Below are positions 1-38,723 of a stretch of 38,723 nucleotides of DNA, piece by piece. Under the pieces are notes generated by a model. It made no database searches. It was not told the origin of the DNA and worked only from the letters and a program-made list of their open reading frames with translations. Position 1 is the first letter of the stretch, and each line of letters starts with the position of its first letter. The position numbers were made by a program, and so were the translations under genes. This DNA comes from Gammaproteobacteria bacterium (GTDB lineage: Bacteria > Pseudomonadota > Gammaproteobacteria > JAADHQ01), in contig DRJK01000038.1 in the NCBI GenBank assembly GCA_011052215.1, positions 1 to 38,723 of the forward strand, given 5' to 3'.

Positions 1-212
1 TCCGACAGACTCCTAGAGAAACTAACATGCATTTTTACCAGTATTGTGACAGCTGTAGCCATATGGCCAAACATTTCAGGAGTATATAGTCGAGCATAAA
101 AATCCTCTGATTTTGTATTGTCATTTATTTTATCAATACCATAGACTGACAATAATCCAGAGCCAACTGGTGAGAAATACAGGCCGGCAATGATAAAAAG
201 TGAGGGTACCAG
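1..212. other. Left-edge non-coding leader of the TRAP binding-protein gene
   Basis: I see no convincing coding region here. The right end carries a good ribosome binding site (GAGGG, about 193-212 region) in front of the dctP-like start. AT-rich sequence around 100-150 has short inverted words (GTATTG/CAATAC and TTGTCA/TGACAA) that could be an operator, but this is weak. The window edge hides whatever lies upstream. Confidence 0.4.
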
Positions 213-1316
213 ATGAAACGACGAGAATTTGTTACAAAGCTGGGGATCGGCATGGCGGCAGGGGGAAGTCTGCTGGCAGGTTGTGACAAACAGGAAACCA
301 GTACAGCAAAGCCCGGCAAGGCAAAAACGGAATATGAATGGAATATGGTGACCACCTGGCCGAAGGATTTCCCCGGCCTGGGAACCGGCGCCAACACCCT
401 GGCGCGACAGATCAGCGAAATGAGTGGTGGCCGTATCAAGGTGACCGTATATGGTGCAAAAGAGCTGGTGCCGGCCTTTGAGGTCTTCGACGCCGTTTCC
501 AACGGTGCGGCCGAGATCGGTCATGGCGCGGCCTATTACTGGAAGGGCAAGAATGAGGCATTCCAGTTTTTCTCAACCGTCCCTTTCGGCATGAATGCGC
601 AGGAAATGAATGGCTGGATGCATCATGGTGGCGGCCTGGAACTCTGGAAGGAGGCCTATGCCCCTTTTAACCTGATACCGGCCCCGGCGGGAAATACCAC
701 CGTGCAGATGGCCGGCTGGTTTAACAAGGAAATTAATAATATATCAGACCTGAAGGGTTTGAAGATGCGCATACCCGGGCTCGGTGGCGAGGTGCTGGGC
801 CGTGCCGGCGGTACCCCCGTCAACCTGCCGGGGGGTGAGTTATTTACCGCACTCCAGACCGGCGTGCTGGATGCCACCGAATGGGTCGGCCCTTATAACG
901 ACCTGGCATTCGGTTTTCACAAGGTGGCCAAATATTACTATTACCCGGGATGGCATGAGCCCGGCACCACACTCGAGGCCATTATCAACAAAAAGGCCTT
1001 TGAGGCACTGCCTTCCGACTTGCAGGCAATCGTGACAGGGGCATGCCGAATCGCCAATCAGGATATGGTTGATGAATATACGGCCCATAATAATGCCGCA
1101 CTGGACGAGCTGGTTAATGTACACAAGGTACTGGTCAGGCGACTGCCGGACGATGTGCTGGCGAAACTGAAGGTACTGTCGGACGAGGTCGTGCATGAAG
1201 TGGCCAATAAAAATGATCTGGGCAAAAAGGTGTTTGCCTCCTATAGCAAGTTCCGTGAACAGGCGATGGAATGGCATAACATATCGGAGCGCGCATATTA
1301 TAATGCCCGGGGATAA
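213..1316 (+). CDS. TRAP transporter substrate-binding lipoprotein (DctP/TakP-like)
   Basis: Periplasmic solute-binding component of a tripartite ATP-independent (TRAP) transporter; 367 aa, normal for the family. The N-terminus has a twin-arginine-like RRxF motif (residues 3-6) followed by a hydrophobic stretch and a lipobox LLAGC ending at about residue 24, so the protein is probably Tat-exported and lipid-anchored, unlike the freely soluble binding proteins of many TRAP systems. The mature part (MVTTWPKDFPGLGTG, FDAVSNGAAEIGHG, LKGLKMRIPGLGGEV, TEWVGPYNDL) resembles the TakP/FcbT1 group (COG4663), some of which bind 2-oxo acids. The substrate here is unknown; an organic acid is a reasonable guess. 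A GAGGG ribosome binding site precedes the ATG. The membrane subunits lie convergently just downstream rather than in the same operon. Confidence 0.92.
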   Translation: MKRREFVTKLGIGMAAGGSLLAGCDKQETSTAKPGKAKTEYEWNMVTTWPKDFPGLGTGANTLARQISEMSGGRIKVTVYGAKELVPAFEVFDAVSNGAAEIGHGAAYYWKGKNEAFQFFSTVPFGMNAQEMNGWMHHGGGLELWKEAYAPFNLIPAPAGNTTVQMAGWFNKEINNISDLKGLKMRIPGLGGEVLGRAGGTPVNLPGGELFTALQTGVLDATEWVGPYNDLAFGFHKVAKYYYYPGWHEPGTTLEAIINKKAFEALPSDLQAIVTGACRIANQDMVDEYTAHNNAALDELVNVHKVLVRRLPDDVLAKLKVLSDEVVHEVANKNDLGKKVFASYSKFREQAMEWHNISERAYYNARG

Positions 1317-1394
1317 GCCGGAGGATATTTGTTCGTATCATTACCCTGTACAACCCGAACACCGGTAACAGATTACCCCTGGCAACAGGGTTAA

Positions 1395-2759
1395 CTAGAA
1401 TATTTTTTCAGGTAGCCATGTCGCCAGTTCCGGCCACACGGCCAGGGCAACCATCATGAGTATCTGGATGCCAATAAATGGAATAACCCCCTTATACATT
1501 TGTTCTGTTCTAACCTCGGCAGGTGCCACGCTACGCAAATAAAACAGTGAAAAACCGAATGGCGGCGTCAGGAAGGAGGTTTGCAGGTTAATCGCAATCA
1601 TAATTCCCAGCCAGGTCGGGTGCACGCCCATCGTCAGTAATACCGGTGCAACGATGGGGACAACGACAAATGTAATTTCGATGAAGTCGAGTATAAAACC
1701 CAGCAGAAACATCAGTACCATAACCAGCAGGATGGCGGTGAACTGACTGCCGGGCAGATCATTAAGCATCCCGGAGACCAGTTCTTCACCACTGTACCCG
1801 CGGAATACCAGTGAAAAAATGGTGGCGCCTATAAAAATCATAAAAACCATACTGGTAATGGCAACTGTACGCCGCATGGCATAACGTAATACATCAAGGT
1901 TGAATTGTCGTTGCATGACAGCCAGCAGGATAGCCCCCAATGCCCCGATGGATGCGGCCTCGGTGGGCGCGGCCAGTCCGGCAATGATTGAGCCAAGTAC
2001 GGCAATGATCAGTAACAGGGGCGGCAGCAGAGCGACAAAGACCTGTTTTAATAAATCCTTGTGTGATCGAAGCCGCCGTTCTTCTTCTGGAATGGCCGGC
2101 ATGGTGTCCGGGTGACGTATCGACATGAAGACCAGATACAGAATATAAAGAATGACCAGCCCGATGCCCGGAATCAATGCCCCCGCAAACAATTCACCGA
2201 CCGATGTCTGTACTGAACCCGCCTTGTTGGCGGCGTTGGTCAGCACATCACCGAGCAAGATCAGGACAATGGACGGCGGGATAATCTGGCCAAGTGTGCC
2301 CGATGCGCAAATCGTCCCGGTTACGACGGCAGGGTCATAACCGCGACGTAACATGGTTGGTAAAGACAGCAGCCCCATGGTGACGACAGTCGCACCGACA
2401 ATACCGGTGCTTGCCGCCATTAATGTTCCAACAATAATGACGGAATATCCCAGGCCGCCGCGCAGTGGCCCGAACAGGGCCGCCATGGTTTCCAGCAGGT
2501 TTTCCGCAACCCGCGATCGTTCCAGCACAAGCCCCATAAACACAAACAAGGGAACCGCAACCAGTGACTCGTTTTGCATGATGCCGAAAATCCGGCTGGT
2601 GCCAGCGTTCAGGAATGCAGTTTTGAATGTAATCAAATCAAATGCATTCATCAGGCTGCCGAAGAGTGCAAACAACAGTGCCGTCCCGGCCAGGCTGAAG
2701 GCAACCGGAAAGCCGGCCATCAGCACAAGACAAACAACAATGAACATGATAATGGCCAA
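1395..2759 (-). CDS. dctM: TRAP transporter large permease subunit (DctM-like)
   Basis: Large membrane subunit that carries out sodium-coupled solute transport in TRAP systems. The 454 aa are almost entirely hydrophobic, with about 12 predicted membrane segments and family stretches such as GIVGATVVTMGLLSLPTML and GTLGQIIPPSIVLILLG. The open reading frame starts with TTG only 2 bases after the dctQ stop codon, so the two are translationally coupled. An ATG 12 bases further in (2747) would give a 450-aa protein and cannot be excluded. It ends 78 bases from the end of the convergent binding-protein gene; a short CCCTG/CAGGG hairpin with a GCAA loop lies between them, but I see no clear T-run terminator. 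It should work with the adjacent DctQ and very probably with the binding protein at 213-1316. Confidence 0.93.
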   Translation of the reverse strand: MAIIMFIVVCLVLMAGFPVAFSLAGTALLFALFGSLMNAFDLITFKTAFLNAGTSRIFGIMQNESLVAVPLFVFMGLVLERSRVAENLLETMAALFGPLRGGLGYSVIIVGTLMAASTGIVGATVVTMGLLSLPTMLRRGYDPAVVTGTICASGTLGQIIPPSIVLILLGDVLTNAANKAGSVQTSVGELFAGALIPGIGLVILYILYLVFMSIRHPDTMPAIPEEERRLRSHKDLLKQVFVALLPPLLLIIAVLGSIIAGLAAPTEAASIGALGAILLAVMQRQFNLDVLRYAMRRTVAITSMVFMIFIGATIFSLVFRGYSGEELVSGMLNDLPGSQFTAILLVMVLMFLLGFILDFIEITFVVVPIVAPVLLTMGVHPTWLGIMIAINLQTSFLTPPFGFSLFYLRSVAPAEVRTEQMYKGVIPFIGIQILMMVALAVWPELATWLPEKIF

Positions 2760-2761
2760 GG

Positions 2762-3346
2762 CTACGCAGTTTCCCTGCTTCGGAGTTTCTGAATATTATC
2801 AAGCAGCAATGCCGTTCCCTGAAGGATCATCAGTACAGGCATGATCAGCAGCAATGTTTTCAGGACATAGAGAAAAGGGAGCCCGCCAGGACGCGATGAT
2901 GCCTCCATAATGGCCCAGGAATTGAAGACATAAGTCCAGCTCATAAAAAAGATAAACAGGAATGTCGGGTAGTACAGCAGAATCATTCCGAGGATATTCA
3001 CCCATGCCCGGGTGCGCGGTTTCATATTTCGATACAATATGTCGATACGGACATGATCACCGGATTGCATCGCATAGCTGACACCGACCATAAAAATAAT
3101 GGCGTGCACATACTGGATGCTGTCATTCATTGCATTGACATTACGGCTGTATACTGTGCGTATAGCATCCCAGTCGAGTGAGAACAGGTTAAGGGACAAA
3201 AACCATTCATTGCTGAGCAGGTAGCGTGGTATGGCGACAAGCAGTGTCAGGAAAACAAGCAGCAGAACCATCCACGAAATGATGTGGCCGCAACGTTCTG
3301 AAAACTCGCCAAGGATGTCTGTTATTTTACTAATCGCAGCACTCAC
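2762..3346 (-). CDS. dctQ: TRAP transporter small permease subunit (DctQ-like)
   Basis: Small four-helix membrane subunit of a TRAP transporter; 194 aa. Four hydrophobic segments are visible at about residues 20-45, 70-85, 108-135 and 160-180, separated by charged loops. The stretch SGDHVRIDILYRNMKPRTRAWVN, split here by family convention around the second loop, is typical of the DctQ family. The start codon is GTG. The gene lies directly before dctM with 2 bases between them. A TATAAT sequence on the minus strand at 3375-3380, about 30 bases before the start, could be the -10 element, but no good -35 box accompanies it. Confidence 0.88.
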   Translation of the reverse strand: MSAAISKITDILGEFSERCGHIISWMVLLLVFLTLLVAIPRYLLSNEWFLSLNLFSLDWDAIRTVYSRNVNAMNDSIQYVHAIIFMVGVSYAMQSGDHVRIDILYRNMKPRTRAWVNILGMILLYYPTFLFIFFMSWTYVFNSWAIMEASSRPGGLPFLYVLKTLLLIMPVLMILQGTALLLDNIQKLRSRETA

Positions 3347-3450
3347 CGGTTATCGGGTTACCAACAAGTTGCAGATTATAAAGTAGTTGGGGGGTAAAAG
3401 CAGAGTCAGCGGTCGATTATAATGCCTGCTGACCTGTCAACACTGCCGGT

Positions 3451-3957
3451 TTATTTTCCGGCAGCCGGTGTCTTCATTAATTTATCCAGGTCCGGGACAC
3501 TGTAACCACGATATTTTACGATACCGTTCGGGGCAATCAGTTCAAAGGTGGGTGTTCCGACCAGCTGATATTCCTCGGCTAGTTTTGCCTTCTTTTCATC
3601 ATCATTCAAAACAAGATAATCCAGCTTGAATTCAAAGACATAGTCTTCGACTTCATCCTTGTTTTCAAAACCGACGTTGATTGCGGCAAAGGCCAGGCCC
3701 TTGTCGTTATATTTATTATGAATTTCCTTGAATTTGGGGATCAGGGCATGACAGACATGGCATCTTGTCGACCAGAACACCAGCAGGACATGACCTTTTT
3801 TTCTCAATTCCTTGAGTGAGTGGGTCTTGCCCTTCAGATCATTGAGTTCAAACTCCGGGGCCTGCTGGCCAACCTTGGGCCCGATCGAGGCCATAGCAGT
3901 GCTGCCTGCCAATATAAGGAATAAAAAAGTATAGAGCTGTTGAATAGAGCGTGGCAT
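3451..3957 (-). CDS. TlpA/redoxin-like exported thioredoxin-fold protein with CHVC active site
   Basis: Thiol-disulfide protein of the TlpA/ResA type, probably acting outside the inner membrane. From the ATG at 3957 it is 168 aa. A longer frame reaches 3999, but 3957 is preceded by an AAGG sequence and gives a clean signal peptide (hydrophobic residues 10-23, cleavage near AMA-S). The redoxin core starts with PKVGQQAPEFEL. The active site is WSTRCHVC (Cys66, Cys69) and the cis-proline loop is GTPT (Pro136). CHVC differs from the usual CxPC of TlpA/ResA, which should change the redox potential. It follows the DUF2782 gene by 69 bases and may be the last gene of the LOG–DUF2782 unit. Its partner is unknown; delivery of electrons to a secreted or cytochrome-maturation target is possible. 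Confidence 0.85.
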   Translation of the reverse strand: MPRSIQQLYTFLFLILAGSTAMASIGPKVGQQAPEFELNDLKGKTHSLKELRKKGHVLLVFWSTRCHVCHALIPKFKEIHNKYNDKGLAFAAINVGFENKDEVEDYVFEFKLDYLVLNDDEKKAKLAEEYQLVGTPTFELIAPNGIVKYRGYSVPDLDKLMKTPAAGK

Positions 3958-4026
3958 TTGTACAACCTTCAAAATTAGCATCTGTGTTGTGTATGACATC
4001 CCTGGCCATATAAAAGTTCATCATGA

Positions 4027-4365
4027 TTACCATTCAAAGAGTTTCCAGAATGGCGTACTGATATCGTCAAGTTCCCTGCGGATGGCCTGCCCTGATGCGG
4101 CGTCTGAGTAACGGATGTAATAAGGTTTACCGATCTTTGGTATCACCCGGATCATATATAACCGGCCATTAATGCGGTATTCCTCAATAACTTTTTTCTT
4201 GCCTTTGTGGATGGTGACATCGGCCTTGATGCTGGATTGTTCATCAAAGTCCTTAAAGTCGGCCGGCATATCCGGCGGTGGCGGCACCTCGGGTTTTTGA
4301 TTGCCTGCGGTCACGGCCGTGCTGAGAGAAAGTATGGAAAACAGGGTAATCAGCTTAAATATCAT
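4027..4365 (-). CDS. DUF2782 family exported protein
   Basis: Small protein (112 aa) of the DUF2782 family, which is commonly found next to polA in gammaproteobacteria; no function is established. The N-terminal 20 residues form a signal peptide (MIFKLITLF... TAVTAG), followed by a proline-rich stretch PEVPPPPDMP and a basic beta-rich domain (ADVTIHKGKKKVIEEYRING, MIRVIPKIGKPYYIRYSD) ending in FWKLFEW. I chose the ATG at 4365 because it opens the signal peptide and has a GGAG sequence about 10 bases upstream; the longer frame to 4446 overlaps the LOG gene in another frame. It begins 4 bases after the LOG stop, so the two are almost certainly co-transcribed. Confidence 0.85.
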   Translation of the reverse strand: MIFKLITLFSILSLSTAVTAGNQKPEVPPPPDMPADFKDFDEQSSIKADVTIHKGKKKVIEEYRINGRLYMIRVIPKIGKPYYIRYSDAASGQAIRRELDDISTPFWKLFEW

Positions 4366-4369
4366 ATAG

Positions 4370-5095
4370 TTATAGCTCCAGCATAACGGCTTGCTCTTCA
4401 GCAGAAAGCACGAAGTCCCGGCTTTCGTAGTGTTTGAATATCGCATTTACCACATCCTTTGGCTCATCCAGGATGGTAATCAGGTCCAGATCCTCAGGGT
4501 TGATGGTCCCCGCATCGACCAGGGCCGTGCGAAACCAGTCGATCAGTTTTTCCCAGAACGAGGAAACGACAAGGATGATGGGGATACGGCGACTTTTTCC
4601 CGTCTGTACCAGGGTCAGTATTTCCGCCAGTTCATCCAGGGTTCCAAAGCCACCCGGCAGGACGACATAGGCCGAGGCGTACTTGACGAACATGACCTTG
4701 CGTGAGAAGAAATGCCTGAAGCTGAGGCGGATATTCTGGAATTCATTACCTGATTGTTCATGTGGCAGCTGAATATTCAGCCCGACACTGGGTGACTTGC
4801 CCTCGTAGGCCCCCTTGTTGGCCGCCTCCATAATGCCCGGGCCACCCCCGCTGACGACAGAAAAACCGGCATTGGACAGTTCGTTGGCAATCTGTTCGGC
4901 CAGTTTGTAATGGGGGTCATCTGGACGGGTGCGGGCCGAGCCGAAGATACTGACCGACGGGCTGATTTCGGCCAGGCGCTCAAATCCTTCGACAAACTCT
5001 GCCATGATCTGGAAAATTTTCCAGGATTCACGTGACAACATACTGTCATCAATGGGTTTTAAACCGGGATGTAAGGATTTGTCTTTTTCGTCCAT
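4370..5095 (-). CDS. LOG-family (TIGR00730, 'lysine decarboxylase-like') nucleotide phosphoribohydrolase
   Basis: Cytosolic protein of the LONELY GUY family, whose members hydrolyse nucleoside 5'-monophosphates to base and ribose phosphate; some release cytokinin bases. It is 241 aa with the signature motifs SGGGPGIMEA (residues 82-91) and PGGFGTLDE (147-155), plus the conserved Arg/Lys stretch SRKVMFVKYA. The start at 5095 is chosen because AGGA sits 6 bases before it; a longer frame to 5125 lacks a site. The roughly 35-residue leader before the fold marks the longer bacterial LOG type. It is divergent from polA across 88 bases and heads a minus-strand unit with DUF2782 and perhaps the CHVC thioredoxin. 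Confidence 0.9.
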   Translation of the reverse strand: MDEKDKSLHPGLKPIDDSMLSRESWKIFQIMAEFVEGFERLAEISPSVSIFGSARTRPDDPHYKLAEQIANELSNAGFSVVSGGGPGIMEAANKGAYEGKSPSVGLNIQLPHEQSGNEFQNIRLSFRHFFSRKVMFVKYASAYVVLPGGFGTLDELAEILTLVQTGKSRRIPIILVVSSFWEKLIDWFRTALVDAGTINPEDLDLITILDEPKDVVNAIFKHYESRDFVLSAEEQAVMLEL

Positions 5096-5147
5096 GCTAT
5101 TTCCTGTTAGATTATGTAATGACAATATTTACTTCAGGCAACATCAT

Positions 5148-5153
5148 TATAAT
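5148..5153 (+). promoter_or_regulatory. Perfect -10 hexamer TATAAT upstream of polA
   Basis: TATAAT lies 30 bases before the polA start in the divergent LOG/polA intergenic region. The sequence 17 bases further upstream (ATATTT) is a poor -35 box, so the promoter is likely weak or activator-assisted. Confidence 0.45.
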
Positions 5154-5183
5154 AGCACCAAGTATCGCAGCTCAGGAAATAAC

Positions 5184-7892
5184 ATGCCCAGACAGAAAAA
5201 AAAGCCGTTGATCCTCGTCGATGGATCATCCTATCTTTACCGTGCATACCACGCCATGCCACCGTTGACTAATTCAAACGGTGAACCGACAGGAACGGTT
5301 TATGGTGTGATTAACATGCTGCGTAAACTGATCCAGGAATATCAGCCAGACGAGATGGTTGTAATTTTTGATGCCCGCGGAAAAACATTTCGTGATGACC
5401 TGTACCCGGAGTACAAGGCCAACCGGCCACCCATGCCGGCAGACCTTAGCCAACAGGTAGAGCCCCTGCTAGATATCGTTCGTGCGATGGGCCTGCCATT
5501 GATGCAGGTACCCGGTGTTGAGGCCGACGATGTCATTGGCACACTGGCGCGCCAGGCCGAGGCAAAAGGTCAGGAAGTGGTGATATCCACCGGTGATAAA
5601 GACATGGCGCAACTGGTCGATGACAAAATCAGCCTGATCAATACCATGACAAATGCCAGCATGGACGAACAAGGCGTCAAGGACAAATTTGGTGTAACAC
5701 CATCGCAGATCATTGATTACCTCGCGCTGATCGGCGATACCTCGGATAATGTACCCGGCATTCCCAAGGTAGGTCCAAAGACCGCAGCCAGGTGGCTGGA
5801 TGAATTCAAAAACCTGGACGTCATTATTGACAGTGCGGACACCTTCAAGGGAAAGATCGGCGAAAACCTGCGTAACAGTCTGGAGCAGATACCGTTATCC
5901 AGACAACTGGTGACCATAAAATGTGACGTTGATCTTGGCCAGGAAGGCGGCGACCTGACCATAAAAACACCCGATCGTGATGCCTTGATAAAATGGTTTG
6001 GTCGACTGGAGTTCAAGACCTGGCTGGGCGAGATACTGGACTCCGGTGATCCATCGCATGTTACCGACTCCGGTGACGTTATTGAAGTTGATTATGAAAC
6101 AGTGCTGACACAACAATGTCTGGACCAATGGATTTCAAAACTGGGAAAGGCGGAATTGTTTTCGTTCGACACAGAGACCACCAGCCTGGATTATATGCAG
6201 GCCGAAATTGTCGGCCTGTCATTTTCAACCGAGCCTGGCAAGGCGGCCTACGTTCCACTCGCACATGATTATCCGGGTGCCCCCGGGCAGCTGTCACGTG
6301 ACAAGGTGCTGGCACAACTCAAACCCCTGCTGGAAAACAGCACACCCGGAATAATTGGCCAGCACATCAAGTACGATATGAATGTACTGACGCATTACGG
6401 TATTCAGTTGCAGGGCATAGCCTATGACACCATGCTGGAATCATACGTGTATAACAGTACTGCCACGCGCCATGATATGGATTCACTTGCGCTGAAATAC
6501 CTTGGGTATAAAACCGTCCACTTCGAAGACATTGCAGGCAAAGGCGCAAAACAGCTGACCTTTAACCAGATAGACCTGGAGCAGGCCTCGCCGTATGCGG
6601 CGGAGGACGCCGATATAACGTTACGCTTGCATCAGGTCTTATGGCAAAAACTTGCACAGGAAAAAAAATCCCGTCAGGTATTCGAGCAAATCGAAAGACC
6701 GCTGATTCCCGTGCTTTCCGAGATGGAGTGCAATGGTGTTCTGGTCGATACACAGATGCTTGGCAAACAAAGTGTAGAACTGGCGAAGGGCATGGACGAC
6801 ATCGCCAGGCAAACATACGAATTGGCCGGGGAGGAATTTAATATGTCCTCACCGAAGCAATTACAGGTCATACTGTTTGAAAAACTCGGCCTGCCTGTTC
6901 TGAAAAAAACGCCCAAGGGCCAGCCATCTACAGCAGAAGAGGTATTGCAGGAACTGGCCAATGATTACCCTATCCCTGAACTGATACTCGAATACCGGGG
7001 TATGAATAAACTTAAAAATACCTATACAGACAGATTGCCTGAACAGGTTGACCCCGATACCGGGCGTGTACATACCTCCTATCATCAGGCCGTTGCGGCC
7101 ACCGGGCGGCTTTCATCTTCCAGGCCCAATCTGCAAAACATTCCAGTCAGGACGGCAGAGGGAAGAAGAATTCGCCAGGCATTTATCGCACCATCCGGTT
7201 ATGAAATGATTGCTGCGGATTATTCACAGATTGAACTGAGAATTATGGCGCATCTTTCCGGAGACAGGGGCCTGCTTGATGCCTTTGCCGAGGGTGTTGA
7301 CGTGCATCGTGCAACCGCAGCAGAGGTGTTTGCAGTTGATCGCGACGAGGTAAGCGATGACCAGCGACGTTCCGCCAAGGCAATTAATTTTGGTTTGATT
7401 TATGGCATGTCGGCGTTCGGGCTGGCAAGGCAACTCGGTGTTGAAAGGCGTGTGGCACAGGAATACGTCAACCTGTATTTCGACAGATACAGGGGCGTAA
7501 AAAAATATATGGAAGAGACACGTGAGCGTGCGCGTGAACAGGGCTATGTTGAAACGGTGTTTGGCCGGCGTCTTTATCTACCCGACATCAAATCAAGGAA
7601 TGTACAGGTACGCCAGTACGCCGAGCGAACCGCCATCAATGCACCGATGCAGGGAACGGCCGCCGATATCATCAAGCTGGCAATGATATCGGTATACGAA
7701 TGGATGCAGAAGGAAAAGCCGGATATGAAAATGATCATGCAGGTACACGATGAACTGGTTTTTGAAATCAGTGAATCAGAGGTTGATCAGTCGCTTAAAC
7801 AGATAGCGTTCTGTATGAGTTCTGCTGCCGACCTGTCAGTACCACTGGTTGTGGATATTGGCCGTGGCAGGAACTGGGACGAGGCGCATTAG
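5184..7892 (+). CDS. polA: DNA polymerase I
   Basis: Repair and Okazaki-fragment polymerase, 902 aa, close to the 928 aa of E. coli PolA. Three domains are visible. The 5' nuclease (about 1-290) has LILVDGSSYLYRAYHA, VEADDVIGTLA and IGDTSDNVPGIPKVGPKTA. The 3'-5' exonuclease (about 310-510) keeps the catalytic DTE motif (Asp329, Glu331), so proofreading should be active. The polymerase (about 515-902) has motif A (ADYSQIELRIMAHLSGD), the O-helix (RRSAKAINFGLIYG) and motif C (QVHDELVFE). The start at 5184 has AGGA 7 bases upstream; a frame extending to 4929 runs through the divergent LOG gene and is spurious. Downstream lie a repeat element and a candidate small RNA, then convergent engB. Confidence 0.98.
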   Translation: MPRQKKKPLILVDGSSYLYRAYHAMPPLTNSNGEPTGTVYGVINMLRKLIQEYQPDEMVVIFDARGKTFRDDLYPEYKANRPPMPADLSQQVEPLLDIVRAMGLPLMQVPGVEADDVIGTLARQAEAKGQEVVISTGDKDMAQLVDDKISLINTMTNASMDEQGVKDKFGVTPSQIIDYLALIGDTSDNVPGIPKVGPKTAARWLDEFKNLDVIIDSADTFKGKIGENLRNSLEQIPLSRQLVTIKCDVDLGQEGGDLTIKTPDRDALIKWFGRLEFKTWLGEILDSGDPSHVTDSGDVIEVDYETVLTQQCLDQWISKLGKAELFSFDTETTSLDYMQAEIVGLSFSTEPGKAAYVPLAHDYPGAPGQLSRDKVLAQLKPLLENSTPGIIGQHIKYDMNVLTHYGIQLQGIAYDTMLESYVYNSTATRHDMDSLALKYLGYKTVHFEDIAGKGAKQLTFNQIDLEQASPYAAEDADITLRLHQVLWQKLAQEKKSRQVFEQIERPLIPVLSEMECNGVLVDTQMLGKQSVELAKGMDDIARQTYELAGEEFNMSSPKQLQVILFEKLGLPVLKKTPKGQPSTAEEVLQELANDYPIPELILEYRGMNKLKNTYTDRLPEQVDPDTGRVHTSYHQAVAATGRLSSSRPNLQNIPVRTAEGRRIRQAFIAPSGYEMIAADYSQIELRIMAHLSGDRGLLDAFAEGVDVHRATAAEVFAVDRDEVSDDQRRSAKAINFGLIYGMSAFGLARQLGVERRVAQEYVNLYFDRYRGVKKYMEETRERAREQGYVETVFGRRLYLPDIKSRNVQVRQYAERTAINAPMQGTAADIIKLAMISVYEWMQKEKPDMKMIMQVHDELVFEISESEVDQSLKQIAFCMSSAADLSVPLVVDIGRGRNWDEAH

Positions 7893-8007
7893 CGGCTATG
7901 GCTCCAACAGGAACAATAAATTCCGGTTTGCAGGCATATTGATATTAAATAAAGCCAGGTAAACGCCGCCAGACGAGATAATGTATCTATATTTAATTAC
8001 ACTATTG

Positions 8008-8220
8008 CCCCGTTAACTTTATGAAATACATAACAATGTGAGGACATGAAACCGGCAGGCCTGATCAAGACACGCAAAAACATGCCATCCATGGCGGCTC
8101 GGCTGCCGCGTCCATGCGGCAGACGGTCTTGATCAGGCCTGCCGATTCCATGTCCGGATTGCGGGTTAGCCCAAAATACACTTGTCGCTTACATTTCAAC
8201 TACATTCGTCATGGGTTAAC
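8008..8220 (-). repeat. Dispersed intergenic repeat, copy 1 (full length, with palindromic core)
   Basis: A 213-base element between polA and the candidate small RNA. Its ends carry GTTAAC words (CCCCGTTAAC on the left, GGGTTAAC on the right). Outer arms of roughly 35 and 65 bases match copy 2 (26427-26614) at about 90 % when one copy is reversed. The core (8042-8155) is a large inverted repeat: arms 8042-8071 and 8126-8155 (30 bases, 2 mismatches) around a 54-base loop. I assign the minus strand to express opposite outer orientation to copies 2 and 3. No protein is encoded. It resembles a REP or MITE type element; no transposase is present in the window. Confidence 0.88.
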
Positions 8221-8298
8221 ATGACAGTAGTGATTTAATTATTGTAAAATTTTATCAAACACTTGCGATTTTCTGTGAAGTATTTACAATTTGTTTAT

Positions 8299-8325
8299 GA
8301 ACTTTTTAGGACGGGATAAGTCTTA
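8299..8325 (+). promoter_or_regulatory. Sigma-E/AlgU-type promoter of the polA–engB small RNA
   Basis: GAACTT (8299-8304), a 16-base spacer and TCTTA (8321-8325) closely match the extracytoplasmic stress sigma consensus GAACTT-N16/17-TCTGA. The preceding 80 bases are AT-rich. The transcript would start about 8331. In Pseudomonas aeruginosa the ErsA RNA at the same locus depends on AlgU (sigma-22), which makes this match more credible. An alternative sigma-70 reading (TTGTTT, 17 bases, GGATAA) is poorer. Confidence 0.55.
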
Positions 8326-8330
8326 ATAAG

Positions 8331-8450
8331 TTCAGATGCCTGTATTGGCATCTCTCACTCACCTCCCTGAGTGGGAAAACATCCTGACAACCCCAAGTCG
8401 GGAAATTTTAACCCCTGTTTCCTCCCCCCAATCGGAAGCAGGGGTTTTTT
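8331..8450 (+). ncRNA. Candidate small RNA in the Spot 42/ErsA position (polA–engB gap)
   Basis: Compact unit of about 120 bases with no open reading frame. It has three stem-loops. Hairpin 1 (8334-8353) is a perfect 7-bp stem AGATGCC/GGCATCT with a 6-base loop. Hairpin 2 (8354-8375) is an 8-bp stem (one G-U) with loop CCTCCC. Hairpin 3 (8410-8446) is a 13-bp intrinsic terminator whose loop contains TCCCCCC, followed by six T. E. coli spf (Spot 42) and Pseudomonas ersA lie at exactly this place, downstream of polA and before engB (yihA). I do not see convincing primary sequence similarity to Spot 42, so homology is inferred from position, size and architecture. A sigma-E-like promoter ends just upstream. 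The C-rich loops suggest pairing with Shine-Dalgarno regions. Confidence 0.68.
8410..8450 (+). terminator. Intrinsic terminator of the candidate small RNA
   Basis: Left arm 8410-8422 pairs with right arm 8434-8446 over 13 bp with one G-U pair, the loop is 11 bases, and a run of T follows at 8445-8450. The orientation is plus strand; the reverse strand has no T-run after the stem, so it does not serve engB. Confidence 0.9.
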
Positions 8451-8471
8451 ATTGTATACAATAAAAATGGT

Positions 8472-9074
8472 TTATTGCGGGTAATGCAGCCACTCATCCA
8501 GGACTTCGTGCGCATCATCCACACCCTGTTTTTTGAGAGAGGAAAATAATTGCAGGCTGGCCTCGATACCAAGCGATTCCAGTTCCCCTGCTACCGCATT
8601 CAGGGTATTGTTGGCCGCCCCCCTGGTCAGCTTGTCTGATTTTGTCAGTAAAATATGGATTTTAAGCCTGGCATGCCGGCACAGGTCAATCGTATCAAGG
8701 TCATAGGCCGTGAGCGGGTGCCGGCAGTCCATGACGATGATAAGCCCTTGCAGTGACGCCCGTTTGACCAGGTATTCGGTCATATACTGCTGCCACTTCT
8801 TTTTTACAGACTCCGACACCCTGGCAAAGCCATAGCCCGGCAGGTCGACCAGCCGGTGTTCATCATCGAGGCTGAAAAAAACCAGTTGCTGTGTTCGCCC
8901 GGGCGTTTTACTGGTACGCGCCAGCGACTTGATATTGGTGATGGTATTGATTGCACTCGATTTTCCGGCATTGGAGCGGCCTGCAAAGGCAACCTCCAGC
9001 CCCTCATCGGCCGGGGCCTGTCTGAGGCTGGGTACACTGAGCATGAAACAGGCCCGTTGATAATATTTACTCAT
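8472..9074 (-). CDS. engB: Ribosome biogenesis GTPase EngB (YsxC/YihA)
   Basis: Essential GTPase thought to act in large ribosomal subunit assembly. It is 200 aa, as expected. The P-loop is GRSNAGKSS (residues 32-40), the switch region contains TSKTPGRTQ, the G3 motif is DLPGYG, the G4 motif is TKSD and the G5 region SSLKK. Strand and position (convergent to polA and the small RNA, divergent from cytochrome c4) match the arrangement known from Pseudomonas and E. coli. The stop lies close behind the small RNA terminator on the opposite strand. Confidence 0.97.
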   Translation of the reverse strand: MSKYYQRACFMLSVPSLRQAPADEGLEVAFAGRSNAGKSSAINTITNIKSLARTSKTPGRTQQLVFFSLDDEHRLVDLPGYGFARVSESVKKKWQQYMTEYLVKRASLQGLIIVMDCRHPLTAYDLDTIDLCRHARLKIHILLTKSDKLTRGAANNTLNAVAGELESLGIEASLQLFSSLKKQGVDDAHEVLDEWLHYPQ

Positions 9075-9323
9075 CGATTTGGCTCCGGCGCAAATTGGGA
9101 GGCTTGCCGCCTTGCGCTACCATATAATACAAGTGTTTGTTTTTAAAGTCAGAGTGTCCGAATTTCAGTATAAACAGTTGTCCATTGATGTGGACAGGCA
9201 GGGCCCAGCGGTTGACCGGCAAACCCGTCGCTGGTATATAAGGCACACACTTTTTACCGTGAAGCAGTTTCCGGTATTCAATTCAGGTTTTAACGTCCCA
9301 AAAAGGCAGCGGAGATGACCCAA

Positions 9324-9929
9324 ATGAAAAAGATATTTATTATGTTTGCAGTATTGGCGACCTTTTTAACTGGTGCTGCAACCGCTGCCGGCAACCAGGA
9401 GGCCGGCAAGGCCAGGTCCCGGGCCTGTGCCGGCTGTCATGGAACGGATGGAAACAGCGCCATTCCCCAAAATCCGAACCTGGCAGGCCAGGGTGCCGCC
9501 TACCTGGTAAAACAGATGAAAGAATTCAAGTCGAAGAAGCGCGATAACGCCACGATGTTCGGCATGGTTGCCGCCCTGTCTGATCAGGATATGGAAGATA
9601 TTGCGGCCTACTTTTCCGCCAACAAGGCAAAAGGTGGCAAGGCCGATGCCAGACTGGTCAAACAGGGTGAGCAGATTTACAGATCCGGCGCTGCCTCAAA
9701 GGGCTTGTCTGCCTGCATCGGCTGTCATGGCCCGACCGGCGCCGGTAATGCGGCCGCCAGGTTTCCTGCCCTGTCCGGCCAGCATAGTGAGTACACTGTC
9801 AATCAGTTAAAGGCATTCAGTACGGGCAAACGCTCCAACGATGCCGGTAAAATGATGCAGAATATCGCGGGCAAGATGAATTCCTCTGATATGCAGGCCG
9901 TGGCTGCCTATATAAGTGGTCTGAAGTGA
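9324..9929 (+). CDS. Di-haem cytochrome c4
   Basis: Periplasmic or membrane-associated two-haem cytochrome c that feeds electrons to terminal oxidases; 201 aa, the usual size. After a signal peptide (about residues 1-21) there are two homologous halves, each with a CXXCH haem site: CAGCH (35-39) and CIGCH (131-135). Methionines in MFGMV and in the MMQN/KMNSS region are candidate axial ligands. The halves share the pattern PxLxGQxxxYxxxQxKxFxxxxR. I chose the ATG at 9324 because GGAG lies 9 bases before it; the in-frame ATG at 9315 is directly on the ribosome binding site. A terminator follows. Next to engB and dsbA, as in Pseudomonas. Confidence 0.94.
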   Translation: MKKIFIMFAVLATFLTGAATAAGNQEAGKARSRACAGCHGTDGNSAIPQNPNLAGQGAAYLVKQMKEFKSKKRDNATMFGMVAALSDQDMEDIAAYFSANKAKGGKADARLVKQGEQIYRSGAASKGLSACIGCHGPTGAGNAAARFPALSGQHSEYTVNQLKAFSTGKRSNDAGKMMQNIAGKMNSSDMQAVAAYISGLK

Positions 9930-9943
9930 ACAGGTGAAAATAT

Positions 9944-9970
9944 AAGAGGGTGGCCTGATGGCCACTCTTT
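9944..9970 (+). terminator. Probable intrinsic terminator after cytochrome c4
   Basis: A stem of 8-9 bp (GGGTGGCC/GGCCACTC with one G-U) and a TGAT loop is followed by TTT, starting 14 bases after the stop codon. The T-run is short, so efficiency is uncertain. Confidence 0.65.
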
Positions 9971-9989
9971 CCATCATCGAATGGCTTGT

Positions 9990-10026
9990 TGTAACCCGCA
10001 TGAATATAGTTGAAACGTAAGCGGCA
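9990..10026 (+). repeat. Remnant of the dispersed intergenic repeat (copy 4)
   Basis: About 37 bases match the left outer arm of copies 2 and 3 (TGAAACGTAAGCGGCA and the preceding GTAACCCGCA), after which similarity fades. It lies in the 306-base gap between cytochrome c4 and dsbA, directly after the terminator. The rest of that gap (10027-10235) holds a CAGCC/GGCTG hairpin near 10090 and the AAGGAG ribosome binding site of dsbA; I see nothing else in it. Confidence 0.6.
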
Positions 10027-10235
10027 GCCTGCCCGGGTAAATGATTCCAGGTTTAAACAAAGCGGGGATTCTGCTGTCTATATTCATGGACGGCAGCCAT
10101 GCCGGCTGGTAACATGAGGTGCAGACAGTTAATAATAACCTGTTTTATCATATAGTTAAGAATATTTTTTGTTTTGCAGCCACGGTGCATATGGTGGCGT
10201 GCAAGCCGTCTGATAGTTTTACCAAGGAGTAACAA

Positions 10236-10901
10236 ATGACCGCCCCTGTTCGTTTCTTGTATCTTTTATTGTTTATATCAATGCCGGGCATGTTAATGGC
10301 CGAAGAATCGCGTTTTGTTTTAGGCATTGAGTACCAGGAGATTATTCCGGCCCAGCAGACAACGGCCCCGGCCGGCAAGGTCGAGGTTGTGGAATTGTTC
10401 TGGTATGGATGTGGGCATTGTTACCGTATGGAACCCTATCTGAAGAAGTGGCTGAAAACCAGGCCCGACTATATTCATTTTGTCAGGATGCCGGCGCAGT
10501 TTAATAAAAACTGGGAAATACATGCCCGTGCATACTATGCCGCCAGGGCACTGGGGGTGGCTGAAAAGTCACACGATGCATTTTTTAACGAGATCCATCA
10601 AAAGCATAAAAAAATGTTGACGCTGGATGAACTTGCCGCCTTTTATCTTCGTTATGGCGTGACCAGGGAAAAATTTGTCAAGGCATACAATTCCTTCACG
10701 ACGGGCAGCCGTCTGGCTCATGCCAAGGGAATGGTACAGCGATATGGTGCACGTAGCGTCCCTGTTTTTATCGTAAATGGCAAGTACCGTACCAATGAGA
10801 CACTGGCAGGTAACAAGCAGGATCTGTTTGCGGTTATCGATGAACTGGCCAAAAGTGAATTGAACGCGGCAGCGGCTCCGGACACAGCCAATGCCAGGTA
10901 A
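10236..10901 (+). CDS. dsbA: Thiol:disulfide interchange protein DsbA
   Basis: Periplasmic oxidase that introduces disulfide bonds into exported proteins. It is 221 aa with an N-terminal signal peptide (about 1-22). The thioredoxin fold begins with VEVVELFWYGCGHC; the active site is Cys59-Gly-His-Cys62, the CxHC form typical of strongly oxidising DsbA. The helical insert follows and the cis-proline is Pro176 in RSVPVFIVNGKY. AAGGAG lies 8 bases before the ATG. Its place after cytochrome c4 is conserved in Pseudomonas. A DsbB partner is not in the window. The C-terminal tail is alanine-rich and probably disordered. Confidence 0.95.
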   Translation: MTAPVRFLYLLLFISMPGMLMAEESRFVLGIEYQEIIPAQQTTAPAGKVEVVELFWYGCGHCYRMEPYLKKWLKTRPDYIHFVRMPAQFNKNWEIHARAYYAARALGVAEKSHDAFFNEIHQKHKKMLTLDELAAFYLRYGVTREKFVKAYNSFTTGSRLAHAKGMVQRYGARSVPVFIVNGKYRTNETLAGNKQDLFAVIDELAKSELNAAAAPDTANAR

Positions 10902-11044
10902 TCAGGTCCATACCCGGGGTCCCCGCCATGTTAAAGTATACGGTATAGCCGTCGTAGTATGGTACAGAATGTTTTTCAGCATAAAACTTCTGCCAGGATA
11001 ATAATGGATTCAAGCGTGTACAATACTGTATTCAGGAGAATGCA

Positions 11045-12676
11045 ATGAAAGCAGCCGAAGTATTTGTGAAATGCCTGGAAAATGAAGGCGTGGAGTATAT
11101 ATTCGGTATCCCGGGCGAGGAGAACCTGGATGTGATGGATGCGCTGCTGGATTCCAGTATTCGTTTTATTACCACAAGGCACGAGCAGGGTGCGGCCTTT
11201 ATGGCAGATGTTTATGGCCGTCTGACAGGCCGGGCAGGTGTTTGCCTGGCTACACTCGGGCCAGGGGCAACCAATCTGGTTACCGGTGTTGCTGATGCCA
11301 ACATGGATCACGCGCCGCTGGTTGCGATCGCCGGGCAGGCGGGGACAAACCGCCTGCACAAGGAGTCGCATCAGGTACTGGATCTGGTGGGCATGTTTCG
11401 GCCGATAACCAAGTATGCATCCAGAATTCTGACCCCCAACATTATCCCCGAAGTGACGCGCAAGGCCTTCAAGGTTGCACAAACCGAGAAAACAGGTGCA
11501 ACCTTTATTGAATTTCCGGAAAACCTCGCCAAGATGGAACTGGACCCCTGCATTCTGCCGGTCAAACAACCGCACCCGTCAGAACCACCGCAGGAGCGTG
11601 TCGAGTATGCAGCCAAGCTGATATCAGAGGCACGCAACCCGATGATCCTGGCAGGAAACGGGGTCATTCGTTCGCGCGCATGGAGGCATCTTGATGATTT
11701 TGCCACGGCAATGAATATCCCCGTGGCCAATACCTTTATGGCCAAGGGGGTAATCCCGTTCAGGCACCCAATGGCCCTTGGCAGCGCCGGTTTGCAGGCG
11801 CACGATTACGTGAGCTGCGGTTTTGATCGTGCCGATTTAATTCTCTGTATCGGTTATGACCTTGTTGAATACCACCCCTACCTGTGGCATGCCACCCGGG
11901 ACAGAAAAATTATTCATATCGATATGTCAAATGCCGAGGTCGACGAGGCCTATTCAATTGAGGCCGGAGTGGTTGGGGATATCAAGCACAGTCTGATGCG
12001 CATCGCCGAACTGGCGACCCCGCACGAAGGCCATCTGATGCGCCCGTTGAGGGATGCATTGATCGATGAGATGAACCAGCTGAGCAGTGATAACGGCTTT
12101 CCCGTCAAGCCCCAGCGCATTATCTGGGACCTGCGAACCGTTATGGATATGGAAGACATTGTTATCTGCGATGTTGGCGCACATAAAATGTGGATGGCGC
12201 GTATGTTTCGCTGTGAACATCCCAACACCTGCATTATTTCAAACGGGTTTGCCAGCATGGGGATAGCCCTGCCGGGGGCAATTGCCGCCAAGCTTGTTTA
12301 CCCGGACCGGAATATTGTGGCCGTTACCGGTGATGCGGGTTTCCTGATGAACTCCCAGGAAATCGAAACAGCCGTTCGCCTGGGTACAGCCATCGTGGTA
12401 CTGATCTGGACAGATTCTGCCTATGGCCTGATAGAATGGAAACAAATGGCACAGTTTGGCCGCAAGTCCAATATAGATTTTACCAATCCTGATTTTGTCA
12501 AATATGCCGAGGCCTTCGGCGCAAAAGGCTACCGTGTTGAAAGTGCTGAACAGTTGTTACCAATTTTAAAGGAGGCACTGGCAAGTAAACAGGTGTGTAT
12601 TATAGATTGCCCGGTGGATTACAGTGAAAACCTCAAGCTAACTGAAAAACTGGGTGAAATGGTTTGTCCGATCTGA
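11045..12676 (+). CDS. Thiamine-diphosphate enzyme, acetolactate synthase large-subunit type (AlsS-like)
   Basis: Predicted to condense two pyruvates to 2-acetolactate and CO2 in the cytosol. It is 543 aa with the three domains of the family. The N-terminal domain has the catalytic glutamate Glu47 in TRHEQGAAFMAD and LATLGPGATNL. The C-terminal cofactor domain has GDAGF (429-433) and, downstream, TDSAYGLIEWKQ. HQVLDLVGMFRPITKYA resembles the catabolic AlsS/BudB group, which works without a regulatory subunit. No ilvN-like gene and no acetolactate decarboxylase gene are nearby, which also points away from a standard IlvBN pair. Substrate is inferred by family; other ThDP enzymes of this superfamily cannot be excluded. 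AGGAG precedes the start. It stands between dsbA and the EEP gene, which are adjacent in Pseudomonas, so it is likely an insertion here. Confidence 0.85.
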   Translation: MKAAEVFVKCLENEGVEYIFGIPGEENLDVMDALLDSSIRFITTRHEQGAAFMADVYGRLTGRAGVCLATLGPGATNLVTGVADANMDHAPLVAIAGQAGTNRLHKESHQVLDLVGMFRPITKYASRILTPNIIPEVTRKAFKVAQTEKTGATFIEFPENLAKMELDPCILPVKQPHPSEPPQERVEYAAKLISEARNPMILAGNGVIRSRAWRHLDDFATAMNIPVANTFMAKGVIPFRHPMALGSAGLQAHDYVSCGFDRADLILCIGYDLVEYHPYLWHATRDRKIIHIDMSNAEVDEAYSIEAGVVGDIKHSLMRIAELATPHEGHLMRPLRDALIDEMNQLSSDNGFPVKPQRIIWDLRTVMDMEDIVICDVGAHKMWMARMFRCEHPNTCIISNGFASMGIALPGAIAAKLVYPDRNIVAVTGDAGFLMNSQEIETAVRLGTAIVVLIWTDSAYGLIEWKQMAQFGRKSNIDFTNPDFVKYAEAFGAKGYRVESAEQLLPILKEALASKQVCIIDCPVDYSENLKLTEKLGEMVCPI

Positions 12677-12724
12677 TTTTAATCAAGGGAAAATGGCTGA
12701 ATTCAAGCGCAGCGATGAAAAGTC

Positions 12725-13531
12725 ATGCTGGCTGAAAAAAAGGAAAATACGCAACAGAGACAACCTGATGGTGGCCGTCGCCTGCGTCTGCTGAGCTATA
12801 ATATCCAGACCGGTACAACCACCAATCACTACCGCCAGTTTTTCACACAAAGCTGGCGCCAGGTTTTGCCCCATTCGCAGCGGATAGAAAATCTGGCGAG
12901 CATCGCACAAATGGCCGGTGATTATGACATTGTCGGATTACAGGAAGTGGATGCAGGCAGTCTGCGTACCGGCTTTATTAATCAGACAGAATACATCGCA
13001 ACGCGGGCACATTTTCCATTCTGGTTTCATCAAACCAATCGCAAACTGGGCAAGATTGCCCAGCACAGTAACGGGCTACTGAGTAAATTCAAGCCATCAG
13101 AAATTTCTGATCATAAATTGCCGGGGCTGATGCCGGGACGTGGCGCCCTGTTTGCGCGTTTTGGCCATGGCGATCATTCACTGGTGGTTGTTATCCTGCA
13201 TCTGGCGCTGGGGCAAAAGGCGCGTATGCGGCAACTTGAATATGTGGCCGATGTAGCGAGTGATTTCAGGCACGTAGTTGTAATGGGTGATATGAATTGC
13301 CAGCCGAACAGCAAGGAAATTCGCCAGCTTTTACTGAATTCAGACCTGCACAAACCATCAGATGACCTGTTTACCTGGCCAAGCTGGCAGCCAAAACGCA
13401 GTATTGACCATATCCTTGTCTCTTCCAGTCTGCGTGTTGAAAAATCACATGTACTGAGCCATACCTATTCAGACCACCTGCCGATCGCAATGGAAGTTAC
13501 CCTGCCGGAAGAAATCAGGATACCGTTATAA
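12725..13531 (+). CDS. Endonuclease/exonuclease/phosphatase (EEP) family protein
   Basis: Metal-dependent hydrolase of the EEP fold (the DNase I / exonuclease III / inositol phosphatase superfamily); 268 aa. The catalytic motifs appear in order: LSYNIQTG, DIVGLQEVD, ILHLALG, VVMGDMNCQP, SIDHILVS and SDHLPIAMEV. No signal peptide is seen, so it is probably cytosolic. The start is uncertain: the first ATG (12725) lacks a clear ribosome binding site and the first 19 residues are charged and possibly non-native. It starts 48 bases after the acetolactate-synthase-like gene and is followed by the GGDEF gene, as its counterpart is in Pseudomonas (PA5488-PA5487). The natural substrate is unknown. Confidence 0.87.
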   Translation: MLAEKKENTQQRQPDGGRRLRLLSYNIQTGTTTNHYRQFFTQSWRQVLPHSQRIENLASIAQMAGDYDIVGLQEVDAGSLRTGFINQTEYIATRAHFPFWFHQTNRKLGKIAQHSNGLLSKFKPSEISDHKLPGLMPGRGALFARFGHGDHSLVVVILHLALGQKARMRQLEYVADVASDFRHVVVMGDMNCQPNSKEIRQLLLNSDLHKPSDDLFTWPSWQPKRSIDHILVSSSLRVEKSHVLSHTYSDHLPIAMEVTLPEEIRIPL

Positions 13532-13787
13532 TCATTGTACCGAAGGGACTGCCCAGGAATCGCCAGCCTTCTGGCCCGCGAGGGGCCTACAGTTCCGCCC
13601 ATACCTCCTGACGATCCACCAGAACGTCAAATACCCAAGCATCTGAAATACTTGTTATTTTTTGTCAGGCACATATATCCTGCAGATACCTGATGCAATT
13701 AAATACAGAAAATCATTCAAGTTTAGGCCCATCCTACCGAAAAATAGGGTGTTATAAAGTGTAGGCAACAGATTCAGGAAAAAATTC

Positions 13788-15620
13788 ATGTTCAAGCGTA
13801 ACTCCGAAAATACCGAGCAATCCTGGAGGTCGAAATATTACAACAGCCTGGGTGAGCTTGAGAAAAAGGAGCAGGAATGGGGGAGCCTGGAAGCAGTTAT
13901 GCGCACAGCCGTGTCGCGCCTGAGTGTTATGCTGGAGGGCGCTGACCGTGATCTTGATAAGGAGCTGGAATATCTGCGTCACGGAATTCGTCGCGGAGCA
14001 GACGGTAAAAAAATCAAGGCAATCCTTAATTCTGTACTGGTTACCATTGAGCAAGTGGAGAAGGAGCATGAAAAAAAGAAAAAGCTGACTACCCCGGTTG
14101 TCTATACACTGTTACTGGACACCATACCATTTCCAAAAGGCATGGCAAGAAACATAAAAGCGCTTAAAAAATCAATTTCACGCCTGGATGCAAATAATAA
14201 CCTGGATGAGGTTGTACAGGAATTTTCAGAATTAATTCGGAGCAGTTTCTATGTTATTAAAAGTAATGCCGAGGAAAAGGCGGCAGAAAAAAATAAAAAG
14301 GAATTAAAGGCCGTTAAGGGAAAACACAGTGAAACAGAGATCGCGACAGAGGACGAGAGTGATGTCAGCGGCCGCACCATACTGGAGTTTTTGCTGAATC
14401 AGTTATCGCTTCCGGACGACTGCCATACAGGCATTAAAATTATACGTGATCAATTACATGTGGTTCACCTGGAACAGGAACTAAACCGCATTGCTATTGA
14501 AATTGCAAACGTTCTCAATGACGCACTTGCCGATGGTGACAGTATCGAGCAGGTAGATGAGCCGGTAAATAACGAAGCGGGCATGGATGTAAATGAGGTT
14601 TTACTACAGTTGCTTGAGCGTATTGAGCTACCCGCTGAGGCGAATGAAGAGATGGCGTCTATACAACTGCATCTTGAGAATGAAGTCAGTGAAGGTGAGT
14701 GGCCGGCGCTTCTGGAGCGAATCAGTAAACTGATTCGTTCCATGCGTGAAAAAGTTCAGCAGGAAAAAAATAATCTCGAATTATTTTTAGCGCAATTAAC
14801 AGATCAGTTGCAGACACTTGATAATTTTATTCGAGGGGTTGAGCAGGATCACCATGAATCGATTGGCAAGGGTATCAAGTTGACAGAGAATATGAATGAG
14901 CATATTCAACACATGGGAAAATCTGTTGATGAGGCGTCCGGGCTCGGTCAGTTAAAGGATGCAATAAAGTCCCGGCTGACAATGATTACAAAACACATGG
15001 GGGAATTTCGTGACCATGAACAGGGTCGGGATATTCGTGCCCAGAAAAAAATCAGCGAACTGAACGACCAGATCAGGGGGATGGAGAACGATTCGAAAAA
15101 ATTACGCGAAAAAATCATGGAGGAGCGTGAGCTGGCATCAATCGACCCGCTGACAGAGATTAAAAACAGACTGGCCTATGATGAAAGGATCGAACAGGAC
15201 TATGCGAGATGGAAAAGATACCATTCATCACTTTCACTGATGGTCATCGATATAGACCGGTTTAAAAACATCAATGACAGCTATGGTCACATGGCAGGTG
15301 ACAAGGTACTGCACACAGTTGCCCAGCATCTGCAAAAAAATATCCGTGAAACCGATTTTCTTGCCCGCTACGGTGGTGAGGAATTTGTCATCATCATGCC
15401 CGATACACCGGTCAACGATGGCCTCGGCGTGGCCGAAAAACTCCGGGAGGAGATAGAAAACTGTGGTTTTCACTACCGTGATGAACCCGTTAACGTGACT
15501 ATTTCCTGTGGTGTGGCGGAGTTCCGAAATGATCATACTCCTGTGCAAGTGTTTGAAAAGGCTGATGGAGCCATGTACAGTGCCAAAGAAAGTGGTCGAA
15601 ATCGTTGTCTTTCAGCCTGA
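13788..15620 (+). CDS. Diguanylate cyclase with N-terminal helical-repeat region
   Basis: Makes cyclic di-GMP from two GTP. It is 610 aa, with no membrane segment. The C-terminal GGDEF domain (about 445-608) is complete: LTEIKNRLAYDE, MVIDIDRFKNINDSYGH, the active site ARYGGEEF (near residue 528) and the product-inhibition I-site RETD five residues before it. The first 330 residues contain three or four related helical units (clearest at 103-152, 197-246 and 269-318), then a long coiled coil (about 320-440). It resembles PA5487 (DgcH) of Pseudomonas in position and general layout. The AGGA before the ATG is well spaced. It is followed at 104 bases by a PAS-GGDEF-EAL gene, so a linked c-di-GMP module is likely. 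Confidence 0.92.
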   Translation: MFKRNSENTEQSWRSKYYNSLGELEKKEQEWGSLEAVMRTAVSRLSVMLEGADRDLDKELEYLRHGIRRGADGKKIKAILNSVLVTIEQVEKEHEKKKKLTTPVVYTLLLDTIPFPKGMARNIKALKKSISRLDANNNLDEVVQEFSELIRSSFYVIKSNAEEKAAEKNKKELKAVKGKHSETEIATEDESDVSGRTILEFLLNQLSLPDDCHTGIKIIRDQLHVVHLEQELNRIAIEIANVLNDALADGDSIEQVDEPVNNEAGMDVNEVLLQLLERIELPAEANEEMASIQLHLENEVSEGEWPALLERISKLIRSMREKVQQEKNNLELFLAQLTDQLQTLDNFIRGVEQDHHESIGKGIKLTENMNEHIQHMGKSVDEASGLGQLKDAIKSRLTMITKHMGEFRDHEQGRDIRAQKKISELNDQIRGMENDSKKLREKIMEERELASIDPLTEIKNRLAYDERIEQDYARWKRYHSSLSLMVIDIDRFKNINDSYGHMAGDKVLHTVAQHLQKNIRETDFLARYGGEEFVIIMPDTPVNDGLGVAEKLREEIENCGFHYRDEPVNVTISCGVAEFRNDHTPVQVFEKADGAMYSAKESGRNRCLSA

Positions 15621-15724
15621 TAGCCCGGACATGTTATTGAATTACTGTAGTATTTCGTTATAACTTGATGTATTGTTTGCAGAATATTTCTATTCTGCCC
15701 CTAGAGAGCATCTGGATATTGTAA

Positions 15725-17728
15725 ATGGACCTGACCAGCATTCTTTGGTTTTCTGTTTTATTGCAGGTATTTGCAGCCATCATGGCATTACGCCTGATCC
15801 CCTTCACAGGGAAGGCGATAGCATGGATTATTCTCTCGATGGCATTTATCCTGATGGCATCCCGTCGTGCGATCAGTTTACTGAGGCAGGAAGGTATCGT
15901 TGATGGTGAATGGCTTACCGCCATGACCACCGAAATAGTTGCACTTGTTATCTCCCTGCTTATCGTTGTGGGCGTGTTCATGATACGTGGTGTGTTTCTG
16001 AAAAAGACCCTCGATGAAGATGAATTACGAAAACTTTCACAGGTTGTTGAACAAACCTCCAGTAGCACCATTATTACCGACCTTGAAGGCAATATTGAAT
16101 ATGTCAATCAGAAATTTACTGAAATAACCGGGTACGAGCTTGATGAAATAAAGGGCAAGCCAACCAACTTTCTTAATTCGGGTAAAACGCGCCCCGAGGT
16201 TTTTGTCAACATGTGGAAAACCATTCAGGCCGGAAGGGTCTGGATAGGCGAATTTTGTAATGAATGTAAAAATGGCACCTTGCGCTGGGAAAAGGCAAGG
16301 GTCTCACCGGTCAGGGACGGCGAGGAAAAAATTACTCATTACGTTGCTGTACTTGAGGACGTGACCGAGCAAAGGGCACAGCGTGAAGCGCTCGAATACA
16401 TGGCCATGCATGATAGCCTGACCGATTTACCGAATCGTGCCCTTTTTTATGACAGGGTTTACCAGGCCATACTGGGTGCGGAGCATAACAAAAGCTCCGT
16501 TGCCGTGCTGCTGATGGACCTTAATCATTTCAAGGTTATTAACGATACATTGGGGCACCATATTGGCGACCAGATTCTAAAAGAAGTTGCCAATCGCCTG
16601 CTCAGGACGGTAAAGACATATGATACGGTGGCCAGGATGGGCGGAGATGAATTTCTTGTCCTGCTTTCTGACGTGCAGCATGAGCAGGCATCCAGAATAG
16701 CCAAACGATTATCTGAAGCCGTGCAGGAGCCATTCGTTATTGCCGGCCATAATTTTGATATAGATATGAGTATCGGGATCGCGATGTATCCGCAAAATGG
16801 AGATGACCCGGACGTACTGATACAACGATCAGATGTGGCCATGTATTCTGCAAAATCACGGTCGACGGGTATCGCCATGTATGACCCGGATCTGGATGAC
16901 TACAGTGTCGGACGCCTTGAGTTGCTGGGTGAAGTAAGAAATGCACTGGAGGCCGAGCAGTTCTGTGTACACTACCAGCCACGCATGGATTTATTCACGA
17001 TGGAAATGGAAGGTGTGGAGGCCCTGGTTCGCTGGATGCATCCCAAACGCGGGATAATCTACCCTGATAATTTTATCCCTATCCTGGAAGAAACCGGGCA
17101 TATTACGGTACTGACCCGGTGGATAATCAAAAAGGCAATCGAACAACTTGCATTATGGAGAAACCTCAATCCCGAGTTTATCATGTCGATCAATATATCT
17201 ACCCGGGACTTGTGCGACCAGAAGCTGTCGGAATACATTGCTGAAAATCTCAAATTCTTCGATGTGCCGCCCAGTGCAATTATACTCGAGATCACGGAAA
17301 GTTCGTTGATGCAGTACTCTCGTTATACCTATTCCACAATTGATTCGCTCGATGAGCTGGGTATTAAACTGGCTATCGACGACTTTGGTACCGGCTATTC
17401 ATCCTTGCAGTACCTGAAAGTGCTGCCCGTTTCCGAACTCAAGATAGATAAATCCTTTGTCATGAACATGCTGGATGATGAAGACGATGCCGTGATTGTC
17501 CGTTCTACAATCGACCTGGGGCATAACCTGGGTCTGGATGTGGTTGCAGAAGGTGTCGAAGACGAGGAAACAAGTAAAATCCTGCAAATCCTCAATTGCA
17601 ATCATGCGCAGGGATATCATTTTTCCAAGGCCGTGGAAGAAGGCGTGATCACCAAGATGATTACCGGTGAAAACAATATTTTCAAGTTGCAGAACGAGGA
17701 AGAGATAAACAATTCACAGGTTTCCTGA
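15725..17728 (+). CDS. Membrane PAS-GGDEF-EAL c-di-GMP enzyme
   Basis: Dual-domain c-di-GMP turnover protein, 667 aa. Three membrane helices lie at the N-terminus (about 5-20, 28-48 and 65-85), then a PAS domain (about 100-215, with SSSTIITDLEGNIEYVN and NFLNSGKTRPEVF). The GGDEF domain (about 225-390) has the intact motif ARMGGDEF (306-310), but its I-site is KTYD rather than RxxD. The EAL domain (about 400-655) has EALVRW (near 432), NISTRDL, EITESS, DDFGTGYSSLQYL, KIDKSF and AEGVED, so phosphodiesterase activity is expected. The last motif is QGYHFSKAV instead of QGYxFSKP. Which activity dominates cannot be told. The ribosome binding site is weak. A 1.2 kb non-coding region follows. Confidence 0.93.
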   Translation: MDLTSILWFSVLLQVFAAIMALRLIPFTGKAIAWIILSMAFILMASRRAISLLRQEGIVDGEWLTAMTTEIVALVISLLIVVGVFMIRGVFLKKTLDEDELRKLSQVVEQTSSSTIITDLEGNIEYVNQKFTEITGYELDEIKGKPTNFLNSGKTRPEVFVNMWKTIQAGRVWIGEFCNECKNGTLRWEKARVSPVRDGEEKITHYVAVLEDVTEQRAQREALEYMAMHDSLTDLPNRALFYDRVYQAILGAEHNKSSVAVLLMDLNHFKVINDTLGHHIGDQILKEVANRLLRTVKTYDTVARMGGDEFLVLLSDVQHEQASRIAKRLSEAVQEPFVIAGHNFDIDMSIGIAMYPQNGDDPDVLIQRSDVAMYSAKSRSTGIAMYDPDLDDYSVGRLELLGEVRNALEAEQFCVHYQPRMDLFTMEMEGVEALVRWMHPKRGIIYPDNFIPILEETGHITVLTRWIIKKAIEQLALWRNLNPEFIMSINISTRDLCDQKLSEYIAENLKFFDVPPSAIILEITESSLMQYSRYTYSTIDSLDELGIKLAIDDFGTGYSSLQYLKVLPVSELKIDKSFVMNMLDDEDDAVIVRSTIDLGHNLGLDVVAEGVEDEETSKILQILNCNHAQGYHFSKAVEEGVITKMITGENNIFKLQNEEEINNSQVS

Positions 17729-18061
17729 CGGCTCTTCCATGTGGTCATTACAAATCCGGCATCCTTCCTGTGTTCTCGTGCAGTGCGTTCCAGTACCCGA
17801 CAAGAGAATGATCACCGCGTCTGTTTGCTGTGAAACCCTACAGTGACACTGCCACAGCATTTCCGGTGCAAAATACATCTATCAAGGGAATCATATGGGT
17901 GTAACCTGCAATCATCTTCCCCGTATTAAATAACAAGGGATCTCGCCCTGATTTACCTTATTATTGAATCCGTTATTTTTTTAAAAGTATCTCACTGTTT
18001 TCGCAGGAATTAATCTTCAGTCTCGTCCATATTCCAGGAATCATCCCAACAGACCCCTGAG

Positions 18062-18078
18062 TTGGCACAGCAGTTGCA
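18062..18078 (+). promoter_or_regulatory. Near-consensus sigma-54 (RpoN) promoter
   Basis: TTGGCACAGCAGTTGCA matches the -24/-12 consensus YTGGCACGrNNNTTGCW at every specified base but one. The GG (18064-18065) and GC (18076-18077) are separated by exactly 10 bases, the spacing required by sigma-54. Transcription would begin near 18089. The sequence lies outside any gene. I could not identify the enhancer-binding activator site upstream. No other match of this quality was noticed in the intergenic parts of the window. Confidence 0.7.
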
Positions 18079-18266
18079 ATCAAGCATGAAGAGTCTGCGC
18101 AGCATTGGAATGACAGACATTATAATAATATTGCGCCCCAAGGGAGAACGTTGCATCGGGTGTATAACCCTGATGTGATGCTTGTGGATATGCGCTTTGG
18201 CTGCTTGCCAGTTCTATAATCCCGATTGGGATCAGGGAGGGATTCTGACAGGGATGTTAACGCTTT

Positions 18267-18327
18267 GTGTCATAGTAATTACCCAGTGCTTCTTTTCCTC
18301 CTCTTGTGCGGGTAATTATTATGACAC
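18267..18327 (+). other. 18-bp inverted repeat with 25-base pyrimidine-rich loop
   Basis: Arms 18267-18284 and 18310-18327 pair over 18 bp with a single G-U, closing a loop (18285-18309) that contains TTTTCCTCCTCTT, complementary to Shine-Dalgarno purine tracts. A C-rich run follows directly. No T-run follows, so it is not a terminator. As DNA it could also be an operator. Confidence 0.75.
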
Positions 18328-18459
18328 CTTCCCCTCCCCCCGCTACATAGACACATCGTTTCCAGATAATTTACCCATTCCGATGCCGGTTCCATCCGGC
18401 TGAGCCGTCTGCGGCAATATAAAAAATCGGGAGACATGACAGAACAGGATTTCGCAGAA

Positions 18460-18495
18460 AACTGGAAAATTACAGTATTTTCCTGTTATTTTTTG
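18460..18495 (+). terminator. Terminator-like hairpin followed by T-run
   Basis: Arms 18460-18470 and 18477-18487 (11 bp, one mismatch) close a 6-base loop and are followed by ATTTTTT. The stem is AT-rich, so strength is doubtful. Confidence 0.5.
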
Positions 18496-18891
18496 TTTAT
18501 AAGTATATCCATGTACACTGATTTTTTTATACAGGAATTTATTTCCTGTTAATTCAAAAGCTTAAAATGCACCCTTATTTTCTGTAAATATTAATTTCCA
18601 CCCCTTGTTTTAAAGTCCTGCCGGACCCAGCCGTTAACCTGAATGTAGCAAGAATAAATGACCTCATTATGTTAATCAGCGTTTTGTAGTTGGGTCAATA
18701 AGTTGAATGGAAACCGGGCAGTTTTGTATGTTGTTGTGAAAGTCTGCATTTTAGTAGAAATCCTGATACATACTACAGCTCAATACTGGTACAACTCGAT
18801 TCAACAAGTACAGACGCTGATTAGCATAGTGGGTGACAGACCTGCTGCAAAAGATTGACTCCTCCGGCAGCGCATATAGCGCTCTGCTTTG

Positions 18892-18919
18892 ACCCAGCCT
18901 GGATTGGCTGGGTTTTTTT
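18892..18919 (+). terminator. Strong intrinsic terminator without an upstream gene
   Basis: Perfect 8-bp stem ACCCAGCC/GGCTGGGT (18892-18899 and 18906-18913), loop TGGATT, then seven T. It reads on the plus strand, whereas the adjacent reductase gene is on the minus strand and the nearest plus-strand gene ends 1.16 kb upstream. Confidence 0.85.
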
Positions 18920-18942
18920 ATTGCCGGCCCATGTAGTACTTG

Positions 18943-20088
18943 TTATGCCAGCCAATCATCCACCTGTTTGCTCAGCGCCATCTTTTCCCTGACCAGTTCA
19001 CCCGTTAAGGCAAACCCGGCAATATTGCCGTCATTATCCCTGAATAACGCACGAACACCCTCATCGGTTATCTCTTCTTCCCAGTGACCCTCTTTTGGCC
19101 TTGGTGTCGGGCAGACAACGACGGGGTAGCAGGGAGTCTTGACCACGACCGGCATGGCAGGATAACAGACCGCGGTATCCTCACCACACAGCGTCGCGGC
19201 CAGGGCGCGTGCCGAGTTCATCAATGGCATGACAAAAGGCAGGGTCAGGTCCTCTATCTGCGCACAGTCACCCAGGCCATAGATATTTTCATGACTGGTT
19301 TGCATGAAACGGTCAACCTTCAGACCACGGTCTGTCTCAATACCCGCCTCCGTTGCCAGCTCAAGGTTCGGGCGCAAGCCAATTGCCGACAGTACAATGT
19401 CAGCAGTTATTACTGTGCTGTCTTTTAGTGTCACCCGTAAACCCTCGTCACTCGTTTCGACAGAGTTCACGGCGTTATTCAGATGCCAGTTGATACCGAG
19501 TTCAGACAACTTTTCCTGCAATAGTGACGAGGCCTTTTCCGGTAGCAAGCTGCCGAGCGGCCTTGATGCCAGATCAACGACCGAGATATCCGCACCAACA
19601 GTGGATAAATCATTGGCGAATTCACAGCCGATCAAACCCGCGCCGATAATGACAACACGTTTGCCTTTTTCCAGCTCCGCGCGGAAGAGGCGGTAGTCAT
19701 CCAGGTCATTTACAGAGAGAATTTTATTGGCCGCACCACCTTTTATCGGCGCCATGATGGTATTGGCACCGTTGGCCAATACCAGCTTTGTATAGGAGGC
19801 CACGCCCTTTTCGGTGTGCAAGGCCTGGTGACGGGTATCAATCCGGTTAACCCTTGTTCTGGTCCAGATCTCTGCTGCCAGGGTTTCTGCCATTTGTTCA
19901 GCGCTGGATATCACCAGTGCATCCGGGTGTTTGTCTTTGCCAAGTGCATTGGAGAGCATGGGCTTGGAATAGGAACTGCCATCATCACGGGTTATCAGCA
20001 ATAATTCTGATTCACTGTCCCGTTTACGGATTTCACGTGCCAACGTGTAACCTGCAAGCCCGGTACCAATAATGACGAGCTTGCTCAT
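18943..20088 (-). CDS. Rubredoxin-NAD(+) reductase-like FAD protein
   Basis: Pyridine nucleotide-disulfide oxidoreductase family flavoprotein that should pass electrons from NAD(P)H to the rubredoxin encoded just upstream. It is 381 aa. The FAD-binding glycine motif is GTGLAG (8-13), the NAD(P)H motif is GAGLIG (149-154), and the second FAD contact is NIYGLGDCAQ. No redox-active CxxxxC is present, as in AlkT-type reductases. I chose the ATG at 20088, one base after the rubredoxin stop codon; a longer frame to 20229 is the rubredoxin gene read in another frame. Terminal acceptors (an alkane hydroxylase, a peroxide or superoxide reductase) are not in the window, so the physiological role remains open. 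Confidence 0.9.
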   Translation of the reverse strand: MSKLVIIGTGLAGYTLAREIRKRDSESELLLITRDDGSSYSKPMLSNALGKDKHPDALVISSAEQMAETLAAEIWTRTRVNRIDTRHQALHTEKGVASYTKLVLANGANTIMAPIKGGAANKILSVNDLDDYRLFRAELEKGKRVVIIGAGLIGCEFANDLSTVGADISVVDLASRPLGSLLPEKASSLLQEKLSELGINWHLNNAVNSVETSDEGLRVTLKDSTVITADIVLSAIGLRPNLELATEAGIETDRGLKVDRFMQTSHENIYGLGDCAQIEDLTLPFVMPLMNSARALAATLCGEDTAVCYPAMPVVVKTPCYPVVVCPTPRPKEGHWEEEITDEGVRALFRDNDGNIAGFALTGELVREKMALSKQVDDWLA

Positions 20089-20089
20089 A

Positions 20090-20254
20090 TCAGGTTTCCA
20101 ACCATTCAAAATCTGATTTTCCGACGCCACAGTCCGGGCAGATCCAGCTATCGGGGACATCTTCCCAGGCCGTCCCGGCAGAAATACCTTCATCCGGGAG
20201 GCCAAGCTCCGGATCATAAATAAAATCACAAACCAGACAACGCCATCTTTTCAT
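20090..20254 (-). CDS. Rubredoxin
   Basis: Small iron protein with one Fe(Cys)4 centre, 54 aa, the classic length. It is short enough to be missed by a length cut-off and is overlapped by a long false frame. Translation from the ATG at 20254 gives RCLVCDFIYD (Cys6, Cys9), the conserved aromatic core (Trp4, Tyr13, Trp37) and ICPDCGVGKSDFEWL (Cys39, Cys42). GGAG lies 7 bases before the start. The stop is followed after one base by the reductase start, so the two are translationally coupled. The C-terminal DFEWLE is usual for the family. Confidence 0.96.
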   Translation of the reverse strand: MKRWRCLVCDFIYDPELGLPDEGISAGTAWEDVPDSWICPDCGVGKSDFEWLET

Positions 20255-20359
20255 TCAAGCTCTCCAAAAAATCTGCCATAAAAAACAGGGGGCCAGCCAA
20301 GGCCGTATTAAACGCTTTCCAGGTGCATATCTCAAGTTTTCCTGTTTAAATGGGCCTCT

Positions 20360-21652
20360 ATGGAAAGTGGAAATTACCTTCGATCTTTATTGCTGCCATG
20401 GATTCTGTCGGGCCTTTTCCTGTCTGCTTCACTGGTGCATGCAGAGGCCAGCCGGTCGTTTGATGTTGTCATAGATGATGAAATCACAATAAATATCCTG
20501 AGCTTACCGGCAACCGGAGACAAACTTTTGCTATGGTTCCCTTCCGGGCCAGGGTTTGTAGAGCAGGAAAAACATGCCGCTGTAAAACTGGCGGCAAAAG
20601 GGATAGAGGTCTGGTTTGCGGATCTTTTGAGTGCGTGGTTTTTACCAACCTTGCCCAGCAGTATGGACAAACTGCCTGCATCGGAGCTGGCTGATTTTAT
20701 TGAGGCCGTCAGGGAAAAAAGCAATAAACAAATAATGCTGGTCGCAAATGGACGAGGTGCACTGCCGGTTTTGCGGGCAGCGAGGAAATGGAAACAAAGA
20801 TACGGTGCATCCGCCGGCCTGTCCGGGGTTATCCTGATCAGTCCGAATCTGTATGTTTCAACCCCTGAACCCGGCATGGAGGGTGAATACATGCCAGTGG
20901 CCCGATATTCAAATCTGCCGATATTCATTATCCAGCCAGCCAATTCCCCGTGGCGCTGGAAGTTGAAACAAACCGTATCGTCGTTGTCCGCCGGGGGTAG
21001 CGATGTCTATGCCTGGGTTCTGGCAAATATCCGGGACCGTTTTTATTTCCGGCCCGACGCCATGGCTGACGAAGACAGGCAGGCCGGGCGATTGTCATAT
21101 TATCTACTGAATGCGGGCAGGTTACTGGGCAGTTTTAACCAGACCTTGCGGGGTGTACGCACAGGGCACGATATTCCCGTGGTGGAACGGTCACAGAAAA
21201 AAGAAAGGACGCTACGCGCGTATACCGGCAACCCGTCGCCACCCGCGTTACAGTTAAAGAATCTTCAGGGCAACAACGTTGACCTGAGTAATTATCGTGA
21301 CAAGGTGGTACTGGTCAATTTCTGGGCATCCTGGTGTCCTCCCTGTGTGCATGAAATGCCATCCATGCAACGGTTGTCTGACCGGCTTTCAGGTAAACCC
21401 TTCGAGATTCTTGCGGTGAATATGGCCGAAGACGACAACACGGTAAAAAAATTCCTGCAAGAGAAAGTGAATGTCAGGTTTACCATTTTAATGGACCGGG
21501 AGGGCAAGGCATTAACAAGGTGGAAGGTTTTTGCATTCCCGACCAGCTATGTTATCGGCAAGAAAGGAAAGATCAGACTGGCGCTGTTTGGCGCAATAGA
21601 CTGGATGCAGGATGATGTGCTGCTGAAAATCAACAGGCTCATGGACGAGTAG
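20360..21652 (+). CDS. Exported alpha/beta-hydrolase-like–TlpA thioredoxin fusion protein
   Basis: 430 aa with a signal peptide (about 1-29, cleavage near VHA-E). The first domain (about 33-280) looks like an alpha/beta-hydrolase fold: LLLWFPSGPGF, a strand-turn-helix at VANGRGALPVLRA (128-140) and VILISPN. The nucleophile elbow GxSxG is replaced here by A-N-G-R-G, so the usual serine is absent. The second domain (about 292-430) is a complete TlpA/ResA-type thioredoxin: LQLKNLQGNNVDLSNYRDKVVLVNFWASWCPPC with Cys326 and Cys329, LAVNMAEDD and the cis-proline FAFPTSYVIG. The role is probably periplasmic disulfide reduction with a hydrolase-like substrate-recognition domain; this is inference. 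It is divergent from rubredoxin and ends 4 bases from convergent hemF. The ribosome binding site is weak. Confidence 0.82.
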   Translation: MESGNYLRSLLLPWILSGLFLSASLVHAEASRSFDVVIDDEITINILSLPATGDKLLLWFPSGPGFVEQEKHAAVKLAAKGIEVWFADLLSAWFLPTLPSSMDKLPASELADFIEAVREKSNKQIMLVANGRGALPVLRAARKWKQRYGASAGLSGVILISPNLYVSTPEPGMEGEYMPVARYSNLPIFIIQPANSPWRWKLKQTVSSLSAGGSDVYAWVLANIRDRFYFRPDAMADEDRQAGRLSYYLLNAGRLLGSFNQTLRGVRTGHDIPVVERSQKKERTLRAYTGNPSPPALQLKNLQGNNVDLSNYRDKVVLVNFWASWCPPCVHEMPSMQRLSDRLSGKPFEILAVNMAEDDNTVKKFLQEKVNVRFTILMDREGKALTRWKVFAFPTSYVIGKKGKIRLALFGAIDWMQDDVLLKINRLMDE

Positions 21653-21656
21653 CCGA

Positions 21657-22613
<957 letters not shown>

Positions 22614-22632
22614 TCATGGTTCATTGTTGCTC

Positions 22633-22726
22633 CGTAAACCCGCAGCGAATGTAGTTGAAACGTAAGCGGCAAGCACGTTTTGAGCAAACCCGTAATCCGG
22701 ATATGTGCCTGATAAAGTTAACGGGG
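22633..22726 (+). repeat. Dispersed intergenic repeat, copy 3 (no palindromic core)
   Basis: About 94 bases between hemF and the DUF748 gene. It has both outer arms of copies 1 and 2 in the orientation of copy 2, but the sequence passes from AATCCGGA straight into TATGTGC, skipping the whole palindromic core and about 9 bases beside it. It ends GTTAACGGGG. Confidence 0.82.
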
Positions 22727-22742
22727 TAGGCCGCGTTCAGGG

Positions 22743-25292
22743 TTATATCGTCAGGTTCAGTCGTGGGTTACCTTTTTTATCCGGATCGATGCGGGGCTGG
22801 CATATAAAAAGTCTGCCCGTGTCTATTTTATATTCTGTTACCAGGTATGACTTGATCACCTCTGCGCGCTTCTGCGCGAGGCCTAGCAACTGATTTTCAG
22901 CAACGGAGATACTGGCAGGAATTTTTATATTGGCCTCAAAATTCTGTTCTTGCCTTTTGTTTGCCAGCCACGTCGTGCGATTATCCTGCAACAGCCTGTT
23001 TCGGTCAGTTTCAGTGGCGATACCACAGAGCTTGATGCGAAGTCCGGGGCGTTCATTCATCAGGCTGGCTATGCGTGAAGCATAGTCCAGAGAGGTTTTG
23101 TCAGTAGCCGAGGACCCGGCAGGGAAGTTTATCGGGTTCAGGCTAATGGTATCCGCTGCTGATTTTATCAGCCGGGCAATCGTAATCAGACCACCATAGG
23201 GCTGCAATGCGTAGGTCAGGTAGGTCAGGCTGGCTTTTTTCATCGCATTGCCGATAGCCTTGTTGATAATACTGCCAATCTGAAAATCCGGATTGGCAGT
23301 ATTACCCTTAACCGGCAGAACCAGATCGATATCATTATTTTTATTGCGCAGTAACGATAATGCGCTTTCCAGCGGAATATCCAGTTGTGCCGTCAGCTGC
23401 CTGGCACGGTCCGGGTCGGCGACTTTGACTTCCAGGGTTGAGATCAATAATCTGTTGCTGGCATCGATGGCACCATTATTGATGTCTAGTTTGATGTGGG
23501 CATTCAGCTGGCCACTACGAATATCGTAGCCCAGTATTTTAGCCAGGTAGCCTGAAACAGGCGGCAGGCTGATATTTTTTATATCACCTTCAAGTTTGAT
23601 CGTGAGGGCCTTTGCGTACGGGTAGGCATTTCCCTTGAGTGCAATGCTTGAAAACCTGCCCAGTTTTGCCTCAATCAGGAAAGGGCTTGCCTTGCCAGGC
23701 CGGCCACTATTAATGTTGTTGATGGATGCGCGCGCAAGCCGGATTTCAGTGTCGAAGGCGGGGCTGACCGTTTCGTCAAAAATCCGGATACGGCTGTTGC
23801 CAGTCAGGCCGATGTTGCTGATTGTCAGTTTCAGGGGCTTGCCATTCTGCTGCCGGGGAGTGACGGGTGTTGTTATTTTTGTTTTGCCCTTGTCACTGGA
23901 TTGCATCGCCGGGATATCCAGACTGGCAATGTGCTGGAGCCTGCCATTTTTCTGCCGGTGTATATAGATCAGGGCATCACTTAAACGGATCCTGCCGACG
24001 GCGTACCCTTTTTCTTTGCTGAGCGAAATACTGTCAATTTCAAGACCAACTGCCTGCAGAAAGGCCGGGTTCTGTTTTTCCTTCGTTGCTACAGGCCTGT
24101 ACAAGGCGCGCGGGCCGGTTAGTTTTATTGTGCCGGTGCTGATATCTTCAAGCCCGCTGAAGGCTATTTTTTTAATCAGCAGGGTGTTGGTATGAAAAAG
24201 TTGTTGCTGGCCGGGCAGGCGGGTCAGGGTAATTTCGGTGCCGGAAATCCGGCCACTAATAGTGGGCATATCAAAATGCTGTCGTGACCTGATGGAACCT
24301 TGCCAGTCCAGCCGCCCATGATGGTACTGGAGTGTATGACCCTGTTTGATATCAAGATTTTCTGTTTCAAGTCTTCCGGTAAGAAGATAAACCGGCGACT
24401 GTCCCTTGCTGTTCAGGGTTACATCCAGTTTTCCTTGCCACTGCAGTTTATCCTGGGAAATATCCTGCTTTAGCAAGCCCAATACAAGGTTATGTACCTG
24501 GGCATCACTATCGGCCCGGAATCGCGTCCATTGCCCGGGCTTATGCCTGATCGACAGGCTTGTATCAACAGAAAACAGGCCTTCCATGTTGTGTGCATAA
24601 TCTTTTATATACGTGGCCACGGGTGAAAGGTCAAAGTCATTAATCTTCAGTTTACCTTCGAAACCAGGTTCGGTATCGAACAGGTCCAGCAGACCTGTCA
24701 GTGTCACCGGGGCACTGTTGACCTTGCCACTGTAGTTTATAAGGGTGTCATCCTGCGACCAGCTTTTTAACTTGTCCAGAGTGAAAGAATCAATCTCAAG
24801 GCCGGTTTGTTGTTCGGGGGTGGTGAAATTGATTTTACTGTTACGAAAAACAACACCATGCAAGCCAAACCCCCAGGGTTCATTTTTTTCTTTATTTTTC
24901 AGGGGCCTTGATTCGGGTATGCCCAGCCCTGCGACGATCAGGTGTTTACCGGCCCGTTGTTCTACAAGCAGGCGCAGCCCATCGACTTCCAGAGCTGGAA
25001 TAAAGATGCGTTTTTTAAACAGGGGCAGCCAGTCGAGCTGTACCAGTACATGGCTGAATGCCAGGGTCTCATGGCCACCCTGGCGGACCTCGAGATTAGC
25101 CAGGCGTAATTTTCCGGTGAACAGATTGATATCAACATTTTCAAGTGAAACCGAATCCGCACCCTGTTGCCGATACCATGACTCAATGCCATAACGCACT
25201 GCAAGGGGTAATAAACTGATAAACAGCAAAAACAGTATTAGCAGGACTGCCAGCCATTTAAACCAGTTTCGTTTATAGAGTAATTCAGTCAT
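22743..25292 (-). CDS. DUF748 / AsmA-like large envelope protein
   Basis: 849 aa with one N-terminal membrane helix (about 12-32) and a very long beta-rich periplasmic part. Repeated AsmA/DUF748-like strands are visible (VDINLFTGKLRLANLEV near residue 52, PLFKKRIFIPALEVDGLRLLVE near 90, and IKGNAYPYAK-type stretches past 550). The region SALSLLRNKNNDIDLVLPVKGNTANPDFQIGSII (about 655-690) with KAIGNAMKKASLTYL is the most recognisable DUF748 block. The last 110 residues contain a segment with Asn/Arg-rich helices (ENQLLGLAQKRAEVIKSYL) recalling OmpA-C-like domains. AsmA-like proteins are linked to lipid traffic and outer-membrane homeostasis; a specific role is not known. It lies 21 bases after the DUF481 gene, in the same direction. 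Confidence 0.82.
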   Translation of the reverse strand: MTELLYKRNWFKWLAVLLILFLLFISLLPLAVRYGIESWYRQQGADSVSLENVDINLFTGKLRLANLEVRQGGHETLAFSHVLVQLDWLPLFKKRIFIPALEVDGLRLLVEQRAGKHLIVAGLGIPESRPLKNKEKNEPWGFGLHGVVFRNSKINFTTPEQQTGLEIDSFTLDKLKSWSQDDTLINYSGKVNSAPVTLTGLLDLFDTEPGFEGKLKINDFDLSPVATYIKDYAHNMEGLFSVDTSLSIRHKPGQWTRFRADSDAQVHNLVLGLLKQDISQDKLQWQGKLDVTLNSKGQSPVYLLTGRLETENLDIKQGHTLQYHHGRLDWQGSIRSRQHFDMPTISGRISGTEITLTRLPGQQQLFHTNTLLIKKIAFSGLEDISTGTIKLTGPRALYRPVATKEKQNPAFLQAVGLEIDSISLSKEKGYAVGRIRLSDALIYIHRQKNGRLQHIASLDIPAMQSSDKGKTKITTPVTPRQQNGKPLKLTISNIGLTGNSRIRIFDETVSPAFDTEIRLARASINNINSGRPGKASPFLIEAKLGRFSSIALKGNAYPYAKALTIKLEGDIKNISLPPVSGYLAKILGYDIRSGQLNAHIKLDINNGAIDASNRLLISTLEVKVADPDRARQLTAQLDIPLESALSLLRNKNNDIDLVLPVKGNTANPDFQIGSIINKAIGNAMKKASLTYLTYALQPYGGLITIARLIKSAADTISLNPINFPAGSSATDKTSLDYASRIASLMNERPGLRIKLCGIATETDRNRLLQDNRTTWLANKRQEQNFEANIKIPASISVAENQLLGLAQKRAEVIKSYLVTEYKIDTGRLFICQPRIDPDKKGNPRLNLTI

Positions 25293-25313
25293 GTTGCTGC
25301 TGCCTCACGTCTT

Positions 25314-26330
25314 CTACCAGCTATACCCTACGTTGAATAGCATCTTGCGGTCGGTTGTTTTTGTGCCTGCCGGTGGGCTCTTGTCCCATTCGACATTGAG
25401 TTGCAGTGTTGCACTCATACCAGACAGAAGCGGAAAACGAAAACCGGTTTTTGATATCAAGGTCAGGTTATCTGAATTGCCCAGATCAAGCAGACCTTCA
25501 TGTGTATGGAAAAATTGCATCCGGTTTTTGAAAAATTTCTGATCATATCTGATCGCCCAGCGACCAGCCGTGTATTTCTCGTCTGCCGAGTTGAAATGGT
25601 CATCACGGACATAGTTGATGCCGCCTTCAATAAACAGATTTTGTCTACTGGATTCAATGAACTGATGGCCATAGCCGACACCTACCGTACTTTTTAGCTT
25701 CTGGTCTTTGAACTTGTCGTGTGCAAATGAGCTGTCACCATAAATATATCTCTTCTTGTCGAGGAAGTAGTCATATTTAAAGTAAGTGGTATTTTTATCT
25801 TCGGTAACAATATTATTGCTACTGGCTTTAAACAGGCTGCCACCAACAGTAATACGATTGGTAAAGCGGCGTACGACCACTTCTGCATCCAGATTATACG
25901 ATTTGCTGTCGGTATTACCATTGGCGGTGGCGATACCAACATTGGCACGCCCATGTACCTTGGTGCCTTTGCCACTGACGGCAGGTGACGGGTTGATATA
26001 CCGTACGCGATCAAGGGCAATAATCAACGGCTTGCCAGCATCCCCGGGTTTGATGGCCGCAATGCCTTTTTTATTTGCAGAAAATAATGCCTGCTCCAGT
26101 GTCGTCTCATTTACAAGAACAATCTGAACCGGTTTGTCTGTCTGTAATTCAACAATGCTGGCCCAGTCGATCTTGATGATGCCTGCATAAGTTGTCTTGA
26201 ATAGCAGTTGCCCCGTTTCCTTGCTGACGACGGACCCCGTGATGTGATCGCCGTTATCAAGGGTGACGGTATCGGCGAACACAGCGGGGATTACCAGCGT
26301 AAACAGGATGGCAAGTAAGGCGGGTTTCAT
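25314..26330 (-). CDS. DUF481 family outer-membrane beta-barrel protein
   Basis: 338 aa from the ATG at 26330, which opens a clear signal peptide (MKPALLAILFTL ... VFAD); the longer frame to 26366 adds 12 unlikely residues. The N-terminal mature part (about 20-110) is a small beta domain (TVTLDNGDHITGSVVSKETG) often found before DUF481. The C-terminal part (about 125-338) has alternating amphipathic strands and ends in aromatic FNVGYSW, a typical outer-membrane barrel end for recognition by the assembly machinery. The function is unknown; related YdiY is acid-inducible in E. coli. It is co-oriented with DUF748 (21 bases), suggesting a joint envelope role. Confidence 0.87.
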   Translation of the reverse strand: MKPALLAILFTLVIPAVFADTVTLDNGDHITGSVVSKETGQLLFKTTYAGIIKIDWASIVELQTDKPVQIVLVNETTLEQALFSANKKGIAAIKPGDAGKPLIIALDRVRYINPSPAVSGKGTKVHGRANVGIATANGNTDSKSYNLDAEVVVRRFTNRITVGGSLFKASSNNIVTEDKNTTYFKYDYFLDKKRYIYGDSSFAHDKFKDQKLKSTVGVGYGHQFIESSRQNLFIEGGINYVRDDHFNSADEKYTAGRWAIRYDQKFFKNRMQFFHTHEGLLDLGNSDNLTLISKTGFRFPLLSGMSATLQLNVEWDKSPPAGTKTTDRKMLFNVGYSW

Positions 26331-26426
26331 AATCCTGGATTCCACAGTTCTTTGGGTCGAGTGCACAGTATATCATCAATCATTAATATTCTGGATTGCT
26401 TTGGTATAAATTTTTACCGTTGTGCC

Positions 26427-26614
26427 GTTAACCCATGACGAATGTGGCTGAAATGTAAGCGGCAAGTGTGTTTCGGGCCAACCCGCAATCCGGACATGAA
26501 ACCGGCAAGCCTGATCAAGACACGCAAAACATGCCGTCCGTGCGGCAGACGGTCTTGATCGGGCTTGCCGGCTTCATGTCCTCACATTGTTATGTGCTTC
26601 ATAAAGTTAACGGG
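26427..26614 (+). repeat. Dispersed intergenic repeat, copy 2 (full length, with palindromic core)
   Basis: 188 bases in the 328-base gap between tsaC and the DUF481 gene. The ends are GTTAACCC and GTTAACGGG. The core 26492-26581 is an inverted repeat with 30-base arms (26492-26521 and 26552-26581, 2 mismatches) around a 30-base loop. The outer arms match copy 1 after reversal, but the core loop matches copy 1 without reversal. The rest of this gap shows nothing else clear. Confidence 0.9.
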
Positions 26615-26658
26615 ACATATATGGGCCAGCAATGATAAATTTCAATAACACAGGCTGG

Positions 26659-27213
26659 TCAGTCAGGACGTAATATTTTGCCCGACGTCATATCGCATAT
26701 TTCAGACGGGTTGGTACGTTGGCCGGTAGCACCGTGGATGATTCTATCCACATCCGACCTGAAGATTCGCCTGACATCCAGTGCGGTGCGTGCCGCATTC
26801 CGCTGGCTGATGTTGGCGCTGGTTGATACCAGGGGGTGGCCTGCTGCCCGGCATAAGGCACGGGCGGCTGGATGCCGTGTTATGCGTACGGCGACCCCCG
26901 TCTGGTTGCCCGTTAACCAGTGCGGGCAGTGGACGCTGGCCGGCACAACCCAGGTGACGGGCCTTGCCAGGCGTTTGCCCAGTTGCTGTCTTTGCGCCGG
27001 CGTTATATTGATGTAGGGCTCAATCTGCGCTGTACTGCTGGCAATCAGGATCAGGCCCTTGTCGGGATTACGGTTTTTCAGCAGGTAAATCGTTTCCACT
27101 GCACCCCAATTCAGCGGGTCACAGCCCAGGCCGTATACGGCCTCGGTCGGGTAGGCAATAATGCCGCCAGACTGGATAATGCGTATCGCTTGACGGAGCT
27201 GCCAGGGGGTCAT
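26659..27213 (-). CDS. tsaC: L-threonylcarbamoyladenylate synthase TsaC
   Basis: Makes threonylcarbamoyl-AMP from threonine, bicarbonate and ATP, the first step of the t6A tRNA modification. It is 184 aa, the short TsaC form (E. coli 190) and not the longer Sua5. Motifs are GGIIAYPTEAVYGLGCDP, LKNRNPDKGLILIAS and HPLVSTSANISQ. It is the last gene of the minus-strand cluster purE–tsaC, 55 bases after purE. Confidence 0.94.
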   Translation of the reverse strand: MTPWQLRQAIRIIQSGGIIAYPTEAVYGLGCDPLNWGAVETIYLLKNRNPDKGLILIASSTAQIEPYINITPAQRQQLGKRLARPVTWVVPASVHCPHWLTGNQTGVAVRITRHPAARALCRAAGHPLVSTSANISQRNAARTALDVRRIFRSDVDRIIHGATGQRTNPSEICDMTSGKILRPD

Positions 27214-27268
27214 GGTTTTATTTCATTCCTGATTTGCAGCAGGATGCTACAGTCAGCCGGTGAATGGC

Positions 27269-27772
27269 TTATGACAAACTCTTTTGCAGTTCAGCATCCC
27301 TGGCCATCACCGTATCGGCATTGGCCTTTCGCTCGTCTGCAATGCGTTTTGCCAGATCACTGTCGGCCGTTGCCATGATCTGTGCCGCCAGATAGCCGGC
27401 ATTCTTTGCCCCTGCCTTGCCGATTGCAACACAGGCGACCGGGATGCCGCCCGGCATTTGTACCGTAGAAAGTAACGAGTCCATACCACCCAGTCCGCCC
27501 GCATCAAGCGGTATTCCAATGACCGGCTTCAGGGTCAATCCTGCTACTGTGCCGGCCAGATGTGCGGCCAGACCTGCCGCTGCGATAAATACAGCACAGC
27601 CCCGCTGGTCGGCATCCTTGACATAGGCGTGTGTGGCGTCCGGCGTCCGGTGTGCCGAGGTGATCCTGACCTCGTAATCGACACCGAGTGATTTTAATAC
27701 ACCCAGGGTGGACTGAATGACAGGTAAATCTGATTCAGAACCCATTAATATTGCCACAAATACTTTACTCAT
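27269..27772 (-). CDS. purE: N5-carboxyaminoimidazole ribonucleotide mutase
   Basis: Class I PurE, converting N5-CAIR to CAIR in purine synthesis; 167 aa, as usual. The motifs MGSESDLP, RITSAHRTPD, AAAGLAAHLAG and GGMDSLLSTVQMPGGIPVA are intact. Its normal partner PurK, often encoded directly downstream, is absent here: tsaC follows instead. It starts 15 bases after the topA stop. Confidence 0.97.
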   Translation of the reverse strand: MSKVFVAILMGSESDLPVIQSTLGVLKSLGVDYEVRITSAHRTPDATHAYVKDADQRGCAVFIAAAGLAAHLAGTVAGLTLKPVIGIPLDAGGLGGMDSLLSTVQMPGGIPVACVAIGKAGAKNAGYLAAQIMATADSDLAKRIADERKANADTVMARDAELQKSLS

Positions 27773-27787
27773 GATGCATCTCTCTGG

Positions 27788-30088
27788 TTAATCCTCTTCC
27801 GTTTCCTCAAGCTCATAGGGTTCCGAGAACTTGCATTCTTTTTGTGGACAGACACGTTCTGTCCCGCGTTTCTTGGTGGTCTTGATCATGGTGATCGGCC
27901 AGTTACAATCCGGACACGGGTCGGCCTTGGGTTCATTCCATATGGCATATTTGCAGTCGGGATACCGTTCGCATGAAAAGAAAACCTTGCCGTTGCGTGA
28001 TTTGCGTTGCAGGATATTTCCCTGGTTACAGGCAGGGCATTGGACGTCGGTGTCACGGGGTTTTTCCAGTGGCTCGATGTGTTTGCAGTTAGGGTAATTG
28101 CTGCACCCGATGAATTTGCCATAACGCCCTTGTCGGATAATCAGATCAGAACTGCACTCCGGGCATTTGCGGCCTTCAATGACTTCGGGTTCGGCCGACT
28201 CGGCATCATCACCGACATTGCGGGTGTAGTCGCACTCCGGGAAACCGGAGCAGCCGACAAAGCTGCCGCGTCGTCCCAGACGAACAGCAAGCTGCTTGCC
28301 ACATTTGGGACAGTTTTCTTCCATTGGCTCCTGGGTCACTTCGGCGCGGCTGACGCTTTTTTCCTTGTCGACAACCAGTTTCCTGAATGGCTTCCAGAAT
28401 TTTTTCATCATCGGGACCCATTCTTTCTCACCCCTCGAAATCGCGTCCAGATCATCTTCCAGCCTGGCCGTGAAATCGTAGTCCACATATTGCGTAAAAT
28501 GATTTGTCAGAAACTTGTTTACCACCCGGCCCACATCGGTCGGAAAGAATCGTTTTTTATCAAGCCTGACATATTCACGGTGTTGCAGTGTCGAAATAAT
28601 GGACGCATAGGTAGAGGGCCTGCCTATACCAAATTCCTCAAGTGACTTGACCAGGCTGGCTTCAGTAAAGCGGGGTGGTGGTTCAGTAAAGTGCTGTTCC
28701 GGCCTGAGCTTGATCAAATCGACCTGCTCCCCCTGCAGAAGCTCGGGTAGCATGCGCTGGTCCGATTCAGGCTTTTCTTTTCTGTCGTCCAGGCTTTCCT
28801 GGTATACAGCCATGAATCCCGGGTGAACAATGGTTGAGCCATTGGCGCGGAAGATGTTTTCATCACCCGCGGCCAGGTCGGCTGCAACCGTATCGATGGT
28901 TGCATGGGTCATCTGGCTGGCAACGGTACGTTTCCATATCAGGTCGTAGAGTTTATGCTGATCCTTGCTGAGAAATTCCTTGATGGATTCCGGCACACGT
29001 TGTGCCGATGTCGGGCGTATCGCCTCATGTGCCTCCTGGGCATTCTTGGATTTGGTTTTGTATTGTTGCGCTTCCTTTGGCAGGTTGTCGCTGCCGTAGC
29101 GCTCACGGATGACTTCGCGGATTTCATCCAGTGCCTCCTGCGCCAGGTTAACCGAGTCGGTACGCATGTAGGTAATCAAACCTGCAGTGGAGCCGCCGAT
29201 ATCGATACCTTCGTACAGTTGCTGGGCTGTCCGCATGGTTCGTTGTGCGGTGAAGCCAAGCTTGCGAGCCGCTTCCTGTTGCAGGGTCGATGTAATAAAA
29301 GGTGCGGTCGGGTTGCGCCTGCGCTTCTTTTTCTCGACCTTTTTGATTGTCAGTTTGCCTTCGGCTGCCTTCAGGACAGCCTCTTCTGCCTGTTGGGCGA
29401 GATCGGTATTGTTGATATCAAACTGGGCCAGTTTTTTATTATCCAGGTATGTCAGCCGGCTGGAAAAATTATGGCCCTTGCTGCTGACATCGGCCTCGAT
29501 GGTCCAGTATTCCCTGGCCTTGAATTTTTCGATATCCAGTTCCCGCTCAACGATAAGCCGGAGTGCCGGGCTCTGTACGCGGCCCGCCGACAGGCCACGC
29601 CGGATTTTTTTCCATAACAACGGGGATAAGTTAAAACCGACCAGGTAGTCCAGGGCACGCCGGGCCTGTTGTGCGTTGATCATATCGATGGACAGATCAC
29701 GCGGATGCTGCATGGCGTCCTGTATGGCGCGTTTGGTAATTTCGTGAAAAATAACGCGATGCGTCTCTTTTCCCTTGAGCAGGTTTTTGTCCTTGAGTAG
29801 TTCGTACAGATGCCAGGAGATGGCCTCACCCTCGCGGTCAGGGTCTGTCGCCAGATAAAGGGTATCGGCTTTTTTGAGGGCCTTGGTAATGGCATCAACA
29901 TGCCTCTGGTTTTTTTCGATGAGATGATATTTCATCGCAAAGTCATTATCCGGATCGACGGCCCCTTCCTTCGGGATCAGGTCGCGGACGTGACCATATG
30001 AAGCCAGGACATAATAATCCTTGCCGAGGTATTTGTTGATAGTTTTGGCTTTGGCCGGTGATTCAACAATGACCAGATTTTTACTCAT
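27788..30088 (-). CDS. topA: DNA topoisomerase I
   Basis: Type IA topoisomerase that removes negative supercoils; 766 aa. The Toprim domain opens with NLVIVESPAKAKTINKYLG and has ATDPDREGEAISWHL. The catalytic tyrosine is Tyr307 in GLITYMRTDS. The C-terminus (about 580-755) has four Cys4 zinc-ribbon units beginning CPKCGKQLA, CPECSSDLI, CPACNQGNI and CPDCNWPIT; the third and fourth are more divergent. It is shorter than E. coli TopA (865 aa), which has extra C-terminal ribbons. It lies in the common smg–topA neighbourhood. Confidence 0.97.
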   Translation of the reverse strand: MSKNLVIVESPAKAKTINKYLGKDYYVLASYGHVRDLIPKEGAVDPDNDFAMKYHLIEKNQRHVDAITKALKKADTLYLATDPDREGEAISWHLYELLKDKNLLKGKETHRVIFHEITKRAIQDAMQHPRDLSIDMINAQQARRALDYLVGFNLSPLLWKKIRRGLSAGRVQSPALRLIVERELDIEKFKAREYWTIEADVSSKGHNFSSRLTYLDNKKLAQFDINNTDLAQQAEEAVLKAAEGKLTIKKVEKKKRRRNPTAPFITSTLQQEAARKLGFTAQRTMRTAQQLYEGIDIGGSTAGLITYMRTDSVNLAQEALDEIREVIRERYGSDNLPKEAQQYKTKSKNAQEAHEAIRPTSAQRVPESIKEFLSKDQHKLYDLIWKRTVASQMTHATIDTVAADLAAGDENIFRANGSTIVHPGFMAVYQESLDDRKEKPESDQRMLPELLQGEQVDLIKLRPEQHFTEPPPRFTEASLVKSLEEFGIGRPSTYASIISTLQHREYVRLDKKRFFPTDVGRVVNKFLTNHFTQYVDYDFTARLEDDLDAISRGEKEWVPMMKKFWKPFRKLVVDKEKSVSRAEVTQEPMEENCPKCGKQLAVRLGRRGSFVGCSGFPECDYTRNVGDDAESAEPEVIEGRKCPECSSDLIIRQGRYGKFIGCSNYPNCKHIEPLEKPRDTDVQCPACNQGNILQRKSRNGKVFFSCERYPDCKYAIWNEPKADPCPDCNWPITMIKTTKKRGTERVCPQKECKFSEPYELEETEED

Positions 30089-30117
30089 CGTAGTTTTTTC
30101 TATACCTACGTTGGTTT

Positions 30118-30591
30118 CTAGTGTAAATGTTCCAGTGAGCTGTCAAAAACCATATTTTCAATCCACTCAAAATTCATATCCTGTTCCGGCTGATTGAACA
30201 GCACCATCAGGATGACCCACTTCACTCGCTCGATATCCATCTCATAGGAATCCAGTGCCATGACACGCTCAATAACCAGTTCTCTGGTCTCGGTGGTCAG
30301 TACACCCATATTTTCCAGGTACAACAGAAAACCACGGCTTTCGACATCAAGTTTTCCCAGTTCACCATCGGTAAACAGGCGGAACGTATTGCCTTTTAGT
30401 GTGTTCTGCTGGTTTTCCTGGTTTGTTGCAAGGTCGTCCAGCCATACAAAGGCCTTGTCAATTTCATAGTTCTGAAATCCGGCCTCAACCAGACGGTCGA
30501 TAAGGAAGTCACGATCCGGGTCAATCTCCAGGTCGCCATCCATAAAGTTCTGGAACAAATACAGCAATACATCCAGGACGTTTTCTTTCAT
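30118..30591 (-). CDS. smg: Smg family protein (DUF494)
   Basis: 157 aa acidic, mostly helical protein of the Smg/DUF494 family, found beside dprA and topA in many gammaproteobacteria. It starts MKENVLDVLLYLFQNFMDGD and ends in acidic WIENMVFD, both family-typical. No function is firmly established. It starts 11 bases after the dprA stop and precedes topA. Confidence 0.93.
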   Translation of the reverse strand: MKENVLDVLLYLFQNFMDGDLEIDPDRDFLIDRLVEAGFQNYEIDKAFVWLDDLATNQENQQNTLKGNTFRLFTDGELGKLDVESRGFLLYLENMGVLTTETRELVIERVMALDSYEMDIERVKWVILMVLFNQPEQDMNFEWIENMVFDSSLEHLH

Positions 30592-30602
30592 TGTCAGCCT
30601 CG

Positions 30603-31718
30603 TTATTTAACCCGGATAAAACAGCCGCCAGGACTTGATGCTACACTACCTTGCAGCTCTAGGAACAGCATCATGGAGGAAACTTCTTCTGCCGTCAAAC
30701 CACTTTTGCTGATGATTTCATCGATGGGTACGGGTGAGTAGCCCATTTCTTCGAGTATCCGGAGTGAGCCATGGTCAAGGTTTGCAGTATTAAGTTCTTT
30801 ATTATTAGTAACTTGCGTTGAATCTTTGTATATGGCTGCCAGGGGATGGAGTTCGCTGATAATATCATCGGCGGTTTCCACGAGTTTTGCCCCCTGGCGT
30901 ATCAATTTGTGGCAGCCGCGAGACAAGGGGTTGTGAATTGAGCCGGGAATGGCAAACACCTCGCGCCCCTGCTCCAGCGCATGTTGCGCAGTAATCAGAG
31001 AACCACTTCTTGATGCAGCCTCCACAACCAGCGTCCCCATGGCCAGCCCACTGATAATCCGGTTTCGGCGCGGGAAGTTTTCGGGCCTGGGTGAGGTGCC
31101 TGTCGGGTATTCCGAAACGATGGCCCCTGTTTCAGCAATGCGACAGGCCAGATTCTTGTTTCTGCCCGGGTATATCCGGTCGGGGCCGGTGCCTGTCACG
31201 GCGATAGTCTGCCCGCCAGCATCCAGTGCGCCCTGATGGCATGCGCTGTCGATACCAATGGCGAGCCCACTGGTGATGGCCAGGCCCGCTGCCGCGAGAT
31301 GTCGGGAGAAATCAATGGCAGTGCCCCGCCCTGCCGGGGTCGGGTTGCGGCTGCCAACCATCGCGACCTGGTGTTGTGACAGGATGTCCACGTTACCATT
31401 TATATAGAGTAGCGGTGGGGGTGCCGGACTTTCCAGCAACATGGCCGGGTATCCCGGCTCATGCCAGGTCAGAATGTGATGATTTGCCCCCGATGACCAT
31501 TGCAGGTCCCTGTCGACGCCTTGCCAGTCCGGATTTCGTATGGATTTAATGCTGAAATCCTTCAGCCCGCAGTGGGCAAGCTCGGCCGGAGAGCATTGCA
31601 ACACGGTTTCCGGTGATCCGTATCGTGCCAGCAGTTTTGCGAAGGTGGCAGGCCCGACACCCTGAACACGATGCAGGGCGAGCCAAAAACGGATTCCCTG
31701 TTTTGCAGGTTCAGGCAT
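30603..31718 (-). CDS. dprA: DNA processing protein DprA
   Basis: Binds incoming single-stranded DNA and loads RecA during natural transformation. It is 371 aa. An N-terminal helix-hairpin-helix part (about 5-70, HRVQGVGPATFAKLLARYG) is followed by the Rossmann core (about 75-290) with AMVGSRNPTPAGRG, SGLAIGIDSACHQGAL, EYPTGTSPRPENFPRRNRIISGL, EAASRSGSLITAQHALEQGREVFAIPG and GCHKLIRQGAKLVE. A C-terminal winged-helix domain follows (about 310-370). Presence of an intact gene is compatible with competence but does not prove it. Confidence 0.96.
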   Translation of the reverse strand: MPEPAKQGIRFWLALHRVQGVGPATFAKLLARYGSPETVLQCSPAELAHCGLKDFSIKSIRNPDWQGVDRDLQWSSGANHHILTWHEPGYPAMLLESPAPPPLLYINGNVDILSQHQVAMVGSRNPTPAGRGTAIDFSRHLAAAGLAITSGLAIGIDSACHQGALDAGGQTIAVTGTGPDRIYPGRNKNLACRIAETGAIVSEYPTGTSPRPENFPRRNRIISGLAMGTLVVEAASRSGSLITAQHALEQGREVFAIPGSIHNPLSRGCHKLIRQGAKLVETADDIISELHPLAAIYKDSTQVTNNKELNTANLDHGSLRILEEMGYSPVPIDEIISKSGLTAEEVSSMMLFLELQGSVASSPGGCFIRVK

Positions 31719-31758
31719 AGAGGTTCCCTCTCTTTTGTCTAGTCATTCCATGACCCGG

Positions 31759-31791
31759 AAAACCCGTCCGCCGTTGAGCGTGGCGGGTTTT
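31759..31791 (-). terminator. Possible terminator between the LysM gene and dprA
   Basis: AAAACCCG (31759-31766) pairs with CGGGTTTT (31784-31791), giving an 8-bp stem with T-tracts inside the stem on either strand; an inner CCGCC/GGCGG pairing competes. It lies just after the LysM stop on the minus strand. It could be bidirectional, weakly. Confidence 0.4.
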
Positions 31792-31801
31792 AATGAAGCC
31801 A

Positions 31802-32833
31802 TTACGGGTTTCTGATGTAATCCAGTAACCTGAGATCGCGGCGGGCCTTTACCACCAGCGCATAGCTGATCTTGTCAAAAACCCTGAATACCATTACCGT
31901 GCCCGCCTTTTCATCCGGCAGGGTGACGGTGTCGTTGTGGTCTTTGGTAACCCGGTCCGGGATGGTCTGGCCTTTCTGGTAGACGTCGAGTACGTTGCCA
32001 GGTTTCAGGCCTTCACGTGCGCCCTTGTTGATGACAATAACCTGGTTGCTGCCTATATTGGTAACGCCATCAAGTACAGCCAGAATCTGTCCGTTGATAT
32101 CACCTGACGGAGGCCTCGGGATAAAGTTGGCATCAAAGCTTTTTTCGTTGCTGGGTAACAGCCGATCCCCGATCCTGATTTCGCGACTGGTCCTCAGCAC
32201 CTTCAGGGTTGACGGGTCACCGGTGCGGTACAGTTTGGCATTGCCGATAAACAGCGCCTCATAACCCAGAACCTTTTTGGTGACCGGGTCTTTGTAAACA
32301 TTGCCGGTACGGACAATGGTGTATTTCCGGACAGTGCCATCCTTGATGCCACGCACATAAATGCTGTCCAGTGACGCCGCAATCAGCCGGCCACCCTTGT
32401 TTGCGACAACGTACGGGGCCTTGTCGAGCACATCCTTGCTGACAACCTGGGGTTCCTTCAGGAACTGCCTGATCGCGTCAATCGGTATGGTGGTGATGGC
32501 CTGGTCGAGCGGGATAATCCGTCCCTGTGGTGTCAGCTTGACGGTTTTGGAGCCCCTGCTGACTACGAGCCGTGGCTTGCCATCAACATAGACCAGATTG
32601 ATTGTGTCGCCCGGGTAAATCAGATGCGGGTTGGCGATTTGCGAGTTTATATGCCATATCTCGGGCCATTGCCATGCGTCTTGCAGGAACCTGCCACTGA
32701 TATCCCAGAGCGTATCGCCTTTTACCACCACGTATTTGTCCGGGTGATCCGGATTCAGTTTAACGGCGTCGGCATAAACAAGACCACAAACCAGAAATGA
32801 GAATATTAGTCCTAGAATCTTCTTCTTATACAT
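31802..32833 (-). CDS. LysM peptidoglycan-binding protein
   Basis: 343 aa exported protein. A signal peptide (about 1-21, cleavage near VYA-D) is followed by a LysM domain (about 33-82): YVVVKGDTLWDISGRFLQDAWQWPEIWHINSQ is split by family convention around GDTLWDI and ANPHLIYPGDTINLV. The rest (about 95-343) is a beta-rich region with VINKGAREGLKPGNVLDVY, similar to the conserved protein between dprA and def in Pseudomonas (PA0020). It is probably periplasmic and bound to peptidoglycan; a role in polar cell-wall functions is known only for some relatives. It is divergent from def across 160 bases. Confidence 0.92.
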   Translation of the reverse strand: MYKKKILGLIFSFLVCGLVYADAVKLNPDHPDKYVVVKGDTLWDISGRFLQDAWQWPEIWHINSQIANPHLIYPGDTINLVYVDGKPRLVVSRGSKTVKLTPQGRIIPLDQAITTIPIDAIRQFLKEPQVVSKDVLDKAPYVVANKGGRLIAASLDSIYVRGIKDGTVRKYTIVRTGNVYKDPVTKKVLGYEALFIGNAKLYRTGDPSTLKVLRTSREIRIGDRLLPSNEKSFDANFIPRPPSGDINGQILAVLDGVTNIGSNQVIVINKGAREGLKPGNVLDVYQKGQTIPDRVTKDHNDTVTLPDEKAGTVMVFRVFDKISYALVVKARRDLRLLDYIRNP

Positions 32834-32993
32834 ATAAATCCCTTAAGCTGTTAGTCGGCAGCGCAGATCTGTAGAGTTTAGCGGAAAAACCCCATCTCTC
32901 ATAGGATGGAATTACAAGTATATTCCTGTATCATCATAAGATTAGCTGAACTATCTACATTTTTACACTAATATTTTTCATTTTGTAACCTGT

Positions 32994-33497
32994 ATGGCAA
33001 AACTGGATATTCTCCATTACCCCGACCCCCGCCTGCGTACCGAGGCCGAACAGGTCGAAATCGTCGATGATGCCACCCGCAGGCTGGTCGATGATATGTT
33101 CGAGACGATGTATGCAGCCCCTGGAATAGGTCTTGCGGCCACCCAGGTCGATGTGCACAAACAGGTCATTGTTATCGATATATCGGAAGACAGGGACCAG
33201 CCTTTATGCCTGATTAACCCGATGATCCTGAAATCGGATGGTCAGGACGAACATGAAGAGGGCTGTTTGTCTGTACCCGGGGTGTACGAAACGGTTCAGC
33301 GGGCGGAAAGCGTGGAAATCAGGGCCCGGGGGCGTGATGGCAAACCGTTTGAAATGCAGGTCGATGGCCTGCTGGCGGTTTGCATCCAGCATGAAATGGA
33401 CCACCTGAAAGGCAGGCTGTTTGTTGATTACCTGTCCCGGCTTAAACAGGGGAGAATCAGGAAAAAAGCAGAAAAAAGCGCAAAAATGACGCTATAA
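32994..33497 (+). CDS. def: Peptide deformylase
   Basis: Removes the formyl group from nascent proteins; 167 aa, as expected. All three metal-site motifs are present: GIGLAATQ (44-51), EGCLSVPG with Cys91, and QHEMDHLKG with His133, Glu134 and His137. The ribosome binding site is weak. It is followed by fmt after 35 bases, forming the classical def-fmt operon, with rsmB next. Confidence 0.97.
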
Positions 33498-33532
33498 TCC
33501 AGGTTTAACCCCCCTGACATGGACTATTTTAG

Positions 33533-34459
33533 TTGAAAATCATTTTTGCAGGCACGCCGGATTTCTCCGTTTATGCACTTCGTTCCCTGATCGATTCCCG
33601 CCACGATATTATCGCAGTTTATACCCGGCCTGATCGCCAGGCCGGCCGGGGCAGGAAGGTCAAGGTCTCTCCGGTCAAGCAATGCGCACTCGATCACGGT
33701 ATCCCCGTTTATCAGCCAGAGAGCCTGAAGGAACAGTCGGTTCGCCAGGAACTGGCCCGACTGAGCCCCGATACGATGGTGGTTGTGGCCTATGGCCTTA
33801 TTTTACCTGAGGAAATTCTGGAAATCCCGAGGTTTGGATGCCTCAATATCCATGCCTCACTGCTGCCCCGCTGGCGCGGTGCAGCGCCTGTACAGCGTGC
33901 CATCCTGGCAGGCGACAAGACCAGCGGGATCACCATTATGCAGATGGATAAGGGGCTGGATACCGGCGACATGCTGCTGAAGCTTGAATGTGATATCCAC
34001 CCGGGTGAATCGGCCGGGGTCCTGCATGATCGTCTGGCAGGTCTCGGTGCCCGGGGCATTATCGAGGTTATCGACCGGCTTGAAACGGGAACACTGCAAG
34101 CCGTCAGGCAGGACAATGACAAGGCCTGTTATGCTGCCAAACTGGATAAGGCCGAGGCCAGCCTGGACTGGGGCAAAAGTGCCCGCGAGCTTGACCGGCA
34201 GGTGCATGCCTTTAATCCGTGGCCGGTCGCACAGACACGCTGGAAAGACCGGGTGATCAGGGTCTGGGAATCGGTGTGCCTGGACGGTGACAGTGATAAA
34301 AAGCCGGGTGACGTTATCCGGGCCGGCAGGCAGGGTATCGATGTTATGACCGGTGACGGCATTCTCAGGCTGACGTTGATACAGCTACCCGGAGGCAAGC
34401 CGATGTCTGCACAGGCCTTTTGCAATGCGCATTCGATTGAAGACGACACCCTGTCCTGA
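33533..34459 (+). CDS. fmt: Methionyl-tRNA formyltransferase
   Basis: Formylates initiator Met-tRNA; 308 aa. The start is TTG: it yields the canonical MKIIFAGTPDFSVYAL, has GGA 9 bases upstream, and the nearby upstream ATG (33519) hits a stop after five codons. Motifs are HASLLPRWRGAAPVQRAI (formyl-folate site), TGITIMQMDKGLDTGDML-like sequence around residue 130-147 and the C-terminal tRNA-binding domain (about 205-305). It follows def, and rsmB starts 5 bases after its stop. Confidence 0.96.
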   Translation: MKIIFAGTPDFSVYALRSLIDSRHDIIAVYTRPDRQAGRGRKVKVSPVKQCALDHGIPVYQPESLKEQSVRQELARLSPDTMVVVAYGLILPEEILEIPRFGCLNIHASLLPRWRGAAPVQRAILAGDKTSGITIMQMDKGLDTGDMLLKLECDIHPGESAGVLHDRLAGLGARGIIEVIDRLETGTLQAVRQDNDKACYAAKLDKAEASLDWGKSARELDRQVHAFNPWPVAQTRWKDRVIRVWESVCLDGDSDKKPGDVIRAGRQGIDVMTGDGILRLTLIQLPGGKPMSAQAFCNAHSIEDDTLS

Positions 34460-34464
34460 CCACC

Positions 34465-35811
34465 ATGCCCGGGAAAAAGAACAAACCGGTACGCTTTATT
34501 GCGGCCCATGTCATCCTGCAAGTGGTGGTGAGAGGCCAGTCACTATCCAGTGTCCTGGCACAACAACAGCGCTACAGCCAGTCGGACAGTGCCTTGTTGC
34601 AGGAGATCTGTTACGGCACCCTGCGCTGGTTTTACCGGCTGGATGCTGTTCTTTCACGGCTTCTTGAAAGACCGATGAAGGAACGTGACCAGGATATTTT
34701 TTGTCTGATTATGGTCGGTCTCTATCAGCTGGAATTCATGAATACCCCGCCACATGCCATCGTCAAGGAAACCGTCGATGCGGTGTTATTGATGAACAAG
34801 CCATGGGCGAAGGGCCTGGTGAATGCCATATTGCGAAGCTATCAGCGGAATGCAGATGAGTTGACCGGACACTGGCAGGATGATCGTGAGGCCGAATTTG
34901 CCCATCCCGAATGGCTGATCGAGATGTTGGAGCAGGACTGGCCTGATGACTATATACAGGTACTCGATGCCAATAACCGGCGTCCCCCCATGACATTGCG
35001 TATTAATGAACAGCATACGAATGCGGAACAATACCGGCATGAACTGGCGAAAGAGGGCATCCATGCCCACAGACACCCGTTTGCATCGTCTGCACTGGTG
35101 CTTGAGCACGCCGTCAGCGTGCAGGATTTACCCGGTTTCCTGCAGGGGCGGGTGTCGGTGCAGGATGCCTCGGCGCAACTGGCTGCGCCCTTGATGGGGC
35201 TTGAGCCGGGAATGCGTGTGCTGGATGCGTGTGCCGCACCGGGGGGTAAAACCATGCATATTCTCGAGCACTGTCCGGATCTGGCTGAAGTCGTCGCGCT
35301 GGATGTCGATGCAGACCGGCTGACCAGGGTGCAGGAGAACCTGGATCGCCTGAAACAGGTCGCCAGCCTCGTTGCGGGTGATGCATCGAAGCCGGATGCC
35401 TGGTGGGACGGCCGACAGTTTGACCGTATCCTGCTGGACGTGCCCTGCTCAGGCACCGGTGTGATCCGCCGTCACCCGGACATCAAATTGCTGCGTACAC
35501 CGGAAGATATTGCCAACCTGTCTGAAAGGCAGGCATTTATCCTCAATGCCATCTGGCCCTTGCTGGCCCCAGGGGGTATGCTTGTATACTCTACATGCTC
35601 GGTTCTGAAGCAGGAAAATGAACAACAGGTAAGGTCGTTCATTGCCAGGCAGACCGATGCAGCGGAACAGAGGATTGAGGCAGGCTGGGGTAGTCAGGGA
35701 AGTTGCGGCAGACAGGTATTATCTGGCGCAGATGAGATGGATGGATTCTTTTATGCCTGCCTGCAAAAAAAATATAAAAATGATTATTCTCAATTGCATA
35801 TGCCGGTTTAG
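34465..35811 (+). CDS. rsmB: 16S rRNA m5C967 methyltransferase RsmB
   Basis: Methylates C967 of 16S rRNA with S-adenosylmethionine. It is 448 aa. The N-terminal NusB-like RNA-binding domain (about 1-140) is followed by the methyltransferase fold, with SAM motif LDACAAPGGKTMHIL, DVPCSGTGVIRRHPDIK and the catalytic YSTCSVLKQENEQQV. It starts 5 bases after fmt. Its end overlaps the beginning of the DUF4390 gene in another frame. Confidence 0.96.
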   Translation: MPGKKNKPVRFIAAHVILQVVVRGQSLSSVLAQQQRYSQSDSALLQEICYGTLRWFYRLDAVLSRLLERPMKERDQDIFCLIMVGLYQLEFMNTPPHAIVKETVDAVLLMNKPWAKGLVNAILRSYQRNADELTGHWQDDREAEFAHPEWLIEMLEQDWPDDYIQVLDANNRRPPMTLRINEQHTNAEQYRHELAKEGIHAHRHPFASSALVLEHAVSVQDLPGFLQGRVSVQDASAQLAAPLMGLEPGMRVLDACAAPGGKTMHILEHCPDLAEVVALDVDADRLTRVQENLDRLKQVASLVAGDASKPDAWWDGRQFDRILLDVPCSGTGVIRRHPDIKLLRTPEDIANLSERQAFILNAIWPLLAPGGMLVYSTCSVLKQENEQQVRSFIARQTDAAEQRIEAGWGSQGSCGRQVLSGADEMDGFFYACLQKKYKNDYSQLHMPV

Positions 35812-36373
35812 AAGGATTGCAGTCACGCTGCCGCTACTGGGCAGCCTTTGCATACCTTGTGCCAGTCTGGCGTCGTCCCGTGACGGCCTGCATGTTTATT
35901 CTGCTTCGACACAGCTTCGGGGTGACACCTACATGCTGGATGCACAGCTTGAATACGGCCTCAGCAAGGCCGCCATCGAGGCGCTTGAGAGTGGCGTACC
36001 ACTGACCTTCGAAATGGAGGTTGAAATATTCAAACCAAGAAAATGGATGTGGGACGAAAGCATTTATAAATTCAGCCAGACCTACCAGATTGCCTATCAT
36101 GCCTTGACCCAGCAGTATATTGTCACCAACGCAAGTAGCGGTTTGCAGAACAACTACAGCAATATGAAAACGGCCTTGCTGACAATGGGCCGAATCAATG
36201 ACGTCCCTTTCCTGAAAAAAGAAATACTGGATAAGGGTGGCACAGAAAAAGTTTTTGCACGATTAAGGGTGTCACTCATTATCAATGAGCTGCCTGTGCC
36301 CATGCGTCCATGGGCCTACATCAGTTCTGACTGGCGGCTTTCAAGCGAGTGGTTTGTATGGGACCTCGAGTAG
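35753..36373 (+). CDS. DUF4390 family exported protein
   Basis: A protein of about 206 aa in the conserved rsmB–DUF4390–ntrY order; no established function. It has a signal peptide (basic FRRIA, then LPLLGSLCIPCASLA) and a beta-rich mature domain with QLEYGLSKAAIEALESGVPLTFEMEVEI, WDESIYKF and the terminal WRLSSEWFVWDL. I use the ATG at 35753 because GGA lies 7 bases upstream. The ATG at 35780 would also give a proper signal peptide but has no ribosome binding site. The frame extends back to 35642 inside rsmB, which is unlikely. It overlaps rsmB at the start and ntrY at the end (16 bases), so all three are probably translationally coupled. Confidence 0.85.
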   Translation: MPACKKNIKMIILNCICRFRRIAVTLPLLGSLCIPCASLASSRDGLHVYSASTQLRGDTYMLDAQLEYGLSKAAIEALESGVPLTFEMEVEIFKPRKWMWDESIYKFSQTYQIAYHALTQQYIVTNASSGLQNNYSNMKTALLTMGRINDVPFLKKEILDKGGTEKVFARLRVSLIINELPVPMRPWAYISSDWRLSSEWFVWDLE

Positions 36374-38586
36374 ACAGAAAGTGGACCAGCGCCTTTGCTC
36401 CGGTATTGGGTCTGCTGGTTTTATTACTGATTTCATTTTATATCCTGAGTAACGCTACCGAAAATACTGCCCGGTTCAGTAATATGTACGGCTGGATCTT
36501 GCTAATCAACCTGGGGGGTCTGCTGGTTCTTGTTGCGCTGATAGGCGCCAGTTTGTTCAAACTGGTCAGGCAATATCGTGCAGGGGTTGCCGGTTCACGC
36601 CTGACAGTCCGGCTGGTGGTGGTGTTCGTTGTGCTTTCTGTTATACCGGTAACGGTTGTTTATTACTTTTCATTACAATTTCTGCAACGGGGTGTTGATA
36701 GCTGGTTTGATGTACGTGTTGAGAAATCCCTTGAAGATGCACTCAAGCTGAGCCAGGTTTCACTGGACCTGCGCCAACGTGAACTGGTCAAACAGGTGTC
36801 GGGTATTGTCGGGAAACTGGTTGATGTCACAGAATCCAATGCCGGCCTGGTGCTGAGCGACATGCTTATTGGCACCGGCGCAGTCGAACTCAGTATGCTG
36901 GGTAAAAACAATCGCATCATTGCATTCAGTAGTGCCGACCCTGCCAAGGTAGTACCACACCGTACCGACGAAGATGTGTTGAGACAGGTCAGGCAGGGTA
37001 ATCACTACGTTGGCCTGGAGCCGATCAAGGGTTCCGGGATTCATGTCAGACTGGTTTTTCCCATCCCGGCCGGAAGGGGTGGTGATACCGAACTGCGCAT
37101 ACTTCAGGCCTTGTTTCCGATTGACCAGCGCCTGAATACACTCGCCGACAGGGTCCAGTCCTATTATAATGTTTACAAAAAACTGAACTACCTGCGTGGG
37201 CAGTTAAAGAACAGCTTTCTGCTGACATTGTCACTGGTGTTGCTGCTTAGCCTGTTTGCCGCTGTGTGGGTGGCGTTTTTTGCAGCGCAAAGACTGATGG
37301 CCCCGGTGAGAGATCTTGCCGAAGGGACACAGGCAGTTGCCGACGGGGATTATGACAAGCGTCTGCCGGCGGCCGGCCAGAATGAACTGGGGTTTCTGGT
37401 GCAGTCATTCAATGACATGATTGCCAAGATTGCCCAGGCCAGCTCACAGGCACAACAAAGTCAGCAGCTGGTCGAGGCACAACGCGCCTACCTTGAAGCC
37501 GTTCTTGGTAATCTTTCTTCCGGCGTGATGACGCTGGATAACAAGCTTATTATCCGAACGGTTAACCCGTTGGCAGGAAAAATACTGGGTATCGATTTTC
37601 GTGAATACATTGACCGTCCCCTTGAGGATATCAGCCAGGCGGCAGCCCCGCTGAAGCGCTTTGCTGAAAGTCTCAAAACCCTGGTAGAGCGTCCTGACCG
37701 CTGGCAGGAGGAGATTATAATTTTTTCCAGGGAGGGAAGAAAAGTATTGATGTGCCGTGGCGCAACATTGATCGACGAACATATTGTCAGCGGGGATCAT
37801 GTTATCGTTTTTGATGATATTACTACGCTGATCCAGGCGCAGCGCGATGCCGCCTGGGGCGAGGTTGCGCGACGCCTTGCCCATGAAATAAAGAACCCGT
37901 TGACACCGATCCAGCTTTCGGCAGAACGCTTGCGGCACAAGTTCATGAAAACCATGAACAAAGAAGACGCCAGGATCCTGCAACGGTCCACCGAAACCAT
38001 CGTCCAGCAGGTAGAGGTGATGAAGGAAATGGTTAATGCCTTTGCCGATTATGCCCGTGCACCGCAGGTACAGCTTGAGCGGCTTGATTTGAACAAGCTG
38101 ATTTACGAAGTATCTGATATGTATAAAATGCCGGAGCTGAGGTTGCAAAGGGTGCTGGACAGGCGGATCCCTGTTATCCAGGGTGATGCTGCTCGCCTGC
38201 GGCAGTTATTGCATAATTTAATAAAGAATGCACTGGAGGCCATGGAGGGCAGTGAGAAAAAGGAGATTGATATCACAACACGGTGCATGGACGAATCAGG
38301 CTGCCGGTTTGTCGAGCTTTGTATACGCGATTACGGGCATGGTTTTCCTGAAGAGACATTGGGGCAGTATTTTGAACCCTATATTACCACCAAGCTCAAA
38401 GGGACGGGCCTGGGTCTTGCGATTGTAAAAAAAATCGTCGAAGAACACGGTGGTATGGTGTCGGCCGGGAACCAGCCAGACCAGGGGGCAATGATTACGA
38501 TCCGGCTGCCAGTGGTGACATCCGAAGAAGAGCTTCCGTCAACAGGTGACCAGCGCCATCATTCCAGTGTAAAAAGCGATGTATAA
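36358..38586 (+). CDS. ntrY: NtrY-type membrane sensor histidine kinase
   Basis: Sensor kinase of an NtrY/NtrX-type two-component system, 742 aa from the ATG at 36358 (a GTG at 36349 is possible). Two membrane helices lie at about 12-32 and 43-65, a third at 85-105, then an extracytoplasmic segment and a further helix near 285-310. HAMP follows (about 310-365, RLMAPVRDLAEGTQAVADGDYDKRLP), then a PAS domain (about 380-490). The HisKA domain has the phosphorylated His509 in RRLAHEIKNPLTPIQLS. The ATPase domain has LLHNLIKNALEAM, RDYGHGFPE and TKLKGTGLGLAIVKKIVEEHGG, all intact. The expected NtrX regulator, a sigma-54 activator in many bacteria, does not begin in the remaining 137 bases. Confidence 0.93.
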   Translation: MGPRVDRKWTSAFAPVLGLLVLLLISFYILSNATENTARFSNMYGWILLINLGGLLVLVALIGASLFKLVRQYRAGVAGSRLTVRLVVVFVVLSVIPVTVVYYFSLQFLQRGVDSWFDVRVEKSLEDALKLSQVSLDLRQRELVKQVSGIVGKLVDVTESNAGLVLSDMLIGTGAVELSMLGKNNRIIAFSSADPAKVVPHRTDEDVLRQVRQGNHYVGLEPIKGSGIHVRLVFPIPAGRGGDTELRILQALFPIDQRLNTLADRVQSYYNVYKKLNYLRGQLKNSFLLTLSLVLLLSLFAAVWVAFFAAQRLMAPVRDLAEGTQAVADGDYDKRLPAAGQNELGFLVQSFNDMIAKIAQASSQAQQSQQLVEAQRAYLEAVLGNLSSGVMTLDNKLIIRTVNPLAGKILGIDFREYIDRPLEDISQAAAPLKRFAESLKTLVERPDRWQEEIIIFSREGRKVLMCRGATLIDEHIVSGDHVIVFDDITTLIQAQRDAAWGEVARRLAHEIKNPLTPIQLSAERLRHKFMKTMNKEDARILQRSTETIVQQVEVMKEMVNAFADYARAPQVQLERLDLNKLIYEVSDMYKMPELRLQRVLDRRIPVIQGDAARLRQLLHNLIKNALEAMEGSEKKEIDITTRCMDESGCRFVELCIRDYGHGFPEETLGQYFEPYITTKLKGTGLGLAIVKKIVEEHGGMVSAGNQPDQGAMITIRLPVVTSEEELPSTGDQRHHSSVKSDV

Positions 38587-38723
38587 TTTCATTATTGTCC
38601 CGTTAATTAAAATCAGGTGAACCACCGCCTGAGGCGGTGAGACACAAAGAGGCACTGCCGTTAAGGGGAGCAAAGAGATAGCCGCAAATACTCGCAAATA
38701 TTGATAATGATTATTTGCGTTCA
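38587..38723. other. Right-edge non-coding segment after ntrY
   Basis: No gene starts here. It holds ATTGTCCCGTTAA (like the left end of repeat copy 1), a perfect 7-bp hairpin CACCGCC-TGA-GGCGGTG (38623-38639) without a T-run, and AAC/GAG-rich sequence of the kind found in dispersed repeats. A Fur-like sequence lies at the very edge. Confidence 0.45.
38702..38716 (+). promoter_or_regulatory. Fur-box-like palindrome at the window edge
   Basis: TGATAATGATTATTT matches 13 of 15 positions of the Fur 7-1-7 consensus TGATAATNATTATCA. The local sequence is AT-rich and the downstream gene is out of view, so chance is a real possibility. Confidence 0.25.

Follow-up and report, generated by a model that had tools for sequence, protein, structure and literature searches.

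Most probably, a small regulatory RNA that had not been described before is encoded in the apparently empty region of about 1.2 kb between two protein-coding genes of the DNA analyzed here (the whole stretch of 38,723 nucleotides, referred to below as the window). The conserved RNA lies at about 18643 to 18919 on the plus strand (~277 nt), directly behind a sigma-28-type promoter. The earlier note had also proposed a regulatory RNA in this gap, at 18089 to 18495; the presence of a conserved RNA gene is upheld, while its position is different. Judging from its promoters, seed, and structure, we think it probable, with reasonable rather than high confidence, that it is an intergenic, trans-acting small RNA of the flagellar regulon which represses translation at ribosome-binding sites and to which a 6S-like domain has been added in most lineages. 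A description of the RNA was sought in the open-access literature, and none was found.

A conserved RNA behind a sigma-28-type promoter

The longest open reading frame within the gap has 73 codons, which bears out the view of the earlier note that no defensible protein gene is present. With short open reading frames only, a protein gene was rejected as the content of the gap, as was a tRNA or tmRNA after a search of the region, and no Rfam family matched the window at its curated threshold. When 56 related genomes were searched at the DNA level, matches were obtained in three congeners (G001 to G003), all of them to window positions 18653 to 18924. The RNA is 71 to 77% identical in the three congeners, and the remainder of the gap is unconserved. 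When compared with shuffles, the fold of the whole window RNA had a z score of -5.3.

The sigma-28 (FliA)-type promoter, TAAAG-N14-GCCGTTAA, is located at 18611 to 18637 on the plus strand, and the four genomes of the genus all keep it with the same spacing; TAAAG-N14-GCCGATAA is the established FliA (sigma-28) promoter pattern. The pattern TMAAG-N14-GCCGWTA had a single match in the 38.7-kb window and none in 100 shuffles. From the position of this promoter we infer a transcription start near 18643. Neither the site at 18611 to 18637 nor the RNA behind it appeared in the earlier note. The genome itself (G000) encodes FliA (contig C78; 271.5 bits versus a cut-off of 189.6), and with it two marks of a FliA-dependent small RNA are present, namely, a sigma-28-type promoter directly upstream and a fliA gene in the genome.

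The RNA carries a 6S-like body (18659 to 18836), consisting of a long closing stem, a central bubble, and an apical stem. Downstream of the body is an unpaired anti-Shine-Dalgarno seed (UUGACUCCUCCG), UUGACUCCUCCGG at 18855 to 18867, followed by a small folded hairpin, GCAGCGC-AUAUA-GCGCUCUGC (18867 to 18887), and an intrinsic terminator with a run of seven U's (18891 to 18919; nine pairs in the scan, six of them G-C), all on the plus strand. The terminator shows compensatory changes within the genus. In the alignment of the congeners, made in the orientation of the RNA, the order is sigma-28 site, long paired region, UUGACUCCUCCGGCAGCGC, and terminator, and the 19 bases of the UUGACUCCUCCGGCAGCGC block show no difference among the four. 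Across 14 aligned members ACUCCUCC is invariant, and the aligned members have a hairpin at the position between the seed and the terminator. In the predicted fold of the window RNA, CUCCUCC had a mean unpaired probability of 0.88; in several other members the seed is predicted to be partly paired.

Predicted targets of the seed

The seed is complementary to GGAGGAG ribosome-binding sites. A search of ten member genomes for GGAGGAGTC-N2-10-ATG returned one to four matches in each, several of them before genes for exported proteins. A DsrE-family lipoprotein (Pfam) was picked from this search in G002 and G003, and GGAGGAGT was found at the start site of its orthologues in G000, G001, G047, G187, G069, G260, and G149; these seven orthologues had not been used in choosing the target. 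Orthologues with GGAGGAGT at the start site come from four families. The GGAGGAGT match was absent at the DsrE lipoprotein in the two f2 genomes. Duplex energies ranged between -21 and -32 kcal/mol. The DsrE site in this genome (-22.3) was among the strongest of 57 start regions but was not unique, and GGAGGAG is also simply a strong ribosome-binding site. As predicted targets we name the DsrE-family lipoprotein and other exported proteins. A periplasmic protein (DUF302-like by reading, with no Pfam match) was discarded as a general target, as its start-site match was found in a few genomes only.

Distribution of the RNA family in Gammaproteobacteria

A model built from the four congeners (R1) detected distant full-length relatives in G047, G187, G124, G260, and G158 and short versions in G271 and G004. 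A pattern scan of further genomes added a Thiogranum sp., a groundwater gammaproteobacterium, and isolate J048; matches to the pattern on four contigs (L064, L065, L067, and L068), among them contigs of Pedobacter and Nitrospira, were put down to chance and dropped for want of a convincing model score. With a second model, comprising the 3' module alone (R2), the RNA was found in 27 of the 369 genomes of the class at an E value below 1e-7, the model E values being rough and class membership being that of GTDB.

Both promoter patterns recur in the family. Within 280 bases upstream of 30 loci from 16 families, the sigma-28 pattern was found in 24 and the sigma-54 pattern in 17, compared to shuffle means of 0.05 and 0.24, respectively, and none was found on the opposite strand. 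The patterns had been fixed after the first 14 members, so that the 16 loci added later with R2 provide a fair test; there, the sigma-28 pattern was present in 11 and the sigma-54 pattern in 8. All 27 RNA-bearing genomes encode FliA, compared to 209 of the 369 genomes of the class (57%; hypergeometric, 1e-7); since the genomes are related, 27 of 27 overstates their independence, and the value becomes ~6e-4 if 13 families are taken as single events.

The common core of the family consists of the promoters, ACUCCUCC, the small hairpin, and the terminator. The 6S-like body is not part of this core, because several families have other, shorter bodies; this is the case in f80, f153, f2, and Thiogranum, where such bodies are accompanied by the same promoters and 3' module. 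L026 and L102, from two genomes of a single family, also differ from each other: one has the full 6S-like body, and in the other the body is truncated and directly continuous with the seed, possibly as the result of a recent loss.

The body of the RNA resembles 6S RNA

The 48-nt model matches obtained in many genomes were rejected as family members; wherever checked, they proved to be canonical 6S RNA, and this was the clue to the 6S-like nature of the body. The weaker R1 matches that were checked were canonical 6S RNAs, and R1 scores canonical 6S at E values of 3e-9 to 1e-5. In a covariance model built from five bodies, all from outside the genus (R3), compensatory changes on both sides were found in 16 of 55 pairs (7.1 expected; equaled in none of 500 shuffles). 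Run on the window with filters off, R3 gave 39.5 bits at 18659 to 18836, the next place in the region reaching 7.6 bits, and it scored several canonical 6S RNAs at E values of 1e-5 to 6e-3. The Rfam 6S model (RF00013) had no match in the window region up to an E value of 5. Its best member was the body of L020, the only one with a clear score, at 41.7 bits, which is under the gathering cut-off of 46.4.

With 6S RNA (SsrS, RF00013) the body shares the long hairpin, the closing stem, the central bubble, and the conserved apical stem (GUGUGCA-.UCCGC..GCGGAA..CCUGA), and on this homology of sequence and structure in closing stem, bubble, and apical stem we regard it as 6S-homologous. The RNA is not filed as RF00013, because the curated score is not reached. 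It differs from 6S RNA further in being a second copy beside the canonical 6S, in having sigma-28- and sigma-54-type promoters and its own anti-Shine-Dalgarno seed and terminator, and in the dispensability of the body across the family. Canonical 6S was found above the cut-off elsewhere in 10 of the 11 member genomes checked and was not found in the remaining one, G002, which is 79% complete.

If the RNA is a translational repressor of the flagellar regulon, as we favor, the 6S-like body would be an added domain, absent in some lineages, that probably stabilizes the RNA; by analogy with 6S, it may bind RNA polymerase. A more tentative possibility is a two-headed RNA under flagellar sigma factors, with a 6S-type domain that would target RNA polymerase and a tail that would silence mRNAs through its anti-Shine-Dalgarno sequence. 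Were this true, control of transcription and control of translation would be coupled to flagellar assembly.

It is unlikely that the RNA acts mainly as a specialized 6S, with a body that would bind the RNA polymerase holoenzyme during activity of the flagellar sigma factors and shift sigma-factor competition, and with a 3' module that is no more than a terminator whose C-rich spacer is fortuitous. The homology of the body to 6S beside a separate canonical 6S gene is in line with such a role, and so is the precedent of bacteria with two 6S RNAs, Legionella having a second one, 6S2, in a genome with the canonical one (PMC3048289); however, the invariant part of the RNA is ACUCCUCC, and f80, f153, f2, and others are without the 6S-like body yet keep the promoters and the 3' module. 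The available part of the Legionella report describes neither flagellar promoters nor an anti-Shine-Dalgarno tail for 6S2 (PMC3048289).

The distal sigma-54-like site and the 18089-18600 segment

A sigma-54 (RpoN) promoter-like site, TTGGCACAGCAGTTGCA, at 18062 to 18078 on the plus strand, with 10 bases from GG to GC, had been reported before and is confirmed from the sequence; the sigma-28-type site follows it at a distance of 548 bases. Taken alone, it is weak evidence: the 15-base pattern TGGCAY-N5-YTGC has two matches in the window versus 0.64 expected from shuffles, and two or more matches were obtained in 8 of 100 shuffles. The second match, TGGCATCGGCCTTGC (9637 to 9651, minus strand), lies inside a cytochrome c gene and is probably due to chance.

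In the congener G002, GTTGGCACGACTACTGCA occupies the equivalent position behind the EAL gene, and the order there is EAL gene, GTTGGCACGACTACTGCA, short blocks shared with the window, a 121-aa gene, and then the RNA. In G001 and G003, the 1300 bases ahead of the seed yielded no strict sigma-54 site. In relatives the distance between the sigma-54 and sigma-28 sites is about 48 bases and usually in the range of 46 to 58 (79 in L022, 66 in L102, and 151 in L026); because it is 548 bases in the window, the role of the window site is uncertain. The site may be genuine, with what is perhaps a secondary part in driving the window RNA. The proposal of sigma-54 control holds for the family to the extent that 17 of 30 loci carry the site, whereas the window RNA has its own sigma-28-type promoter and a sigma-54 site far removed from it. 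CrcZ and the Qrr RNAs, cited in the earlier note, are small RNAs controlled by sigma-54. Such control may also apply in the present family, where most relatives have a sigma-54-type site 46 to 79 bases ahead of the sigma-28 site, compared to 548 in the window; nothing in the window reaches the curated Rfam threshold of the CrcZ and Qrr families or of any other.

Behind the sigma-54 site, window positions 18062 to 18245 share the short blocks CCCCAAGGGAGA and ATGCGCTTTGGCTG with G002 (L004, reverse strand), along with a small hairpin in which a compensatory change is seen. A leader RNA or a very short open reading frame (MNPQGRVYDQLTVREYLRLCAWL in G002) may account for these blocks.

Of the hairpins that the earlier note placed downstream of the sigma-54 site, the long one is indeed there, as a near-perfect inverted repeat at 18267 to 18327 (plus strand) with 18-nt arms that are 94% complementary (z = -9.1). 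Its loop shows UUUUCCUCCUCUUGU (UUCCUCCUC; UUUUCCUCCUCUUG), a second CCUCC anti-Shine-Dalgarno element. This hairpin was not conserved in the congeners searched, and it was rejected as a repeated mobile element, being present in a single copy in the genome. The supposed terminator about 400 bases later (near 18464 to 18495) is AT rich, folds weakly (z = -2.3), and was not picked up by the terminator scan, which found 18891 to 18918 as the sole terminator on the plus strand. The DNA search of the 56 related genomes gave no matches to 18089 to 18495, and 18089 to 18600 is not conserved in the congeners save for short blocks common to G002.

These data make it quite improbable that a sigma-54-driven RNA starting at ~18089 is the functional product, with 18659 to 18919 as its 3' end or as a separate gene. 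Such an RNA would have a consensus-fitting site that recurs in G002, would meet no plus-strand terminator before 18891, and would bear the second CCUCC loop in the hairpin at 18267 to 18327, but most of its 5' part is unconserved in the congeners, in G001 and G003 a strict site was not found ahead of the RNA, and it is the proximal sigma-28 site that is invariant.

Related RNA families and gene neighborhood

A short C-rich anti-Shine-Dalgarno element followed by a hairpin and a terminator is also found in the betaproteobacterial toxic small RNA (RF02278) and anti-hemB (RF02837), which have no 6S-like body. The anti-hemB model scored 22.5 to 28.5 bits in members and 23.6 bits in the window (cut-off, 49.5), and the toxic small RNA model scored 25.5 to 29.2 bits (cut-off, 50). 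We consider it very unlikely that the RNA is a divergent member of this Burkholderia group: the 3' module does match repeatedly below threshold, and hemB lies near many members, but all scores fall at 22 to 30 bits versus cut-offs of 49.5 to 50, and in a true anti-hemB pair (L201) the C-rich seed sits in a hairpin loop, with no hemB found in the 3.1 kb covered. The L201 pair consists of two tandem anti-hemB RNAs (RF02837; 1517 to 1582 and 1716 to 1786), ~130 bases apart in one genome.

Upstream of the gap is a gene for a PAS-GGDEF-EAL protein (15725 to 17728, plus strand; Pfam). An EAL gene is also upstream in the congener G002 and does not adjoin the RNA in G001 or G003, according to the open reading frames of L002 to L004. 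On the other side lies a convergent gene for a rubredoxin/flavorubredoxin-type NAD reductase (18943 to 20229, minus strand; Pfam Pyr_redox_2 and Rbx_binding), which is kept on the far side of the RNA in G001 and G003; the G002 contig ends there. A rubredoxin reductase is also found near the RNA in L062, L003, L063, L084, L088, and L089, and the genes upstream of the RNA vary among G001 to G003. Across families, the recurring neighbors are hemB, rubredoxin reductase, a transporter that appears to be bile-acid-symporter-like, and an unnamed "...DTLG" protein, so the tie to the adjoining c-di-GMP genes that had been suggested is not general.

The ~185-aa protein ending in DTLG (L061, 2466 to 3020; homologues in L020, L022, L063, L081, L084, and L089), which is found beside the RNA in many families, had no match in an NCBIfam search. 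A protein of 121 to 122 aa (MKFxxVxxGQRF...) is encoded directly upstream of the RNA in the congeners (L002, 1965 to 2333; L003, 1948 to 2316; L004, 549 to 914) and is absent from the window; it had no match in Pfam or NCBIfam. A lost copy of this gene with recognizable remnants in the window was rejected, as tblastn found none. A perfect 51-bp tandem repeat with the unit TGTCCGCGGCATAAGTACATCCATGTACAAAGCCGCTCCTACACGTCCCTG is present at contig ends in the genome studied (L071, 1440 to 1582, on contig C72; also on contig C31).

A cis element or an mRNA end is barely credible as an alternative to a separate RNA, since, although in the genus a coding gene precedes the conserved element, it has its own conserved promoter and its own terminator, the next gene is convergent, and the upstream genes differ between genomes.

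Proposed function and significance

According to the reading that we prefer, a flagellar-regulon RNA acting in trans on ribosome-binding sites, the RNA would be made when flagellar sigma factors are active, that is, FliA in this genome and RpoN plus FliA in most relatives. UUGACUCCUCCG would then pair with ribosome-binding sites of the GGAGGAG type on selected mRNAs, and this pairing would block their translation. FliA-controlled small RNAs are known from Escherichia coli, where UhpU, MotR, FliX, and FlgO depend on sigma-28 (PMC10578931); those RNAs are derived from untranslated regions, whereas the RNA described here has an intergenic gene of its own and is unrelated to them in sequence. Campylobacter, too, has small RNAs under RpoN or FliA in its flagellar cascade, i.e., CJnc230 (RpoN) and CJnc170 (FliA) (PMC11187230) and CjNC1/CjNC4 (PMC4626219). 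These are different RNAs, and the available parts of the two reports describe none in which a single intergenic gene has both promoters and none with a 6S-like body.

The RNA family is independent and apparently undescribed. It extends over at least a dozen gammaproteobacterial families as defined by GTDB, and sigma-54 and sigma-28 sites recur in it as a pair. The combination of a domain derived from 6S with a base-pairing seed would be new as an architecture and raises the question of whether a 6S-like RNA can be specialized for alternative-sigma programs. In the bacteria that carry it, the RNA may tie swimming to gene control.
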